A stretch of 64,000 bases of DNA from Acidobacteriota bacterium (lineage in GTDB: Bacteria; Acidobacteriota; Terriglobia; Terriglobales; Acidobacteriaceae), in assembly GCA_021779935.1 (NCBI GenBank), contig JAJXZT010000016.1, positions 62,001-126,000 of the forward strand, given 5' to 3'. Positions 1-64,000 of this stretch are shown one piece after another (within the stretch, counting starts at the first letter, position 1; each line of letters begins with the position of its first letter). The notes below the pieces were generated by a model. That model ran no database searches. It saw only the letters and a list, made by a program, of their open reading frames with translations, and was not told where the DNA came from. The position numbers and the translations under genes are program-made.

Positions 1-162
1 TACGGCCTGTTCGCGGCTTGGGTCAGAAACGGGCGTGTTGGTGGCCTTTTTGATCGTGCCAATCTCGGCGACCACGCGCACGCGACGGTTCAGCAGTTCG
101 AGCAACGTCGCGTCGATCTCATCGATTTCCGCTCGTCGCATCTCCATCCGATTGTTCGCCAT
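1..162 (-). CDS. Chorismate mutase, AroQ type (5' part, runs off window)
   Basis: Converts chorismate to prephenate, the branch point to phenylalanine and tyrosine. Only about 54 N-terminal residues are inside the window. The visible helix has the AroQ pattern: RRAEIDEID, then LLELLNRR, then VVAEIGTIKK, which places the Arg, Arg and Lys residues that bind chorismate in the E. coli enzyme at the expected spacing. Two ATGs are possible. The one at 171 has its GAGG only one base away; the one at 162 has the same GAGG ten bases upstream and is preferred. It could be a stand-alone mutase or the N-terminal domain of a bifunctional enzyme (for example a mutase-prephenate dehydratase); the cut hides this. 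Expression is probably controlled by the attenuator-like leader just upstream (201-420). Confidence 0.8.
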   Translation of the reverse strand, partial: MANNRMEMRRAEIDEIDATLLELLNRRVRVVAEIGTIKKATNTPVSDPSREQAV

Positions 163-200
163 ATCCGTCATACCTCAATACCTGTTACTGAAAGTTGCCC

Positions 201-236
201 AAAAAGCGAAAGCCGCGATTCTTAGAATCGCGGCTT
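201..236 (-). terminator. Terminator hairpin of the chorismate mutase leader
   Basis: Read on the minus strand, a perfect 12-bp stem (arms 236-225 and 221-210, three-base loop) is followed four bases later by five T residues (205-201). It lies between the leader peptide stop (264) and the gene start (162), where an attenuator's terminator should be. Its first arm can also pair with 312-305 (7 of 8 bases), which would make the alternative antiterminator. Confidence 0.75.
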
Positions 237-263
237 CCTTCGGGATCTTGTGCTTTTATTGGG

Positions 264-365
264 TTACCAGGTTGCTGGTCCACTGCACGCGAGCCTCGAC
301 GGCGCCGCTATTCTAAAGTAATAGCGGTAAGCGTAGCCGAAGCTGGTAAATCGAGTTGCGTGCAT
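264..365 (-). CDS. Phe/Tyr-rich leader peptide (33 aa) of an attenuator
   Basis: A 33-residue ORF with a dense aromatic block, FTSFGYAYRYYF (residues 6-17: four Tyr and three Phe codons in twelve), ends 27 bases before a terminator hairpin in front of chorismate mutase. AAGGA (379-375) lies nine bases before the ATG at 365. Its Tyr/Phe codons overlap a hairpin (327-320 pairing with 312-305), as in classical amino-acid biosynthetic attenuators. The peptide itself is not expected to have a function; its translation senses charged tRNA-Tyr and tRNA-Phe. The amino-acid match between leader codons and pathway product is the strongest evidence. It was found by reading the minus strand and has not been checked by conservation. 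Confidence 0.75.
   Translation of the reverse strand: MHATRFTSFGYAYRYYFRIAAPSRLACSGPATW
305..327 (-). promoter_or_regulatory. First leader hairpin (pause/anti-antiterminator)
   Basis: CCGCTATT (transcript arm 327-320) and AATAGCGG (312-305) form a perfect 8-bp stem with a 7-base loop inside the Tyr/Phe codon run of the leader. The second arm is complementary at 7 of 8 positions to the 5' arm of the terminator (233-226). The two structures are therefore mutually exclusive. Confidence 0.65.
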
Positions 366-390
366 CGAAATTAGTCCTTGAGTTCCCCGT

Positions 391-420
391 ACTCTACACG
401 TATTTGAAATCCAATGTCAA
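391..420 (-). promoter_or_regulatory. Sigma-70 type promoter of the chorismate mutase leader
   Basis: On the minus strand, TTGACA (420-415) and TAGAGT (396-391) are separated by 18 bases. Transcription would start near 384, leaving about 19 bases before the leader peptide ATG with its ribosome binding site. Confidence 0.5.
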
Positions 421-531
421 CACCCATTCGTCGGTATCCATTGACAGAGAATGAGACCTGCGGGCAGCATGACACATCTAAGTGTTGTCGCCGCTCTTGG
501 TGCGACAATCAGTATCCGGTAAATTTCGCAT

Positions 532-1488
532 ATGCAGCAGTTTTTTCATATCCATGCGCTCGCAGATCATCCGTATGTATTCCTGTTCCTTGCACTGTTG
601 CTTGAGCGGATGGGATTGCCGCTGATCGTCACTCCGCTGCTGATTGCCGTTGGCGCCTGGGCTGCTCTTGGCAGCATGAATTTTTCGGCGGCGCTTGCGG
701 TCTCGCTTCTCGGCACCATGGTTGGCGATCAGGCGCTTTATGAACTTGGAGCTCGTCGCGGAACGGCCATCCTTCGTTTTCTCTGCCGCATTTCCCTTGA
801 GCCTGAGGCATGTGTGCGACGTTCGCAGGAGTCGCTGGGGAAGAACGCATTGCGCACCCTGCTGGTTGCCAAGTTCATTCCCGGCGTCGCGCACGTAGCC
901 CCCGCTGTTGCCGGCAGCACGCGCTTCGGACGAACGAAGTTTCTTCTCTGGAATACCGCCGGAACCTTCGTCTGGATGGTTGCGATGATGCTGATCGGCT
1001 ACCTGCCCGTGCGTCCCATGTCGCAAACGGACGTTGCGCGGAGCATAGGCATCTGGGCCCTTGGGTTGCTGATGGCGGGAACGCTCTTCAATATCGTTAT
1101 GAAGTGGTATCGCAAGCAGGCGTTCGTGCATGAGATTTCGCGCTCTCGCATCTCGCCCGAGGAACTGGCTGAGCGCATTGCCGCCGGAGAAGACTTCCAC
1201 ATCGTCGATCTTCGCCATCCTCTCGAGTTCGTCGTTGACCCGCGCGTACTGCCCGGAGCGATTCGCATCGCCCCCGACGAACTCAACGAGAAGAAGCAAT
1301 GGCTCACTTCGGATCGTGAGGTTGTCCTCTACTGCACTTGACCGAACGAAGCTACCAGCGCCCGGGTGGCGCAAAAGCTTCAACAGCTCGGTGTGACTCG
1401 TGTGCGTCCGCTTGCCGGAGGCTTCCAGGGCTGGCGTGACCTGCAATTGCCGCTTGACGATCGTTTTGTCGAGACGGGTTCCAGATGA
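532..1488 (+). CDS. DedA-family membrane protein fused to rhodanese; candidate selenoprotein (in-frame TGA at 1339-1341)
   Basis: Residues 1-200 are a DedA/SNARE-associated membrane domain with several hydrophobic spans and the family motif GDQALYELGARRG. Residues 205-318 are a rhodanese (sulfurtransferase) domain. The reading frame has a TGA right after the catalytic-loop Cys: VVLYC(268)-T-TGA(270)-PNEATSARVA. It then continues as a good rhodanese C-terminus (RPLAGGFQGW) to a TGA at 1486-1488. To my knowledge DedA-rhodanese fusions carry a second Cys at this place (YCxCPNE). A Cys position replaced by TGA, with a SECIS-like hairpin 21 bases later, points to selenocysteine. The alternatives are a nonsense mutation or a base error; then the product is a 269-aa truncated protein. 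No in-frame start lies upstream of 532, since a stop codon occurs at 520-522. DedA proteins are membrane lipid flippase/scramblase-type proteins; the sulfur role of the fusion is unknown. Confidence 0.8.
1348..1381 (+). promoter_or_regulatory. Bacterial SECIS-like hairpin downstream of in-frame TGA
   Basis: Outer stem GAAGCT (1348-1353) with AGCTTC (1376-1381), inner stem GCGCC (1358-1362) with GGCGC (1368-1372), five-base apical loop CGGGT (1363-1367). The loop starts 21 bases after the TGA (1339-1341), within the 16-37 base window of the bacterial SECIS consensus, and has G as its second base. The hairpin is inside coding sequence, as bacterial SECIS elements are. Confidence 0.6.
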
Positions 1489-1527
1489 ACATCCTCTCCG
1501 CGCGCGAAAGGTTACAATAAGCGCGTC

Positions 1528-1980
1528 ATGCCTCTCTACCGTGGAGACGCAACCGAACGTCGCGCCCTGAGCGCATACGTTAAGCTGATTCGCGCCAGCG
1601 AGTCGGTCCATGCTTTTGCCATGCGCGGGTTGATCGACGAGGGCCTTACTCCGACCCAGTTTTCCGTGCTGGAAGTTCTTTATCACCTCGGTCCGCTCTA
1701 TCTCTCGGATATCGCGCGAAAGGTGTTGAAGACCGGCGGTAACCTGACGATGGTTGTCAACAACCTCGTTCGCTGCGGGCTTGTTCGCCGTTCGAAAAAA
1801 GCAGAAGATCGCCGGTACGTCCTCATTGAACTTACAGCGAAAGGCAGGGAATTAATGCGGCAAGTCTTTCCACGGCACGCCGCGCAGATCGTCGAAGCCA
1901 TGGCTCGTCTGACGGCGTCTGAACAGAAACAACTGGCCGGCCTCTGTCGAAAGCTCGGAACATCACTAACCACAAAGTAA
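1528..1980 (+). CDS. MarR-family transcriptional regulator (MhqR-like)
   Basis: A 150-residue winged-helix repressor. The central part (TPTQFSVLEVLYHLGPL, then LSDIARKVLKTGGNLTMVVNNLVRCGLVRR, then DRRYVLIELTAKG) gives the recognition helix and the wing with its conserved DRR. The phrase KVLKTGGNLTMVVNNL is close to the MhqR subgroup, which senses quinones and electrophiles and often controls pirin or dioxygenase genes; a pirin gene follows 86 bases downstream. I see no obvious single redox Cys in the helix usually used. A 12-bp palindrome between the two genes could be its operator. Start at ATG 1528, with a TACAAT hexamer about 10 bases upstream that may be a -10 element. Confidence 0.88.
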   Translation: MPLYRGDATERRALSAYVKLIRASESVHAFAMRGLIDEGLTPTQFSVLEVLYHLGPLYLSDIARKVLKTGGNLTMVVNNLVRCGLVRRSKKAEDRRYVLIELTAKGRELMRQVFPRHAAQIVEAMARLTASEQKQLAGLCRKLGTSLTTK

Positions 1981-2023
1981 TGAAAACAGGGTAATAACTG
2001 CATTCTGGTCCCGTTGAAACTAT

Positions 2024-2035
2024 TTTAACGTTAAA
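2024..2035. promoter_or_regulatory. Palindromic candidate operator upstream of pirin
   Basis: TTTAACGTTAAA is a perfect 12-bp palindrome 31 bases before the pirin ATG and 43 bases after the MarR gene. Size and place fit a MarR-family operator, but this is inference from position only. Confidence 0.4.
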
Positions 2036-2066
2036 TCATCTAAGAACTGTGACTGGAGGTGCAGAG

Positions 2067-2768
2067 ATGATCACGGTAAGACGTTCGGAAGAGCGAGGCC
2101 ACTTCGACCATGGATGGCTCGACACGTACCACAGCTTTTCCTTTGCCAGCTACTACGACCCGAAGCACATGGGATTTCGCAGTCTTCGGGTGATTAACGA
2201 GGATAGTGTCGCACCGGGTGGTGGCTTTGGCACGCACCCGCACCGCGACATGGAGATCATTACCTACGTGTTGCAGGGTGGCCTTGCGCACAAGGACAGC
2301 ATGGGCAACGGCTCCACCATACGTCCCGGGGATGTCCAGCGCATGAGTGCCGGAACCGGAGTGCTGCACAGCGAGTTCAATCATTCGAAGGACGAAGCAG
2401 TCCATCTGCTGCAGATTTGGATCCTTCCTGACAAGGAAGGAGTTACTCCGAGTTATGAGCAGAAGTTTTTCGATGCCGAAAGCAAGCGCGGCGTTTTACG
2501 GTTGATCGCCTCCCGCGACGGACGCGACGGTTCCGTGACGATTCACCAGGATGCAGCTCTGTTCGCCTCGGTGCTCGGCAAGGGAGTCCACGTAGAGCAC
2601 GAGCTTTCCGCCGGACGCCACGCATGGCTCCAGGTGGTGCGCGGCAAGGTTGCGGCAAATGGAGTTGAACTGACCGCCGGCGATGGGGCGGCCGTGAGCG
2701 CGGAATCGAAGCTGACGGTGGAAGGCTCCGAGGATGGCTCCGAGATTCTGCTCTTCGATCTGGATTGA
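2067..2768 (+). CDS. Pirin family protein (YhhW-type)
   Basis: A bicupin of 233 residues. The N-terminal cupin shows [16 protein letters not shown] and later [12 protein letters not shown], carrying the His/Glu metal ligands of pirins; the start [26 protein letters not shown] is typical of YhhW. Some members have quercetin 2,3-dioxygenase activity in vitro; the physiological substrate is unknown. GGAGG lies seven bases before ATG 2067, so this start is chosen over the GTG-type codons upstream. Together with the MarR gene in front it looks like a small electrophile- or quinone-response unit. Confidence 0.9.
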
Positions 2769-3018
2769 TCCATTCTTGGCGGAATGTCCGGAGGGTGACC
2801 GGGCGTTCCGCTTCATTTTTTGTTCCGCATCAATAATAGGCGTGACAAATTCGAAAAGCGTGCGTCGTACAGGATGTGCGAGCCCCGCCGAGGTCGTACA
2901 ATAGAATAGTTTCACGGTGAATGAATCCTAATTAAGAGGACGAACCGTATCGCGTCACTTTGCCTGCCAGATACGAGTGCGCGACGCGGGCGGCCTTCAA
3001 TAATAAATGAGGATTGAT

Positions 3019-4128
3019 ATGCATTTGCATCGTTCGGGGAGCGGCCTGCTCTTTTCCTCTGCCCTCATTGCTGCTGCGTTGTGTTTGGGCGCGTGTAATC
3101 GCGGAGCCGACAAGACCGCCAAGGGCCCAATGCCACAAGCGTTTCCGGTCAAGGTACAGAAGGTGGAACTGAAGCCTGTCGGTGAGTTTTCCGATTACCT
3201 GGCGACGCTCAAGTCTCGAAACTCCTCCACGTTGCAACCGCAGGTTGCAGGGCAGATCACTCGGATCTTTGTAAAGTCCGGCCAAGCCGTACGCGCGGGG
3301 CAACCGTTGCTGGAAATCGATCCGCACAAACAGGAAGCGACGCTTCGCTCGCAGGAAGCCACGAGGCTCTCGAAGATTGCAACCATGCAGTTGAACAAGA
3401 AGGAATTCGAGCGGCAGGAGAAGTTGTATGCGGCTGGGGTTGTCAGCCGGCAGGCCCTTGATCAGGCGCAGAGTGCGTACGATTTTTCCAAGGCGGATGT
3501 TGCATCTTCGGCGGCCTCCGTTCGCGAGCAGCAAGTGCAGTTGCGCTACTACGACGTAAAGGCGCCCACGGATGGCGTGATCGGCGATATTCCGGTGCGT
3601 GTCGGAGATTACATCACCACTTCCACGGTCCTCACCACGCTTGACCAAAGCGGCCGGCTGGAAGCCTACATCTCGGTTCCCTCGGAGAAGGCGTCCGAGG
3701 TTCACATGGGGCTGCCCGTCGAAATCATCAGTGACAGCGGCTTGCCTCCCGTGAAGACGGCGGTGGATTTCATCTCGCCGCGCATAGACCCGGACAATCA
3801 ACTCCTGCTCATCAAGGCCAACATTCCGAATACCGGCGGCAGATTTCGTAATGACCAGGCCGTTCATGTACGTGTCGTCTGGAACCAGAACCCTCATCCG
3901 CTGATTCCGGTGACGGCAGTCTCGCGCCTGAATGGCCAGGCGTTCGCGTTCGTCGCCGAACCGGGACAGAACGGCTTTGTGGCGCACCAGCGCCTGCTGC
4001 AACTGGGCGATGTCGTCGGCAACGATTACATCGTTCTCGACGGAATCAAGCCGGGGGATACCGTGATTTTAACTGGCGTACAAATGCTGGTAGACGGAAT
4101 GCCAGTTCAGCCGCAGCCGCAGTCGTAG
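3019..4128 (+). CDS. RND efflux periplasmic adaptor (membrane fusion lipoprotein)
   Basis: AcrA/MexA-type adaptor of about 369 residues that bridges an inner-membrane RND pump to an outer-membrane channel. The N-terminus is a lipoprotein signal with lipobox LGAC at residues 23-26. The lipoyl/coiled-coil part follows (LKSRNSSTLQPQVAGQITRIFVKSGQAVRAGQPLLEID, then LDQAQSAYDFSKADV). GAGG lies six bases before ATG 3019; the earlier ATG at 3007 has no such site. The pump gene starts 16 bases after its stop. No outer-membrane factor gene is present in the operon. Confidence 0.93.
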   Translation: MHLHRSGSGLLFSSALIAAALCLGACNRGADKTAKGPMPQAFPVKVQKVELKPVGEFSDYLATLKSRNSSTLQPQVAGQITRIFVKSGQAVRAGQPLLEIDPHKQEATLRSQEATRLSKIATMQLNKKEFERQEKLYAAGVVSRQALDQAQSAYDFSKADVASSAASVREQQVQLRYYDVKAPTDGVIGDIPVRVGDYITTSTVLTTLDQSGRLEAYISVPSEKASEVHMGLPVEIISDSGLPPVKTAVDFISPRIDPDNQLLLIKANIPNTGGRFRNDQAVHVRVVWNQNPHPLIPVTAVSRLNGQAFAFVAEPGQNGFVAHQRLLQLGDVVGNDYIVLDGIKPGDTVILTGVQMLVDGMPVQPQPQS

Positions 4129-4144
4129 GCGCCGGAGGCCACCC

Positions 4145-7100
4145 ATGTTCGTAAATTTCTTTATCCGACGTCCTGTGTTCGCGACGGTTTGCGCGCTACT
4201 CATCATTCTCGCCGGCGCAATCGCCATCCCCACACTGCCGGTCGCGCAATTCCCCATCCTTGCGCCGCCGCAGGTCACAGTTAGCGCCTTCTATACCGGC
4301 GCAAACTCACAGTCTGTCGAAAGCAGCGTAACAACGCTCCTGGAACAGGCGATCAATGGTGCGGAGGGAATGCGCTACATTGCCTCCACCAGCGGCAATG
4401 ACGGCAGCAGTTCCATCACTGCCACCTTCAACCTCGATCGCAATCTCGACATTGCTGCCGTGGATGTGCAGAACCGTGCCTCCACCGCCATGGGCCGCCT
4501 GCCTGCCGAGGTGCAACAGACCGGCGTTCTCATCAACAAGAACTCCGGGTCGTTCATAATGGCCGCGGGTTTCTATGCCGAGAACAATCGCTACGACAGC
4601 CTGTTTATCAGCAACTATCTCGACATCTATGTAAAAAACGCGTTGCAGCGTGTTCCCGGCGTTGGCAATGTTGTCATTTTCGGTGAACGTAAATATGCCA
4701 TGCGGCTTTGGCTCGACCCGATGCTGCTGGCGAAGCGCAACCTTACAGCGCAAGACGTAGTGAACGCGTTGCGCGAGCAAAACGTGCAGGTCGCCGCCGG
4801 ACAAGTTGGCGAACCGCCGTCAGTGCCTGGCCAGTCCTTCCAGATCAGCGTGCGCGCCGAGGGACGGCTCAACGATCCGAAGCAGTTCGACGACATTATT
4901 CTGAAGCGTGCCCCGGATGGATCGCTCATCCGCCTGCGTGACGTGGGTCGCGCTGAACTCGGAGCCGAAAGCTACGGCACCAACCTCACCTTCAACGGCC
5001 ACGAGGCCATCGGCCTCGGTGTGATGCAGTTGTCGAATGCCAACGCGCTCGATGTCGACAAGGGCGTGCGTGAGGAGCTGGCGAAGTTGCAGGCAGACTT
5101 TCCGCCGGGACTGAAGTACGCGGTTGCCTTTGATACCACCACGGCGGTCGGCGAGTCGATCCGCGAAGTGCTCAAGACCTTGGCGGAAGCGATTCTCATC
5201 GTCATTCTCGTGATCTTTGTCTTCCTCCAGACGTGGCGAAGCACCATTATTCCGGCCATCACGATCCCGGTATCCCTGGTCGGTACATTCGCATTTATCA
5301 AACTATTTGGTTTCTCCATCAACACGCTGACCCTGTTTGGCATCACGCTTGCCACGGGGCTCGTGGTCGACGACGCCATCGTGGTGATCGAAAACGTCGA
5401 GCGCCACATACAGGAAGGGATCAAGGACGCGCGCATCGCTACGGAAGTAGCCATGTCGGAAGTGACCAGCGCCGTCATCGCGACCTCCATCGTGCTGATC
5501 GCGGTCTTCGTTCCGGTTTCGCTCTTTCCCGGCACCACGGGACGGCTCTATCAACAGTTCGCGCTGACCATCGCGTTCTCCATCGCCCTTTCCGCCTTCA
5601 ATGCGTTGACCCTGACGCCGGCTCTTTCGGCGCTCCTGTTGAAGCACATGGAGCTGCCGCACTTCTTCCTCTTCCGCGGGTTCAACGCGCTGCTGGAAAA
5701 AGGTACGTCGCTCTACACGTCGTCGCTCAAAGTGTTGGAGCGCATGCGCATTGTCGTGGTGATTCTCTTCTTCGCTGCACTTGGTACGACCTACTGGGTC
5801 TACAAGACGGTGCCCACCAGCTTTGTGCCTGATGAAGACCAGGGCTACTTTATGGTGATGATCCAGGCGCCAGAGGGTTCTTCTCTTTCTTACACGTCGA
5901 AGATCGCCGACCGAGCCGCGAAGATTCTTGGTCAAAATCCTGACATCACGGGTGTGTTTGCGGTTCCGGGATTCAGCTTCAGCGGCGCTGCCCCGAATCG
6001 CGCAATGGTATTCATCAATCTTCGGAACATGTCCGAACGCAAGGGCCCGCAGCATTCCGCTCAGGCGATTATCAATTCGGTTCGCGGTCCGCTGATGGGG
6101 ATTCCAGATGCACTCGTCATTCCGATTCTGCCGCCGCCCATCCAGGGCCTCGGTGAGTACGGCGGATTCCAGTTCGAGTTGCAACAGACCGGCTCAGGCA
6201 GTCTTGAGGATCTGGAAAACGTGATGCACACGCTTATCCAGAAAGCGAACGCGCGACCGGAACTCCAGAAGGGAAGCCTCTTCAGCAGCTTCAGTGCGCG
6301 CAACCCGCAGTTTCTTGTGGAGATTGACCGCGAAAAGGCAAAGAGCCTCGGCGTCGCATTCAGCGAGATCACTTCTGCGCTGCAGATCTACATGGGCTCG
6401 GAGTATGTGAACGACTTCGACTTCAATAACCGTTCCTATCGTGTCTACGTGCAGGCCGATAAGCAATTCCGTTCGCAGCCGCGCGATCTCAAGGAGTTCT
6501 ATGTTCGCTCGGCTAGCGGAGACATGGTGCCGCTCGATAACCTGGTGACGCTCAAGGAGACGACGAACGCCAGTATCATCAGCCACTACAACCTGTTCCG
6601 TTCGGCTGAAATCGACGGCAGCCCGGCCGCCGGCTACAGTTCCGGACAGGCGATCAGGGCTATGGAGGCCGTGGCCAAACAAAATCTGCCACAGGGCTAC
6701 TCTTATGAGTGGACGGGCTTGGCGCTGGAGGAAATTCAGTCCGGCAGCCAGACCATCTTCCTCTTCGCTCTCGGATTGCTGGTCGTCTACCTGACGCTCT
6801 CGGCGCAATATGAGAGCTTCGTGCTTCCGTTCATCATTCTGCTGGCTGTGCCCATGGCGATCCTTGGCGCCCTCGGAGCGCAGGCGGCGCGCGGTTTGCA
6901 GGACGACGTCTACTGCCAGATCGGACTCGTCATGCTCATTGGTCTGGCCAGCAAGAACGCGATTCTGATCGTCGAATTCGCCGAGCAACTCCAGGCGAAA
7001 GGGATGAAGCTGTTCGAGGCCGCCATCGAAGCTGCACGGCTCCGCTTGCGCCCCATCCTGATGACCTCCGTCGCGTTCATTCTCGGAGTTCTGCCGCTCG

Positions 7101-7294
7101 TGTTTGCCACTGGCGCCGGCTCCGCGGGACGCCACTCGGTGGGTACCACGGTTTTCGGTGGCATGATCGTCTCCACCTTCCTCAACCTGTTCATCATTCC
7201 AATCCTTTACGTGATCGTTCGTGAAATCCTGCCTGTTTCCCGTAAGGCGGAAGAGACGAATCTGGAAGAGGGACACGCCGCCGTCGAAGACTAG
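4145..7294 (+). CDS. RND multidrug efflux permease (HAE1/AcrB-like)
   Basis: A 1049-residue proton-driven inner-membrane exporter, the usual length for AcrB/MexB. It starts with the family hallmark MFVNFFIRRPVFATV and has the proton-relay pair D409-D410 in LVVDDAIVVIENVERH. A second set of membrane helices follows after about residue 860 (FLFALGLLVVYLTLSAQYES...). Periplasmic porter loops lie between. It is translated from an operon with the adaptor, and a strong terminator follows at 7318-7342. Substrate range cannot be told from sequence. Confidence 0.95.
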   Translation: MFVNFFIRRPVFATVCALLIILAGAIAIPTLPVAQFPILAPPQVTVSAFYTGANSQSVESSVTTLLEQAINGAEGMRYIASTSGNDGSSSITATFNLDRNLDIAAVDVQNRASTAMGRLPAEVQQTGVLINKNSGSFIMAAGFYAENNRYDSLFISNYLDIYVKNALQRVPGVGNVVIFGERKYAMRLWLDPMLLAKRNLTAQDVVNALREQNVQVAAGQVGEPPSVPGQSFQISVRAEGRLNDPKQFDDIILKRAPDGSLIRLRDVGRAELGAESYGTNLTFNGHEAIGLGVMQLSNANALDVDKGVREELAKLQADFPPGLKYAVAFDTTTAVGESIREVLKTLAEAILIVILVIFVFLQTWRSTIIPAITIPVSLVGTFAFIKLFGFSINTLTLFGITLATGLVVDDAIVVIENVERHIQEGIKDARIATEVAMSEVTSAVIATSIVLIAVFVPVSLFPGTTGRLYQQFALTIAFSIALSAFNALTLTPALSALLLKHMELPHFFLFRGFNALLEKGTSLYTSSLKVLERMRIVVVILFFAALGTTYWVYKTVPTSFVPDEDQGYFMVMIQAPEGSSLSYTSKIADRAAKILGQNPDITGVFAVPGFSFSGAAPNRAMVFINLRNMSERKGPQHSAQAIINSVRGPLMGIPDALVIPILPPPIQGLGEYGGFQFELQQTGSGSLEDLENVMHTLIQKANARPELQKGSLFSSFSARNPQFLVEIDREKAKSLGVAFSEITSALQIYMGSEYVNDFDFNNRSYRVYVQADKQFRSQPRDLKEFYVRSASGDMVPLDNLVTLKETTNASIISHYNLFRSAEIDGSPAAGYSSGQAIRAMEAVAKQNLPQGYSYEWTGLALEEIQSGSQTIFLFALGLLVVYLTLSAQYESFVLPFIILLAVPMAILGALGAQAARGLQDDVYCQIGLVMLIGLASKNAILIVEFAEQLQAKGMKLFEAAIEAARLRLRPILMTSVAFILGVLPLVFATGAGSAGRHSVGTTVFGGMIVSTFLNLFIIPILYVIVREILPVSRKAEETNLEEGHAAVED

Positions 7295-7317
7295 TTTTGC
7301 TGTTTATCGCATTACGA

Positions 7318-7342
7318 GGGGCCGCTAGTTCGGCCCCTTTTT
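7318..7342 (+). terminator. Rho-independent terminator of RND operon
   Basis: GGGGCCG (7318-7324) pairs with CGGCCCC (7331-7337) around a six-base loop, followed by TTTTT. It lies 24 bases after the pump stop codon. Confidence 0.9.
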
Positions 7343-7457
7343 CTATGCACTTATCCCGACTGCTAAGACAGAAGACTTGCGGAACAAGCAAATAAGTCGC
7401 TGTATGTCACATCGTGAAATTAAATTTTAAAATTCGCAATTTTCATCTCATTCTTGC

Positions 7458-7485
7458 TTGACTTTGGCTATCGATTGCATAGAAT
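7458..7485 (+). promoter_or_regulatory. Sigma-70 type promoter of the IclR gene
   Basis: TTGACT (7458-7463), 16-base spacer, TAGAAT (7480-7485). The expected transcription start is near 7492. This makes the upstream TTG at 7458 unlikely as a translation start. Confidence 0.6.
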
Positions 7486-7493
7486 GCATCGTC

Positions 7494-8321
7494 GTGCCAC
7501 CTGAAGGGACAAATTCGACACTCTACCGAGTTCAGGTTCTGGACAGAGCCGTGGCTATCGTGAACGCGCTGGCCAATGTGCGCGAAGACGCCAGCCTGGC
7601 TGAACTATCCGAACTCGTTCATTTCCACAAAAGCACGGTGCACCGCCTCGTAATGGTGCTGGAGCGGCACCGCATCATTGATCGCGATCCGAAGACGGGG
7701 CGCTATCGCCTGGGGCTCAAGTTATTTGAACTGGGAAGCGCTGCAGTGGCGCGCTTCAACGTGCGCGATCGTGCACGCAGGCATCTTGAGCACCTGATGT
7801 ATCACACCGATGAAACCGTGCACCTTTGCGTGCTCGACCAGGGAGAAGTGCTCTACCTGGACAAGATGGAACCGACGCGCAGTGTGCGTTTGTCGTCGAG
7901 TATTGGGCGACGAAATCCGGTGCACTGCACTGCGGTGGGCAAGGCGATACTCGCATGTTTGCCGGAGCAGGAAGTGGACGACATCATCCGGCGCCATGGA
8001 CTGCCGCGATTCACGACTCGCACCATTACCACTCCCGCGGAGTTTAAAGCAGAACTGCGCTCGGTTCGGGAGAAGGGTTATGCCGTGGACGACGAGGAGC
8101 ATGAAGATGGCGTGCGGTGTGTGGCTGTCGTCGTGCTTGATCATGAAAATCATCCCGCGGCCGCGATCAGTGTTTCGGCGCCATCGTTCCGAATCACGAT
8201 GGAGAAGGTTCCGATGCTGGCGGAAGCGGTGAAAGAGGCTGCGCAGACGTTGTCCCTTGAGTGGGGACATCAACCTGCCTCAATCCGCGAGATTCCCCAG
8301 AGGGCGGTAGCGGGTAATTAA
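7494..8321 (+). CDS. IclR-family transcriptional regulator (KdgR-like role)
   Basis: N-terminal winged helix-turn-helix (RVQVLDRAVAIVNAL, then DASLAELSELVHFHKSTVHRLVMVL) and C-terminal IclR effector domain (GRRNPVHCTAVGKAILA, then EFKAELRSVREKGYAVDDEEHEDGVRCVAVVV). IclR proteins with this C-terminal pattern bind small acids; KdgR of pectin utilisation belongs here, and the gene stands directly before the polyuronate cluster, so control of that cluster is the likely job. The frame is open from TTG 7458, but that codon lies in the -35 box. GTG 7494 is preferred, which gives an mRNA with nearly no leader. No ribosome binding site is visible for either start. Confidence 0.85.
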   Translation: MPPEGTNSTLYRVQVLDRAVAIVNALANVREDASLAELSELVHFHKSTVHRLVMVLERHRIIDRDPKTGRYRLGLKLFELGSAAVARFNVRDRARRHLEHLMYHTDETVHLCVLDQGEVLYLDKMEPTRSVRLSSSIGRRNPVHCTAVGKAILACLPEQEVDDIIRRHGLPRFTTRTITTPAEFKAELRSVREKGYAVDDEEHEDGVRCVAVVVLDHENHPAAAISVSAPSFRITMEKVPMLAEAVKEAAQTLSLEWGHQPASIREIPQRAVAGN

Positions 8322-8338
8322 GTTTCGGCAAGAAAAGC

Positions 8339-8360
8339 TCGGCGCAAGCCGGGTTTTTTC
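8339..8360 (+). terminator. Rho-independent terminator after IclR gene
   Basis: CTCGGC (8339-8344), GCAA tetraloop, GCCGGG (8349-8354) with one G-T pair, then six T residues. Upstream AAAA can extend pairing. Confidence 0.85.
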
Positions 8361-8440
8361 TGCACGAATTCGATTGTAAGACTATGTCTCACATAGCGAA
8401 ACGAATGGAAAGCACTCGACACAGGGTGCGGGAGGCTTGT

Positions 8441-11400
8441 ATGGGGAAGGGATTCACTAGAAAGCTGTCTAAGTTGGTACTGTACGGCGGTTTGCTTCTG
8501 CTTTTGATTTCCATGGCGGCAGCTCAAATCACCACGACGACCATCGTCGGTACCGTAACGGATAACACTGGGGCGATTATTCCGAACGCCCAGGTCACGG
8601 CGAGGAATACAGGGACGAACTTCGCGCGAACGGCACAGACCGATGCTCAAGGCCAGTACCGGATCGAATTCCTTCCCGTCGGTAACTATGTGGTGGAAGT
8701 CACGGCGCCGGGGTTCAACAAATTTGTTCGCTCCGGAATCGTGCTTGCCATCGGCCAGACGGCTCGCATTGATGCCCCTCTGAAGGTCGGCAGCGCCAAC
8801 GAAACAGTCAACGTTGATGCCGCGCTACCGCAGGTCGATACGTCGAACTCGACGGTGGGGCAACTGATCGAGAACCACGAGATTATGCAGCTGCCGATCG
8901 TGGATCGCAATCTGTACACGCTGCTGGATCTCACGCCGGGTGTGCAGAGCAATCAGAACAGCATTGTGCTGGGATACCCTGAACAACGCACGATGATCAA
9001 CGGTGGCGTGGATGCGGGCGCCGGATCGGTGAACTACTACTTGGATGGCGGCATCAACATGACCGGTATTCGCAATACCGGCAACATTCTGCCGAATCCG
9101 GATGCGGTGCAGGAATTCCGCGTACAGACCAACAACTACAGCGCGGAGTTCGGCCGTTATGCGGGTGGTGTTATCAACGTTCTGACCAAGTCGGGCACGA
9201 ACAAGTTTCACGGCTCGCTCTTCGAGTTCCTGCGGAACAATATGTTCAACGCCAACGACTGGCGCTCGGTTCTTCCAACGCCTCCGCTGCACCGCAATCA
9301 GTTCGGCGGCACCATTGGTGGCCCTATTGTGAAGGACAAGACCTTTTTCTTCTTCTCGTATGCGGGCCTGCGTCAAAACACGAGCACGTTCATGAGCTCG
9401 GCGGTTGTGCCGACGGCCCTTGAGCGGACGGGAGACTTTACGCAGTCAAAGGTGATCCCGAACGACCCTCTCACCAAGAAGCCTTTCCAGTGCAACGGTG
9501 TCGTGGGAGTCATCTGCCCCAACCGTCTCGATCCGGCGGCGATGAAGATCATCGGCCAGTACATCCCGCAGTCGAACGTGACTGGCAACGGCTGGCAGGG
9601 TACCATCCCCAATCCGTACAACACCAACGAAGTCCTCTTCAAGGTTGACCATCAGCTCAATAATGCCCATCGCATCACGGCCACTTACTTCGAGACTAGC
9701 GGTATCAACAATGTCCGCGCCGGCAGTGGAAACCTTCCGTGGTCGATTTATAACTTCAATTGGCGGCAGCACGAGGCGAACCTCAGTGATACCTGGACGA
9801 TCTCTTCGACAAAGATCAACCAGGTCTGGTTGAACTACACGCGCAACTTTGGCGGTCGCCTCAACGTGCCGGACACCTCCCTGGCCGACCTTGGGTCAAC
9901 CTTCACGCCGCAGGGAACGCCTTCGTTGCCGGACATTAACGTCACCGGATACTTCCATCTCACCAATGCGATCGGCGGTCCCAAGACCGGGACCAATTTC
10001 TATTCCGTCCGCGATGTTTTCAGCATGTCCAAGGGACGTCACGCGTTGAAATTCGGTGCGGAGATGTCGCTTGATAAAGACATTCAGCAAGTGCTGCTCA
10101 ACAACTACGGCGTCTTCAGCTTCAACGGCTCGATGACCAAGAACGCCCTGGCCGACTTTGAGATCGGCATTCCGAACTCGCTTTCACAGGACGCTCCGAT
10201 CAACGCTTTGACTAATAGCTGGTATTACGGGTTCTTCGTGCAAGATGACTTCCGCATTCATCCGCGCTTTACCCTCAACCTGGGGTTGCGTTGGGACATC
10301 CAGACCCCTCCCACCGATCCTCACAACCGCGAAGTCACCTGGGTTCCAGGGGTTCAGTCGACGGTCAATCCGACGGCTCCAGTGGGACTCCTGTTTGCGG
10401 GCGACGCTGGCGTTACGCGCGGTGTCGTGCCGATTCGCTGGCACCATGTTTCTCCGCGTATCGGTTTTGCCTGGGATCCATTCGGCGACGGCAAGACCTC
10501 CATCCGTGGTGCGGTTGGTGTGTTCTTTGGGAGCGTTTCCGGCAACCAGTGGAACACGATGACCAACTTTGAACCCTTCTCCGTGCGCCTGAAGTTCACC
10601 AACTCCGGCAGCACGACCGGGGCCACGCTTTCCAATCCCTATCGCGGACTGGTGGGTGGCAATCCATTCCCGTATAACGGGTCGTTTCTCCCGGGCGGTT
10701 CCATCTTTGTTATCGACAAGAACTTCCAGTGGCCGTACTCCTATCAGTTGAACTTCTCCATTCAGCGTCAGGTCACCAACTCGCTGGCGGTGAGCGCAGC
10801 TTATGTAGGCAATTTCAGCCACGACCTGCCGTTCGCTCAGGATGTCAACTACCCGGTACTGACGCCAACGGCGACTTCCTCGGGTTCCAGCATCCAGGCG
10901 CGCCGTCCCGATCAATCCTTCGGATCGATCCTGATGATGCAATCTAACCAGACGGCTAATTACAACGGCCTGCAGTTGACAGCCTCGCAGCGCATGTCGC
11001 ACCACCTGACGTTCCATGTCTTCTATACCTTCAGCAAAACTCTGGATAGTGTTCAACTACAGAACAACACGACCCAGGGCGGCGCCCAGAACATGGCCAA
11101 TCTGGCAGGAGACCACGGACGTGCCGATACCGATCAGCGTCATATATTCGTTGCCTCCTTTGTGTACCGGCCTGACTACTACAATGGCGGCAACAGGCTG
11201 CTCAAAAACATAGTGAACGGCTGGTCAATTGCACCAATCGTCAAGCTGCATAGCGGCAGTCCATTCAGCGTTTTGAACGGACTGGACGCAAACCTGGACG
11301 GCAACAGTACGGATCGCGCGCAACTTGTGGGCGACCCAAATCTGGGCAATCCTTCAGCTGCGGAGTGGTTCAACACCGCGGCGTTCGCCCGGAACCCGGC

Positions 11401-11662
11401 AGTTACGGGAGTAGCAACCGATGGAAATTCGGCGCGCAACCTGCTCACCGGACCGGACTACAAGGACGTCGATCTTGCCCTTTCGCGAATATTCCAGCTT
11501 GGTGAAAGAATGAGGCTGGAGTTCCGCGGAGAGGCGACCAACGCCTTCAACTTTGTCGACTTGAACAATCCCGGAAGCACGGTGGGAACGTCGACATTCG
11601 GGAAGATTACGTCGGCCAAGTCCATGCGGCAGATTCAGCTTGGACTGCGCTTGACCTTCTAA
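8441..11662 (+). CDS. TonB-dependent receptor, Oar-like, with carboxypeptidase-regulatory-like domain
   Basis: About 1073 residues, exported. After a signal peptide (LVLYGGLLLLLISMAAAQ) comes a carboxypeptidase-regulatory-like beta-sandwich (TIVGTVTDNTGAIIPNAQVTARNTGT... QYRIEFLPVGNYVVEVTAPGF), then a plug domain (LPIVDRNLYTLLDLTPGV... QEFRVQTNNYSAEFGRYAGGVINVLTKSGTN). The outer-membrane barrel ends in Phe (LGLRLTF), the residue read by the barrel assembly machinery. Such receptors are abundant in Acidobacteriota. Its place directly before kduI suggests uptake of oligouronides, by analogy with polysaccharide utilisation loci. Start ATG 8441 has GGGAGG five bases upstream; an earlier ATG at 8384 lacks this and would spoil the signal peptide. 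Confidence 0.93.
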   Translation: MGKGFTRKLSKLVLYGGLLLLLISMAAAQITTTTIVGTVTDNTGAIIPNAQVTARNTGTNFARTAQTDAQGQYRIEFLPVGNYVVEVTAPGFNKFVRSGIVLAIGQTARIDAPLKVGSANETVNVDAALPQVDTSNSTVGQLIENHEIMQLPIVDRNLYTLLDLTPGVQSNQNSIVLGYPEQRTMINGGVDAGAGSVNYYLDGGINMTGIRNTGNILPNPDAVQEFRVQTNNYSAEFGRYAGGVINVLTKSGTNKFHGSLFEFLRNNMFNANDWRSVLPTPPLHRNQFGGTIGGPIVKDKTFFFFSYAGLRQNTSTFMSSAVVPTALERTGDFTQSKVIPNDPLTKKPFQCNGVVGVICPNRLDPAAMKIIGQYIPQSNVTGNGWQGTIPNPYNTNEVLFKVDHQLNNAHRITATYFETSGINNVRAGSGNLPWSIYNFNWRQHEANLSDTWTISSTKINQVWLNYTRNFGGRLNVPDTSLADLGSTFTPQGTPSLPDINVTGYFHLTNAIGGPKTGTNFYSVRDVFSMSKGRHALKFGAEMSLDKDIQQVLLNNYGVFSFNGSMTKNALADFEIGIPNSLSQDAPINALTNSWYYGFFVQDDFRIHPRFTLNLGLRWDIQTPPTDPHNREVTWVPGVQSTVNPTAPVGLLFAGDAGVTRGVVPIRWHHVSPRIGFAWDPFGDGKTSIRGAVGVFFGSVSGNQWNTMTNFEPFSVRLKFTNSGSTTGATLSNPYRGLVGGNPFPYNGSFLPGGSIFVIDKNFQWPYSYQLNFSIQRQVTNSLAVSAAYVGNFSHDLPFAQDVNYPVLTPTATSSGSSIQARRPDQSFGSILMMQSNQTANYNGLQLTASQRMSHHLTFHVFYTFSKTLDSVQLQNNTTQGGAQNMANLAGDHGRADTDQRHIFVASFVYRPDYYNGGNRLLKNIVNGWSIAPIVKLHSGSPFSVLNGLDANLDGNSTDRAQLVGDPNLGNPSAAEWFNTAAFARNPAVTGVATDGNSARNLLTGPDYKDVDLALSRIFQLGERMRLEFRGEATNAFNFVDLNNPGSTVGTSTFGKITSAKSMRQIQLGLRLTF

Positions 11663-11687
11663 AACCGCAGGCATAAGCGTTAAAGTT

Positions 11688-11717
11688 GTGCGGCCGACTC
11701 TCGCGAGCCGGCCGCAC
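11688..11717 (+). terminator. Hairpin between receptor and kduI (possible attenuating terminator)
   Basis: GTGCGGCCG (11688-11696) and CGGCCGCAC (11709-11717) form a perfect 9-bp stem with a 12-base loop. There is no T run after it, so it may be a partial terminator or an mRNA-stabilising structure that sets the receptor-to-enzyme ratio. Confidence 0.5.
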
Positions 11718-11746
11718 GTAAGTTCCAGTCAGCAAGAGGAGCCATC

Positions 11747-12571
11747 ATGAGCACGCAAGTACAGGTCCCCATCGACCGAATGGTTTTTCGCAAGACAAAC
11801 AGCCAGGTCGGACGGCACATAGCAGTCACTCCCCAGAACAGCACCAACAAGCATCTGTCATATGGGCGCGTCATCCTGAACGCTTCGAAGCCTTCGGTCT
11901 CGTTCGATAACGGCAACCAGGAGACCGGTCTGATTTGTCTCTCCGGCAAGGCGACCATGAAGGTCGGTGCGGAGACTTTCCAGTTCACCCAGTACGACTC
12001 GATTTACATTCCGCGCGACAACCACATCGAAGTCCGAACGGACTCCGCGTGCGATTTCGCCGAATTCTCGTCGGATGTCGAGAATCACTATCCACTGCAA
12101 TTCGTTTCCTACGCGGAAGTCTGCAAGAATCCGACGCTGAAGTTCAGCGCGGGCGCTCCCGGACAGGCGCGTCACCTCAACATCCTGCTGGGCAAAAACG
12201 TTGATGCCGGCCGTCTCGTCGCGGGCTTTACCATCTCTGAGCCCGGCAACTGGACTAGCTGGCCTCCTCACGAGCACACCAAGATGCTCGAAGAGATGTA
12301 CGTCTACATTGAAATGCCCGAACCGGCCTTCGCGTTGCAACTTGTCTACAACAACACTGAGTATCCCGAACTGGTCGTGCCAGTGCGCGACGGCGATGCG
12401 GTGCTGATGCCGAGCGGTTATCATCCAAACGTTTCGATTCCGGGCCACACCATCGGATTCCTCTGGGCGATGGCCGCCCATCGCGAAAAGGACGACAGGC
12501 AGTTTGGTGTAGTCAACGTACAACCTGGATTTGGTCAGGGCGGTTCGGGGCTCGAAGCAAGCCGTAAATAA
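11747..12571 (+). CDS. kduI: KduI/IolB-family isomerase (5-keto-4-deoxyuronate isomerase role)
   Basis: Isomerises 5-keto-4-deoxyuronate to 2,5-diketo-3-deoxygluconate in the cytosol. The 274-residue protein is a bicupin; GNWTSWPPHEHTKMLEEMYVY holds the His-x-His and Glu metal ligands and a second part, DGDAVLMPSGYHPNVSIPGH, gives a further His. The details are nearer to IolB (5-deoxyglucuronate isomerase) than to E. coli KduI, and the two families share this fold. The neighbours kduD, kdgK, eda and kdgF make the KduI role much more likely; no inositol genes are near. AGAGGAG lies five bases before the ATG. Confidence 0.8.
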   Translation: MSTQVQVPIDRMVFRKTNSQVGRHIAVTPQNSTNKHLSYGRVILNASKPSVSFDNGNQETGLICLSGKATMKVGAETFQFTQYDSIYIPRDNHIEVRTDSACDFAEFSSDVENHYPLQFVSYAEVCKNPTLKFSAGAPGQARHLNILLGKNVDAGRLVAGFTISEPGNWTSWPPHEHTKMLEEMYVYIEMPEPAFALQLVYNNTEYPELVVPVRDGDAVLMPSGYHPNVSIPGHTIGFLWAMAAHREKDDRQFGVVNVQPGFGQGGSGLEASRK

Positions 12572-12603
12572 ACAGGATTCTGAAGAAAGGCCCAGGGGGT
12601 CAT

Positions 12604-13926
12604 ATGGCGGACCATAGTGAAGCGGCTTCCATAGCGCAGGTGGATGCAGCGGAAGTGCCCGGTGTCGGTGGAAGATATCGGTGGACAATATGTGCTCTCC
12701 TGTTCGCTGCTACCACGATCAACTACATCGATCGACAAGTGCTCGGACTGCTCGCCCCCGAATTGCAACACGTTATCGGATGGAACGAGATCCAGTACGG
12801 TTACATCGTCACTGCGTTCCAGGCGGCGTATGCCATCGGCCTGCTTCTTATGGGGCGGCTCATCGATCGCATCGGTACGCGCATCGGTTATGCCGTCGCG
12901 ATTGGCATCTGGAGCCTCGCTGCGATGGGCCATGCGCTGGTTCGTACTGCGCTTGGGTTTGGCGTCGCGCGCTTCGCCCTGGGCATTGGCGAAGCCGGAA
13001 ATTTCCCTGCCGGGATTAAGACCGTGGCGGAGTGGTTCCCCAAAAAAGAGCGCGCTTTTGCCACTGGGATTTTTAACTCCGGCACAAATGTCGGCGCCAC
13101 CATTGCCCCGCTTGTGATTCCGTGGATCGCAGTGAAACTCGGATGGCAATGGGGGTTCCTGTTCACGGGAATCTTCAGCTTGATCTGGGTCATTGCCTGG
13201 TTGACCATTTATCGTCCGCCGCAAGATCATCCAAAACTCTCACCCGCGGAACTTCGTTATATTCAGAGCGATCCACCGGAATCAGCGGCGAAGCTACCCT
13301 GGTTGCAACTCGTGCCGCACAAGCAGATGTGGGCCTTTCTCATCGGCAAGTTTCTTACAGATCCAATCTGGTGGTTTTTTCTCTTCTGGCTGCCCAAGTT
13401 CCTTTACACCGAACACGGCCTCAGTCTCACCAGCCTCGGCCTTCCTCTCGTGGTGATTTACAACGCGGCTTCCGTCGGCAGCATTTTCGGCGGATGGCTT
13501 CCCGCGCGCTTTCTCAAGATGGGCTGGAGCATTAACCGGGCACGCAAGACTGCGATGCTGGTCTGTGCAATTGCCGTCGTCCCCATCGTCTTTGCCGCTA
13601 ACATGAAGAGCCTCTGGGGTGCAGTTGCGCTCATCAGTCTCGCCACGGCCGCCCACCAGGGCTGGTCGGCGAACCTGTTTACACTGGCCTCGGACATGTT
13701 CCCCCGCCGCGCGGTCGCCTCGGTTGTAGGCATCGGCGGCTTCGGTGGCGCGATCGGCGGAATGTGCATTGCCACCTTCACCGGATTCCTTCTCCAGTTG
13801 ACTCACGACAACTATGTTCCCGTCTTTGTCATTGCAGGGTCCGCATATCTCATCGCGTTGCTGTTTATTCAACTTCTGGCTCCTCGGTTGACGCCCGCCA
13901 ATATCGATAGTGAGGCGAATTCATGA
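12604..13926 (+). CDS. MFS hexuronate/sugar-acid transporter (ExuT-like, ACS family)
   Basis: A 440-residue, 12-span permease. RYRWTICALLFAATTINYIDRQVLGLLAPEL and the loop GRLIDRIGTRIGYAVAIGIWSLAAMGHAL are characteristic of the anion:cation symporter family that includes ExuT. It probably imports uronates or unsaturated uronides with protons. It overlaps the next gene by four bases (ATGA at 13923-13926), so the two are translationally coupled. Substrate is inferred from the operon. Confidence 0.88.
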   Translation: MADHSEAASIAQVDAAEVPGVGGRYRWTICALLFAATTINYIDRQVLGLLAPELQHVIGWNEIQYGYIVTAFQAAYAIGLLLMGRLIDRIGTRIGYAVAIGIWSLAAMGHALVRTALGFGVARFALGIGEAGNFPAGIKTVAEWFPKKERAFATGIFNSGTNVGATIAPLVIPWIAVKLGWQWGFLFTGIFSLIWVIAWLTIYRPPQDHPKLSPAELRYIQSDPPESAAKLPWLQLVPHKQMWAFLIGKFLTDPIWWFFLFWLPKFLYTEHGLSLTSLGLPLVVIYNAASVGSIFGGWLPARFLKMGWSINRARKTAMLVCAIAVVPIVFAANMKSLWGAVALISLATAAHQGWSANLFTLASDMFPRRAVASVVGIGGFGGAIGGMCIATFTGFLLQLTHDNYVPVFVIAGSAYLIALLFIQLLAPRLTPANIDSEANS

Positions 13927-14684
13927 CTCTCGATGCTCTGAAACTCAACGGAAAAAACGCCCTTGTCACCGGGTCGCAACAAGGACTTGGGGCAGGCATA
14001 GCCATCGGCCTTGCTCAGGCAGGTGCGAATGTCGCGATCCATGGTCTTTCGACTCCAGCCGAAGGGGTGATGGCCGAAGTCCGGAAGGCCGGTGCAAAAG
14101 TGATTTCGGTTATTGGAGATGTGTCGGATGCTAAAGTCTGCGAGGCGATGGTTGAGCAGACTGTGCGCGAACTGGGTTCCATCGACATTCTTGTGAATAA
14201 TGCGGGCATCATCCGCCGCGCTCCCGCCGTCGAGTTCTCGGCCAAGGACTGGTACGACGTGCTCGAAGTCAACCTCAGCAGCGTCTTCCGTTTTTGCCAG
14301 CTTGCAGGCGGCCACATGCTCAAGCAGGGCCGCGGAAAAATCATCAACATCGCGTCGTTGCTTGCCTTTCAGGGCGGAGTCTTCGTGCCGTCCTACGCGG
14401 CCGCCAAGGGCGGAGTCGCGCAACTGACCAAGGCTCTTGCTAATGAATGGGCTGCCGATGGTATCAATGTGAATGCTATAGCGCCTGGATATATGGCGAC
14501 CGACAACACGGCCGCGCTCCGGGCGGACGAACAGCGCAGCAGACAGATTCTCGACAGAATTCCGGCGGGCCGTTGGGGCACGCCGCAGGATCTTGCTGGT
14601 ACGGCGGTTTTTCTTGCGTCTCCAGCCAGTGATTACGTCAACGGTCACGTCCTTGTTGTGGATGGCGGCTGGTTGGCTCGGTAG
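13923..14684 (+). CDS. kduD: 2-dehydro-3-deoxy-D-gluconate 5-dehydrogenase (SDR)
   Basis: A 253-residue short-chain dehydrogenase that reduces 2,5-diketo-3-deoxygluconate to KDG. Cofactor motif TGSQQGLGAGIA, NNAGI, catalytic Ser in IASLLAFQGG and the Tyr-x3-Lys of SYAAAKGG are all present, and IRRAPAVEFSAKDWYDVLEVNLSSVF is typical of KduD. It follows the transporter with overlap and precedes a KDG kinase-like gene by ten bases. Confidence 0.88.
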   Translation: MTLDALKLNGKNALVTGSQQGLGAGIAIGLAQAGANVAIHGLSTPAEGVMAEVRKAGAKVISVIGDVSDAKVCEAMVEQTVRELGSIDILVNNAGIIRRAPAVEFSAKDWYDVLEVNLSSVFRFCQLAGGHMLKQGRGKIINIASLLAFQGGVFVPSYAAAKGGVAQLTKALANEWAADGINVNAIAPGYMATDNTAALRADEQRSRQILDRIPAGRWGTPQDLAGTAVFLASPASDYVNGHVLVVDGGWLAR

Positions 14685-14693
14685 GGTGAACGA

Positions 14694-15788
14694 ATGTCTT
14701 TGACGATGAAATCGAAAGATCAATGCAAGTGGGACCTGGTCAGCCTCGGGGAAGTGATGCTTCGCCTCGATCCCGGCGACCGCCGAATCTGGACGACGCG
14801 AAGTTTTGAGGTATCCGAAGGCGGCGGTGAGTATAACGTCGCCCGCGGGTTGAAGCGTTGCTTCGGACTCGACACGGCGATCGTCACGGCGATTGCCGAT
14901 AATCCCGTGGGACGTCTGTTGCAGGACCTTATCTACCAGGGCGGCGTCGATCAGTCGCTCGTGCGTTGGGTGGACTACGACGGCGTTGGCCGCACGGTCC
15001 GCAACGGGCTCAACTTCACTGAACGCGGATTCGGTGTGCGTCCCGCACTGGGCTGCTCTGATCGCGGCCACACTGCGGTTTCGCAACTCAAGTCCGGCGA
15101 CATCGACTGGGATGAGGTTTTCGGCAAGCTTGGCGCTCGCTGGTTCCACACCGGCGGCATCTTCTGCGCGCTCTCTGAAACCACGCCGGCGGTGGCCATG
15201 GAAGCCATGCAGGCGGCCAAGCGTCACGGCACTGTCATCTCTTATGACCTCAATTACCGTGAGTCTTTGTGGAAAGCGATCGGCGGCAAGAAGCGCGCGC
15301 AGGAAGTGAATCGCCAGCTCGCGCCGCTGGTTGACGTCATGATCGGCAACGAGGAAGATTTTTCCGCCGCGCTCGGGTTTGAAGTTCAGGGCATGGACGA
15401 GAACATCTCGAACCTCCAGGTCGAAGCGTTCAAGAAGATGATAGAAACCGTGGTGAAGCAATTCCCATTCAAGGTAGTGGCCACCACGCTCCGCAAGGCG
15501 AAGACTGCTTCGATCAACGACTGGGGCGCCATCTGTTATGACGGCGGCCAGTTCCACGAAGCAAAGCACCGCGAGAACCTGGAGATCTTCGATCGGGTTG
15601 GCGGCGGCGACTCCTTTGCATCGGGGCTTATCTACGGCTTCCTCACCGGGCAGGGTGCGCAGTGGGCGGTGGATTGCGGCGCGGCGCACGGAGCGCTGGC
15701 CATGACGACGCCGGGCGACACTACCATGGCGACTTTGAAGGAAGTAACTCAGGTTATGCGCGGTGCTGGTGCGCGTATTGCACGTTAG
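14694..15788 (+). CDS. kdgK: PfkB-family sugar kinase, 2-keto-3-deoxygluconate kinase
   Basis: Phosphorylates KDG to KDPG with ATP. The 364-residue ribokinase-fold protein begins LVSLGEVMLRLDPGDRR and ends with the anion-hole and base motif DRVGGGDSFASG (catalytic Asp). It is longer than enterobacterial KdgK (about 310) because of inserts around residues 110-130 and 230-250. The assignment rests on position between kduD and eda. Confidence 0.85.
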   Translation: MSLTMKSKDQCKWDLVSLGEVMLRLDPGDRRIWTTRSFEVSEGGGEYNVARGLKRCFGLDTAIVTAIADNPVGRLLQDLIYQGGVDQSLVRWVDYDGVGRTVRNGLNFTERGFGVRPALGCSDRGHTAVSQLKSGDIDWDEVFGKLGARWFHTGGIFCALSETTPAVAMEAMQAAKRHGTVISYDLNYRESLWKAIGGKKRAQEVNRQLAPLVDVMIGNEEDFSAALGFEVQGMDENISNLQVEAFKKMIETVVKQFPFKVVATTLRKAKTASINDWGAICYDGGQFHEAKHRENLEIFDRVGGGDSFASGLIYGFLTGQGAQWAVDCGAAHGALAMTTPGDTTMATLKEVTQVMRGAGARIAR

Positions 15789-15806
15789 GGTAACGGACGA
15801 AGGACA

Positions 15807-16481
15807 ATGACAAAACAGGAAGTTTCGAAGCGAGTAGTGGAAGTCGGGATTGTCCCGGTTGTGCGGGCCTCGTCGCCAAGGGAAGCGATGCTGGCGGCGG
15901 AAGCGGTATGTGCCGGTGGAGTTCCAGTCGTGGAAGTCACCATGACGGTCCCCGGCGCCGTGGATGTAATCGCGCAGTTAACAAAATCCATGGGATCGGA
16001 AGTTCTCATCGGTGCGGGAACCGTGCTCGACGCGGAGACAGCACAACGTTGTCTCGACGCCGGCGCTGAGTTCTTCGTCAGTCCCGGCTTCGATCTGGAA
16101 ACGGTCAAGTTCGCAAATCGAGCCGGAAAGTTGATGATGGCCGGTGCGCTTACGCCCACGGAAGTTATTACCGCGTGGAAGGCGGGTTCCGATTTCGTGA
16201 AGGTATTTCCATGCGGCACGGTTGGCGGAGCCAAGTACATCAAGGCTCTGAAAGCGCCGTTGCCGAATATTCCCATGATTCCAACCGGTGGCGTAAATTT
16301 GCAGACCGCGGCTGATTTCATCAGGGCCGGAGCGGCTGCGCTCGGTATCGGCGGCGAACTGGTCTCTGTTGCTGCGCTCAGGTCTGGAGACATACGAAGC
16401 ATCACCGAAGCGGCGCGCCAATATGTTCAGATTGTGCGTGAAGCAAGGCAGCCCGCGAAATCCGCGGTGGCTGCAGGTTAG
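15807..16481 (+). CDS. eda: KDPG aldolase (2-dehydro-3-deoxyphosphogluconate aldolase)
   Basis: Splits KDPG to pyruvate and glyceraldehyde-3-phosphate. The 224-residue class I aldolase has the Schiff-base Lys in DFVKVFPCG, the Glu in VPVVEVTMT and the phosphate-binding IPTGGVNLQTAADFIRAGA. GAAGGA lies just before the ATG. It closes the uronate branch and sits 18 bases after kdgK. Confidence 0.93.
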   Translation: MTKQEVSKRVVEVGIVPVVRASSPREAMLAAEAVCAGGVPVVEVTMTVPGAVDVIAQLTKSMGSEVLIGAGTVLDAETAQRCLDAGAEFFVSPGFDLETVKFANRAGKLMMAGALTPTEVITAWKAGSDFVKVFPCGTVGGAKYIKALKAPLPNIPMIPTGGVNLQTAADFIRAGAAALGIGGELVSVAALRSGDIRSITEAARQYVQIVREARQPAKSAVAAG

Positions 16482-16495
16482 CGAGTTAGATAAAA

Positions 16496-16849
16496 ATGGA
16501 AACGAGCAAGCAGACCACTCCTGATTTTTCTGTTGTCATCGGCAGCAAAGTGAAGCCGTCAACCCCCGAACCGGGCCTGACGCGCCGCGTCGGAGCGTTC
16601 AACGAGAAGCTCTTTCTTGTCGAGCATCGGATGGAAAAGGGCTGGGTTGGTGCGCGCCACAGTCATCCTCACGAGCAGGTCGTCTACGTCGTATCGGGAC
16701 ATCTGAAGGTGACCTGTGGCGACACGACGTTCGAGGTTCGCGGCGGCGACAGTTTCGTCGTCAAGGGTGGGGTGGAGCATCAGGCATCCGCCCTCGAAGA
16801 GTCGCTCGTCATAGACATCTTCACGCCTTGCCGCAACGATTACGTTTAG
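16496..16849 (+). CDS. kdgF: Cupin protein KdgF (uronate linearisation)
   Basis: A single-domain cupin of 117 residues. HSHPHEQVVYVVSGHLKVTCGD supplies two His and a Glu ligand, GGVEHQ a further His, and the C-terminus IFTPCRNDYV matches the KdgF family ending (FTPxREDF). KdgF helps open the cyclic 4,5-unsaturated monouronate to the linear ketonised form that KduI uses. It is last in the operon, 14 bases after eda and followed by a terminator. Confidence 0.87.
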   Translation: METSKQTTPDFSVVIGSKVKPSTPEPGLTRRVGAFNEKLFLVEHRMEKGWVGARHSHPHEQVVYVVSGHLKVTCGDTTFEVRGGDSFVVKGGVEHQASALEESLVIDIFTPCRNDYV

Positions 16850-16857
16850 TCATTTCC

Positions 16858-16904
16858 GGGCGCCACAACTGAAGGCTCTCCTCTGTCTATGTGGTGCCCT
16901 TTTT
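16858..16904 (+). terminator. Rho-independent terminator of the kdu operon
   Basis: GGGCGCCACA (16858-16867) pairs with TGTGGTGCCC (16890-16899, one G-T pair), then five T residues. Confidence 0.85.
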
Positions 16905-16943
16905 CTTTCTCGGTTGCCCGGGTGGGTTGGGGGATAGATAAAG

Positions 16944-19502
16944 ATGCGCAGGTTTTCTATATTGCTAGTAGCTATATTTGCTGTTGTCGGGACAGCACTG
17001 GCCAAGTCTCACCTGAAGGGTATTAAGATTGCTATCACCAACCCCGCTGGTATCGATCAGCCTGCCGCAAAAGTCATCATCCCCATCGACGAGTTGAGCA
17101 AGGTTGCTCCTGGTATGAACCCCGGCTCGTTGATCGTCACTGCCACCGATGCGGCGACAGTTCAGGAAGACGCCGACACGCTCCAGGCCGAAGAGCTTCC
17201 CGCGCAGGTCGACGACCTGAACGGCGACAACAAGGCCGACGAACTCGCGTTCGAAATTGCGCTGAAGCCGCATCAGACGCGCATTGTTACCGTCACCTAC
17301 GGATCTCCCGACCGCATCTTTCGCCTGCGCAGCGATTACCCGCAGCGCACCGATGCCGTTTTTTCCACGAAGATTGAGGGCCTTGGTTGGGAGTCCGATC
17401 GTGCCGCCTATCGCATCTACTTCGATCAGCGCAACGCCATCGACTTCTACGCCAAGCGCCGGTATGCGCTGCTGCTCAAGATGTTTGCCACGCCGGATTA
17501 CAACTATCATGCGGAGTCTCCGTTCGGGCGTGACATTTTCTATGTTGGCTCCACGCTCGGCATCGGCGGTGTCGGGGCCTTCGTTGACGGGAAAACCGTT
17601 CGCGTGTCCGACGTTGCCTCGCGCCACTGGCGCATCATTTCGACCGGTCCTGTCCGCACCATCGTCGAGCTGACGTATGACGGTTGGAAGGTTGGCGGCA
17701 AGACCGTCACTCTGCGTTCACGCATCACGCAGTGGGCTGGCGATCGCGGATTCTTTCATCAAGTAAAGGCCGAGGGCGCTGGCAATCTCACATTTGTCAC
17801 CGGTATCCCGAAGAAAGTTCCCGCCGTGCTCTCCGATCCCGGCAACAATCCAACATGGCTCGCGAGTTGGGGTGAACAGGTGCTTGGCCCCGGCTCGAAC
17901 AGCTCTCCTTACATCACCGGCACCAATCTGGGGTTGGAAGTAGTGATGCAGCCCGGCATCGACGCCACGCCCGCCGAGGATTCCGGCAGCAACCTCATCG
18001 CGTTCCATCTCAAGAACGGCGAAGCCGAGTGGTATGCCGCCGCCGCATGGGATCAGGAGGGCAGCAATAACCTCATCGACTATGGCCGCGCCAAGGACAT
18101 GCGCTCCACCGCCGTCGTTCCTGGTGATGGCATTACCACGCGCGATGCCTTTTTCAAATACGTGCAGCAGAGCGCGCGCCTGATGGCCGCAACACCCGTC
18201 GTCAAAGTGCTCTCCACCGAAGCGGCTACGCAACCTGCACCGCCTGACACCCTCGTCCCTTCGTCGGCAAAAACTTACAAGCAGGCGATTTATTTCCTCA
18301 CTCAGGAGATCAATCGCACGGCGGAAAAGTGGCAGCCGGTCGTTGAAGCCAATCCGAAGATCACCACGCATTCTGGCGAAGGCTTCTTCACCGATGGCAA
18401 CAATCAAACCGGGGAGTGGGAAAAGCAGAAGGGTTTCTTCTGGACGGGCAACTTCTGGACCGGCGAACTCTGGAAGATGTATGCCGCAACGCACGAGGAG
18501 AAATATAAGAAGTGGGCCGAGCTGTGGACGTCGCGACTCCTTGGTCAGGAATCCGAGCAGAACCACGACACCGGCTTCCTTTATTTCTATTCCTCCGTAC
18601 CCGCCTACGAGGCGACGCATGATGGAAAGTACCGTGCCAGCGCCATGCGCGGCGCCGAACATCTGGAAGACATGTTCAATCCCGCCACGCATCTCATCCC
18701 CGCTTGGAACAAAGGCGGCGATGATTCCATCATCGACACGATGATGAACCTCCAACTTCTCTGGTGGGCCAGTCGCGACAGCGGCAATCCCAAGTTTCGC
18801 GACATCGCACTTGAACATGCCCTGCGCACCGCCGAGTGGTTTGTGCGTTCCGATGGCGGCGTCTTCCAGTCCGTGCACTACAATCCCGGTGACAGTCGCC
18901 AGGAATTTGACTTAAAGGGTGGCTCCAACCACGTCACGCATCTCAAATATGCAAATGACGTGGCGCCCGGGCAGTGGGTCTTCAAGCACACGCACCAGGG
19001 ATTCGCGGGAGACACCACATGGTCGCGCGGAGAAGCCTGGGCGCTCTACGGATTCTCAACCGCCTACGCCGAGACGCATAATCCCGTCATGCTCGCCACC
19101 GCGCAAAAGGTCGCCGCATACATCTTGAAGAATCTCCCAGAGGACGGCGTGCCGTGGTATGACTTCAACGACGAAGGCGTGCTTTATCGCAATCGCGATA
19201 CCTCCGCCGCTGCAATCATCGCCGACGGCTTGCTGAAACTTTCGGGCCTGACGCCCGACAAGGCGCAGTCGCAGGAATATCTCGCGCAGTCCGAGCGCAT
19301 CACGCAATCGTTGATTGATCATTATCTGACGCCGGTCGGAAAGGACGATCACACTCCTGCTGGCATTTTGCGTCACGGGTGCAGCACGCGTCCGCATGAC
19401 GGCATGCTCATCTACGGCCAGTACTATTTATTGGACACGTTGTTGGGATTGGAAGCGCGCGGGCAATCGCAACTCAGGCCGCCACGCGCTGAAGATCGAT
19501 GA
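16944..19502 (+). CDS. Secreted DUF4861-GH88 fusion (unsaturated glucuronyl/rhamnogalacturonyl hydrolase)
   Basis: An 852-residue exported enzyme. After a signal peptide (residues 1-20), residues 25-430 match the DUF4861 beta-rich domain found in pectin loci ([31 protein letters not shown]). Residues 445-840 form a GH88 (alpha/alpha)6 barrel that releases the unsaturated uronate from the end of lyase products. The acidic pair expected in GH88 is visible as D542 (NHDTGF) and D598 (SIIDTMMNL), and the signature [19 protein letters not shown] follows. The two domains are usually separate genes, so this is a natural fusion. It has its own start after the kdu terminator and ends directly against the convergent SDR gene. 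Confidence 0.88.
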
Positions 19503-20279
19503 TTATTGATTAACGCCGCTTGCCAGGAAGCCGCCGTCCACTACAAGCAGATGTCCGGTGACGAAGCTGGCGGCGTCTGAAGCGAGGAACACGGCGGCGC
19601 CGATCAGTTCGTCGAGTTTGCCAAAGCGGCCCATCGGAGTGCGCAGCAGGAATTCGTGGCCACGCGGTGTGCCGTCGAGCAGTGCTGAATTCAGGTCGGT
19701 ACGGAAAACGCCTGGCGCGATCGCGTTCACGCAGATGCCGTAGCGGGCCCACTCGATGGCCAGTGACTTGGTGAGTGATGCGACGGCGGCCTTGCTGGCG
19801 GCATAAGCGGCCACCTCGTAGAGCGCGACGAATGACGAAAGGGAAGCAATATTGATTATGCGGCCATAGCGGCGTTCGATCATGTGGCGCCCGAATACCT
19901 GGCACGCGCGCAGCGTCCCATTGAGATTGGTTTCAATGATTTCGTCCCACTCGCGTTCGGGCACTTCAAGCGTTGGCGTGCGTTTCGTTCGCCCAGCACA
20001 GTTGACGACGATTTCCGCGCTGCCAAATTTATCGCACGTCGCGTGCAGCAGCGCTTCAAGACTGGCCGTGCTGGCCACGTCGCACGCCATGGCAAGGCTT
20101 TCTGTGCCGATTTTGCGGATCTGTTCGCACGCTGCCTGGACGAGTTCCATGCGTCGCCCGGTCGGAACGACATTCGCGCCGGCCTCGGCGAGTCCCCTGG
20201 CGAGTGTGAGCCCGATGCCGGAAGTGCCGCCGATCACGACGGCTGTCTTGTTGGAAAGATCGAGCGTTGTAAGTCCCAT
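19503..20279 (-). CDS. SDR oxidoreductase (KduD / gluconate 5-dehydrogenase / mannonate oxidoreductase-like)
   Basis: A 258-residue short-chain dehydrogenase with GGTSGIG, NCAGR, the Ser in INIASLSS and YAASKAA. It is distinct from kduD at 13923 but similar overall (for example LDLSNKTAVVIGGTSGIG at the start and GHLLVVDGGFLASG at the end). It is read divergently from the mannonate dehydratase relic, 53 bases apart, so a role with mannonate/fructuronate (UxuB-type step) is plausible but unproven. Its stop abuts the stop of the GH88 gene. Confidence 0.8.
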   Translation of the reverse strand: MGLTTLDLSNKTAVVIGGTSGIGLTLARGLAEAGANVVPTGRRMELVQAACEQIRKIGTESLAMACDVASTASLEALLHATCDKFGSAEIVVNCAGRTKRTPTLEVPEREWDEIIETNLNGTLRACQVFGRHMIERRYGRIINIASLSSFVALYEVAAYAASKAAVASLTKSLAIEWARYGICVNAIAPGVFRTDLNSALLDGTPRGHEFLLRTPMGRFGKLDELIGAAVFLASDAASFVTGHLLVVDGGFLASGVNQ

Positions 20280-20332
20280 GAGTTACCTCGACAGAAATGA
20301 ATTGAAGTCAAGCAGGTGAAGAAACAGACTAC

Positions 20333-20662
20333 ATGAAGATCGTCGACGCAAAAGTAATTGTGTGCAGTCCTGGAAGAAATTTTGTGACGCTGAAGGTTGT
20401 CACCGAAGACGGCATCTACGGATTGAGCGACGCCATGCTCAACGGCCGTGAACTCGCCGTCGATACCGCATTGTGGGACATCAAGGCGAAGAGCTTGAAC
20501 GTTCCTCAGTATCAACTGCTGCGAGGCGCGTCGCGCGATGCGGCACTCATCTACGGTCACGCCAGCGGTCTCGATCTCGAAGAAGCACTTGCCGCCAAGT
20601 ATCCCTACGAGCGCGCGAATCTGCCCGTTAATTGCAAGTTCGATAGCACCATGCACAACTGA
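20333..20662 (+). pseudogene. Mannonate dehydratase (ManD) relic with two large in-frame deletions
   Basis: The 109-residue ORF is a mosaic of three pieces of the about 400-residue enolase-superfamily ManD: the N-terminus ([20 protein letters not shown]... NGRELAV), a middle piece ([27 protein letters not shown]... YGHASG) and the very C-terminus ([21 protein letters not shown]). About 40 and about 250 residues are missing at the two joints, including all metal ligands and catalytic residues, yet the frame is kept. The normal C-terminal Trp is replaced by a TGA directly before an old TAG. It cannot be an active dehydratase. Assembly collapse, or a retained mini-protein, are the other explanations. 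Family comparison is from memory. Confidence 0.8.
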
Positions 20663-20671
20663 TAGGAACCC

Positions 20672-21886
20672 ATGAAACTGGATCGTCTCATTGCCGTGCT
20701 TGTTGTCCTGTCGGTCGTCGCAACTTTTGCGTTGGCTGAATCTTCTTCCGCTCCGCGCGTCTTCCTGCTCGATGCTTCTACGCTGGTCAAGGCACAAAAG
20801 AAAGCTCGTGCGGATGGTGGCAAGGATCCCATCGCCTCTGCGGCGAAACGTGCCGCCGATCACGCCATGAAAGCCGGGCCGTTCTCGGTGATGCAGAAGC
20901 AGCAGACTCCGCCCAGTGGTGACAAGCACGATTACATGAGCCAGGCGCCATACTTCTGGCCGAACCCAAATACACCCAACGGTCTTCCTTATATTCGTCA
21001 CGACGGCGAGCGCAATCCTGAGATTCGCAAGATCACGGATCACGACGAGATGGGGCACATGGCGTCCACCGTGCGGGTGCTCGCACTCGGCTACTACTTC
21101 ACCGGCGATGAAGCTTACGCGCAACGCGCCACGTTGCTGCTGCGCACCTGGTTCCTCGATCCGGCAACGCGCATGAATCCGAATCTTAACTTCGGGCAGG
21201 GAATTCCCGGCATCAACACCGGGCGATCCATCGGCATCATCGAGAGCGTTGGCCTCACCAATGTGGTTGACGGAGTCGGTTTGCTCCAGGGATCGAAAGC
21301 GTGGACCAGGGCCGATCAGGATGGCATGGTCGATTGGTTCGCGCACTATGCCGAGTGGCTCCGGACAAGCGACAACGGCCGCAGGGAATCGAACGCAAAA
21401 AATAATCACGGCACTTACTACGACGTACAACTCGCGGACTTCGCTCTCTTCACCGGCGACAACGGCCTTGCGAAGAAGGTGCTGGAGGAATCTCGGCAGA
21501 AGCGCATCGCGTCCCAGGTCAAGCCTGATGGCCGCGAGCCGCTTGAACTCGCACGCACTCGCGCGTTCAGCTATAGCACCATGAACCTTCGCGGTCTTAT
21601 GTCACTCGCCGTCCTCGGCGATCACGTAGGGCTTGATCTCTGGAACTTCCAGGCGAAAGACGGCGCCTCCATTCGCCGCGCCGTCGATTTTCTGCTTCCT
21701 TACGCAACCGGCGAAAAGAAGTGGGATTACAAGCAGATTGTCGAATTCAACCCGGAACAATTTACGCCCGCGTTGTTGCAGGCTGCCAGGCACTATCCTG
21801 ACGGCCCGTATGCGAAGGCGATCGCAAAAGTACCCAGTTCAAACGATGTGGAGACCCTCCTTCTCCGCGCCGCGTTGCAGGAGTAA
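20672..21886 (+). CDS. Alginate lyase family protein (PL5/PL38-like, polyuronate lyase)
   Basis: A 404-residue exported (alpha/alpha)-barrel lyase that would cut polyuronates (alginate or glucuronan) by beta-elimination. Signal peptide [22 protein letters not shown]; then [12 protein letters not shown], the [10 protein letters not shown] motif with the His and Tyr used in catalysis, and [13 protein letters not shown]. These fit the Pfam alginate-lyase domain; YFWPNP and NNHGTYYD recall family PL38. AGGAA is five bases before the ATG. The lyase supplies unsaturated oligouronides for the GH88 and KdgF steps encoded upstream. Confidence 0.85.
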
Positions 21887-21889
21887 CGG

Positions 21890-23809
21890 ATGAAATCAGG
21901 TTTAGCCAAATTCAATTTTCCAATTCGCCGTCTCGCTTTGCTGGCCGCTGCCTTCTTCGTGGTCTGCGCATGCGTCGCTTCTTCTTCCACGCAAGTCTCG
22001 CCAACGTCCGCGCCCGGTGAGGTCTCTACCAATCAATTCACGCATCACATCACGCAGTTTCTTGGCCAGCAGATCGACGCGCACGTAGCCGACTTGAAAT
22101 CGCTGAACCCGCCGCAGGAACGCGTCGTCGGTGCCCTCACCACCGGCGAATTCTCATGGGGTTCCTTCATGCGCGCCCTTGCATCGTACTCTGCGCTGTC
22201 GGGCCAGCAGACCATCGAAGGCAAGAATCTGCCTCATCTCATTGGCCAGATCGGCCTGATCGAAGCGAAGAACGGTGGCAAGACCTTCGCGCAACTTTAT
22301 GGCGCCCTTGCTCTCCGTGAGTTCGGCACCGACCTGAACAAGAACGCCGTCTGGCAGTCGCTCACCCCGGAGGAGCAGGCCGAATGGCGTTCGCTGCTCG
22401 ATCCCAGCCGCTTCTACGACCGCAAGACGCGCCATGTCATCAACCTTCCGGAGAATTATTTTGGCGTCGCCGCACTCATCGTTACCATCGACTACCAACT
22501 TGGCATTATCAGGGACCGTACGTTTGTCGATGACGTTCTTGATCGCGCCGCCGAACAGTTCACGGAAGGCAATCTATTCTCCGACGACGGGCTTCCTGCG
22601 GGCCGCTACGATCGCTATTCCAACGAGTACGCCCGCAATGTCTACACCGCCGCCGCTAACGTCGGTCGCACGGACATCATGAAGAAGCTCGAACCCAGCC
22701 TGAAGACGCAGATGCAACTCTGGTGGAATCTCATGTCTCCAGACGGCTACGGTTATCCCTGGGGACGCAGTCTCGGCGTCATCAGCTATGAGGACACGCT
22801 GGAGATTGTGGCTTTCCTCGCCGAGCATCCGGAGTTTCGTCCCGCGCCCATGCCTGAGTTGGCCGCTGCCTACTACCAGGCCTGGAACTGGATCGAGAAC
22901 GATTTCAAAGCGAAGCCGCATCTCCTCAATGTCTTCGGATTCGGACGCGGCAACTACAGCTACATCAACCCCACGCGCGAATGGCAGCAAACAGCCACGT
23001 TCTTCGGCAAGGCATCCAACGCTAATCGCCTCTTCGAAGAATTCATGAAGAAGGACGGCGTCGCGGAATTTCCCTCGAAGATGCAGCTTCCCGATGTCAC
23101 GCGCTTCCAGTTCTTCCGCAAGGGGCCGCGCCCCGCGGGTGTGTGGCTCGTGCGTCATGGCGGATTCCGCTTCGCGCTCCCCATCGTGGCCGGTACTCGC
23201 CCAGGGATGTCCGACTATCTCCCCGCGCCCTATGACCTTCCCGGCTTTGCGCCGCCCGTTGAACAACTGGCTCCGACCGTCACCCCCTTTCTTCAACTGG
23301 AGGACGGACGCGTCGTTTTTGCCGGCGATGCTGCCGACGAGATCGATCCAGCGCCTGACGCCATGTCCCTGCGCGCCGTATGGAAACGTTGGGCCGTTCT
23401 TGGCACGAAGGCGGGAGCCTTACAGGACGTTGGCCTTACCTCCGTGGTCGACTGGAAAATTGAAGGAGATAGTCTCATTCGCACGGAGACCGTCACCTCC
23501 AGTAAGCCAGTACAAGTCAAGCGTTTCTGGGTCATCGTTCCCAGCACCGCAAACCGTGTTTCCACCCTTACGGAAAACGGTCAGCACGTGGACCGTTTCG
23601 TCGCTACTGGCGGGACACTCGATGTTTCCATTCAGGATACGAACTGGCCTCTGCAAACTCAGTTCGTCGCCACCGGCAATAGCAACTTGGGAAAAGGCAG
23701 CCGCGGCCCCATCCCTCTGTATCTTGACGTTACTGCACAGAACGTTACTATTGAGCCCGGACATCCGATGAAGTGGACTTTAGTGATGACCTCAAAACCG
23801 GCGCACTGA
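21890..23809 (+). CDS. Uncharacterised secreted protein of the polyuronate cluster (lyase-like)
   Basis: 639 residues, not recognised with certainty. An N-terminal hydrophobic segment ending ACVASSS (possible lipoprotein or signal peptide) is followed by a helix-rich half with many Trp/Tyr residues (for example PDGYGYPWGRSLGVISYEDTLEIV and NYSYINPTREWQQTATFFGKASN). A beta-rich C-terminal half follows (from about residue 400: GVWLVRHGGFRFALPIV). This helical-toroid plus beta-sandwich layout resembles polysaccharide lyases, with Tyr and His candidates but no motif I can name. It starts three bases after the lyase stop with GGAG in front, so the two are co-expressed. Confidence 0.7.
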   Translation: MKSGLAKFNFPIRRLALLAAAFFVVCACVASSSTQVSPTSAPGEVSTNQFTHHITQFLGQQIDAHVADLKSLNPPQERVVGALTTGEFSWGSFMRALASYSALSGQQTIEGKNLPHLIGQIGLIEAKNGGKTFAQLYGALALREFGTDLNKNAVWQSLTPEEQAEWRSLLDPSRFYDRKTRHVINLPENYFGVAALIVTIDYQLGIIRDRTFVDDVLDRAAEQFTEGNLFSDDGLPAGRYDRYSNEYARNVYTAAANVGRTDIMKKLEPSLKTQMQLWWNLMSPDGYGYPWGRSLGVISYEDTLEIVAFLAEHPEFRPAPMPELAAAYYQAWNWIENDFKAKPHLLNVFGFGRGNYSYINPTREWQQTATFFGKASNANRLFEEFMKKDGVAEFPSKMQLPDVTRFQFFRKGPRPAGVWLVRHGGFRFALPIVAGTRPGMSDYLPAPYDLPGFAPPVEQLAPTVTPFLQLEDGRVVFAGDAADEIDPAPDAMSLRAVWKRWAVLGTKAGALQDVGLTSVVDWKIEGDSLIRTETVTSSKPVQVKRFWVIVPSTANRVSTLTENGQHVDRFVATGGTLDVSIQDTNWPLQTQFVATGNSNLGKGSRGPIPLYLDVTAQNVTIEPGHPMKWTLVMTSKPAH

Positions 23810-23818
23810 GCCGGTTTT
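23794..23818 (+). terminator. Terminator hairpin overlapping the stop codon
   Basis: AAAACCGGC (23794-23802) pairs with GCCGGTTTT (23810-23818). The loop contains the TGA stop of the preceding gene, so terminator and coding end overlap. Confidence 0.75.
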
Positions 23819-23835
23819 CAAAGAATCGCATTCGC

Positions 23836-23864
23836 ACGGCCACGGTATTACGCTCCGTGGCCGT
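23836..23864. terminator. Second perfect hairpin after the lyase operon
   Basis: ACGGCCACGG (23836-23845) and CCGTGGCCGT (23855-23864), a perfect 10-bp stem with nine-base loop followed by AATTCTTT. It probably backs up the terminator just upstream. Confidence 0.6.
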
Positions 23865-23914
23865 AATTCTTTGTGCACCAGATTCGGGCAGAACATAAAT
23901 CGTTATTTCCCGAC

Positions 23915-23942
23915 TTGACAACAGCGTCATAACCCCTAGAAT
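23915..23942 (+). promoter_or_regulatory. Sigma-70 type promoter of small zinc-ribbon gene
   Basis: TTGACA (23915-23920), 16-base spacer, TAGAAT (23937-23942), 26 bases before the ATG of the small gene. It has the same spacing and -10 as the promoter at 7458-7485. Confidence 0.65.
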
Positions 23943-23968
23943 GCTGAAAACTTTCTACCGGGTGAACT

Positions 23969-24205
23969 ATGGCGTATCTAATCTGTCCTTCCTGTCTGAG
24001 CACGAAGGTGCATCGGGCGGCGTTCTCCATCGCTGATATCGCGTATATTGCGGCGCTGCGTTCCCCGTTTGTTTGCCGCAATTGCTACGACCGTTTTCAT
24101 GACTTCGCGTGGCGCAAGCCCAACGTCCGCCGCTGGACGGAGTCAATCCTTATTCCGCAGGGTGATCGGCGCAAGTTCGCTGTGCGGCAGCGCAGATCGT
24201 TCTAA
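23969..24205 (+). CDS. Small zinc-ribbon protein of unknown function
   Basis: 78 residues with two CxxC knuckles, C6-P-S-C9 and C36-R-N-C39, which would bind one Zn ion; the C-terminus is basic and rich in Arg and Trp. It has its own consensus promoter and a GGGTGA site before the ATG, which supports a real gene. No function can be assigned; nucleic-acid binding is a guess from charge and fold. Confidence 0.65.
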   Translation: MAYLICPSCLSTKVHRAAFSIADIAYIAALRSPFVCRNCYDRFHDFAWRKPNVRRWTESILIPQGDRRKFAVRQRRSF

Positions 24206-24374
24206 AGCAACGCCTCCGGCACAAGCAAAGTGCATTGTCGATGCGGGGTTGGAATACCCACCCAATCGCGTCTCCCAGCCCGAATTCCTCTTTCATTTTC
24301 TTGCGTGAATTTGTTCTGCCCTCCTGCACCCTTCTTGCGCTATAGTTTCTCCCCTCTTTTCCCGAGGTGAACTT

Positions 24375-25277
24375 ATGGCACGTATGGTTCGTTGTGGCCT
24401 TATCCAGATGCACAATCCTCTCGGCCCTGAAAACGCTCTTTCCAAAATCAAGAAGGCGATGATCGATAAGCACCTGAAGATGATCGAGCAGGCTGCGAAA
24501 AAAGGTGTGCAGGTCCTGTGTCTTCAGGAAATCTTTTACGGCCCGTACTTTTGCGCCGAGCAGAATGTCCGCTGGTACGAGATGACCGAGCGCGTTCCCG
24601 ACGGTCCCACCATCAAGCTCATGCAGAAGGTCGCCGCCAAACATCGCATGGTGCTCGTCGTTCCGGTCTATGAAGAAGAGATGACCGGCCTCTACTACAA
24701 CACCGCGGCTGTCATCGATTCCGACGGCACGTTTCTTGGCAAGTACCGTAAGCACCACATCCCGCACGTCGCGCCCGGTTTCTGGGAGAAGTTTTACTTC
24801 ACCCCTGGCGATGGCGGTTACCCGGTCTTTCAGACGCGCTTTGCCCGTGTTGGCGTTTACATCTGCTACGACCGCCACTTTCCCGAGGGTGCGCGCATCC
24901 TCGGCCTCAACGGCGCCGAAATCGTTTTCAATCCTTCGGCCACCGTCGCTGGTCTTTCTGAGTATCTATGGGAACTCGAGCAGCCCGCGCACGCCGTTGC
25001 CAACGGATATTTTGTCGGCGCCATCAATCGCGTCGGGGTTGAGCAGCCCTGGGCGATTGGTGAGTTCTATGGCAAGAGTTATTTCTGCAGTCCGCGCGGA
25101 AAGATTCTTGCACAGGCCAGTCGCGACAAGGACGAGTTGGTCGTTGCCGATCTCGACCTTGAAATTATTCAAGAGGTTCGAAACACCTGGCAGTTCTTCC
25201 GTGACCGGCGTCCGGACAGCTATGAGCCACTAATTCTTCAGAGCGGAAAAGGCGGTTCCGCCGGGAGGCAGGCATGA
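24375..25277 (+). CDS. Carbon-nitrogen hydrolase, beta-ureidopropionase-like
   Basis: A 300-residue nitrilase-fold amidase. The Glu-Lys-Cys triad is visible as E52 (CLQEIF), K126 (KYRKHHIP) and C164 (YICYDRHFPE). The sequence around HHIPHVAPGFWEKFYFTPGD fits the beta-ureidopropionase/N-carbamoyl-beta-alanine amidohydrolase branch; N-carbamoylputrescine amidase is the main alternative. GAGGTGA precedes the ATG. Overlap of four bases with the aminotransferase gene and a nearby nucleobase permease suggest the last steps of reductive uracil/thymine breakdown. Confidence 0.85.
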   Translation: MARMVRCGLIQMHNPLGPENALSKIKKAMIDKHLKMIEQAAKKGVQVLCLQEIFYGPYFCAEQNVRWYEMTERVPDGPTIKLMQKVAAKHRMVLVVPVYEEEMTGLYYNTAAVIDSDGTFLGKYRKHHIPHVAPGFWEKFYFTPGDGGYPVFQTRFARVGVYICYDRHFPEGARILGLNGAEIVFNPSATVAGLSEYLWELEQPAHAVANGYFVGAINRVGVEQPWAIGEFYGKSYFCSPRGKILAQASRDKDELVVADLDLEIIQEVRNTWQFFRDRRPDSYEPLILQSGKGGSAGRQA

Positions 25278-26584
25278 CACGCGACGAGATTCTTAAGAAG
25301 CACAAGCAATATCTCTTTCCTTCCGTCACCAATTACTTTGCCGATCCATTGGTGGCCGATCACGCTTCCATGCAGTACCTGTGGGACTCCGAAGGCAATC
25401 GCTACCTCGACTTCTTTGGCGGCATTGTCACCGTTTCCGTGGGACACGCCAACCCCCGCGTTACCGGCCCAATCAAGAAGCAAGTCGACCGGCTTCAACA
25501 CGCCTCCACCTTGTTCCCCAATGAAGCCATCGTTGCCCTCGCGGAAAAGATCGCGCAAGTCACTCCGGGCGAACTCACGCAATGCATGTTTACCAGCAGC
25601 GGAACGGAGGCCAATGAGACCGCTATCCAGCTTGCACGCGTGCATACCGGACGCTTTGAGATCGTTGCTCTGCGCCATGCCTATAGTGGACGCTCGCAAC
25701 TCGCCCAGGGAATGACCGGCCACAACACATGGCGCCGCTCGCTGCCCGGAACGCTTGGCGTCGTGCATGCGATGAACGCCTATTGCTATCGTTGTCCGCT
25801 GGGAAAGACTTATCCAAGCTGCAACGTCGCCTGTGCGAATGACGTCGAAGCCGTCATCCAGACGACGACCTCCGGTCAAATCGCCGCATTCATCGCCGAG
25901 CCCATTCAAGGCGTCGGCGGGTTCATCACTCCGCCGCCCGAGTATTTCAAGATCGTCTTCCGTATCGTCAAGGATTACGGCGGACTTTTCATCTCCGACG
26001 AAGTCCAGACCGGCTGGGGACGCACCGGCAAGAAGTGGTTCGGCATCGAGCAGTGGGAGGTCGTGCCCGACATGATGACCGCCGCCAAGGGCCTCGGCAA
26101 CGGCGTGCCCATCGGGCTCACCGTCACCCGCCCGGAGATTGCTGCCAGCTTTAAGGGGCTTCAGATCTCCACCTTTGGCGGCAATCCCGTGACCTGCGTC
26201 GCCGCCAAGGCTGTCATCGATCTCATCGAGGAGGATCGTCTGATGGACAACGCTGCTGATGTCGGAGCCTACTTCCGCGCCGCGCTTGAAGAACTTCAGC
26301 GCAAGCATCCTCTCATCGGCGATGTCCGCGGCATGGGATTGATGCAGGCGATGGAGTTGGTTCGCGACCGCGTCAGCAAGGAGCCCGCGCCCAACGAAAC
26401 CAACGCATTCATGGAGGAGTGCCGCAAGCGCGGCCTGCTCATCGGCAAGGGCGGACTCTTTGGCAATGTCATCCGCATGTCGCCTCCACTCAACATCGCA
26501 CGGTCGGATGTCGACGCGGCGGCCAGCATCATGGACGAAGCGCTCACGGCGATGGAGCGAACCCCGGTCGCGGCCACCAAGTAA
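25274..26584 (+). CDS. Class III aminotransferase (beta-alanine/alanine-glyoxylate type)
   Basis: A 436-residue fold-type I PLP enzyme; the PLP lysine is K272 in TAAKGLGNGVPIG, the Asp that holds the pyridine nitrogen lies in LFISDEVQTGWGRTG. The N-terminus YLFPSVTNYFADPLVADHASMQYLWDSEGNRYLDFFGG resembles AGXT2-type enzymes. With the upstream amidase that makes beta-alanine, it probably transfers the beta-alanine amino group to pyruvate or glyoxylate. It starts inside the end of the amidase gene (ATGA). Confidence 0.87.
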   Translation: MTRDEILKKHKQYLFPSVTNYFADPLVADHASMQYLWDSEGNRYLDFFGGIVTVSVGHANPRVTGPIKKQVDRLQHASTLFPNEAIVALAEKIAQVTPGELTQCMFTSSGTEANETAIQLARVHTGRFEIVALRHAYSGRSQLAQGMTGHNTWRRSLPGTLGVVHAMNAYCYRCPLGKTYPSCNVACANDVEAVIQTTTSGQIAAFIAEPIQGVGGFITPPPEYFKIVFRIVKDYGGLFISDEVQTGWGRTGKKWFGIEQWEVVPDMMTAAKGLGNGVPIGLTVTRPEIAASFKGLQISTFGGNPVTCVAAKAVIDLIEEDRLMDNAADVGAYFRAALEELQRKHPLIGDVRGMGLMQAMELVRDRVSKEPAPNETNAFMEECRKRGLLIGKGGLFGNVIRMSPPLNIARSDVDAAASIMDEALTAMERTPVAATK

Positions 26585-26605
26585 CGCACAAGGGAGAATG
26601 TGCAT

Positions 26606-28048
26606 ATGAGTAAGACGGAAGCAGGATTGGGGCCGCTTGATGGCGCGGTTGAATCAAGTTCACTCTACAACCCCGATCTTGCTCCCGTCCGCGAGCGCAC
26701 GTGGGGCACCTACAACTACGCGGCGTTGTGGGTATCGATGTCCGTCAATATTCTCACGTACATGCTCGCGGCCAGCTTCATCCAGGGCGGCATGGATTGG
26801 AAGCAGGCTGTCGTTACCGTGTTCATTGGCAACGCCATCGTGCTCGTGCCCATGCTGCTCAACTCTTACCCCGGGGCGCGCTACGGCATTCCGTTCCCGG
26901 TGCTTGCCCGCTCGTCGTTCGGAGTCCTCGGTGCGAACGTTGCTGCCGTTCTGCGCGCCATGGTCGCCTGCGGATGGTTCGGCATACAGACGTGGATCGG
27001 CGGCGAAGCCATCGACGTTCTGCTGCGCACCGTCTGGCCCACGTGGGCCTCGGTGCCGCATCACACCGGCATCTGCTTCATGCTCTTCTGGGCCGTCAAC
27101 CTCGCCGTCGTGCTGGCGGGCATCAAGTACATACGTTTCCTACAGGGCATCAGCGCGCCCATCCTGCTCGCCGTCGGGTTGGTGCTGCTTGGCTGGGCTT
27201 ACTTCCGCGCCGGAGGCTTCGGCCCGATGCTAGCGGCGCCGCCGCGCTTCACCTCCACCTCGGAGCTGCTCAAGTTCATGATCCCGGCGCTCAACGGAAC
27301 GGTCGGCTTCTGGGCCACGGTGTCGCTCAACATTCCGGACTTTACGCGCTTCGCCCGCGATCCGCGCGGCCAGGCCATCGGACAGGCGCTCGCCCTGCCG
27401 CTCACCATGACCTTGTATTCCTTCATCGGCATCGCCGTCACTTCGGTCACGGTCATCATCTACGGGACGGCGATCTGGGATCCAGTGCAACTGCTGGCGC
27501 GATTCCATTCGCCGGTCGCGGTCATCGTGGCGTTGCTGGCCGTGTTGCTTGCCACGCTCAACGTCAACATCGGCGCCAACGTTGTCTCGCCCGCCAACGA
27601 CTTCTCCAATCTCTGGCCGCGCCGCATCTCGTTCAAGACCGGCGGAGTGATCACCTGCTTCGCGGGCATCGCCATGATGCCGTGGAAGCTGCTGGCCAAC
27701 CACAAGACGTTTATCTTCGGATGGCTCGGCGGATACGCAGCCGTGCTCGGTCCGGTCGCGGGGATCATGATCTGCGACTTCTATCTCGTGCGTCGCCGCC
27801 GTCTGCGGGTTCGCGACCTCTATCTGCGCCAGGGAATCTACGAGTATTCGAAGGGCTTCAACTGGCGATGCATCGGAGCGCTCTGCCTCGGAACCGGAGT
27901 CGCGCTCGTCGGACTGGTCGTCGCGCCGCTTCACATCTTCTACGACTACTCGTGGTTCGTCGGCTTCACCGTTTCGTTCGTGACCTACTGGGCGCTGATG
28001 CGCGCGGAAGAACCGATCGACGATCCGGCGCTGGAAGCTGCGGACTGA
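26606..28048 (+). CDS. NCS1-family nucleobase/hydantoin:cation symporter
   Basis: A permease of about 480 residues with 12 predicted spans. The N-terminal LYNPDLAPVRERTWGTYNYAALWVSMSVNILTYMLAASF and SYPGARYGIPFPVLARSSFGVLGANV are hallmarks of the Mhp1/PucI/FurE group that imports uracil, allantoin or hydantoins with Na+ or H+. GGGAG lies nine bases before ATG 26606; GTG 26600 is possible but too close. It completes a three-gene pyrimidine-type cluster; dihydropyrimidinase and dihydropyrimidine dehydrogenase are not in the window. A diverged copy of its last 14 codons occurs at 28617-28662. Confidence 0.9.
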   Translation: MSKTEAGLGPLDGAVESSSLYNPDLAPVRERTWGTYNYAALWVSMSVNILTYMLAASFIQGGMDWKQAVVTVFIGNAIVLVPMLLNSYPGARYGIPFPVLARSSFGVLGANVAAVLRAMVACGWFGIQTWIGGEAIDVLLRTVWPTWASVPHHTGICFMLFWAVNLAVVLAGIKYIRFLQGISAPILLAVGLVLLGWAYFRAGGFGPMLAAPPRFTSTSELLKFMIPALNGTVGFWATVSLNIPDFTRFARDPRGQAIGQALALPLTMTLYSFIGIAVTSVTVIIYGTAIWDPVQLLARFHSPVAVIVALLAVLLATLNVNIGANVVSPANDFSNLWPRRISFKTGGVITCFAGIAMMPWKLLANHKTFIFGWLGGYAAVLGPVAGIMICDFYLVRRRRLRVRDLYLRQGIYEYSKGFNWRCIGALCLGTGVALVGLVVAPLHIFYDYSWFVGFTVSFVTYWALMRAEEPIDDPALEAAD

Positions 28049-28049
28049 A

Positions 28050-28084
28050 GAAAAGTAGAAAGTGAAAAGGGAAAAGTAGAAAGT
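28050..28084. repeat. 14-bp direct repeat after NCS1 gene
   Basis: GAAAAGTAGAAAGT occurs at 28050-28063 and 28071-28084 (identical, period 21). Part of a gene-free stretch 28049-28883 that otherwise holds a C/T-rich tract (28128-28148), the tandem repeat at 28186-28245, dispersed-repeat fragments and an NCS1 relic. Confidence 0.8.
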
Positions 28085-28185
28085 ACAGCACCAAGGGTGG
28101 TTTGCCCGAGCGCCGAACGGACAGGGTACCCCCTCCCCCCTTTTTTCCATACTTTGTTTTCAAATAGATACGAATTTTTTCCTCT

Positions 28186-28245
28186 AAATATTTCAAAACA
28201 AAAGGGTTAGAGGTCAAATATTTCAAAAGAAAGCAGTTAGCGAAG
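28186..28245. repeat. Two-copy 30-bp tandem repeat in island flank
   Basis: The unit starting AAATATTTCAAAA occurs at 28186 and again at 28216; the first 25 bases match at 21 positions, both ending GTTAG. It is much more A/T-rich than the neighbouring genes. Confidence 0.75.
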
Positions 28246-28535
28246 AGCTATGAGCTTTTAGCTCTTGGCTTTAGCCAAAAGGACAAAGCCCGGGCGGGGC
28301 GGGCTTGTGTGTTTTGTCTCTACATCTAGTGTGACATATGGGAGGGGGAAAAGGTGACATCGATTTTGGAACTCTATTTCCTTTGGAATCAGATAGCTGG
28401 GAGAAATGTGTGACCAAGAACATCTTGACGTGTGATCGAGGTTTCGGAGGTGTCGGATGTTTCGGAAGTTTCAAAAGCCAGAGGCAAAAGCAACGACCAA
28501 CCACGAAGGACACAAAGGGACACGGAGGAAGGATA
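28246..28535. repeat. Dispersed intergenic repeat fragments left of the defence island
   Basis: Contains AGCT-rich arms with the palindrome TTGGCTTTAGCCAA (28265-28278), an AGGCAAAAGCAACGACCAA segment (about 28482-28500) and the phrase ACCACGAAGGACACAAAGG just after. The AAGGCAAAAGCAA core recurs near 36290, 36400, 38890 and 40060, so these are copies of one family. Two overlapping short ORFs here are not credible genes. Confidence 0.6.
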
Positions 28536-28616
28536 AAAGGATCAACGTAGAGAGCGCAGAGGAATTGTCGATTGCTGATTTCTGATTGACGATTGGGGAA
28601 ACGAGACGCTTGGCTG

Positions 28617-28662
28617 ATGCGGGAGGAAGAACCCATCGACGATCCCGCGCTGGAAGGAATAG
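28617..28662 (+). pseudogene. Relic of the 3' end of an NCS1 transporter gene
   Basis: Encodes LMREEEPIDDPALE, almost the same as the C-terminus of the intact NCS1 gene (LMRAEEPIDDPALE, 28000-28040). About 88% of bases match over some 43 positions, with third-position-type differences, so it is a diverged paralogue and not a fresh duplication. It is in frame with the ATPase gene, which makes the ATPase ORF look about 97 codons longer than it is. Confidence 0.75.
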
Positions 28663-28883
28663 TGAGGAGCAATAGGCGATACGCCCCCACGCAACAGACC
28701 CACTTCTGCCAACCGCAGGCAGAAATGGAGCACCCTCGAGTTAGGTACGGAGAGGTGAGGCACCCGGCAGGTCGGCGCTGGACAGACAATCAAGGCAAGG
28801 AGCTTCCCAGTATCCCAATAAAATTGACCTTGGAAGAAATGTTGTTAGTGAATCTCGGGCTAATTGCACGTAAACTTTCTATT

Positions 28884-30254
28884 ATGCGAATCAGTGAAAT
28901 AAGTGTTTCCCGACTCTTTGGTCTTTTTGACCACGTAGTGCCAATGAATTTAGCGGAGCGTGTCACTATTATTCATGGACCGAACGGGTTCGGAAAAACA
29001 ACCCTTTTGCAGATGGTTCATAGTATTGCATCTGGGCGATTCTCGGACATTCGAAGGATTCCCTTCCGGGATTTCCAGCTCACGTTCGATGACGGTCGTG
29101 TTCTTCAAATCATACGGGTAGCTGTCGGCGGAAAAGGACGATCAACCGTAGGGCCAGAATTGACTGTGTCGCTAATTCGCGGCAGTAAGGCAGAGCACCG
29201 TACTACGCTGAGCACTGTTTCTCCAGAGAACCTTCAATTTCCATTATCCTACGTTGAGAAAGTTGTTCCATACCTTCAAAGAGTAGGAGCCGACAGTTGG
29301 CGTGACAATCGAAGCGGTGAGGTACTCGGCTTTGAGGAAGTATTTAGAAGGCACGGTGAAATATTCCCCCACATCAGCGACAGAGCGGCGGGATATATTG
29401 AACCAGAGTGGTTGCAGGAGTTTCGGAAGAAACTTCAAATCAGATTCATTGAGAGTCAACGATTGCTTCGCGTACGTAAGGGGAGTGGTCATAGAGAAGA
29501 CGACGAACCAGTTCGCCCTTCTGTTGTGGAATACTCCCGGAACCTTTCGAAGTTAATTCAGGGGAAGTTGGCCGAATATGCGACGCTAGCACAATCCCTG
29601 GATAGGTCGTTTCCGAGGCGGGTCGTTGAACAGGCGCGTTCAAAAAAGAAGAAGAGTGCGTCTGTTGAAGCTCTGAAGAGAAAGTTGCAACGTCTTGAGG
29701 ACCGTCGAGCTAGCTTGACCTCGGCGGGGCTTCTGAATGAAGGAGTAGAAGATTTCGATCTTGCAAGTTATATGAGTCATTCGACTCTGACGGATAGCGT
29801 ATTACCGGTATATGCTGACGATGCTGAGCAAAAACTAAAGGTATTCGATGACATTGCGGACAGAATTAAGTTATTGACTGATACGGTTAATGCTCATTTC
29901 CAGTACAAAACAATGTCCGTCAGTCAGGAAAAAGGGTTTGAGTTTACAACACGATACCCCGGTCCGCATTCTTCGGCCCAGCCGCTTTCCCCTGCACGCC
30001 TGTCGAGTGGCGAACAGCACTTACTCGTTCTTCTATACGAACTATTGTTTCAGGTAGAGTCGGATTCGCTAATTATGATTGATGAGCCTGAGATTTCACT
30101 GCATGTGGCATGGCAGTTAAAGTTCCTGAACGACATCCAAAGGATCACTGCAGTCACTGGAATCGATGTGCTAATCGCAACCCACGCCCCCGGGATCATC
30201 AATGATCGGATGGATCTCGCGGTCGAATTAAAAGATCCTATGGAGCTGCGGTGA
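28884..30254 (+). CDS. ABC-type AAA ATPase, AriA-like (PARIS-like defence)
   Basis: 456 residues. Walker A GPNGFGKTT at 32-40, ABC signature LSSGEQ at about 373, Walker B LIMIDEPE at about 396-403 and a His switch in IATHAPGI; a long helical middle part with charged KRKLQRLEDRRASL suggests a short coiled coil. It belongs to the RecF/AAA_15-like ATPases used as sensors in OLD, PARIS and related systems. The ORF is open from 28593 but that part contains the NCS1 relic; ATG 28884, directly before the conserved MRISEISVSRLFGLFDH, is the likely start. It overlaps the DUF4435-like gene by GTGA. Base composition is clearly richer in A/T than both flanks. Confidence 0.82.
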   Translation: MRISEISVSRLFGLFDHVVPMNLAERVTIIHGPNGFGKTTLLQMVHSIASGRFSDIRRIPFRDFQLTFDDGRVLQIIRVAVGGKGRSTVGPELTVSLIRGSKAEHRTTLSTVSPENLQFPLSYVEKVVPYLQRVGADSWRDNRSGEVLGFEEVFRRHGEIFPHISDRAAGYIEPEWLQEFRKKLQIRFIESQRLLRVRKGSGHREDDEPVRPSVVEYSRNLSKLIQGKLAEYATLAQSLDRSFPRRVVEQARSKKKKSASVEALKRKLQRLEDRRASLTSAGLLNEGVEDFDLASYMSHSTLTDSVLPVYADDAEQKLKVFDDIADRIKLLTDTVNAHFQYKTMSVSQEKGFEFTTRYPGPHSSAQPLSPARLSSGEQHLLVLLYELLFQVESDSLIMIDEPEISLHVAWQLKFLNDIQRITAVTGIDVLIATHAPGIINDRMDLAVELKDPMELR

Positions 30255-31096
30255 ATCCTTTCTGTAATCCTCAACTTGTTGCGAATCTTGTTGTGATGAG
30301 CCGTAAAGTGGAGAAGGGCAAATCGGCGCTCCTACTAGAAGGAGACAAAGATGCTCGTTTGTACAAGAAGCTAAGCGACCCGTCACGATGTAGAGCATTC
30401 GGAGCCGGCAACCGACATACTGCCGAGAAGGCCCTGCATCTCTTGAAGAACTCTAACGAACCTGGTGTGCTCGCCATAGTGGATGCTGACACCGACCACA
30501 TTCAAGGGAAAAAGTCTCGACATCCTGACATTCTCGTTACTCCGACTCGTGACCTAGAATGTGCCTTACTACAGGCATGTCTTATCGGCGGTCTGCTTGT
30601 AGAATTCGATCTTGAGCCAGATTGCCTCGGACAGTGCCCCGAAGAGACTGTTGTGCAGGCTGTCGTTCCAATCGCTTATCTGCGTTATGTTGCTGAGAGC
30701 AAGAAGTGGCAAGTACGCATGTCAGATGTTGATTTCAATGTGTTCATTAGCCCAAAGAATCTCGAGTGCGACAAGGATGCCCTTTGTCGTCATTTCGCTG
30801 CACTCACGCTGACCGCAGGGGTTTCGGACACAGATTATCGAAAAGAGCTTCAAATCTTGGAGAGCGTTGGCCATCGTCCGTACCAAGTTGCCCGCGGTCA
30901 CGATATTACGGCGGTGCTCGCATGGGTTATCGGAATCAAGCGTCGGAAGAAGAAGTGCGGGGCGAAAGTCACTGCGGATCTGATCGAGAGTTATCTGCGC
31001 ACTGCCTATTCCGAGGCCGAGTTTCGTAAGACCGGACTTTTCTCAAAGATCGCTGCATGGGAAAAGCGCAACAGTCCGTACAAAGTTCTGAGATAG
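30251..31096 (+). CDS. DUF4435/TOPRIM-like effector, AriB-like (PARIS-like defence)
   Basis: 281 residues with GTG start overlapping the ATPase stop (GTGA, 30251-30254). LLLEGDKDARLYKKL puts the TOPRIM-type Glu at residue 30, LAIVDADTDHI gives Asp78/Asp80, and VTPTRDLECALLQ follows, the DUF4435 pattern. In PARIS, AriB is the TOPRIM nuclease toxin released from AriA when a phage anti-restriction protein is sensed; it cleaves a host tRNA. Order (ATPase then DUF4435), coupling and lengths match. Pairs of this kind outside PARIS also exist, so the name is a hypothesis. Confidence 0.75.
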   Translation: MNPFCNPQLVANLVVMSRKVEKGKSALLLEGDKDARLYKKLSDPSRCRAFGAGNRHTAEKALHLLKNSNEPGVLAIVDADTDHIQGKKSRHPDILVTPTRDLECALLQACLIGGLLVEFDLEPDCLGQCPEETVVQAVVPIAYLRYVAESKKWQVRMSDVDFNVFISPKNLECDKDALCRHFAALTLTAGVSDTDYRKELQILESVGHRPYQVARGHDITAVLAWVIGIKRRKKKCGAKVTADLIESYLRTAYSEAEFRKTGLFSKIAAWEKRNSPYKVLR

Positions 31097-31305
31097 ATAA
31101 TTGCGTGTGGTGAGGTAGCATCGTCTACTTCTGCCAGCCTAATTATCTCGAAAATCTTCCCAATATGCGAAGAGCTCATGGTTAGACTGCCGAAAGCCTG
31201 CCCTTCGCATTCGGAATTCAAAAATCCGGCAATCCGTAAATTCCCCGTTTGCTCCCATCCGAGAGAATCCGTGCGCATCCGTGGCTAAGGCGGTTCCAAG
31301 ATTGA

Positions 31306-31376
31306 TGTACCCCAGGGGCTGAAGCCCTATCTGATTGATCGCGGGAACGCCGGGCTGAAGCCCGGCTCTACCCAGG
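31306..31376. repeat. REP-like double palindrome right of the defence island
   Basis: Two copies of GGGCTGAAGCCC, at about 31316-31327 and 31352-31363, within a unit beginning CCCCAGGGGCTG and ending GCCCGGCTCTACCC. The second palindrome extends to GCCGGGCTGAAGCCCGGC. The rest of the gene-free stretch 31097-31502 holds a phrase GTGCGCATCCGTGGCTAAGG (31271-31290) but no gene I can support. Confidence 0.75.
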
Positions 31377-31502
31377 GATACACCTTCCGCGGATTTGCTC
31401 TAGTTGTCTTTCCTTTGCGTCTCTCCGCAACTTCCGAAACGCCGACTCCACTGAGACAAGTGTGGCCTGCATGAGATGCCGTGCGGTCTGATTTGCAGCT
31501 TG

Positions 31503-32291
31503 CTATTGGGGGATGACGGCTGGCTTGGAGTTCATGAGGGCGGTGAAGCGGGGATCCTGGCGGACAGTGGCGAAGTCGGCGTGGGTATAGACGTCGCTGA
31601 AGTCGGTGTAACCGTTTTCCATGGCGCGGCGGAGCTGGGTGATGGAGTGATCGACGTCGCCGACGCGGGCGTAGAGACGGGCCAGCATGAAGGCGTATTG
31701 GGCGATGTCCTGGCGGCGGGCGACACTGGCGGAGATGCCGGTGACGGAGGTGCGTTCGAGGACTTCAGGGTCCAACCGAAGGGCGGCCAGGTATTCGGAG
31801 GTGGCGAGATTGAAGTCCTTCTCGTCGAAATAGGCCGCGCCGAGATTGGCATGGAAAGACGCGGAGTCGCGGATCTTGATGGCCTTGCGGTAGTAAGAGA
31901 TGGCGCGCCGGTAATCCTTGCCGAGGTAGTAAGTGACGCCGAGATTGTTGACGGCTTCGGCGTAGTGGCGGTTGTGCTTGATGGCCTTCTGGAAGTACAT
32001 GCGTGCGAGATCGTAGCGTCCCAACTGGAGGGCGGACATGCCCATTTTGTTCCAGAGCTGGGCGTTCTTCGGAGCCTTGCGGGCAGCCTTCTCGTACCAG
32101 GTAAGTGCGTCAGCATATTCCTTCTGCGAACGGAAGGCGTCGGCGCGGGTTTCCAGTTCCTGAGCGGAGAGAGACGCTTCAGAGCGGGCGGGCTGAGAAG
32201 TCTGCCAGGGCGAAGAAGGGTTCAGCGCCAGGGACGAGGCGGCGGCGATGGTGCAACAGGCAAAAAGTAAAATCAGATTGCGAAGACGCAA
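31503..32291 (-). CDS. Exported TPR-repeat protein
   Basis: 262 residues with a signal peptide (LILLFACCTIAAASSLAL) and about four tetratricopeptide repeats (WYEKAARKAPKNAQLWNKMGMSALQLGRYDLARMYF, AVNNLGVTYYLGKDYRRAISYY, FHANLGAAYFDEKDFNLATSEY). It shares its layout and the final residues (VIPQ against AIPQ) with the next gene on this strand, so the two arose by duplication. Probably a periplasmic protein-protein scaffold; partner unknown. Confidence 0.8.
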   Translation of the reverse strand: MRLRNLILLFACCTIAAASSLALNPSSPWQTSQPARSEASLSAQELETRADAFRSQKEYADALTWYEKAARKAPKNAQLWNKMGMSALQLGRYDLARMYFQKAIKHNRHYAEAVNNLGVTYYLGKDYRRAISYYRKAIKIRDSASFHANLGAAYFDEKDFNLATSEYLAALRLDPEVLERTSVTGISASVARRQDIAQYAFMLARLYARVGDVDHSITQLRRAMENGYTDFSDVYTHADFATVRQDPRFTALMNSKPAVIPQ

Positions 32292-32310
32292 AACAAGTCC
32301 TTGATAAAGA

Positions 32311-32338
32311 AGTCACGAGTCACGAGTCACGAGTCGCG
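32311..32338. repeat. Heptamer tandem repeat (AGTCACG)x4
   Basis: Four head-to-tail copies of AGTCACG, the last with G for A at position five, between the two TPR genes. A related array (AGTCGCT, AGTCACG, AGTCGCG, GGTCGCG) sits at 38826-38853. Confidence 0.85.
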
Positions 32339-32367
32339 AACAGCAAGTCACCATACCAGCCACCCGG

Positions 32368-33255
32368 CTACTGTGGGATGGCCTTGGGCGGCGTCTTCAT
32401 CAATTCGGTGAAGCGGGCATCCTGGCGCAACTTGGCAAACTCCGCGTCGGTATAAACCTGATCGATGCCCTTATAGCCGTCTTCCATGGCGCGACGCAAA
32501 CTGGTGAGCGCACGGTTGAAATCGCCATTGGTGGCGTAAAGCTTGGCCATCATGTAGCAGAACCGGGCCCGGTCTTCCGGTGACGACATGCGAGCGGAGA
32601 TTCCGGTCTGCGATGTGCGGTCAAAGATACCGGGGTCCAACTGGAAGGCCGTTTGATACTCGGCCAACCCTTTATCGTACTCCTTTTTCTCGATGTAAGC
32701 CGTTCCGAGGTTGCTGTGGAAGGAGGCGTTTTCAGGGTTGAGCTTGATGGCCTTGTTGTATTCCCTGACGGCGGGCCGGAACTTGCGGCGCATGTAAAAC
32801 GTGACGCCGAGATTGTTGTGAGCTTCCGCAAAAGTCTTGTTGAGCTTGATGGCCTTCTTGAGATACTTCTCGGCCTTGCCGGGCTCCATCAGTGCGATGT
32901 AGGTCATTCCGGCCTTGTTGTAAATGGCGGCGGTGGGTTTGCGCTTGAGGATGACATCGTAGCAGTCGAGCGCGGAGAGGTAGTTCTTGCGCATGCGCAA
33001 CTGCTCGGCGCGATGGTCGAGTTCCTCGTCAGTGAGCGAAGAGAGAGGAACGGTGAGCGGCGGCAGCGGAGGCAGAGCTTCGGGAATGGGGCGGTCGGGA
33101 ATTCCCTGAAGATCGGTTGGTGCTTTTTCAGCCTGGGGATGCTGGTGCTGAAGCTCCGAGCCAGGAGCTTTGGCGGCGGGCGCAGGCTGCTGCGCAAGAG
33201 CGAAAGCCGAGACGAAAAAGACAGTCAAGCAAACCAAGGCGGTGCGGCGAATCAT
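32368..33255 (-). CDS. Exported TPR-repeat protein, paralogue of preceding TPR gene
   Basis: 295 residues; signal peptide TALVCLTVFFVSAFALAQ, a Pro-rich stretch (about residues 20-65), then TPR units (AEQLRMRKNYLSALDCYDVILKRKPTAAIYNKAG, AHNNLGVTFYMRRKFRPAVREYNKAIKLNPENASFHSNLGTAYIEKKEY). The frame is open far upstream, but ATG 33255 with a run of G residues three bases before it begins the signal peptide. It is downstream of the penicillin-binding protein gene on the same strand, 205 bases away; an envelope role is plausible. Confidence 0.82.
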   Translation of the reverse strand: MIRRTALVCLTVFFVSAFALAQQPAPAAKAPGSELQHQHPQAEKAPTDLQGIPDRPIPEALPPLPPLTVPLSSLTDEELDHRAEQLRMRKNYLSALDCYDVILKRKPTAAIYNKAGMTYIALMEPGKAEKYLKKAIKLNKTFAEAHNNLGVTFYMRRKFRPAVREYNKAIKLNPENASFHSNLGTAYIEKKEYDKGLAEYQTAFQLDPGIFDRTSQTGISARMSSPEDRARFCYMMAKLYATNGDFNRALTSLRRAMEDGYKGIDQVYTDAEFAKLRQDARFTELMKTPPKAIPQ

Positions 33256-33460
33256 AAACCCCCCTTGCCGAACCCTGGACGCACGTAGCGGCCAAGGCCT
33301 GATACGGAGCCGTCGCAGACGGAACCCGAAGCAAGTGTCAACGGCGGGACTGACGATTAGACGCGCAACTTTCGCAAATGATGTCCGCCAGATGACAGCG
33401 GACAAACGACCCACCCCTCCGTTGAGCGACGGCTCAAGATTGCTCAATGAGATATTAGAC

Positions 33461-36082
33461 CTACTTTGGGGGCGGATTGTTCCCTTTTTGCTGATCTTTC
33501 TTGTTGTTGTCGTCCCCTTTGAACGAGCCGAAGAACTTTCCCCAAAAGCCTTTCTTCTCGACCGGTTGTGCAGGCGGCGGCTGCTGCTGGGCCTGCGGCT
33601 CAGGAACGGGGATTCGAACCGGGAATTGGCCGGAAGGTGCCGACTGGGGCGGCTGTTGGGCGGGGGGCTGGGACGACCGTCCGATGGAAAAGAGCTTCTG
33701 TAAGAAGCTGTGGGGTTGAGCACCGTCGCAGGTGGCGGTGGGCTCGGTGCCGGCGATGAAGGCCAAGTCGTAGTCGTCGGGACAGGAGGCGGTGGCGAGA
33801 AGGTTGGTGGTCTTGTCGAGTTGGACATCAACAACGCCCGGAGGCTGAGGGAAGTCGGTGGCGTCGCTGTACTGGGGAAGCGCAGTAGCGCGCTTCATGA
33901 ATTCGGCCCAGATGGGAGCGGCGGTGGTGGCTCCGGGAAGATTGAGATCGCTGTAGTCGTCGTAGCCGACCCAGACGATGCAGAGAAGATTGGTGGTGTA
34001 TCCGGCGAACCAGCCGTCGTGAGAGGTGCCGGTTTTGCCGGCGGCGGGAAGCATGAATCCGCGTTGGCGAACTGCATAGCCGGTGCCGCTGTTGATGACA
34101 CCCTGCATCATGCGCGTCATGACATAAGCGACGCGGGGATCGAGGACGGGCGTGGCAGTGTTGTTGAAGTTGGCGACGACATCGCCCTGGGCGGTGCGCA
34201 CGGACTTGATCATCAGGGGACTGAGGCGCACACCCTGGTTGGCAAAAACGGTGTAGGCCCCGGCCATTTCAAGCGGACTGGCGTCGTAAGAACCGAGCGC
34301 CATGGCGGGCGTGGGCTGGACGGAGGCGATGCCGGCGGCACGAGCCAGCGCGGCAACCTTGTCGAGGCCGACCATTTGCGCAAAGGAAACGGTGGCGTTG
34401 TTGAGGGACTCCTTGAGCGCATAAGCGGCGGTGACCTGGCCGTGGTACTCGTTCTTGTAATTGTGCGGCTCGTAGGTCTTGCCGTTGTCGAAGGTGAAGA
34501 CGGTGGGCTCGTCGGTGAGATAGCTGACGGGCGTGATGGCCTGTCCGGGAGGCGTGTCGGGATCGATGCCGGTGTTCATGCCGGTGGCATAGACAAATGG
34601 CTTGAAGATGGACCCGGTAGGACGCTGCGCGGTGGCGTGATCGAGCTGGCTGAAGCCGTAGTCGCGTCCGCCAACGAGGGCGAGGACTTCGCCGGTGTGG
34701 GGATCGAGGGCGACAAGAGCCACCTGCGGTGTTGGGCCGGGAAGCTCGTAGGTCTCCCACTTGCCGTTGACGCGGCGGCGACGCATACGCTGGCGGTGGA
34801 CCTGCTCGTCGACATTCTTCATGCCGATGTCGACGGCCTGGGCGGCAGCTTCCTGAAGCTGTGGGTCGAGCGTGGTGTAGATGCGATAGGCGTTTTCGTT
34901 GAGGTCGCTCTCCTTGTACTGGTTGGAGAGAGTGTCCTTGACGAGATCGACAAAGTAAGGTGCATCGCTGGCTTCAACATTGAGCGGCGCGAGATTGAGC
35001 GGGGCGGCCTTGGCGGCCTCGGCCTGGTCACGGGTAATGGCGCCGGTATCGACCATGGCATCGATGACGAGATTGCGGCGATCGAGCGCGCGGTCAGGAT
35101 GGCGATAGGGCGAGAGGTAGCTGGGACGCTGGATGAGTCCGGCGAGGAGTGCCGCCTCGGGCAGCGTGAGGTTCTTGACGTCCTTATTGAAGTAGGCGCG
35201 GGCGGCTTCGCCGAAGCCGGTGACGGCAAAGGAGCCGCGCTGGCCCATGGGCACCTGATTGGCGTAGAGCTCGAAGATCTGTTCCTTGGAGAATTTCTGC
35301 TCAAGCTGGATGGCGATGAGCATCTCGATGGCCTTGCGGCGGATGGTCTTTTGCGGCGACAGGAAGAAGGCGCGGGAGACCTGCATGGTGATGGTGGAAG
35401 CGCCCTGCCCCTTGCGGCCTTCGCGGAGATCGTAGAGGGCGGCTTCGACAAAACGGTAGTAATTGATGCCGGAGTGGGTGAAGAAGCGGCGATCCTCGAT
35501 GGCGGTAACGGCGTTGACGAGCACCTTCGGCAAATCAGCAAAAGTTACGAGCTGACGCTTGGTGCGGCGCTGGCCCTCGGAGAGGGCAGTGACGAGCTCG
35601 GGTTCGAGCGCGTAGCCCTCGAGCGCGGCGCCATTGGAGCCGGCGGCGACGATGCTCTGGACGGTTCCCTGTGGGGTGTCGCGAATGATAGCGCCGTCAG
35701 GGCCATGGAAGGATTCGGGGCCGGGCTGAATTTCAATGCCGTTGGGCAACATTCGAAAGAAGCCCATGGAGGAGTCGGGGGCCTTGCCCTGTTCGACGTA
35801 GCCGGCGCGGCGCAGGAGGGTGGCGATGTCCTCGGGGGTGATGTGGTCGCCGACCTGGACGACCTGCGGGCGGGCATAGATCTGGGCGGAGGTATTGAAG
35901 ATCTGGCCGCTCATGCGACGGTCAATGATGCGGTCATACTTGACGTAATAATAGGAAAAGACCGCGAAGAAGACCGTGGAACAGAGGATGAAGGCAGCGA
36001 TCGCGACACGGATAACAGGATCGCGTCCACCCGCAGACCCCTTGGTCCGCTTGGAATTCGGAATTTTGATTTTGATGGCCAC
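33461..36082 (-). CDS. Penicillin-binding protein 1A (transglycosylase/transpeptidase)
   Basis: An 873-residue class A PBP that polymerises and cross-links peptidoglycan. One membrane span near the N-terminus (VIRVAIAAFILCSTVFFAVFSYYYV), a UvrB-like insert region, the GT51 domain with catalytic Glu in AIEDRRFFTHSGI and GQGASTITMQ, and the transpeptidase with SxxK (TGSIFKPF), SxN (SLNNA) and KTG (AGKTGTSHDGWFAG). The C-terminal tail is rich in Pro and Gln, ends in a Lys-rich stretch and is probably disordered. Length and domain order are those of PBP1A/PBP1B. Confidence 0.93.
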   Translation of the reverse strand: MAIKIKIPNSKRTKGSAGGRDPVIRVAIAAFILCSTVFFAVFSYYYVKYDRIIDRRMSGQIFNTSAQIYARPQVVQVGDHITPEDIATLLRRAGYVEQGKAPDSSMGFFRMLPNGIEIQPGPESFHGPDGAIIRDTPQGTVQSIVAAGSNGAALEGYALEPELVTALSEGQRRTKRQLVTFADLPKVLVNAVTAIEDRRFFTHSGINYYRFVEAALYDLREGRKGQGASTITMQVSRAFFLSPQKTIRRKAIEMLIAIQLEQKFSKEQIFELYANQVPMGQRGSFAVTGFGEAARAYFNKDVKNLTLPEAALLAGLIQRPSYLSPYRHPDRALDRRNLVIDAMVDTGAITRDQAEAAKAAPLNLAPLNVEASDAPYFVDLVKDTLSNQYKESDLNENAYRIYTTLDPQLQEAAAQAVDIGMKNVDEQVHRQRMRRRRVNGKWETYELPGPTPQVALVALDPHTGEVLALVGGRDYGFSQLDHATAQRPTGSIFKPFVYATGMNTGIDPDTPPGQAITPVSYLTDEPTVFTFDNGKTYEPHNYKNEYHGQVTAAYALKESLNNATVSFAQMVGLDKVAALARAAGIASVQPTPAMALGSYDASPLEMAGAYTVFANQGVRLSPLMIKSVRTAQGDVVANFNNTATPVLDPRVAYVMTRMMQGVINSGTGYAVRQRGFMLPAAGKTGTSHDGWFAGYTTNLLCIVWVGYDDYSDLNLPGATTAAPIWAEFMKRATALPQYSDATDFPQPPGVVDVQLDKTTNLLATASCPDDYDLAFIAGTEPTATCDGAQPHSFLQKLFSIGRSSQPPAQQPPQSAPSGQFPVRIPVPEPQAQQQPPPAQPVEKKGFWGKFFGSFKGDDNNKKDQQKGNNPPPK

Positions 36083-36267
36083 GTGAACTATTTAGAAATG
36101 CCGCCTGTCCATAGGACGTTGTGTTCCGTATTGCATTTGCGAGAGCCCCGGCCTCCGTGCCAGACATACCGGCAGCGGACAGCAGGGGCAGGAAACGAGT
36201 GGCGGCGCGTACACCGCTGCAATCGGCCAGAGCAGTAGTGATTATTGTAAGGAGGAAAACGGTGGGG

Positions 36268-36461
36268 GGCAAGCTATTGAGCTACTGAGCTGCTAAAGCA
36301 AAGGCAAAAGCAACTACCCCACGTTATCGCCCAACATCGGGGCGCGAACGCGGGGCACCCACAAGGACGGCTTTGAGCGGCAAGCTGCAAGCCATTAGCA
36401 AGAGCAAAGGCAAAAACAACGACCCCACCCTGTCGCGAAAGGCGCGCGACAAGGGTAGGGC
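36268..36461. repeat. Two adjacent composite dispersed repeats
   Basis: Copy one: AGCTATTGAGCTACTGAGCTG, then AAGGCAAAAGCAAC, then an imperfect palindrome from CCCCACGTT to GGGGCACCC (ending near 36361). Copy two: AAGCTGCAAGCC, then AAGGCAAAAACAAC (about 36408-36421), then CCCCACCCTGTCGCG pairing with GCGCGACAAGGGTAGGG (36423-36460). These fill the gene-free stretch 36083-36484 with nothing else recognisable. Confidence 0.7.
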
Positions 36462-36484
36462 ATACGAACCAAGGCAAAGCTACG

Positions 36485-36826
36485 CTACATGCGGTTTTCG
36501 GTGGCAGCGGGATTGAACGTCAGGTCGATGGGGTGGAACGGGAGATCGACGTGGACGGTGTAATTGATGGACACGGCAAGTGAGGCGGGGCCACGGGTGA
36601 CCTTGATGTCGCTGGGGTCCAGTGGAATGCCCATGTTGTTCGCCTTCTTTAACAAGGTCTCAGCAACGTCGGCCGCCGGACGATTGGTGTAACAGTCGAT
36701 GCGCACCTGGTTATCGACGAAATCCTGGTAGGCAAAGTTGGTGTAGTAGATGGGTGCGAGACGGTATCCGACATAGACACCCGCGACGACGATCAACAGC
36801 GTGATGATAGACCGAAGCTGTTTCAT
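36485..36826 (-). CDS. Small membrane-anchored protein (DUF4845-like)
   Basis: 113 residues: an N-terminal membrane helix (RSIITLLIVVAGVYVGYRLAPIYY) and a small outer domain (YQDFVDNQVRIDCYTNRPAADVAETLLKKANNMGIPLDPSDIKVTRGPASLAVSINYTVHVDLPF). The size, the helix and the xYTVHVD strand resemble DUF4845 proteins, often found near signal peptidase or envelope genes. Function unknown. Confidence 0.7.
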   Translation of the reverse strand: MKQLRSIITLLIVVAGVYVGYRLAPIYYTNFAYQDFVDNQVRIDCYTNRPAADVAETLLKKANNMGIPLDPSDIKVTRGPASLAVSINYTVHVDLPFHPIDLTFNPAATENRM

Positions 36827-36842
36827 AAGTGTTTCCTGAGAA

Positions 36843-36955
36843 AGCTGCTAGCTGTTAGCTATTAGTCACTGGCTAAAGACAAAAACGAAAGCCGCCGGAA
36901 TACGCCTCACTCAGGTCCCACGCGAGCAAAAGAGGCTTGCATGGGACACCCGGCT
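36843..36955. repeat. Composite dispersed repeat between DUF4845-like gene and proS
   Basis: AGCTGCTAGCTGTTAGCT arms, then an AAAGACAAAAACGAAAG core (degenerate AAGGCAAAAGC), then a hairpin from GTCCCACGCGAGC to GCTTGCATGGGAC ending in ACCC. Same three-part order as at 36268-36461. Confidence 0.65.
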
Positions 36956-36967
36956 TGCTCACATATG

Positions 36968-38758
36968 TTAGACGCCGGCGGCGATGAGCTTTGCGACGAT
37001 CGCTGGGACATCGGCGACGGCCACTTCGAGCGTCTCGCGAGTGGAACGGCGGACGACCTCGACCTTGCCTTCGACCAACTTCTTGCCGACATTGACACGG
37101 AATGGAATTCCGACCAGGTCCGCATCCTTGAACTTGACGCCGGGCCGTTCGTCACGGTCATCAAGTATAACGTCGCAACCGGCGGCTTCAAGAGCATTTG
37201 CGATCTCAAGTCCGGCGGCGGAGAGTTTCGCGTCGGCCACGTTCGTGGGAACGACGACGACATGGAAGGGCGCGATGGCGGGCGTGAGCCAGAATCCGTT
37301 GTCGTCGTGATTCTGCTCAATGCACGACGTCAAGATGCGCTCGATGCCGATGCCGTAGCTACCCATGATGGGCGTGACTTCCTTGCCATCCTTGTCGAGG
37401 ACAGTGGCGCCCATGGATTTCGAATACTTGTAGCCGAGTTTGAAGATGTGTCCGATCTCGACGGCCTTGCCGAGTTTGAGCGGCGTGCCGCAGTTGGAAC
37501 AACCTTCGCCCTCCACCACGTTGCGAATGTCAGCGGCGACAGTGTAGTGAAAGTCGCGGCCCGGCGTCACATTACGATAGTGGTAGTCGAGTTTGTTGGC
37601 GCCGCAGATCATGTTGCCGCGGCCTTCAAGAGCCGAGTCGAGGATGACGAACGCGCTGCGCGAATCGGCAGGGTCGCTCCAGTCGCCAAGCTTCTCCTTG
37701 GGACGAGGATTGACGCCGACGGGGCCGAGGAATCCGGCGGGACCATTGAAGTACTTTTCGAGTTCTTCGGTCTGCATGGTGCGAAGTTCATTGCCGCCGA
37801 CGATGGCGAGGAGCTTGGTTTCGTTGACGGTGTGATCGCCGCGCAGGAAAGCGATGAGGGGCTGGTGCAGTACCTTGCCGTCGGCTGCGGTTTTCTGCGC
37901 GATATAGGCGACGCACTTGATGTCCTGCGTGGCCGAGATTTCGAGGAAGGCAACGATGTCCGCGATGGCGCCCTTGCCGGGAGTGTGAATGAGCTCGGGA
38001 AGGCCGTTGCCGGTGGGCGTGAGGTCCTGTACGGGCGCGAGGCGCGAGGTGGCCTTTTCAAGATTGGCGGCATAGTGGCAAGAGGGGCAGGAGGCGACGA
38101 GGTCTTCACCGGCCTCGGTGTAGACCATGAACTCGTGCGACTGCGAGCCGCCCATGGAGCCGGAGTGAGCTTCGACGGCGACATACCGAAGGCCGCAGCG
38201 GTCGAAGATGCGGCAGTAGGTGTCGTAGTGCTTCTGGTAACTGACGTCGAGTCCGGCGGCGTCCATGTCGAACGAGTAGGCGTCCTTCATGGTGAATTGG
38301 CGGACGCGGAGCAGGCCTGACTTGGGGCGCGGCTCGTCACGGAACTTGGACTGGATCTGATACCAGATCTGCGGAAGCTGCTTGTAGCTGCGGAGTTCCT
38401 TGCGTGCGATCTCGGTCATGATCTCTTCCTCGGTCATGCCGAGGCAGAGATCGGCGCCCTTGCGGTCCTTGAGGCGGAACATGTTGTCGCCCATGACGGA
38501 CCAGCGTCCGCTGGCTTCCCAGACCTCGCGCGGATGAATGGCAGGAAGGTAGAACTCCTGGGCGATCTTGTCCATCTCTTCGCGAACAATCTGCTCGATC
38601 CGCTTGATGGAGCGGTTGGCGAGAAAGAGATAGGAGTAGATGCCGGCGGCGAGTTGACGGATGTATCCGGCGCGGACAAGGAACTTGTGGCTGGCGACTT
38701 CGGCGTCAGCGGGAGCTTCACGAAGAGTGGGAATAAAGAGCTGCGACCAACGGTGCAT
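36968..38758 (-). CDS. proS: Prolyl-tRNA synthetase
   Basis: Charges tRNA-Pro. 596 residues, the bacterial type with an editing insert. [44 protein letters not shown] is the standard N-terminus; class II motif 2 ([27 protein letters not shown]), the insert around residues 225-385 ([35 protein letters not shown]) and motif 3 ([14 protein letters not shown]) are visible. The anticodon domain follows (VVVPTNVAD... KLIAAGV). Confidence 0.97.
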
Positions 38759-38825
38759 GATTTCCTAAGCGTCCGCCGCGAGAGAGTGAAAAACGATGCA
38801 GGCGGGAATTCTTTATTGTAACAAG

Positions 38826-38912
38826 AGTCGCTAGTCACGAGTCGCGGGTCGCGAGAGCAAGCTGCTGTAGCTGCTGAGCGAAGATAAAGGCAAAAGTAAA
38901 AGCGGGAGAATT
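38826..38912. repeat. Heptamer array plus dispersed repeat upstream of proS
   Basis: Heptamers AGTCGCT, AGTCACG, AGTCGCG, GGTCGCG (38826-38853), then AAGCTGCTGTAGCTGCTGAGC and AAAGGCAAAAGTAAAAGC. It joins both repeat types seen elsewhere in the window. Confidence 0.7.
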
Positions 38913-38975
38913 CGCTTGAATGGATGTGGGGGAGACGCGAGAATCCTTGGCGATTCATAAGGAAGGAGAACGACG

Positions 38976-39674
38976 ATGACGAAATTGTTCTTCATCGCGG
39001 AGTGGATGCTGGCGGGAGATTTCAAGCTGACGTTCGACAACCCCTACGTGGTGATGGCAGCGGCGGGCGGAGCAGTGATCATTGTAGTGTTCATCGCGTA
39101 TACGCGGGCGCAGGCGCGGAAGAATGAAATGCTGCGTGCGGGGCAGGAGATGGGATTCATGCAGGTGGAGACGAATGACGAAAGCCTGGGAGCGGACGTT
39201 CCGTTGTTTGGACACAGTGGATCGATCGACGAAGCGATGCGGGGAAGCTGGGGAAAATTCGAGTGCCAGGTGCTCGACTACGGGTATCGGGAGGGCAAGG
39301 CGCATATCTCGCAGACGGTGGCGGTGTTCATCAAGCAAGGGATCAATCTGCCGGCATTCGAGGTTCGTCCGGCGCACTTCGGGGACGGGTTGATGCGGGC
39401 GTTCAGCAGCGAACGAATAAAATTTTCAGAGAACGCCGATTTTGAACATCGATACATGGTGCATTCGGTGGCGCCAGTCGAGGCAAAGGCGTTTTTCCAG
39501 CCGGCGATGCAGGAGTACTTTATGGGATTGAACGAGAACCCGTGGACGATGGAAGTGCATGGCGATGAGATTGTGGTGTATCGCAGGGGAAAGAAAGTGC
39601 CTCCAACGGAGCTGCGGGAATTCGTGGAGAAGACAGGAACGGTGGCGGAGGGGATGGTGGAAAGAAGCCGTTAG
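38976..39674 (+). CDS. Membrane-anchored protein of unknown function
   Basis: 232 residues with one strong membrane helix (residues 25-46, VVMAAAGGAVIIVVFIAYTRA) and a soluble domain after it (GSWGKFECQVLDYGYREGKAHISQTVAVFIKQ). The layout resembles DUF3137-type proteins that measure or bind something at the membrane, but I do not claim the family. AGGAG lies seven bases before the ATG. It is divergent from proS and followed by the alkyltransferase-like gene. Confidence 0.7.
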   Translation: MTKLFFIAEWMLAGDFKLTFDNPYVVMAAAGGAVIIVVFIAYTRAQARKNEMLRAGQEMGFMQVETNDESLGADVPLFGHSGSIDEAMRGSWGKFECQVLDYGYREGKAHISQTVAVFIKQGINLPAFEVRPAHFGDGLMRAFSSERIKFSENADFEHRYMVHSVAPVEAKAFFQPAMQEYFMGLNENPWTMEVHGDEIVVYRRGKKVPPTELREFVEKTGTVAEGMVERSR

Positions 39675-39716
39675 CTGTTGGCTTTTGTGAGGGCAAAAGC
39701 GAACCGGGGGAGATTG

Positions 39717-40109
39717 ATGGAGAGCATGTTTCGGAAGATGCTGGCGCAGGTGAGGAAGATTCCAAGAGGGAAGGTGGCGACGTATGGAGACGTGGCGTAT
39801 GCAGCGGGGTTTCCGGGAGCGGCGCGACAGGTGGCGTGGGCGTTGCATGCGGGGCACATCGACGTCCCGTGGCAGAGAGTGGTGGGCGCGGAAGGAAAGA
39901 TTCTGCTGACGGAGGAACATGGGTTCGAACAGAGGATGCGATTGCAGTCGGAGGGAGTGCAGTTTGTCGGACTGAGAGTGGACATGCGAACGCAGCGCCA
40001 TGCGTTCTTCGGGAAGAGTAAAGGGAGTCTGAAAATCGGAAAGTCTAAAGGCCCGAAGGCCAAGGCAAAAGCAAAAGTATCTACCCGCTCAGGTAAAACG
40101 AGGATGTGA
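39717..40109 (+). CDS. Alkyltransferase-like protein (ATL, MGMT fold)
   Basis: 130 residues with the DNA-binding domain of O6-alkylguanine-DNA methyltransferase (VRKIPRGKVATYGDVAYAAGFPGAARQVAWAL). The active-site PCHR is replaced by P-W52-Q-R in VPWQRVVGAEGKI, so it cannot transfer the alkyl group. ATL proteins bind the lesion and hand it to nucleotide excision repair. The C-terminal tail is very rich in Lys (KAKAKAKV) because the gene runs into a dispersed repeat (AAGGCAAAAGCAAAAG). ATG 39717 has GGGGGAG four bases before it. Confidence 0.85.
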   Translation: MESMFRKMLAQVRKIPRGKVATYGDVAYAAGFPGAARQVAWALHAGHIDVPWQRVVGAEGKILLTEEHGFEQRMRLQSEGVQFVGLRVDMRTQRHAFFGKSKGSLKIGKSKGPKAKAKAKVSTRSGKTRM

Positions 40110-40156
40110 ATAGAGCGTCCTCGAGTCCGCTGCCGGAAAAAATGGAAATGCCTCGA

Positions 40157-40747
40157 CTACTCCCCACCGGCGCGACGGATGGCTTCGCCGAACGAAAGTT
40201 CCTCGATTGACTTTGCGACCGTGCGGTCGGCCGAGTGCAATCTGTCGAGCGAGCGGCGAGTGGAAATTTGCTTGGCCGCTTTCATGATGCCCGTGCCGCG
40301 AGAGAACTGGCCGGAAGCAGTGGTGAGAAGCGCGCGGGTGCTCCTGATAGTGGAGACGTTTCGTTCGGTCCCGGCGGGTGCTTCGCCCTCGAGCGGAGAG
40401 TCAGCGAGAAACCCGGGCTTGCCGACGAGGAATGTCACGCGCTGCGTCGGGCGCTCGTCCTTGATCGATTTGAGGAAGGCCATGGCGCTGTCGTAGACGT
40501 TGGTGGCGTCGACGATGACGAGGTTGTAGGAGTCGGCCTGCCAGAGCAGTTGTGCATGGTCGATATTGTTGGCGCAGGTGACTTCGACTCCGCGGTCGCG
40601 GAGCATGGCGGCGCGGCGCGTCTGGCTGGCTGCATCGGCATCCACAAGCAGAATGTGCTTGCGCACGCCGGGTACGAGAGCAGGTGTCATTCGCGACCGC
40701 ATTCCGCCGGATTTCGTGGTCTTCGGTTTAAAAATATCGGTATTCAT
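40157..40747 (-). CDS. Receiver-domain-like protein
   Basis: 196 residues. Residues 30-115 look like a response-regulator receiver: HILLVDADAASQTRRAAMLRDRGVEVTCANN, then NLVIVDATNVYDSAMAFLKSIKDERPTQRVTFLVGKPGF. The phosphorylation Asp in the third strand is probably D75 (IVDAT); the first acidic pair is D36/D38. The C-terminal 80 residues carry many Ser/Arg and have no output domain I recognise. It follows the next minus-strand gene by five bases, so both belong to one operon. Confidence 0.7.
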   Translation of the reverse strand: MNTDIFKPKTTKSGGMRSRMTPALVPGVRKHILLVDADAASQTRRAAMLRDRGVEVTCANNIDHAQLLWQADSYNLVIVDATNVYDSAMAFLKSIKDERPTQRVTFLVGKPGFLADSPLEGEAPAGTERNVSTIRSTRALLTTASGQFSRGTGIMKAAKQISTRRSLDRLHSADRTVAKSIEELSFGEAIRRAGGE

Positions 40748-40752
40748 CGATG

Positions 40753-41178
40753 TTACTCCTCCCGGTGGCCCGATCCTGTCGGGACATCGCGCCGTGTGCG
40801 TTCGGCGAGGTTCTGCAGTTGAGAGCCGTGTTGCAGGTTGTAGGCGTAGCCGGAGACCACGGTGTACGGAATTCCGAGGAAGCGGCGGTCGGTGATGGAC
40901 GACACGCTGGCGCAGTTGAGACTCAGGGCCCGTATCTTCGAGAGAACATCACGCACGGTTCGCCGTGCGGCGGACTCGCCGTGTGGGCCGACACTGATGG
41001 ACCTGATTTCGCCAGCGACGAAGAGGAGTCCCCAGCCGGCGGCACGCAGTTTGCGGTCGAGACTGAAATTGTCATCGCCGGTTACAGAGCGCCATCCCTG
41101 GGAGTAAGTCGTGGTTTCCAGTGGCACCGAGTCGGGCAGTACCACCCCTTCGCGCAACATCATTGTTCCAAGGTTCAT
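40753..41178 (-). CDS. Conserved protein of unknown function, operon with receiver-like gene
   Basis: 141 residues without signal or membrane span. The segment LDRKLRAAGWGLLFVAGEIRSISVGP followed by RRTVRDVLSKIRALSLNCASVSSI has the look of a small family common in Acidobacteriota, but no function is known to me. GGAGG lies seven bases before the ATG. Its start overlaps the stop of a 22-codon ORF upstream by ATGA. Confidence 0.7.
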   Translation of the reverse strand: MNLGTMMLREGVVLPDSVPLETTTYSQGWRSVTGDDNFSLDRKLRAAGWGLLFVAGEIRSISVGPHGESAARRTVRDVLSKIRALSLNCASVSSITDRRFLGIPYTVVSGYAYNLQHGSQLQNLAERTRRDVPTGSGHREE

Positions 41179-41243
41179 TGGGTCGCCTCCAGTTCGCGGA
41201 CGGAGTTTTGCTTGAGCGGGATCGCGGTGTGGCGTGCGAACAT
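41175..41243 (-). CDS. 22-residue ORF, translationally coupled; possible relic of an ABM-like protein
   Basis: MFARHTAIPLKQNSVRELEATQ, with GGAGG six bases before its ATG and its stop overlapping the next gene's start (ATGA). The first residues resemble the N-terminus of small antibiotic-biosynthesis-monooxygenase-like proteins (MFARxVxxxLKPNS), so it may be a remnant kept because it drives translation of the next gene. Family similarity is from memory. Confidence 0.5.
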   Translation of the reverse strand: MFARHTAIPLKQNSVRELEATQ

Positions 41244-41601
41244 GGGCAACCTCCAGGTTGTGGTGGGCTAAGACGGAAGAACTTCAGATAGGCTGACTTA
41301 GTTCAGTGAACCTGAAAGAGGAAGGAAGTGCATACTCAATCTCAACCGTAGGCTCAATAGGATGGGATGTCAAATGACGGGGGAAGGGAAAGCCGAACAG
41401 AATCCACGCTGTCGCGCAGCCGTCGGGAATAGCAGAAGCCCATTAAATAAAAGGATGAAATGGTCACTTTAGTGGCGGCTCTTTGCCCGCGGGACTTCCA
41501 GATAACTTCATGCAGTTTCAAGCCACACAAAATATTCTGAAAAATTATCACGTTCCGGCGCAATGCCGGATGCTCCAATGGCGACATATATCTAGAATCC
41601 G
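41244..41601. other. Gene-free divergent intergenic region
   Basis: 358 bases between the minus-strand receiver operon and the plus-strand sigma fusion. I see only a short inverted repeat GTTCA-G-TGAAC (41301-41311) and a TAGAAT hexamer (41593-41598) close to the next ATG. Both transcription units probably start here, but no full promoter is clear. Confidence 0.5.
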
Positions 41602-44469
41602 ATGCTCAAACTCCCGAGAATCCGGTCGAGGCATGGGGTATTCACGGTGCTGCGGCGCAACCATGCCGAAGTGTTCATGGAGCGATACGACCGCTTGCGG
41701 GCCTGGGCGCTGCGTTTAACCGAGGATTCGCAACAGGCCGAAGACATTCTCCACGACTCCTTCCTGCAATTCACACTCAGTAATACGGACCTGGGCCAGG
41801 TGGAAAACCTGGACGCATACCTGCACGGGATTGTGCGCAACGTGTATGTCTCGGCGGTGCGGCGAGCCGCGAGCGGGGGCATGCAACGGCGCTCGGTGGT
41901 GGAGTTCGACTCGGCCGAGTTGGGCTACTGCCTGATCGACCCGTCGCTGCGGATACAGGCGAGAGAAGAGCTGAGAATTATTTGTGACTACGCGTGCGCG
42001 CGCAAGGAAACCTCGACGGCGGGGAGCGTGCTGATCCTGCGGTTCTTCCATGGCTACTATCCGGCGGAGATTGCGCGGATTGTGCGGTGTACTCGGCAGG
42101 CCGTAGCGAATCGTCTGCTGGTGGCAAGGAGCGAGGCGAAGCTGGAACTGGCAAGCGTGGTGGCGCGTGCGGCGGCGCATGATGCGGGAGCGCTGGCGTC
42201 GACGCAGGGAGCAAAAACGCGTCAGGAGTTCCTGGCGGAATTGCGGGAGTCGATACTGCAGTCGCGCAAGGGCGCCTGCCTGAGCAAAGAATCACTCGAC
42301 GCGGCGTATGCGCAAGGGAATCCGAGTCCGCTGGCGTGCGAGACGCTGGCGCACATCGTGAGTTGCAGGAAATGTCTGGATGATGTGAACCGGCGGCTGG
42401 GATTACCGCTGCTCGCGGAGCGACATCCGAACGACACGATTGGCCCCGATGGAGGCACGGGTGCGGACGGCAACGATGCCGCGCATCTGAAACGCTGCGC
42501 GCGCGAGGTGTTTGAGCATCTGCCGCGCGAGTTGTCGGTGTCGGTCAACGGTCACCCGATCGGGTCGCAGCCGGTAAGCGGAGGCACGGCGAAGCAGAGC
42601 CTCAATATTGCGCTGCAGGAGACGGTGACGTTTGTCGAGGTGTTCAGCGAGCTGGGCGTAAGGCTGCTGATGATGGAAGTGGCGGAGCCGTCGCAGACGG
42701 GGGCAATGGAGCAGTCGGTGACGACGCGGTTGAGCGATGGGCGAACACTGACGGCGTCGCTGGACCAGAGCGGATGCTGGCCGAAGCTGAACGTCGCATA
42801 CGCGGCTCCGGCGCTGGGCGAAGCGGCGGAAGAGATTGCGACGGCGGTTCCCGATCAGGAGCCGGCGGCACACGGCGTTGGGTCCCTCCTCGGCAGATGG
42901 TGGCAGAGCATGAGAGGGTGGGGGTATTGGGTCCCGGCAGCCACGGCGGCGGCGACACTCTGCGTCCTGCTGGGTCTGGTATTTCTGCATAAATCTCCCA
43001 GCAATAACTCTGCTGCCATGTTGCTGAATAAATCAGCCGCATTTGAACAAAAAGCGATACTCCCCGAAAGCGTGGCGTTCCAAGCCGTGAGCTTTGTGGA
43101 GACGAAGGTCAATACGGGCGAGGTGATTGCTTCGCGCCGCATCGAGACGTGGCGACGGGCACAGCCGCCAAGCGTGGCACGCCGGATCTTCAACGAAAAA
43201 GGAAAACTGGTAGCGGGCGAGTGGACGAACCCGGATGGCGCATCTGTGGTTTACCAGCGAAACAAGATGATGACTCTCGCACCGCTCCAGGCCCCGAAAA
43301 TCGTGTCGGCGGCGATGATGTCGGAAGTGCCGCTGACGGCGAAGGACTTCGTAAAACTGGTTGGCAACACGGCCAATCTGTCGGTAAGCGAAAGCCCGGA
43401 TGCATTCATCGTGCACTACCAGAACAGCGCGAAGGCGGCGACGCCGTGCATCACGCAGGCGAGCCTTACGCTGCGCCGAGTTGACCTGCACCCGATCGAG
43501 CAGTCGGTGGTGGTGAAGTCGGAGCAAGGCGCGCGGGAGTACCGCTACGTCGAGACAAAGTACGTGCAAGAGCCTGCGAATGCCGTGGACCCTGCGGTGT
43601 TCCATCCGGACGCAGGTGTGTTCATGCCGGCCCTGCCGCTGAGAATTTTGCCGAGAGCGATGGCAGCAACGCCGGAACTTGAAGTGGAAGTGCTAAAGCG
43701 GTTGGATGACGTGCATGCGCTGGCTGGCGAGCAGATCACGATAACGGCGGCGCCGGCGGGACCGCTGAAGTTGGAAGGCATTGTCGATACGCCGGAACGC
43801 AAGGCGGAGATACTGCGGAGCATCGGCGCGCTGCGGAACCAACCGGCGCTCAAGGTGAATATCGAGACGGCGGAGGAAGCGCAACTGCACGCACCGCCAG
43901 TGAAGGGCACCCCGATCGAACTGCAAGGAATGGACGTGGTGGAACACGACATTCCAATCGCGAGCCAGCTGCGCGGATATTTCTCCACCCACGGAATCGG
44001 CGGAGAAGACACGGCGGCGCAGATACGGCAGTTGACGTCGTCGGTGACGGATGCGTCGATGCATGCGCGACTCGACGCGATGGCGTTGAATGAATTGGTT
44101 ACGCGCTTTTCGGATCAGCAACTCGCGGCCATGCCGGCGGAGACGCGGGAAGAACTGAAGACAATGATTCGGAATCACGCACAGGATTTTCTTGCCCGCA
44201 CCCGGGAGTTGAGCGGCGATCTAGCACCAGTGTTTCCGGCGGTTGCCGGTGCGCAAGCCGAAGTCACAGGCCCCGACATCGGAAATTTGAGAAATAACGT
44301 TGCACGTTTATTGGAGTTGGCATCAGCCACGGACGATGCGGTTGGACGCTCGTTCCGCATTTCCGTGGACGATCACCAAACCGTCATGGTCAACACGGCG
44401 GAGTTCTGGCGCAGGTTGCGCAGGGCCGAGCAGTTGGCTACGGCGGTGTTGAAGAACAGTGAGAAGTAA
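41602..44469 (+). CDS. ECF sigma factor fused to zinc-finger anti-sigma, membrane span and BON-like periplasmic region
   Basis: 955 residues in one chain. Residues 25-90 are sigma region 2 (MERYDRLRAWALRLTEDSQQAEDILHDSFLQF), residues about 120-190 region 4 (LILRFFHGYYPAEIARIVRCTRQAVANRLLVARSEAKLEL). Then comes an anti-sigma-type zinc finger, H251-x3-C255-x2-C258 (AHIVSCRKCLDD). One membrane helix lies at about 442-462 (WVPAATAAATLCVLLGLVFL). The large C-terminal part should be periplasmic; residues 694-757 resemble a BON domain (GPLKLEGIVDTPERKAEILRSI). Normally sigma and anti-sigma are separate proteins. A TonB receptor gene follows 64 bases later, so this may be a one-protein form of FecI/FecR-like surface signalling. 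Release of the sigma part would need proteolysis. The start may be later (ATG 41677). Confidence 0.8.
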   Translation: MLKLPRIRSRHGVFTVLRRNHAEVFMERYDRLRAWALRLTEDSQQAEDILHDSFLQFTLSNTDLGQVENLDAYLHGIVRNVYVSAVRRAASGGMQRRSVVEFDSAELGYCLIDPSLRIQAREELRIICDYACARKETSTAGSVLILRFFHGYYPAEIARIVRCTRQAVANRLLVARSEAKLELASVVARAAAHDAGALASTQGAKTRQEFLAELRESILQSRKGACLSKESLDAAYAQGNPSPLACETLAHIVSCRKCLDDVNRRLGLPLLAERHPNDTIGPDGGTGADGNDAAHLKRCAREVFEHLPRELSVSVNGHPIGSQPVSGGTAKQSLNIALQETVTFVEVFSELGVRLLMMEVAEPSQTGAMEQSVTTRLSDGRTLTASLDQSGCWPKLNVAYAAPALGEAAEEIATAVPDQEPAAHGVGSLLGRWWQSMRGWGYWVPAATAAATLCVLLGLVFLHKSPSNNSAAMLLNKSAAFEQKAILPESVAFQAVSFVETKVNTGEVIASRRIETWRRAQPPSVARRIFNEKGKLVAGEWTNPDGASVVYQRNKMMTLAPLQAPKIVSAAMMSEVPLTAKDFVKLVGNTANLSVSESPDAFIVHYQNSAKAATPCITQASLTLRRVDLHPIEQSVVVKSEQGAREYRYVETKYVQEPANAVDPAVFHPDAGVFMPALPLRILPRAMAATPELEVEVLKRLDDVHALAGEQITITAAPAGPLKLEGIVDTPERKAEILRSIGALRNQPALKVNIETAEEAQLHAPPVKGTPIELQGMDVVEHDIPIASQLRGYFSTHGIGGEDTAAQIRQLTSSVTDASMHARLDAMALNELVTRFSDQQLAAMPAETREELKTMIRNHAQDFLARTRELSGDLAPVFPAVAGAQAEVTGPDIGNLRNNVARLLELASATDDAVGRSFRISVDDHQTVMVNTAEFWRRLRRAEQLATAVLKNSEK

Positions 44470-44533
44470 GCCTTCAGGCCCAGGCTGGTTGTCCCAAACA
44501 GTAGTTAAAAAACTGATAGCAAGGATGCGCACC

Positions 44534-47500
44534 ATGAAAAATTTGCTTCGCGCGGTAGTGGCCCTTGCAGTACTTGTGGTTCTGCCGAGCTTATTCTTCA
44601 CCGTCCCGGAGGTCTGCGCGCAGTCCGATACCGCGAGCCTGAGCGGAGCGGTCGTGGATCAGACGGAAGCCGTGATCCCCAACGTCCAAATCACCCTCCT
44701 GAACTCGGCTACGTCAGCGAAGCGGGAAGTGGTCACCAGCCAGGATGGAACCTTTTCAATTCCCTTGTTGCCACCCGGGACATACAAGCTGATTGCGCAG
44801 CGGAAGGGATTTGCCGGCGTAGAGATTCCGAACATCGTGCTGCACGCCAGCGATCAGCGTGTCCTGAACATCAAACTGAAAATCGGGCAGGCATCGCAGA
44901 TGATGAAGATCGAAGCGTCAGTGGTGGCGCTTGATACTTCGCCTTCGGTGAGCACGTCCGTGGACCGCAATTTCGTCAACAATCTTCCGCTGAATGGGCG
45001 CTCGTTCCAGTCGCTGCTGTTGATGACGCCGGGCGTCGTCATGGCAAACGGCGACGGCCAACTCAGCATCAACGGGCAACGGACGGATGCGAACTACTTC
45101 ACAGTTGACGGTGTTTCGGCCAATATCGGCGTCACCATCAACCCGCCGGTGACGATGACCGGCCAGGGCAACTACAGCCCCGACGAAAAAATGTCGGGTT
45201 CAATCCCGGGGTTCAACGCGACGGGCACGACGAACAACTTGATTTCGGTGGATGCCATGCAGGAGTTCAAGGTGCAGACCAACACCTACTCCGCGGAATA
45301 CGGGCGTCAACCGGGCGGACAGGTGCAGTTGACGTCGCGCTCCGGCAGCAACAAATTTCACGGCGACGTGTATGACTATTTCCGCAACGACGCGCTGGAT
45401 GCGCAGGACTGGTTTAATGCGTCCACTCTGAAGAAAAAGCCGCCGCTCCGGCAAAACGATTTTGGTGCGACTCTGGGCGGGCCGATCTACAAGGACAAGA
45501 CATTCTTCTTCGCGTCCTATGAAGGTTTGCGGTTGGTTACGCCGCAGCAGGGACAGAATTTCACGGTTCCAGGCCAAAACATCTATGTTCCGGGCCAGGG
45601 CATTGTCCCTTTCCGTGGGAATACGAGCCTGAGCCCGGTGGTGCAGGCAATGATCAACGCATTCCCGGCGCCAAACGGGCCGGACAACATGACGCAGGTG
45701 ACCGACCCAAACAACCCGACCGGTCCCAAGCTCACGGTGCCGAACGGATCGGCTATCTACTACGCGCAGTGGTCGAACATACGCAACATTGACGCGTTCA
45801 GCGTTCGAATTGACCACCACTTCAATTCGAAGATCAGCATGTTCGGCAGAATCAATATTTCCCCCAGCAGTTCCGTTCAGCGGGGCGTTGCCACGGACAC
45901 CAGCAGCCAGGTCAACACGAAGACCTATACCTTCGGTACGACGGCACTGCTGACCAACCGAATGAGCAACGAATTCCACGTGAACTACAGCGAAAACGGT
46001 GGCAACTCAATTTCCATGGCCACGTCGCGTTTCGGCGGCAAACCATTCGATGCTTCCACGGTTCTTCCTTCGTTTGCGGACAAGAACTCCGTACTCTCAT
46101 ATTCACTTCCGGGTTATGCGAGCTACAGCCTTGGACCGAACGTGCAGAACCGGATGCGGCAGTGGAACTTCACTGACAACTACTCGATCCTGGCCGGATC
46201 GCATTCGCTCAAATTCGGAATGGACTATCGCTACCTGTTCCCCAAGTCGGCGCCGAAGGATTACCTGCTGAATATTTACCTTACAGACCCGGCCACGCTG
46301 TTTGCCGGAAAGGCCAGCACGGTATACACCTACGCGTACGACAGTGTGGTTGCGATCTACAAAAACCTCTCGCTGTATTCGCAGGACACGTGGCGAGTGA
46401 ACAAGCGGTTGACGTTGGACATGGGCCTTCGCTGGGAATGGAACCCTGCACCGGTCAGCGGAGATTCGAAGTTGCCGATCACGACCGTTACCGGAGCCAA
46501 CAATCTGGCGACGATGCAGGTTGCGCCTCCGGGAACACCGATGTACCGCACGGTGTGGAATTCGTTTGCTCCGCGCATCGGGGCGTCTTATGAACTGCGG
46601 AACCAGGCGGGATGGGAGACCGTGCTGCGCGGCGGCTTCGGAATCTTCTATGACCTAGGCGCAGGGACGTCAGGTACTGCCACCACGCAATTCCCATTCT
46701 CACGCAATCGCAGCACTTATGGCGTTGCGTTCCCGTTCACGTCCTCGTCAGCGGTTCAGCCTCCAGCGCCGCTCAGCATGAATCCGCCGTTCTACAACCA
46801 GTCGTTCACGGGATACAACCCGGACTTTGTGCTGCCGAGGACGTATGAGTGGACGGTGGGTGTTTCACAAGGCCTGGGAGCGAACCAGACGCTAACGGTC
46901 AACTACGTTGGCAACGCCGGACGCCGGTTGATTCGCCGCTATGTCTACCAGTACGGCGGCGGCTTCGGTTCAGGACCAACGATCAACCCCAGTTTTATTG
47001 GCGACACGTTGAGCTACAGCACCAATGCTCCGGGATTCGCGGATTCCTCCGATTACGATGCGTTGCAAGTGCAGTTCCAGCGCCGTCTTTCGAAGGGCAT
47101 CCAGGTACTGAGCAATTACACCTGGGCGCACGCCATGGATACGGGTTCGAACGATTTCAGTGCGAGCTTCTTCCAGAACGCGCCTAATCCGGCCTCGACG
47201 CGAGGTAACTCGGATTTTGACATCCGGCAGATTTTTAACGCCGCGGTGACGTATCAACTCCCGTCGCTGCATTCCTCGAATGCAGCGGCTAACATTCTGT
47301 CGAAGACGTTCCTCAACGGATGGTCGACGGACTTTATCTTCAAGAAGCAGACAGCGGCGCCCGTTACCGTTTCGTACCAGGCATTGGGCAACGGTTTCAA
47401 CTTCTGGGGATATCGAGCCGACCAGGTGCCTGGAGTTCCTGTCTGGGTATCAGATCCGCTGGGTGGTGGCGGGAAGCGGTTGAACTCGGCGGCATTTACA

Positions 47501-47893
47501 GTCCCGGCCTGCGCCTACGATTCCACTACGGCCTGCAACGGCAACACGGCACGCAATGGAATCCGCGGATTTGGCGCAACGCAACTCGACTTTGCCATCT
47601 CACGAGATTTTCCGATCACGGAGCGAGTGAAGTTCGAATTCCGTGGCGAATTGTTCAACATCTTCAACCATCCGAACTTCGGTTCTCCGAGTGCCTCCCT
47701 GGGGACAGTGAGCGGATCGAAGGCCAACAACTCGTGGTCCTTCTTCCCGACAAGCGATTACAAAAACCAGGGATTCGGACGGCCAAGCACAACACTCGCC
47801 AACGGCTTCTATGGTGCTGGCGGAACTCTTGCCTCGATGTACTCGATCGGCGGACCGAGGTCAGTGCAACTCGTAGCGAAAATTGTCTTCTAG
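44534..47893 (+). CDS. TonB-dependent receptor, Oar-like
   Basis: About 1119 residues, with signal peptide (LLRAVVALAVLVVLPSLFFTVPEVCAQ), carboxypeptidase-regulatory-like domain (SLSGAVVDQTEAVIPNVQITLLN... GTFSIPLLPPGTYKLIAQRKGF), plug (LPLNGRSFQSLLLMTPGVVMANGDGQLSINGQRTD... QEFKVQTNTYSAEYGRQPGGQVQLTSRSGSN) and a barrel ending in Phe (VAKIVF). AAGGA lies eight bases before ATG 44534. It is the likely partner of the sigma fusion upstream. The ligand is unknown; the three thioredoxin-fold proteins downstream hint at peptides or metal-thiol substrates, which is only a guess. Confidence 0.92.
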   Translation: MKNLLRAVVALAVLVVLPSLFFTVPEVCAQSDTASLSGAVVDQTEAVIPNVQITLLNSATSAKREVVTSQDGTFSIPLLPPGTYKLIAQRKGFAGVEIPNIVLHASDQRVLNIKLKIGQASQMMKIEASVVALDTSPSVSTSVDRNFVNNLPLNGRSFQSLLLMTPGVVMANGDGQLSINGQRTDANYFTVDGVSANIGVTINPPVTMTGQGNYSPDEKMSGSIPGFNATGTTNNLISVDAMQEFKVQTNTYSAEYGRQPGGQVQLTSRSGSNKFHGDVYDYFRNDALDAQDWFNASTLKKKPPLRQNDFGATLGGPIYKDKTFFFASYEGLRLVTPQQGQNFTVPGQNIYVPGQGIVPFRGNTSLSPVVQAMINAFPAPNGPDNMTQVTDPNNPTGPKLTVPNGSAIYYAQWSNIRNIDAFSVRIDHHFNSKISMFGRINISPSSSVQRGVATDTSSQVNTKTYTFGTTALLTNRMSNEFHVNYSENGGNSISMATSRFGGKPFDASTVLPSFADKNSVLSYSLPGYASYSLGPNVQNRMRQWNFTDNYSILAGSHSLKFGMDYRYLFPKSAPKDYLLNIYLTDPATLFAGKASTVYTYAYDSVVAIYKNLSLYSQDTWRVNKRLTLDMGLRWEWNPAPVSGDSKLPITTVTGANNLATMQVAPPGTPMYRTVWNSFAPRIGASYELRNQAGWETVLRGGFGIFYDLGAGTSGTATTQFPFSRNRSTYGVAFPFTSSSAVQPPAPLSMNPPFYNQSFTGYNPDFVLPRTYEWTVGVSQGLGANQTLTVNYVGNAGRRLIRRYVYQYGGGFGSGPTINPSFIGDTLSYSTNAPGFADSSDYDALQVQFQRRLSKGIQVLSNYTWAHAMDTGSNDFSASFFQNAPNPASTRGNSDFDIRQIFNAAVTYQLPSLHSSNAAANILSKTFLNGWSTDFIFKKQTAAPVTVSYQALGNGFNFWGYRADQVPGVPVWVSDPLGGGGKRLNSAAFTVPACAYDSTTACNGNTARNGIRGFGATQLDFAISRDFPITERVKFEFRGELFNIFNHPNFGSPSASLGTVSGSKANNSWSFFPTSDYKNQGFGRPSTTLANGFYGAGGTLASMYSIGGPRSVQLVAKIVF

Positions 47894-47907
47894 CAATGAC
47901 CATGGCG

Positions 47908-47934
47908 GCGGGGTGGGCGCGAAACCCTCCCCGC
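47908..47934 (+). terminator. Hairpin after TonB receptor
   Basis: GCGGGG-T-GGG (47908-47917) pairs with CCC-T-CCCCGC (47925-47934) with one T-T mismatch. No T run follows, so it may only reduce read-through to the thioredoxin genes. Confidence 0.5.
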
Positions 47935-48095
47935 TACCTAAACCGCAGTGGCACGTCTAATTCATAGAAGCGAGTAATCGCATTATCTCGAAGTCGATCA
48001 TTGATGGCCGGCAGAAGTGTCAATATCCATCCGGCTGCTGCTCCACATCGAACTGCGACGAGCCCTTAGCCCGTACTCGCGCTTGAGCGAAAGCG

Positions 48096-49433
48096 ATGAA
48101 GAATACTTTAAAAATTACGCTATTCATGCTGCTTGTTTCAGCACTCGCATCCTTTGCGGCTTCCAGAAAGCCAGCGGCACATGCTCCGGTTGAATACTTC
48201 GGCAAGCTGAACGCCGAGATGAAGCCCGGGCCAACAGGAGCCAGATCAGACCTGACTCCGCTTCCCGACTCGATCAAGGCGACACTGCCGGTTCCCCTTG
48301 GAAAAGGCGACAATGCTTACATCGGCAAGATGGACCTTGGTCCAACAGCAAGCGCCGTGGAAGTAGTGGTGGTGGAGCCGAAAGCAGGCCACGTGTATCT
48401 CTACGTGGACACGAATGGCGATCACAAATTCACGCTTAACGAGCGTCACGAGCTATCGGGATTCGACGACATCGTCTTCACGATGCCGCTGAAAGTGGGA
48501 GTGCTGAAGGAATTTCCGTATCGCGTGATTTACCGTCCGACGCAGGATACGGGCAAGCAACGCGCAAATACCGGAATCGTTCCGGCGCTGATGCTTATTC
48601 CGAACGTCCCAGGCAAGGGGCCGGCAGTCAAGCAGGATACCGAGCGCGCACTGTTCTACTCCACCGAGGCCGTGGCGACGGGAGAGGTGAACATCGGCGG
48701 ACACGAGACGCTCGTGCAATACGACTACAACGTAAAGACACGCAGCATTAATCCGATGCACGGATTCCTCGGCGTCGACTGCAACGGCGACGGAAAGGTC
48801 AACCAGGACACGGTTTCTCCGGAGAATACCAAGACGGACGGCGCGCCAATCGTATTCCGCGTCGGCAAAGACTACGTGTCGACGAAGTCCGTTGACGTGA
48901 AGACGGGCAAGATCGTCATGATTGGCCATCCAGCATCCGACTACACGCGCATCGAGATGGTGCCGGGCACGCAGCTTCCGGATTTTCATTTTGTAGACAT
49001 CAACGGTAAGCAACACAAACTTTCCGATTACGCCGGTAAATATGTGCTGATGGATTTCTGGGGGACGTGGTGCGGTCCGTGCCGCGCGTTGATCCCGCAA
49101 GTAAAGGAACTCTACACGAAGTATCACGCTCGCGGTTTTGACGTGCTCGGCGTCGACATCGAGAACACGAGAGATCACCTGACGGCGAGCGATTACGAAA
49201 CCGGGCTGAAATCAGTGAAGGCTTACGTCACGCAGAATAACGTTCCATGGGCACAGACGGAGCAGTCAAGCATTGAGCGCCTGGCGATGGATCGCTTCCG
49301 CATTCTCGCGTACCCGACCACGTTGCTGATTGGACCGGACGGCAAGATCGTTGAGGTTGAGCCCGGCGTGAAGCAACTGGATCAATTCCTGAACAAAACA
49401 TTGCCCGCGAATGCCCCAGGGCAGGGCCAGTGA
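48096..49433 (+). CDS. Exported TlpA-like thioredoxin with EF-hand-type loops
   Basis: 445 residues. Signal peptide (TLFMLLVSALASFAAS), a beta-rich N-terminal region of about 280 residues with two Ca-binding-like loops (DTNGDHKFTLNE and DCNGDGKVNQD), then a TlpA/ResA-type thioredoxin domain (LPDFHFVDINGKQHKLSDYAGKYVLMDFWGTWCGPC) with active site CGPC and the cis-Pro in LAYPTTLLIG. It should act as a periplasmic thiol-disulfide oxidoreductase. First of three thioredoxin-fold genes in a row after the receptor. Confidence 0.85.
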   Translation: MKNTLKITLFMLLVSALASFAASRKPAAHAPVEYFGKLNAEMKPGPTGARSDLTPLPDSIKATLPVPLGKGDNAYIGKMDLGPTASAVEVVVVEPKAGHVYLYVDTNGDHKFTLNERHELSGFDDIVFTMPLKVGVLKEFPYRVIYRPTQDTGKQRANTGIVPALMLIPNVPGKGPAVKQDTERALFYSTEAVATGEVNIGGHETLVQYDYNVKTRSINPMHGFLGVDCNGDGKVNQDTVSPENTKTDGAPIVFRVGKDYVSTKSVDVKTGKIVMIGHPASDYTRIEMVPGTQLPDFHFVDINGKQHKLSDYAGKYVLMDFWGTWCGPCRALIPQVKELYTKYHARGFDVLGVDIENTRDHLTASDYETGLKSVKAYVTQNNVPWAQTEQSSIERLAMDRFRILAYPTTLLIGPDGKIVEVEPGVKQLDQFLNKTLPANAPGQGQ

Positions 49434-49461
49434 ACTCGCCACAACGGATAGAGGAGAAACC

Positions 49462-51216
49462 ATGTCATTGAAGTGGAACAAGAGTTGCGCGGCGATCGCG
49501 CTGGCAGCGCTGCTCGCCGGAAGCGTCGTGGCGAATGCGCAAACATCTGCGTCGCAGGCGAAGGCCGCGGTGCAACGCGGGACGTCTGCGATGACGGCGC
49601 AGGACTACAAGGGAGCGGAAGCGGAATTCCGCAAGGCGATCGAGCTTGATCCGGACCTGATTGAAGCGCATACGGCATTCATCAACGCGGTGCGCATGGA
49701 AAAGCGTGCTGAGGCGGAAAAGAAAAAAGAGGAAGATGCCGCCAAAGCCGCGGCTGCGGCCGAGGCAGCCAAGAAAGAAGCATCGTCGCGTCCGGCGGGA
49801 TTTGCGCCGGCGTTCTCGCTGATGAGCGGGCCGAAGCTGAAGCAGTGGGATGCGGCCAACGTCAAACTGAAGAAGACGTATGAAGCCTGGGAAAAGAAGT
49901 ATCCGACGAAGCCTGCGTTCCCCTGGGTACTGGCGACGCTAGCCAGCACTCCGGCTGAACGAATCGCCGATTACAAGAAAGCAATCGCGCTGGACCCGAA
50001 ATTTATTCCGGCGTACAAAGCACTGGCGGAAGATTGCGATGCAAAGGGAGATTTTCCCTGCGCGCAGGGCTATCTGAAAAAAGCGACGGAAGAAGTTCCG
50101 GGCGATCCGGTGCTGGCGTTTCAGTATGCCGTCACATACCGGTTTACTGCACCGGCGACTTACGAGCGGCTGATGGCCGACTTAGTGCGCAAGTTTCCCA
50201 ACAACGAAATGGCCGTGCAGGCCGCGTACTATCTCGCCGACGATACGGCTTCGCGTGCAAAGCGGACTGAGAAGCTGGAGGCGCTGCGGAAGAAGTTTGC
50301 CGGCAACTCAAGCCGCGCATACCAGGGAGCGATGCGCGATCTGGCGAACCTCTACACGGTGAGCGACCCGACAAAGGCATTGGCGCTTGCGTTGCAGATG
50401 AAACTGGCCTCGCCTGGAATGAAAGACTGGGACAACATCGCCACGTATGAAACACAGTTGGTTGCGGGGCAGTCGTTGATCCAGCGAAAGGAATACGCGC
50501 AAGCTACGGAAGACCTGAGCAAAGTGAAGGTGCCGTGGTTCATCGACAACACGACGCTCAGTCTACTGAAAGCAGAGGCAGAGTGGGACGGAGGCAACCG
50601 CCAGAAAGCCTATGACGCGCTCGCAAGCCTGGTGGCGGCACAACCGAATGACGTGTTGCAGACGCAACTGGAGAAATACGGTACCGCGCTCAAGAAAAAG
50701 AAGGGCGAGATTGCGGCGGAAATATGGAAGTTGCGGCAGACAAACGCCAAGCCCTTCAAACCGTTTGAACTTGTCGATTTCCGCACGGGAAAGAAAGTCC
50801 GGCTGGAGGACTACCGCGGACGGGTCGTGCTGGTGAATTTCTGGTATCCGACTTGCGGCGCGTGTCGAGACGAGTTTCCGTACTTCCGCAACATCCTGAA
50901 GAAGTACCGCTCACAGGGATTTGAGATCCTGGGGGTCAATACGCAGCCCAGTGAAGACAACAGCGTACTACCCATGATGGATAAGGGTGGATTCAGCGAT
51001 TTCGTTCAACTGAAAGTTCCGAACGCAAATTGGGCGAACAACACCTATTTTGTGAATCTGGCGCCGAGTAACTTCCTCCTTGATGCCAATGGGAAGACGG
51101 TTTTCGAGCCGCGCGTCCACGACGTGGACACACAGCACACCATGGAAGAGGAGATTGCGACGTTGCTCGCTCATGCCCCGAAGTACAAGGCGACAAGCGG
51201 AAACGCAAAACACTAA
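49462..51216 (+). CDS. Exported TPR-thioredoxin (TlpA-like) fusion
   Basis: About 584 residues. Signal peptide (AAIALAALLAGSVVANAQ), a first TPR (AMTAQDYKGAEAEFRKAIELDPDLIEAH), an Ala/Lys/Glu-rich helix (residues 75-105), further helical repeats (KAIALDPKFIPAYKALAEDC), and a C-terminal TlpA domain (FELVDFRTGKKVRLEDYRGRVVLVNFWYPTCGAC) with CGAC instead of CGPC and cis-Pro in LAPSNFLLD. GAGGAG lies five bases before ATG 49462. The helical part probably holds a partner or substrate. It follows the first TlpA gene by 28 bases. Confidence 0.85.
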   Translation: MSLKWNKSCAAIALAALLAGSVVANAQTSASQAKAAVQRGTSAMTAQDYKGAEAEFRKAIELDPDLIEAHTAFINAVRMEKRAEAEKKKEEDAAKAAAAAEAAKKEASSRPAGFAPAFSLMSGPKLKQWDAANVKLKKTYEAWEKKYPTKPAFPWVLATLASTPAERIADYKKAIALDPKFIPAYKALAEDCDAKGDFPCAQGYLKKATEEVPGDPVLAFQYAVTYRFTAPATYERLMADLVRKFPNNEMAVQAAYYLADDTASRAKRTEKLEALRKKFAGNSSRAYQGAMRDLANLYTVSDPTKALALALQMKLASPGMKDWDNIATYETQLVAGQSLIQRKEYAQATEDLSKVKVPWFIDNTTLSLLKAEAEWDGGNRQKAYDALASLVAAQPNDVLQTQLEKYGTALKKKKGEIAAEIWKLRQTNAKPFKPFELVDFRTGKKVRLEDYRGRVVLVNFWYPTCGACRDEFPYFRNILKKYRSQGFEILGVNTQPSEDNSVLPMMDKGGFSDFVQLKVPNANWANNTYFVNLAPSNFLLDANGKTVFEPRVHDVDTQHTMEEEIATLLAHAPKYKATSGNAKH

Positions 51217-51279
51217 CCGCCATGAGCGGAAGCGTGAACCGGGGAAAAGACCGGCTGGTTCACGAGGAGAAGATGCAAG

Positions 51280-53013
51280 ATGAAAATCAAAATTTGGCGG
51301 TTGGTTGCAGTGTGCGCAGCGGTTCTGATGGCGGGATCGCTTGTGTGGGCCCAGCGCGAAGCCTCACCGTTCACGCCTGAGGGCGGAACGAAGAATGCAA
51401 CAGCACGTGCAAAGTGCGAAGAGGGATGGAGCCTGGAGTCGAAGCGCGACTTTGTCCCGGCCGTCGCGGACTTTGAAGCAGCGTTAAAGCTCGATCCTAA
51501 CTATTTTTCCGCGCACGATGGATTCATCATGTCGCAGAAGATGGTTCGCGTTTACGACGAAATGTCGGCGAGTTACAAGGCGATTCCCGACACCGTCCAC
51601 ACAAATACCGGAGCATTGGTCGGAAAGAAAGTACCGGCATTTCCGTTTGGCGGCGGCCCGGCCACTGCCGAACTGTCCAAGCTCTACGGCGAAAAACTGA
51701 GCAAGGAACCAAACAGTCCGCTGCTGAACTGGGCGATGGGGCAAATCGTTCAGGGCACGGACAACGCGAAGGCCGAGGAATATTACAAGAAGGCAATCGC
51801 GGTTGATCCGAAGTTTGCGCCCGCATACAGCGCCATGAGCGTGCTGATGCGCGTGATGAACAAGCCGGAAGACGGCTACATGAAGAAGGCCGTCGATATC
51901 GATCCAAATAATCCCGATCTTCTCAGCAACTACGCGGGATTCATCAAGCAGAGTGATCCAGCCGAGGCGAACCGGATCTGGCTTGAGATCGCGAAGCGTT
52001 TTCCCACGGACCAGCAGGCCGAGTACGCGTACCTGAATCTGTCGTTCAATACCAAGAACGAAGTCGAGAAGATGGGCTATCTCGAACACATATGGAAGGA
52101 CTTCCCGCAGGATACGAGCATCTCTCGCGACTGGACTCTCAAAACCCTATTCCACCTTTACCAGAAGTACGCGCCGGAGAAGGCTGTTGAGCTGGCGAAG
52201 AACATGAGCGTCGCCATCTCGTCGGATGGCGAGTGGAAAACAATGCTGGCTTACCAGGAGCAGTTCAACCGGGCAAGCGACCTGGTGAAGAGCGGAAAAT
52301 TCAAGGAAGCATCGACACTTATCAATACAATAAAAGTACCGATCTTCCTGGATACACTGCCATACTTTATGCTGAAGGCCGAGGCAGAAGGCGCGGGTAG
52401 TCCATCGCAGGCGTATCAGATTCTGCTTGCGGTAGCGGCAAAGGCGCCCAACAGCTCCGTGGAAGCGGCGCTGAGTCACTACGGAGCAGAGCTCAAGAAG
52501 ACGCCAGAACAAATCAACGCGGACATCTGGAATCTGCGTCTAAGCAAGGCCCCGGTCTTCAAGGACTTTGATCTCGACACGTACACCGGCAGCGGAAAGA
52601 TCAAGTTGTCCGACTATCGGGGAAAAATTGTGCTGGTGAATTTCTGGTTCCCCGGCTGCGGTCCATGTCTTGCTGAGTTTCCGCGGGTGCAGGACGTCCT
52701 GAAGAAATACAAGGACAAAGGCTTTGTCGTACTCGCCATCAACACGATGCCGAACGAAGACAACCAGGTTCTGGAGATCATGCAGAAGAACGGCTACGGG
52801 TTCATTCCGCTGAAATCTCCCGAGGCCGGATGGTCAAGCAAGATCTACAACGTGTATGGAACACCATCGAATTTCCTGCTCGATGGAGAGGGTCGAGTTG
52901 TCTTCACGCCCTCCGTGCACGACGCCGAGTCCGAACATGTATTTGACCAGGAAGTTGGGTTGCTTATCCAGCGCAATGAGGCTGTGAAGGCTGCCAGTGA
53001 AGCACAGAAATAG
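51280..53013 (+). CDS. Exported TPR-thioredoxin (TlpA-like) fusion, paralogue
   Basis: 577 residues with the same plan as the preceding gene: signal peptide (LVAVCAAVLMAGSLVWAQ), TPR-like helices (VPAVADFEAALKLDPNYFSAHDGF, EEYYKKAIAVDPKFAPAYSAMSVLM) and a C-terminal TlpA domain (DLDTYTGSGKIKLSDYRGKIVLVNFWFPGCGPC) with CGPC and cis-Pro in YGTPSNFLLD. The two are duplicates that diverged in the helical part. A long hairpin at 53046-53085 ends the unit. Confidence 0.86.
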   Translation: MKIKIWRLVAVCAAVLMAGSLVWAQREASPFTPEGGTKNATARAKCEEGWSLESKRDFVPAVADFEAALKLDPNYFSAHDGFIMSQKMVRVYDEMSASYKAIPDTVHTNTGALVGKKVPAFPFGGGPATAELSKLYGEKLSKEPNSPLLNWAMGQIVQGTDNAKAEEYYKKAIAVDPKFAPAYSAMSVLMRVMNKPEDGYMKKAVDIDPNNPDLLSNYAGFIKQSDPAEANRIWLEIAKRFPTDQQAEYAYLNLSFNTKNEVEKMGYLEHIWKDFPQDTSISRDWTLKTLFHLYQKYAPEKAVELAKNMSVAISSDGEWKTMLAYQEQFNRASDLVKSGKFKEASTLINTIKVPIFLDTLPYFMLKAEAEGAGSPSQAYQILLAVAAKAPNSSVEAALSHYGAELKKTPEQINADIWNLRLSKAPVFKDFDLDTYTGSGKIKLSDYRGKIVLVNFWFPGCGPCLAEFPRVQDVLKKYKDKGFVVLAINTMPNEDNQVLEIMQKNGYGFIPLKSPEAGWSSKIYNVYGTPSNFLLDGEGRVVFTPSVHDAESEHVFDQEVGLLIQRNEAVKAASEAQK

Positions 53014-53045
53014 TGGCGGTTCGGAACCTACCGCGCAGATACAAC

Positions 53046-53085
53046 GGCCGCGTGGATGCTGATTTCAAAGTGCATCCACGCGGCC
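53046..53085. terminator. Bidirectional terminator between convergent operons
   Basis: GGCCGCGTGGATGC (53046-53059) and GCATCCACGCGGCC (53072-53085) form a perfect 14-bp stem with a 12-base loop. It lies between the thioredoxin gene and the convergent sugar operon, followed by AAGTATTTTG. Confidence 0.85.
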
Positions 53086-53136
53086 AAGTATTTTGCGGCA
53101 TTTTGTTCGACGCGCAAGAGAAGGGCAGCGCCCTGA

Positions 53137-54306
53137 CTATCGCGTAGAGGTGCTCTTGCCGGTGGCCGGTGCATCGGTGGCAAGCAGCGGCACACTCACA
53201 ACCTTCGGGAAGTAAATGTTGAGCTCCTTCGGGAGCTTGTCCACCTGCATTGTATTGCAGACATAGGTGAAAAGGATCGATCCTGGTTTGCGGAACTCCG
53301 GGTGCTCCTTGGCGGCATAGCAGAAAGTATCCTTGTCGTAGCCGGGCTTGTCCTTCTCCATCTCAGGGATGGAGTAGATGACTCTTCCCGTGCTCCACGG
53401 GCCGGTGAGCCGTGGAGCGGTACGCAGCAAAATCTTGTTCGAGAAGAACGTCGGTTCCATCAACACCGCAAGCCATTCCTTCAATTGCGGATGATAGCGG
53501 ACTGACATCTCGCTGCCGCCATCGGCCATGACGTGAGCCGCGTCGTCAGGAACGAAGCCCGGTTTCCAACTGCCGTCCTTCGCCAGATATTGCAGGTGCT
53601 TTGCGGGATCATCGAGGCCCTTGAGCGGAATGCGCGTCAGTAGCATTGGCCGCGGAGCTTTCTCGTAGAGAGCGAAAATATACAGATAATCGCCTTCGAT
53701 CACCGTGGTCGCTGAAGGGTAAGCGTGAGTGCCGTCGGGCACGAGAGGGAAGTATTCGACCTTCCATTTCTGCGGGTTCGCGTCGAGGTCAGACACCTTC
53801 GCGAGATCCGTGCCACAAGTCTCGAAGCCGAATGGATTACCTGCATTCTTCGGAGTGTTGCGAATGCACATCAGTGTGACCCAAAGATGCTTGTTGTAAT
53901 AGACGCCGTCAAACGCCCAATACCATGTGTCTGGCTTTTGCTCCTGGAAGTAGGTCAGTGGATTCCCGGCAGAGTCGTGACGGATGACGTAGTTGAGATG
54001 CCAGCGTCCGTTCTTGCAGGTGGAGATCCCGAGACTGTTGCGCACCATGCGTGGGTCGCCGTTGGTAACGACGCGGTGCTTACCGTAAAGAGTGTCGCCG
54101 AATATCCAGATGTCGCGTCCGTCGGGCAAGGGAATGGAGTATGCAGCGTCGGCGCCCAGCCAACCGTCCTTCAGAGGGAAATCAGGAGTACATGTGGAAC
54201 TGTCCTTGCAGAAAGCGGCGGTTGAGGCAGCTATACAAAATACAAGGAAGCATAAGACTGTGTGCGTGATACGGCGATGTATATAGATTGACATATATCG
54301 TTCCAT
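53137..54306 (-). CDS. Exported beta-propeller-like protein (DUF4185-like), end of sugar operon
   Basis: About 389 residues with an N-terminal signal (THTVLCFLVFCIAASTAAFC). DGWLGADAAYSIPLPDGRDIWIFGDTLYG is the repeat-blade start typical of DUF4185/GH43-like five-bladed propellers, and YAWAF/Trp-rich strands such as KPDTWYWAFDGVYYNKHLWVTLMCIRN follow. A glycosidase or sugar-binding role is possible, but no catalytic triad can be named. The frame is open to 54375; ATG 54306 gives a signal peptide and is preferred (54294 also possible). Last gene on the minus-strand operon. Confidence 0.72.
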   Translation of the reverse strand: MERYMSIYIHRRITHTVLCFLVFCIAASTAAFCKDSSTCTPDFPLKDGWLGADAAYSIPLPDGRDIWIFGDTLYGKHRVVTNGDPRMVRNSLGISTCKNGRWHLNYVIRHDSAGNPLTYFQEQKPDTWYWAFDGVYYNKHLWVTLMCIRNTPKNAGNPFGFETCGTDLAKVSDLDANPQKWKVEYFPLVPDGTHAYPSATTVIEGDYLYIFALYEKAPRPMLLTRIPLKGLDDPAKHLQYLAKDGSWKPGFVPDDAAHVMADGGSEMSVRYHPQLKEWLAVLMEPTFFSNKILLRTAPRLTGPWSTGRVIYSIPEMEKDKPGYDKDTFCYAAKEHPEFRKPGSILFTYVCNTMQVDKLPKELNIYFPKVVSVPLLATDAPATGKSTSTR

Positions 54307-54378
54307 CCATTTCCCGCATCCTCTGCATGACTTTCGGCAAGCCAGAGGGTGTAATCGTCCAAATGAGAGTTGCAACCT

Positions 54379-55299
54379 TTATCGACCGGAACCCACGATG
54401 TAATGCGCCGCAAGATGAAGCACCGCGGGCACGTGCTCATCCCAGAAGCGCCAGGTATGAGCGCCCGGATATTCGTGATACTCGTAACGAATTCCCTTAC
54501 TGCTGAACAGAGAGACCAGCTTGCGGTTGGGCTCGAGGAAGAACTTGTCCTGGTTGCCAACGGCAAGATAGAGATAGGGAAGTTTCGTGGCGTCCGCACC
54601 TTCCGCGAGCTTGTAGACATCGTTCGCGGAGCGCGTCTCGCTACCGTCGGGGCCGTATGCACCGTAGAGACTTTTGTTGAACAGATCGGTGACGTGGTCC
54701 AGTTCGTCGGGAGCGTTGAATGCGCCGCTCAGGCTGGCCGCGAAGGTGAACAGGTCGGGATACTGGAGCGCGAACTTGATGGCCGCGTATCCACCCATGG
54801 AGAGTCCGGCAATGGCGCGGCGATGTGGCGAGCGAATCGTACGCCAGTGATCGTCCACGTCCTTAATGAGGTCTTTAATGATGTAGTCTTCGAACTTGTC
54901 CTGCGGGACGGTTGCAGAGTTCACATACCACGAGTTGCCGGCGTCAGGCATGACGATGATCATCGGCAGCCCCTTTGCGTATTCGAAAAGGTTGGTGCGC
55001 GTCTCCCAGTTTTTGTAGTCGCCATTCCAGCCGTGCAGAAGATAGAGCACCGGATAACGCCGTTCGGTTGCGTTGTAGCCCTCGGGGAGGAGAACCCGGT
55101 AGTGCATCTGGCGACCAAGCGCCGTGCTTTCAAAGACGCGATCCTGCAGGGTGGGTCCCGCGACGGTTGCGGGAGCAGTACTCGCGGACGCCTTGTGCAT
55201 GGGGCGTTGCGCTCGCTGCGCCCAGGCTGGAGCGACACAAAGCGCGAGAACCGCGATCCATGCGAGCCTTTCAAACATCATCGTTCTGCGACTGGTCAT
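54379..55299 (-). CDS. Exported esterase (PF00756, alpha/beta-hydrolase)
   Basis: 306 residues, signal peptide (LAWIAVLALCVAPAWAQ). The nucleophile Ser is in AGLSMGGYAAI, with the oxyanion region YLLHGWNGDYKNWE and the His in YPGAHTWRFWDEH, as in esterase D / carbohydrate acetyl- and feruloyl-esterases. GGAGG lies just before ATG 55299; the frame is open further but that part is not protein-like. In this operon it may deacylate mannose-containing polysaccharides. Confidence 0.85.
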   Translation of the reverse strand: MTSRRTMMFERLAWIAVLALCVAPAWAQRAQRPMHKASASTAPATVAGPTLQDRVFESTALGRQMHYRVLLPEGYNATERRYPVLYLLHGWNGDYKNWETRTNLFEYAKGLPMIIVMPDAGNSWYVNSATVPQDKFEDYIIKDLIKDVDDHWRTIRSPHRRAIAGLSMGGYAAIKFALQYPDLFTFAASLSGAFNAPDELDHVTDLFNKSLYGAYGPDGSETRSANDVYKLAEGADATKLPYLYLAVGNQDKFFLEPNRKLVSLFSSKGIRYEYHEYPGAHTWRFWDEHVPAVLHLAAHYIVGSGR

Positions 55300-55312
55300 A
55301 ACTCCTCCGCGT

Positions 55313-57067
55313 TTATGGATTCGTCCGGACAAATGCCTTGATGGTGGCGCACTCGCTGCCTTGCGCCAAGCGTCCGGGCCGAATGGTGTAAGCGCCAACC
55401 GACGCTGGAATAATAAAGGTTTCCGCGTAGTGAACCTCGAAAGGCGCGAAGGCCGACATCGGACTCTCGACAATTGCGTCGCGACCTTCGACAAGGTTCA
55501 ACACGTTCACTCCGCCCTTCGTGTTATGCAGCGCCTTGCCGGTGAACCAATGACGGCGCGTCTCGATAAATTCGCGGACGTGCAGGCCGGTTCTTTCTTC
55601 GCGCCAACCTTCGCCGCGGCCCACCGGTTCGATTCGATTCACGAGGTTGTCGCGCACCCAACCGGTTGTGCGGTCCCACTGAATATTATTTGCACCGTGT
55701 TCGAGGTGAATCGGGCGGGGATATCCATCCAGGCCGAGTCGCCCCCAATCCCACAGCTTGAAGGTAAAGATGTACGGCGTCGCGCTGATTTCCAGCACCA
55801 TGCTGTTCTTGCCCGAACAGTGGGTGGTACCGGCAGGGATGAGGAAGTGATCGTGTTTGCGGGCAGGCCATTGGTTGGCGTACCGCTCCGCGGGGAAAGG
55901 CATGCTTCCCGTTTGTGCTTCGCGAAGATCGTGAAGCATCGCATCACGATCAATTCCTTCCTTCAATCCAAGGTAAACACATCCGTCGTCCGCAGCATCA
56001 AGCATGTAGTAGCTCTCGTCCTGCGTGTACGGCATTCCGAACTTTTCCTGGATGTACTCCGTCAACGGATGCACCTGAAAGGAAAGATTGCCGCCACCCA
56101 TCGTGTCGAGGAAATCGAAACGGATGGGAAATTCCGTTCCGAAGCGAGCATGCACGGCGTCGCCCAATAATTCACGTGGATGAAAAAGAACAAGATCGAG
56201 CGCTGGGATTTCGAACTTTGCTCCACCAAAGCCAAGCAGCAGGCTGTTCTCTTCGGGCACGCAATCGAAGCACCACGCATAGTTCGGGGCTTCGCGCGGC
56301 AGATCGCAGACTTCCTTCATCCACTGCCCGCCCCACGGGCCGGGATCAAAGAACGGTACGACGCGGAACGGGCGGCACGCCGCTTCGCGCAGACCATGAA
56401 ACAACGCCTCGCCGGAAATCATCTTCGGCGCCGCGCGATCATTCGTGTCGAGGACGAAGTGTGCCGTTGGAAGAACTTTCTTCTTTAAACGGTCGGCTGC
56501 ACGCCAATCGATGAAGAACGCTCGCTTGTACTTGAGCGACGGTTTCTCGGAAGCATTGTCGACACCAAGATTGCAGAGTTCATTCGCGCGTTGACGGAGC
56601 TGGATTTTCCAGCGGGCCATATCGGCGTAGACAAGAAGATCGGGGGCTGGAGCAAGCAAGGTGGCGCCGGTGCCGATAACGAGCGTAAGCCCGGTTGCGG
56701 CGTCGATCTGATGCCGGACGCCGCTTGCCTTGATGCCATCGAGAAAATCTTCGATCTCCCAATTACACATTCGGCCGAAGACGGGGTCATCGGTGAGATC
56801 GCGCGCAAATTCGCGTTCCAGTTGATCGCTCGATTCGTAGGTATCGCGCGCCCGGAAAACAGAAGCCGGACGAAGCCCATCCACCAGTGCTTTTTCAATC
56901 TCGTCTTCAAACGCGCCGGGGTAGCATTCGACGCACAGCACGAATCGTCCTGGTGAAATCCCCGAGCGGAGCCGGTCAACAATGGCGGTCCATCCCACGT
57001 CGCATACGTGGGCGGAAGAACGCACTTCTACAACAGGGAACTTGTCGTAATTCGAACGGGTAAACAT
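55313..57067 (-). CDS. Class I mannose-6-phosphate isomerase-like protein, long form
   Basis: About 584 residues, longer than the usual 390-420 of ManA. The N-terminal 200 residues (SGISPGRFVLCVECYPGAFEDEIEKAL... LTLVIGTGATLLAPAPDLLVYADMARWKIQL) resemble a nucleotide-binding domain of unclear role. The second half is the cupin-type isomerase (GGNLSFQVHPLTEYIQEKFGMPYTQDESYYMLDA and HDHFLIPAGTTHCSGKNSMVLEISATPYIFTFKLWDWGR) with His/Glu zinc ligands. It would turn mannose-6-phosphate into fructose-6-phosphate after the ROK kinase. Start ATG 57067 rather than TTG 57073. Confidence 0.8.
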   Translation of the reverse strand: MFTRSNYDKFPVVEVRSSAHVCDVGWTAIVDRLRSGISPGRFVLCVECYPGAFEDEIEKALVDGLRPASVFRARDTYESSDQLEREFARDLTDDPVFGRMCNWEIEDFLDGIKASGVRHQIDAATGLTLVIGTGATLLAPAPDLLVYADMARWKIQLRQRANELCNLGVDNASEKPSLKYKRAFFIDWRAADRLKKKVLPTAHFVLDTNDRAAPKMISGEALFHGLREAACRPFRVVPFFDPGPWGGQWMKEVCDLPREAPNYAWCFDCVPEENSLLLGFGGAKFEIPALDLVLFHPRELLGDAVHARFGTEFPIRFDFLDTMGGGNLSFQVHPLTEYIQEKFGMPYTQDESYYMLDAADDGCVYLGLKEGIDRDAMLHDLREAQTGSMPFPAERYANQWPARKHDHFLIPAGTTHCSGKNSMVLEISATPYIFTFKLWDWGRLGLDGYPRPIHLEHGANNIQWDRTTGWVRDNLVNRIEPVGRGEGWREERTGLHVREFIETRRHWFTGKALHNTKGGVNVLNLVEGRDAIVESPMSAFAPFEVHYAETFIIPASVGAYTIRPGRLAQGSECATIKAFVRTNP

Positions 57068-57076
57068 CCACAAATC

Positions 57077-58015
57077 TCAATTCTTTTCCGTCAACAGGGG
57101 AATAGCGCCAAACAGCCCCGCGCGATTTCCCAATTCCGCAGCCTTCACCTTGACAGTGCCCCATGGAGTCCAGGAGTACTTCGCCACATAATCCTGCACA
57201 TAAGGAATGATGATGGATGCGCTGCGCATCACACCGCCGCCGAAAATTACAACCTCGGGATCATACGCATGCACGAGGCCGACGGCTCCAACGGCCCAGA
57301 CGCGCAAACAGCGATCGCGAATTTCCACGGCAACACGGTCGCCTTTTTCCGCGTGCTCGAAGAGCGCACGGAAATTAACTTCGGGCTCGCGGGCAAGCGC
57401 GCTCTCGGCAAAACCCGGCCAATCGCGAGCGACGAGCGGCAGCGCCCATCCGGAAGCTTCGGCCTCGGTGCATCCAATGGCGCCGCAGGTGCACTGCCGG
57501 CCATTGAACAGCGCCGGCAGATGGCCTCCGAGACATCCGCCCTGCACGTGCTTGCCGCGCACCATCGATCCGTTCATCATCGCGGCTCCGCCGATTCCGG
57601 TGCCGAGCGTGATCATTACAACGTCATCGCTGCCACGCGCTGCACCGGCGTACCACTCGCCAAGCAGCGCCATGCGCGCGTCATTTTCGATTTTGAAGCG
57701 AACGCCAATTTCTTTCTGGCACCACGCGGGAAAATCAATTGCCGTTGCGTCGTCGTACTTCTGGTTTGTCGAGAGCACTCTGCCGGTCGCCGCGTCGGCA
57801 AGGCCGCAGAAGCTGAAGCCAAGGCCGAGAATGTCCTTGCGCGAGATACCGCTCTTTGAGAGCAACTCGGCGATTGACTCCGCGAACAATGGAAGTACGG
57901 GCCTGAGCCCCTGCTGGCGATCGAGGGGGAGTTCCTTTTCAAACAGGACGGCACGGTCTTCCATAATTGCGACCGTTGCGTGCGTACCCCCAAGATCGAT
58001 TGCGATAGCTTTCAT
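57077..58015 (-). CDS. ROK-family sugar kinase
   Basis: 312 residues. ATP-binding DLGGTHATVAIM, catalytic Asp in IENDARMALLGEW, GTGIGGAAMMNG and the ROK zinc site CTCGAIGC. It phosphorylates a hexose in the cytosol; with the GH38 and isomerase genes in the same operon, mannose is the best guess, glucose or N-acetylated sugars the alternatives. GGGGAG lies four bases before the ATG. It overlaps nothing but is 15 bases after the transporter and nine before the isomerase. Confidence 0.9.
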   Translation of the reverse strand: MKAIAIDLGGTHATVAIMEDRAVLFEKELPLDRQQGLRPVLPLFAESIAELLSKSGISRKDILGLGFSFCGLADAATGRVLSTNQKYDDATAIDFPAWCQKEIGVRFKIENDARMALLGEWYAGAARGSDDVVMITLGTGIGGAAMMNGSMVRGKHVQGGCLGGHLPALFNGRQCTCGAIGCTEAEASGWALPLVARDWPGFAESALAREPEVNFRALFEHAEKGDRVAVEIRDRCLRVWAVGAVGLVHAYDPEVVIFGGGVMRSASIIIPYVQDYVAKYSWTPWGTVKVKAAELGNRAGLFGAIPLLTEKN

Positions 58016-58030
58016 GAGACTCCCCTTGCA

Positions 58031-59053
58031 CTACACAAGTTGACTGGCGCGCGATAGCACGATCACTGCAAGAACTAGAAGTGCGACTCCCACCATCTGT
58101 ACACGAAGCGGGCCCTTGCCGGTGTTCTTCCATTCGCCGGTGATGACGCCGAGAACACTGGCGGTGATGACAATGAGCGACATGAAGAACGGCCACCCAA
58201 GGACAGGGCCAAGTTCGCCGAGTTTTCCGCTGGCGACGCCATACATCAGCGTGCTGGCAAACCAGAAGACAGCCATGACGGCCGCCAGTGACCAATAAGA
58301 CGCTGTGCCCCCCGCCGCGAAATTTCCACCGGTGCGATTCTTGCGCAGCAAGTAAATGCAATACGCCAGGTTGGGAATTGCACCGGCAACCATCAGCGGC
58401 AGCCACACGGCGTTGATGGTCCACATGGAATCGGCCCCGGCAAAACGCGCAGCCTTGATGAGCGGGCCACCAAACGCGACACCAAAATTCACGAGAGCAG
58501 CACCGAGGCCGCTTAGCACCGCAAACGTCAAGCCGCGTCCAAAGGATTTCTTTCCACTGGCCGGCTGTGCCCCTAAGACTTTCTCGCGACGGCGGCCGGC
58601 GATCGCACAGAACGTTACTCCGGCAAGCACGAGCACAACGCCGGCGATAATTCCCAGTCCGGCGGGAGCAAATACTTTGTCAGGGTGGAGCTGAATGAGT
58701 GGAATCAAGCTCCCCACGGCAGCGGACATTCCGAGGATGATAGAGAACGAGAGCGCAATACCAATGGCATCAACCGCCAATCCGAAGAAGACCTGTGCTA
58801 CGCCCCAACCCGCTCCGAATGCCGCGACCGTTGCAACGATGCCGCCGCCAGCCTGCGAGTAGACGCCACCGAGATCGGGTACGGTGAAGTACGTTACCAG
58901 CGGAGGCAGTATCAACAGCGCGAAGATCGTCCACGCCAGCCAGGTGTTTTCCCAGGACCACTTCTTCGTGAACTTCATCGGCAGAGTGAAGCTGGCGTTC
59001 ATAACTCCCGCCAGGATCAGCAAAGCGATGCCCATCGTGGTGTCCTGCATCAT
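58031..59053 (-). CDS. RhaT-family sugar:proton symporter
   Basis: 340 residues and about ten membrane spans, of the L-rhamnose/H+ symporter (RhaT) family: ALLILAGVMNASFTLPMKFTKKWSWENTWLAW at the start and GWGVAQVFFGLAVDAIGIALSFSIILGMSAAVGSLIPL. Acidobacterial members need not carry rhamnose; this gene sits with mannose-type genes. AAGGAG lies four bases before the ATG. Confidence 0.9.
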   Translation of the reverse strand: MMQDTTMGIALLILAGVMNASFTLPMKFTKKWSWENTWLAWTIFALLILPPLVTYFTVPDLGGVYSQAGGGIVATVAAFGAGWGVAQVFFGLAVDAIGIALSFSIILGMSAAVGSLIPLIQLHPDKVFAPAGLGIIAGVVLVLAGVTFCAIAGRRREKVLGAQPASGKKSFGRGLTFAVLSGLGAALVNFGVAFGGPLIKAARFAGADSMWTINAVWLPLMVAGAIPNLAYCIYLLRKNRTGGNFAAGGTASYWSLAAVMAVFWFASTLMYGVASGKLGELGPVLGWPFFMSLIVITASVLGVITGEWKNTGKGPLRVQMVGVALLVLAVIVLSRASQLV

Positions 59054-59119
59054 GAGTCTCCTTGCATCGATACGCTCGCGATATCTTCGCGGCGCGTTGT
59101 CTTCTCGAATACAACTTTG

Positions 59120-60274
59120 TTACCGCAACAATAATTCGTCGCCGGCACGGGGGCCCTCAATCATCAGGCCGTTCTCGAGACGGCGTACGTCGCGCACTTT
59201 TTTCCATCGCGACGGTGTAGTTGCAACAAACATTGTGTAGCGTGTGGATCGCTTGCCATTGGCGGGAACACGAATGAGCGCGGGTGCGCCAAACATCGGA
59301 CCCGCCGTTATGGCCTGGTCCAGACCCAAAGGCATTGGACTGGTGCCGAACTCGACTCCGAGGGCACGGGTGATTCCGTTCCACGGGGCGTAGTCACGCG
59401 CGCGATTTTCTTCCCACATTGCCAGCCACGGAAAATGCGCGCGATCGAAACAGTAGCCGGCGATCAACCCGAGTTTCCAATTCAACCCAGCCACGTAACC
59501 GTCTTCGCGATTACCGTTGAGAAGGATGGATGCCACGAGGCCGGTGCCATCCTGACGAAATGGTTGCGACAGATCAGCAGTGCCGCCACCCGCCCTGGGG
59601 GCCCGCGGCCACCGGAAGTTGCGATCATCCGCCAGCGAAGCCTTGCCTTCGTAACCAAGAGGCCAGGTCTTTGCCTGCGTTCCGGAAAGGACGACGATAC
59701 TTTCGCCGGGCGTGAGCAAAGGCTCTCCGAAGGTAGCGTGCTGCACCCATTGGATGTGAGCATCCGAATCGTGAAGATTGCTCACGGTTTCATGAATCTC
59801 GGCGGTGTTTTGTCCGCGCGATAAACGAATTTCGCGTTCGAATTGCAGCCCGTAGACAGGCGCATTCACTTGAAGTTTTAGCAGGCAATGTTCCTGCGCG
59901 CTTTCGCGGTGCAGCACCTTCCACTCACGTGAAGCAGCTTCGCCGTGCAGCGGCAATCCAAGCCTCTCCTCCTCGGCGGAGGGCATTCCAAAATATCCGA
60001 GGCTCAACGCATGCCCGGTATAACCCGAGAGAAATTTTCCGACTGCGGGTGTTCCGTAGCGTCGCGTGTGAGTGCGGGGCTGGAAGGTCTGCGGGTCAAT
60101 CGTCTCCCATGGCGATTCCCAAAGAGCGTTGATTGCGGAACCAGATTGCCGCAACTCGGCGATGTGACCTCCGCCCAACAGGACGACGACTTCAATAGCG
60201 CCATTGCTGAGACGGAAAGCAGAGCGTCCCTTCCAACGAGTCTTGTCGCAGCGACATGCAGTGAGATTTCTCAT
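59120..60274 (-). CDS. Aldose 1-epimerase-like protein (mutarotase fold)
   Basis: 384 residues of galactose-mutarotase type beta-sandwich (LSNGAIEVVVLLGGGHIAELRQSGSAINALWESPW... IQWVQHATFGEPLLTPGESIVVL... FPWLAMWEENRARDYAPWNGITRALGVEFGTSPMPLG). The His in IQWVQHATFG and the Glu in GVEFG sit where the catalytic pair would be. No signal peptide. Substrate unknown; it probably interconverts sugar anomers for this operon. It is three bases from the preceding SDR gene. Confidence 0.78.
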   Translation of the reverse strand: MRNLTACRCDKTRWKGRSAFRLSNGAIEVVVLLGGGHIAELRQSGSAINALWESPWETIDPQTFQPRTHTRRYGTPAVGKFLSGYTGHALSLGYFGMPSAEEERLGLPLHGEAASREWKVLHRESAQEHCLLKLQVNAPVYGLQFEREIRLSRGQNTAEIHETVSNLHDSDAHIQWVQHATFGEPLLTPGESIVVLSGTQAKTWPLGYEGKASLADDRNFRWPRAPRAGGGTADLSQPFRQDGTGLVASILLNGNREDGYVAGLNWKLGLIAGYCFDRAHFPWLAMWEENRARDYAPWNGITRALGVEFGTSPMPLGLDQAITAGPMFGAPALIRVPANGKRSTRYTMFVATTPSRWKKVRDVRRLENGLMIEGPRAGDELLLR

Positions 60275-60277
60275 TGG

Positions 60278-61036
60278 CTAGAGTGCGAATCCTCCATCGA
60301 TGGAGAATGCGTTTCCGGTGACAAAGGCAGCTTGCGGCGAAACCAGGTAGAGTGCAGCCTGGGCGACTTCTTCCGCGGTGCCGAGGCGTCCCATGGGTTG
60401 GCGCGCGATGAACGCCTTGCGTGCCTGTTCAGGGTCCGGCATGGCCGCCAGCCGCTGTGCAAGCGACGGCGTATCGGTCGTTCCCGGGCAAAGGCAATTT
60501 ACCCGAATATTGTCGCGGACATAATCCATGGCCATGCTGCGAGTGAGCGCCAGAACGGCTCCCTTGCTCGCGTTGTAACAGGCGCGATCGACGACGGTAC
60601 GCAGCACCGTGGCGGAAGAAGTGTTGAGAATTACTCCACCACCATGGTGAAGAAACAGTGGGATGACGGCGTGCGAGAAAAGATACATGCTCTTGACGTT
60701 CACAGCCATGGCGCGATCCCACTCTTCTTCCGTCGTTTCGTGAATCTTGCCGTGAGGAACGATGCCGGCGTTATTGAATAAAATATCGATGCTGCCGAAG
60801 TAGGAGTTCGCTTCCTCCACTGTGCGTTCAACGGCGGTCTTCGAGGATACATCGGTGACGGAACTGATGGCGTGGCCGCTTGCAGAGGTGATCTCTTCGA
60901 TCAGGGACTCAAGCGCAGAGCGGTCCTGATCGACGGCAACAATGCGCGCTCCTTCGCGAGCGAACAGCAGGCTGGATGCACGACCAATACCAGCGCCAGC
61001 TCCGGTGACGATTGCGACTTTGTCCTTCAACAGCAT
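60278..61036 (-). CDS. SDR family oxidoreductase
   Basis: 252 residues; NAD(P) motif VTGAGAGIGRAS, NNAGI, Ser in NTSSATVLRTVVDRACYNASKGAV and the Tyr-x3-Lys of YNASK. The family pattern with GFAL at the C-terminus fits L-rhamnose/L-fucose or 3-oxoacyl type dehydrogenases. With a RhaT-like transporter nearby, a sugar dehydrogenase is likely; substrate not shown. Confidence 0.82.
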   Translation of the reverse strand: MLLKDKVAIVTGAGAGIGRASSLLFAREGARIVAVDQDRSALESLIEEITSASGHAISSVTDVSSKTAVERTVEEANSYFGSIDILFNNAGIVPHGKIHETTEEEWDRAMAVNVKSMYLFSHAVIPLFLHHGGGVILNTSSATVLRTVVDRACYNASKGAVLALTRSMAMDYVRDNIRVNCLCPGTTDTPSLAQRLAAMPDPEQARKAFIARQPMGRLGTAEEVAQAALYLVSPQAAFVTGNAFSIDGGFAL

Positions 61037-61048
61037 TCCGTCCCTGCC

Positions 61049-61864
61049 TTATCTTGTTGCGGCGCCAGTGCCGCCGTCCTGGAATCCCATGCCTCCCGCC
61101 GGAACAAGCATGCCGCCATCCACCAGAAGCGCAGAGCCGGTGATGAATGACGCCCAATCGCTGGCGAGGTAGGCGATTGCGTCCGCGATTTCAGAGGCTT
61201 TAGCGATGCGTCCCACGGGATGCATGCGGGCACAGATATCCAAAACCTTCTGCGGATTGGGATCGAGACCAGCGGCCCAGTGCAGCATCGGAGTGTCAAC
61301 GGTGCCGGGGCAGACGCAATTCACGCGAATCCCGTTTTTCGCGTAGTCAAGCGCCATCGCACGAGTCAGTCCGAGGAGGCCGTGCTTTGCCGTGACGTAG
61401 GCGGCGGAACCGCCGATGGCACTCATGCTTTGCACGGATCCGACGACCACGATTGCGCCGCCTTTGCGCTTCATCATCGCAGGCACGGCAAACTTTGAAA
61501 CAAGGAAGCAGCCCTTCAAGTTGATGCCGAGCACTTTGTCCCACAACTCTTCCGAGGTGGAAACGACGTCGCCATATGCCTGAATGCCGGCGTTGCTCAC
61601 CAACACGTCGATTCCGCCGAAGTGCGTGACCACACCGGCGATGGCGGACTCAACCTGTTTGGAATCGCTGACGTCACAGGCAAAGCAGATGCATTTTCCA
61701 CCTGTGTTCACAACGCTCTGCGCAGTTTTTGTTCCGGCTTCGAAATTGGAATCGAGCAGAGCGACCGACGCGCCGAGTTCGGCGAGTTTGCGGACGGTGG
61801 CCTCGCCGATGCCCATGGCTCCACCGGTAACTACAGCGACTTTGCCGTCAAAGTTGATATTCAT
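61049..61864 (-). CDS. SDR family oxidoreductase
   Basis: 271 residues; VTGGAMGIGEATV, NAGIQ, VVVGSVQSMSAIGGSAAYVTAKHG gives the catalytic Ser, Tyr and Lys. It overlaps the glycosidase gene by ATGA and precedes the second SDR by 12 bases. Two SDRs side by side suggest two successive oxidations of a sugar or sugar acid. Confidence 0.82.
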   Translation of the reverse strand: MNINFDGKVAVVTGGAMGIGEATVRKLAELGASVALLDSNFEAGTKTAQSVVNTGGKCICFACDVSDSKQVESAIAGVVTHFGGIDVLVSNAGIQAYGDVVSTSEELWDKVLGINLKGCFLVSKFAVPAMMKRKGGAIVVVGSVQSMSAIGGSAAYVTAKHGLLGLTRAMALDYAKNGIRVNCVCPGTVDTPMLHWAAGLDPNPQKVLDICARMHPVGRIAKASEIADAIAYLASDWASFITGSALLVDGGMLVPAGGMGFQDGGTGAATR

Positions 61865-64000
61865 GGCTTATCCTCGGTCCCGGACGCGGCCGGAAGATTG
61901 GAAACTGTCTCTACGCGCAAAGTTATAACCTGAAACGGCTTCAGCGAAACTTCGATATTGCCGCCACTCGCAGTCAACTCGGATTGCTTGTCTTCAAGCG
62001 ACGTGCAAAGCCAGCCGCGAGTGAACTTGAGGAATGCGCTGTGGAGTTCTACTCGAGCAGAAACACCGGCGGTTTCCTGAAGTCGCAAGATTGTTCCATC
62101 GCCGTCTTCCGCGCGCTTCCACGTCGTCAGTACTACGTCAGGATTGTCGACTTGCACAAGGCTTGCCTCGTTGGATGGCAAGGCCGAAGGCGCATCGGAC
62201 GCGGCGACGGAATCGGATTCGAGCGGTGTCATCGCATCAAGCCCGAAGCGGTTCGCAGCGCTGGGGTCGAGCGTCGCGCTACTCGTCAGAACGTAACGGA
62301 AGGTGAAGTTTCCACCCTGCCAGGCGGGGAAGTTCGTTCCCCAGTAGTTATTCATCAGCCACGAAAAAATTGTGCTGGTCGCAGGCGTGAATTCCGAGGG
62401 CCATTTGCCACGCATGATGTCGCCGAAATTGACGAGAGGGGCGTCGAGCGGCGTGATGGTGGCCGCGACATTTGCGCCTGTGACAGCGGCAAAGTGCGTG
62501 ACGAGATACCATTCGCGACTTCCGCCCGCGAGTTCATCCTTCGCGGGATTGACCCAACCGGTCTGATCGCCGTAGACGAAATTCGGATGCGCGACGAGGA
62601 ATGGAAAGGCGATATATGCAGATTCACGGCTCAAAACGCGGGTCTTATGGAGGTCATAGCGGAATTCGATTTTCTTCTCGGAGTTGAAAAGAGTGATGGT
62701 GGTGCGGATGCGCGGGGTGTTGACCGAGGAGGAATCGAGGACGATGACCGTGCCGAAGGGCGTGCGGCGGACGCTGACGAGCTTGCCGGCGGTGGCGGGG
62801 TGAATCGTCAGATGAGCAGGTTTTATGCCTGCTCCGTAGCGATAGAGGCTGTTGCCGGGATAGCTGTCGCCGCCGGTCACGTAGAGATATTGTCCGAAGC
62901 GATAAGGACTATTCGGGTCGACCAGTTCGCGATTGAGCTGCTTGTCGAAGATGTTTTCGACCGATCCGGTGGCGGGATCGAGGGTAACTCGGTAATAACT
63001 GTTCTCGATAACTCTCTGATCACTGGGGGGTGGCACGGGAGTATCGCTTTTCACGCCGGGTTTGAGGGTGAAAAGTTTGTAGCCCATTGCGGGAATATCA
63101 GAGGCCTCGAAGCGCACGCGCTGCGAGCCGGGACCGAAGCCGGGGAGCTGGATGCCCTTTTCAACCTTGAGTACTTCAAAGGGAACGGGCTTGCCGGTGA
63201 CGGAGTCAACGAGGCCGGAGCCGACTGGAAGATCGATGGTTATCAATCCACTGCGCTTCCAGTTGAGCGAATTGAAGACGGCGAGGGAACTCTCACGCGG
63301 GGCAAGGAACGACTCGAGTTGCGCCCAGCTCCGCTGGATCGACTCGGTGATCTCACGGCGTGCCGCGGTGGTGTGGGCGCGCTTAAGGGCGAGTTGCCCG
63401 GTGGCCTGTTGACTCTCCGGCTGGGTGGTGGCGCCGACGTAGTCCCAAGTGTGCTCGTCATAGAGAAGCTGGTTGTTCCATGCCTGCTGTAACAACGATT
63501 CGTCAGGGCGCAGTATGGGGGAGAGCACGGATGGGATTGTGCCCATCTTCTCAGCGGTCAGGATACGTTCCTGGTTGTGGCGATGGATGGCGGTGTAGAA
63601 GGCATCGGAGCCGTAGCCGTCTTCCCAATAGGGCCCGAAGTCGCCGCGATAGATGGGGAACTTTCCATCGGCCTCTTTGTCGATGCGCTGCATGGCGGAC
63701 TGCACGGTTGCGAATTCAAGATGGGGGAAGGCGTAGTGAGAGTTCCATGCCTGCGGCAATTCAGCCTGGCCACGGTCGAAGGGCGTGTTCTCCAATTGCG
63801 AGCCGAAGATGATGGCGCTGTTCGCCTTGTAGTCGGGGCGCGTGTAGGCCTGGAGGAAGACGGGCAGGGAGTCGCGTCCGGCGGCGATGTGCCACGGGCT
63901 GCCGAAGAGAGTGTGCATCTGGAGATACGCACGCGAATACCACATGAGGACGCGACCGCCGTCGGGGCCTTCCCAGTAGAACGGTGACTTCTCGTTCCAG
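61861..64000 (-). CDS. GH38 alpha-mannosidase-like glycosidase (5' part outside window)
   Basis: At least 713 residues; the frame stays open to the right edge. The visible N-terminal piece (FYWEGPDGGRVLMWYSRAYLQMHTLF... NSAIIFGSQLENTP... EFATVQSAMQRIDKE) belongs to the GH38 catalytic domain, then the helical middle domain (LLQQAWNNQLLYDEHTWDYVG) and C-terminal beta domains (SLAVFNSLNWKRSGLITIDLP... ENSYYRVTLDPATGSVENIFDKQLNRELVD). The catalytic Asp motif lies upstream, outside the window. It releases mannose from glycans or other polymers and heads the operon visible here. Confidence 0.85.
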   Translation of the reverse strand, partial: WNEKSPFYWEGPDGGRVLMWYSRAYLQMHTLFGSPWHIAAGRDSLPVFLQAYTRPDYKANSAIIFGSQLENTPFDRGQAELPQAWNSHYAFPHLEFATVQSAMQRIDKEADGKFPIYRGDFGPYWEDGYGSDAFYTAIHRHNQERILTAEKMGTIPSVLSPILRPDESLLQQAWNNQLLYDEHTWDYVGATTQPESQQATGQLALKRAHTTAARREITESIQRSWAQLESFLAPRESSLAVFNSLNWKRSGLITIDLPVGSGLVDSVTGKPVPFEVLKVEKGIQLPGFGPGSQRVRFEASDIPAMGYKLFTLKPGVKSDTPVPPPSDQRVIENSYYRVTLDPATGSVENIFDKQLNRELVDPNSPYRFGQYLYVTGGDSYPGNSLYRYGAGIKPAHLTIHPATAGKLVSVRRTPFGTVIVLDSSSVNTPRIRTTITLFNSEKKIEFRYDLHKTRVLSRESAYIAFPFLVAHPNFVYGDQTGWVNPAKDELAGGSREWYLVTHFAAVTGANVAATITPLDAPLVNFGDIMRGKWPSEFTPATSTIFSWLMNNYWGTNFPAWQGGNFTFRYVLTSSATLDPSAANRFGLDAMTPLESDSVAASDAPSALPSNEASLVQVDNPDVVLTTWKRAEDGDGTILRLQETAGVSARVELHSAFLKFTRGWLCTSLEDKQSELTASGGNIEVSLKPFQVITLRVETVSNLPAASGTEDKP

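Follow-up and report, generated by a model that had tools for sequence, protein, structure and literature searches.

On comparative sequence evidence, we predict with high confidence that a gene of the window (the whole 64,000-nucleotide stretch of DNA that was analyzed) encodes a real selenoprotein, in which a DedA membrane domain is fused to a rhodanese domain with a C-x-U loop. Its frame at 532-1488 is open save for a TGA at 1339-1341 (residue 270), with the terminal TGA at 1486-1488, and both Pfam domains score above their cut-offs, which bears out the DedA-rhodanese fusion proposed in a first-pass annotation of this DNA. That annotation had also placed the TGA at the second Cys of a rhodanese CxCPNE loop, and rightly so, as a Cys or a TGA occupies this position in all 65 rows of a protein alignment (47 Sec and 18 Cys forms, the window protein included). 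The protein does continue past the TGA, for 48 residues and not the 49 originally given. The features are as follows:

532..1488, + strand: coding sequence of the predicted DedA-rhodanese selenoprotein (318 aa, Sec270), the frame being read through the internal TGA
631..1002, + strand: VTT (DedA) membrane domain, residues 34-157 (Pfam PF09335, 46 bits, cut-off 33.9)
784..813, + strand: CX8C pair, C85 and C94, invariant in 65 of 65 aligned rows
871..891, + strand: K114-F-I-P-G-V-A120, with Lys and Ala at the two-Arg positions of UndP flippases (motif mapping)
1153..1437, + strand: rhodanese domain, residues 208-302 (Pfam PF00581, 51.1 bits, cut-off 22.2)
1333..1335, + strand: C268, aligned to the rhodanese-loop Cys of 5ve3 and invariant in the 65 (motif-picked) rows
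1339..1341, + strand: TGA, predicted selenocysteine U270 in C-T-U-P-N-E (codon comparison with relatives)
1348..1381, + strand: bSECIS-like hairpin, core stem 1358-1362/1368-1372, loop CGGGU at 1363-1367 (comparative)
1528..1980, + strand: MarR-type regulator, the next gene downstream (context)
2067..2768, + strand: pirin / quercetinase-like cupin (context)

The TGA stands in the context V-V-L-Y-C-T-U-P-N-E-A-T-S-A-R. The catalytic loop of the rhodanese superfamily is CRxGxR; the window protein has CTUPNE instead and keeps the position of the loop Cys, with C268 aligning to that of the persulfide dioxygenase-rhodanese 5ve3 and U270 lying two residues on. An AlphaFold2 model of the protein (pLDDT 88.7, pTM 0.77) matches rhodanese chains of the PDB in Foldseek, the best 50 of 328 matches being mostly of the rhodanese type and including none named as a DedA protein. 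A search of PHROGs gave one weak unnamed match over the DedA part. The window protein is a divergent member of its family, with L for W at position 69, I for P at position 32 and a long branch.

Signature of the DedA half

Seven positions are invariant in the 65-row alignment (C85, C94, K114, C268, C/U270, P271 and E273), and because the rows were picked by a loose motif over C268-P271, only the invariant positions outside that motif are unbiased. The CX8C pair formed by C85 and C94 sits just before a K-F-x-P-G tip, and the predicted model suggests that the pair and the rhodanese domain share one side of the membrane. Position 120, which we equate with the second flippase arginine by spacing and motif, is S, N, A, G, Q or T and is never basic in the 65 rows. 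In a wider set, the strict pattern of Cys pair and tip is found in 119 of 123 Sec rows and in all 34 Cys rows, and these 153 pattern-matched rows agree in always having the Lys and never a basic residue at position 120; among the four misses, L091, L123 and L202 have the Cys pair and the Lys with a changed tip, and L111 is masked. Three Cys-type fusions from Burkholderiales plasmids also have the CX8C pair and the Lys, so the signature is a trait of the fusion family and is not tied to selenocysteine. E25 (E in 56 of the 65 rows) and D66 (63 of 65) are candidate positions for a criterion of DedA membership.

These residues bear on the strongest alternative, which accepts the same selenoprotein and holds that its DedA half is a flippase for undecaprenyl phosphate or another lipid, with the rhodanese as its redox or sulfur sensor. 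DedA proteins of COG0586 are indeed proposed to be UndP flippases, some of them with rhodanese fusions, and are described as carrying two Arg at the signature positions (PMC10127716). The fusion family has a Lys for the first of these and never a basic residue for the second, and the loss of the two-arginine pair, as read from the aligned sequences, argues against a role as an undecaprenyl-phosphate flippase. A free-standing DedA protein of the same genome (L001) retains R-L-L-P-V-I-R and has no Cys pair, and a third VTT gene (L003) has neither the Arg pair nor the Cys pair. The UptA model NF052604 gives the window protein 27.6 bits against a cut-off of 250. We consider the flippase alternative unlikely. 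The selenocysteine reading of the first-pass annotation has held up, and the link that it drew to lipid or solute transport stays conjectural, its lipid-carrier version weakened by a DedA half that is devoid of the two-arginine signature.

The TGA codon in relatives and the selenocysteine machinery

The source assembly (G000; 99.02% complete, 72 contigs) has all four components of the machinery that the first-pass annotation had proposed looking for, scattered over four different contigs: SelA (554.6 bits, cut-off 267.9; contig C63), SelB (381.3 bits, cut-off 242.25; C67), tRNA-Sec, the product of selC (66.6 bits, cut-off 47; C37), which ARAGORN likewise types as tRNA-SeC with the anticodon tca (UCA), and SelD (360.5 bits, cut-off 125; C49). 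The SelD frame carries a TGA of its own, in KAAG-U-ASK, which makes it a second Sec gene in the genome, and one of a well-known type. Next to this selD (L232, G000:C49:41500-48500) lie a small rhodanese of the classical type (106 aa, CRSGARS) and a frame of 340 aa that contains CPLRCPGC and may code for a radical SAM protein.

A search of the order Terriglobales gave a match in 268 of 298 genomes, and among the matches listed, at least 29 genomes (the source included) have one with a single internal TGA, which falls at the C-x-U codon in 29 of 29; L032 and L033 have their TGA at this same site. tRNA-Sec is present in 26 of these 29 genomes, and the three in which it was not detected (G187, G249 and G212) have SelA and SelB. 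SelA is found in 28 of the 29, versus 8 of the 12 Cys-form genomes searched, and the sole TGA-form genome without a SelA match (G145) has tRNA-Sec and SelB. The phylum-wide search gave a match in 55 of 297 genomes, 28 with the TGA form and 27 with the Cys form only, and when the codon was read in all 55, the homologs had TGA at C-x-U (28/28) or Cys (27/27) at exactly the codon that the first-pass annotation had pointed to. There, tRNA-Sec occurs in 25 of 28 TGA-form versus 4 of 27 Cys-form genomes (Fisher p 1.9e-8, a value that overstates independence as the genomes are related), and SelB is above its cut-off in the three TGA-form exceptions (G321, G491 and G504). Since four Cys-form genomes (G028, G337, G360 and G496) keep tRNA-Sec, selenocysteine is not always preferred. 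Two of these have a Cys-type fusion with C-N-C-P-R-E (L216 in G337, L217 in G360); in the Cys-form gene of G496 (L259), the reading frame is broken ahead of the rhodanese loop, by a real break or an assembly error, and C-T-C-P lies in a different frame.

A second DedA-rhodanese subfamily (L241, L242 and L245-L247) has a TGA at the same codon, followed by L, Q or A instead of Pro, and a similar tail, with V-P-x-x-D-x-x-x-L-P-x-F in most members. This C-T-U-L/Q/A form occurs in five genomes of the phylum set, one of which (G041) has both forms. A distant paralog match with one internal TAG was also seen (G040:C5:1917536-1918441).

Beyond the phylum, we scanned the DNA of one genome per species, across 84,980 species, for C-x-U-P-x-E-A/V, a pattern that is blind to the C-T-U-L/Q/A subfamily because it requires Pro after the Sec. 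At least 117 loci matched, in part from the same organisms as the genome set above. The rhodanese loop is present in every one of the 117, and the conserved G-G-x(4-5)-W part follows in 115, the exceptions being L093, which ends with the fetched stretch, and L187, which has a stop 19 residues on. By a VTT profile built from the rows of the order, at least 88 of the 117 are DedA-rhodanese fusions; the others comprise 15 with a short N-terminal part without DedA, nine cut by the end of a contig or stretch and five of other kinds. The fusions span at least six named phyla: Acidobacteriota (47), Pseudomonadota (22, of which 15 are beta, six gamma and one without class), Rokuibacteriota (11), Myxococcota (3), Nitrospirota (1) and Vulcanimicrobiota (1), with three in unassigned records. 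Among those not labeled as Acidobacteriota (38 fused loci), tRNA-Sec is present in 31 of 36 genomes; the tRNA search found none in G567, G585, G592, G596 and G597. Two metagenome bins titled 'Bordetella parapertussis' with a Sec fusion (L149 and L187) group with environmental bins of Burkholderiales, and their label is doubtful.

These distributions weigh against taking the TGA for a Cys codon broken by mutation or sequencing error, with the 3′ part decaying. A single base change does separate TGA from TGC or TGT, and the source genome is a draft in 72 contigs; against this, the same TGA recurs in the 29 or more genomes of the order and in the 117 or more loci of another, partly overlapping collection, and the TGA form is associated with the Sec machinery. 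Moreover, purifying selection continues past the TGA in the relatives: over eight close pairs of TGA-form relatives, with two genes each used in two pairs, pN/pS is 0.21 upstream and 0.12 downstream of the TGA. These values describe the relatives, since no homolog is close enough to the window gene to form such a pair (best identity 48-49%). The frame decay in homologs that the first-pass annotation had raised was not seen as a general feature, with frame-broken copies only at L187 and L259. We therefore regard a pseudogene or sequencing error as highly improbable.

As to ancestry, a tree of 151 rows has four state changes, with Cys nested in Sec. Its input was 155 rows, from which four identical ones were dropped, a few genes being present under two loci; since 84 came from the Sec-motif scan and the input did not include the proteobacterial Cys forms, the direction of change is only suggested. 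A replacement of Sec by Cys seems to have taken place in several lineages of Terriglobales.

The hairpin downstream of the TGA

Bacterial selenoprotein genes have a bSECIS hairpin just downstream of the TGA, with a G in its apical loop. Such a hairpin, GCGCC-CGGGU-GGCGC at 1358-1372, is found in the window both in the fold and by comparison; as the first-pass annotation had it, the loop lies 21 nt downstream of the TGA (starting at 1363) and has a G, its second base. The fold of this region alone is unremarkable. The plain minimum-free-energy fold of 1330-1410 is unexceptional (z -0.30) and was rejected as evidence for a SECIS, ranking by energy alone puts an overlapping hairpin with an 8-nt loop slightly ahead (-7.9 kcal/mol), and Rfam has no match in window 1200-1560. 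Under synonymous-codon shuffles, the z of the window gene is -0.90 for the hairpin and -2.66 for the whole fold, and a 32-base degenerate motif has a single match in the window and none in 100 shuffles. It is comparison among relatives that makes the case for the hairpin.

We surveyed the best hairpin with a loop start 12-33 nt downstream in 153 Sec and 34 Cys genes. Its median energy is -9.5 kcal/mol in the Sec versus -3.1 kcal/mol in the Cys genes, it reaches -5 kcal/mol or below in 149 of 153 versus 11 of 34, and the loop starts exactly 21 nt past the TGA in 114 of the 153 Sec genes. The mean hairpin z is -1.09 over 61 Sec rows versus 0.04 over 34 Cys rows (Mann-Whitney p 3e-8); for the 45-nt fold as a whole, the two groups show no difference in z (p 0.15). 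A 7-pair stem shows 86.9% pairing over 147 distinct Sec rows, and its covariation exceeds that of shuffles in both the number of double-changed cells (98 vs 33.1) and the covariation score (0.261 vs 0.087), neither being reached in any of 500 shuffles. Two further measures are weak, namely stem pairs changed on both sides (5 vs 3.8, reached by 96 of 500 shuffles) and further pair types (14 vs 11.3, reached by 31 of 500). Versions of the stem slid along the alignment all score lower, except for one tie on pair types, and RNAalifold recovers the inner four pairs unaided. Counted by source, this four-pair core stem forms in 115 of the 117 Sec loci from the scan, whose pattern had fixed two 5′ stem columns (22 and 23) and left their partners free. 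It forms in 52 of the 54 Sec genes that were obtained independently of the Sec motif, as opposed to 6 of 48 Cys genes; over distinct sequences, the counts are 111 of 113, 49 of 51 and 5 of 46, respectively. The stretch 1339-1400, singled out early on for a bSECIS check, thus holds a hairpin that is conserved with compensatory changes across relatives. One Cys gene (L021), whose genus (g11) also includes five TGA forms, retains the CGGGU loop and is apparently a recent change from Sec to Cys with a relic SECIS.

The covarying hairpin lies inside the 3′ part of the frame and, together with the purifying selection on that part, shows that selection in the family acts on the full-length product. 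This makes it very unlikely that the UGA is a true stop and that the functional product is a 269-aa DedA protein with a truncated rhodanese, even if some of this short product is likely made, since termination at UGA competes with Sec insertion. Least probable of all is that a special tRNA reads the UGA as Cys or some residue other than Sec: a tRNA-Sec-like tRNA-Cys with the anticodon UCA (selC*) is reported from other phyla and allo-tRNAs from Acidobacteria (PMC7609411), and against this the tRNA of the source genome is typed as tRNA-Sec, SelA and a Sec-type SelD accompany it, and UGA remains an ordinary stop here, ending the window gene itself and the pirin gene two genes downstream.

Possible function and comparison with known systems

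In the selenoprotein that we predict, ribosomes would insert Sec at the TGA at 1339 by means of SelB, tRNA-Sec and the downstream hairpin. From the positions of the motifs, we tentatively propose a mechanism that we hold to be plausible, if short of an even chance: C268 would accept sulfane sulfur (or selenium) to form a persulfide, which Sec270 would attack, releasing sulfide and forming a selenenylsulfide, and a dithiol, perhaps the invariant CX8C pair or thioredoxin, would reduce the latter again. On this view, the fusion would act as a membrane-bound reductase of persulfide or of thiosulfate/selenium, and its DedA half, with its altered tip, may transport or recruit the substrate. As the Sec lies two residues past the sulfur-accepting position, a redox role is likelier than better sulfur transfer, and the protein probably handles sulfane sulfur or selenium by redox chemistry at the membrane.

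A bolder proposal, which we consider rather doubtful, is that of a vectorial chalcogen enzyme, in which the DedA half would carry a sulfur or selenium species that the CX8C pair and the C-x-U loop would reduce or capture on arrival; thiosulfate, sulfite/selenite or an organic persulfide may be the substrate. The reason for the fusion of rhodanese to DedA has been termed unclear (PMC10127716), and such vectorial action, if true, would explain it. DedA has also been linked to selenite resistance (Ledgham 2005, as cited in PMC10127716). In two Acidobacteriota (L141:1604-3271, + strand; L175:2232-3785, - strand), the same C-x-U rhodanese is fused C-terminally to a Na+/H+ exchanger domain (PF00999, 144 and 140 bits), another membrane-transporter architecture among candidate selenoproteins. 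These sequences hint at a C-x-U rhodanese module attached to several transporters. The work of Ledgham reportedly concerns Cupriavidus metallidurans, which has a Cys-type fusion that may differ from the gene of that work.

Gene neighborhood was set aside as a weak guide to function, with the pirin gene near 6 and the MarR gene near 3 of 133 other loci. Clustering of 517 neighbors gave no partner common to more than 11 of 134 loci, in a survey that read only three neighbors in 45 loci and only two in 16. Downstream of the MarR and pirin genes, the window has a membrane-fusion protein and an AcrB-type RND pump (3007-7294), and its first 165 nucleotides (1-165, minus strand) hold the start of a frame that resembles what we take to be the N-terminus of chorismate mutase.

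Among known systems, CxU rhodanese selenoproteins are on record as 'form 3', NF041203 rhodanese_LYCAU, in a 2026 review (PMC13188914). This is the best NCBIfam match of the window protein, likewise a rhodanese with a C-x-U loop (CTU in the window); it differs in being free-standing, with a model length of 126 and no DedA domain. All 65 aligned rows match it (best E 7.2e-28), and two DedA fusions score below its cut-off of 115, with 74.4 bits for the window protein and 78.4 for a fused gammaproteobacterial protein from outside the alignment (L083), the best fused row being near 97, also below the cut-off, by our estimate; the exchanger fusion L141 has 92.9 bits (E 1.1e-26) and the free-standing L102 of Desulfosarcina 172.1. 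Other membrane-linked selenoproteins in that review (PMC13188914), namely the TsoB rhodanese/DsbD fusion-like protein (NF045694) and the YeeE/YedE thiosulfate transporter, have other membrane domains and the Sec motifs UxxxxU and GUxSG; the TsoB model matches 4 of the 65 rows weakly (best E 3.3e-4). The Cys-type fusions, annotated as 'DedA family protein/thiosulfate sulfurtransferase GlpE', share the architecture, and the three from Burkholderiales also the C-x-C-P loop, the CX8C pair and the Lys; they differ in having Cys in place of Sec and are 27-33% identical to the window protein (best 20 of 24 plasmid records). PA1209 of Pseudomonas aeruginosa is likewise described as a DedA domain plus rhodanese (PMC12893004). 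The COG0586 DedA/UptA flippases have the VTT domain in common with the window family, which is set apart from them by a Lys and a non-basic residue for the two Arg and by the CX8C pair.

DedA, VTT, SNARE and antiporter are absent from the available text of the selenoprotein review (PMC13188914), as are DedA, VTT and rhodanese from that of the deep-Sep paper (PMC12013277), and we found no report of a Sec form of the DedA-rhodanese fusion in the open-access literature, a body mostly without subscription papers and without preprints. The Sec form is apparently an undescribed class of selenium proteins and adds a widespread membrane selenoprotein, with at least 88 DedA-fused loci in at least six named phyla. 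Because the two DedA-fused proteins scored both fall below the NF041203 cut-off, such genes risk being annotated as truncated DedA. The Sec/Cys swaps within a single genus (L021 versus L022 and L024) provide natural pairs for asking what benefit Sec brings, and the DedA-rhodanese fusion gains a testable chemistry and a sequence signature that stands apart from the lipid-carrier flippases.
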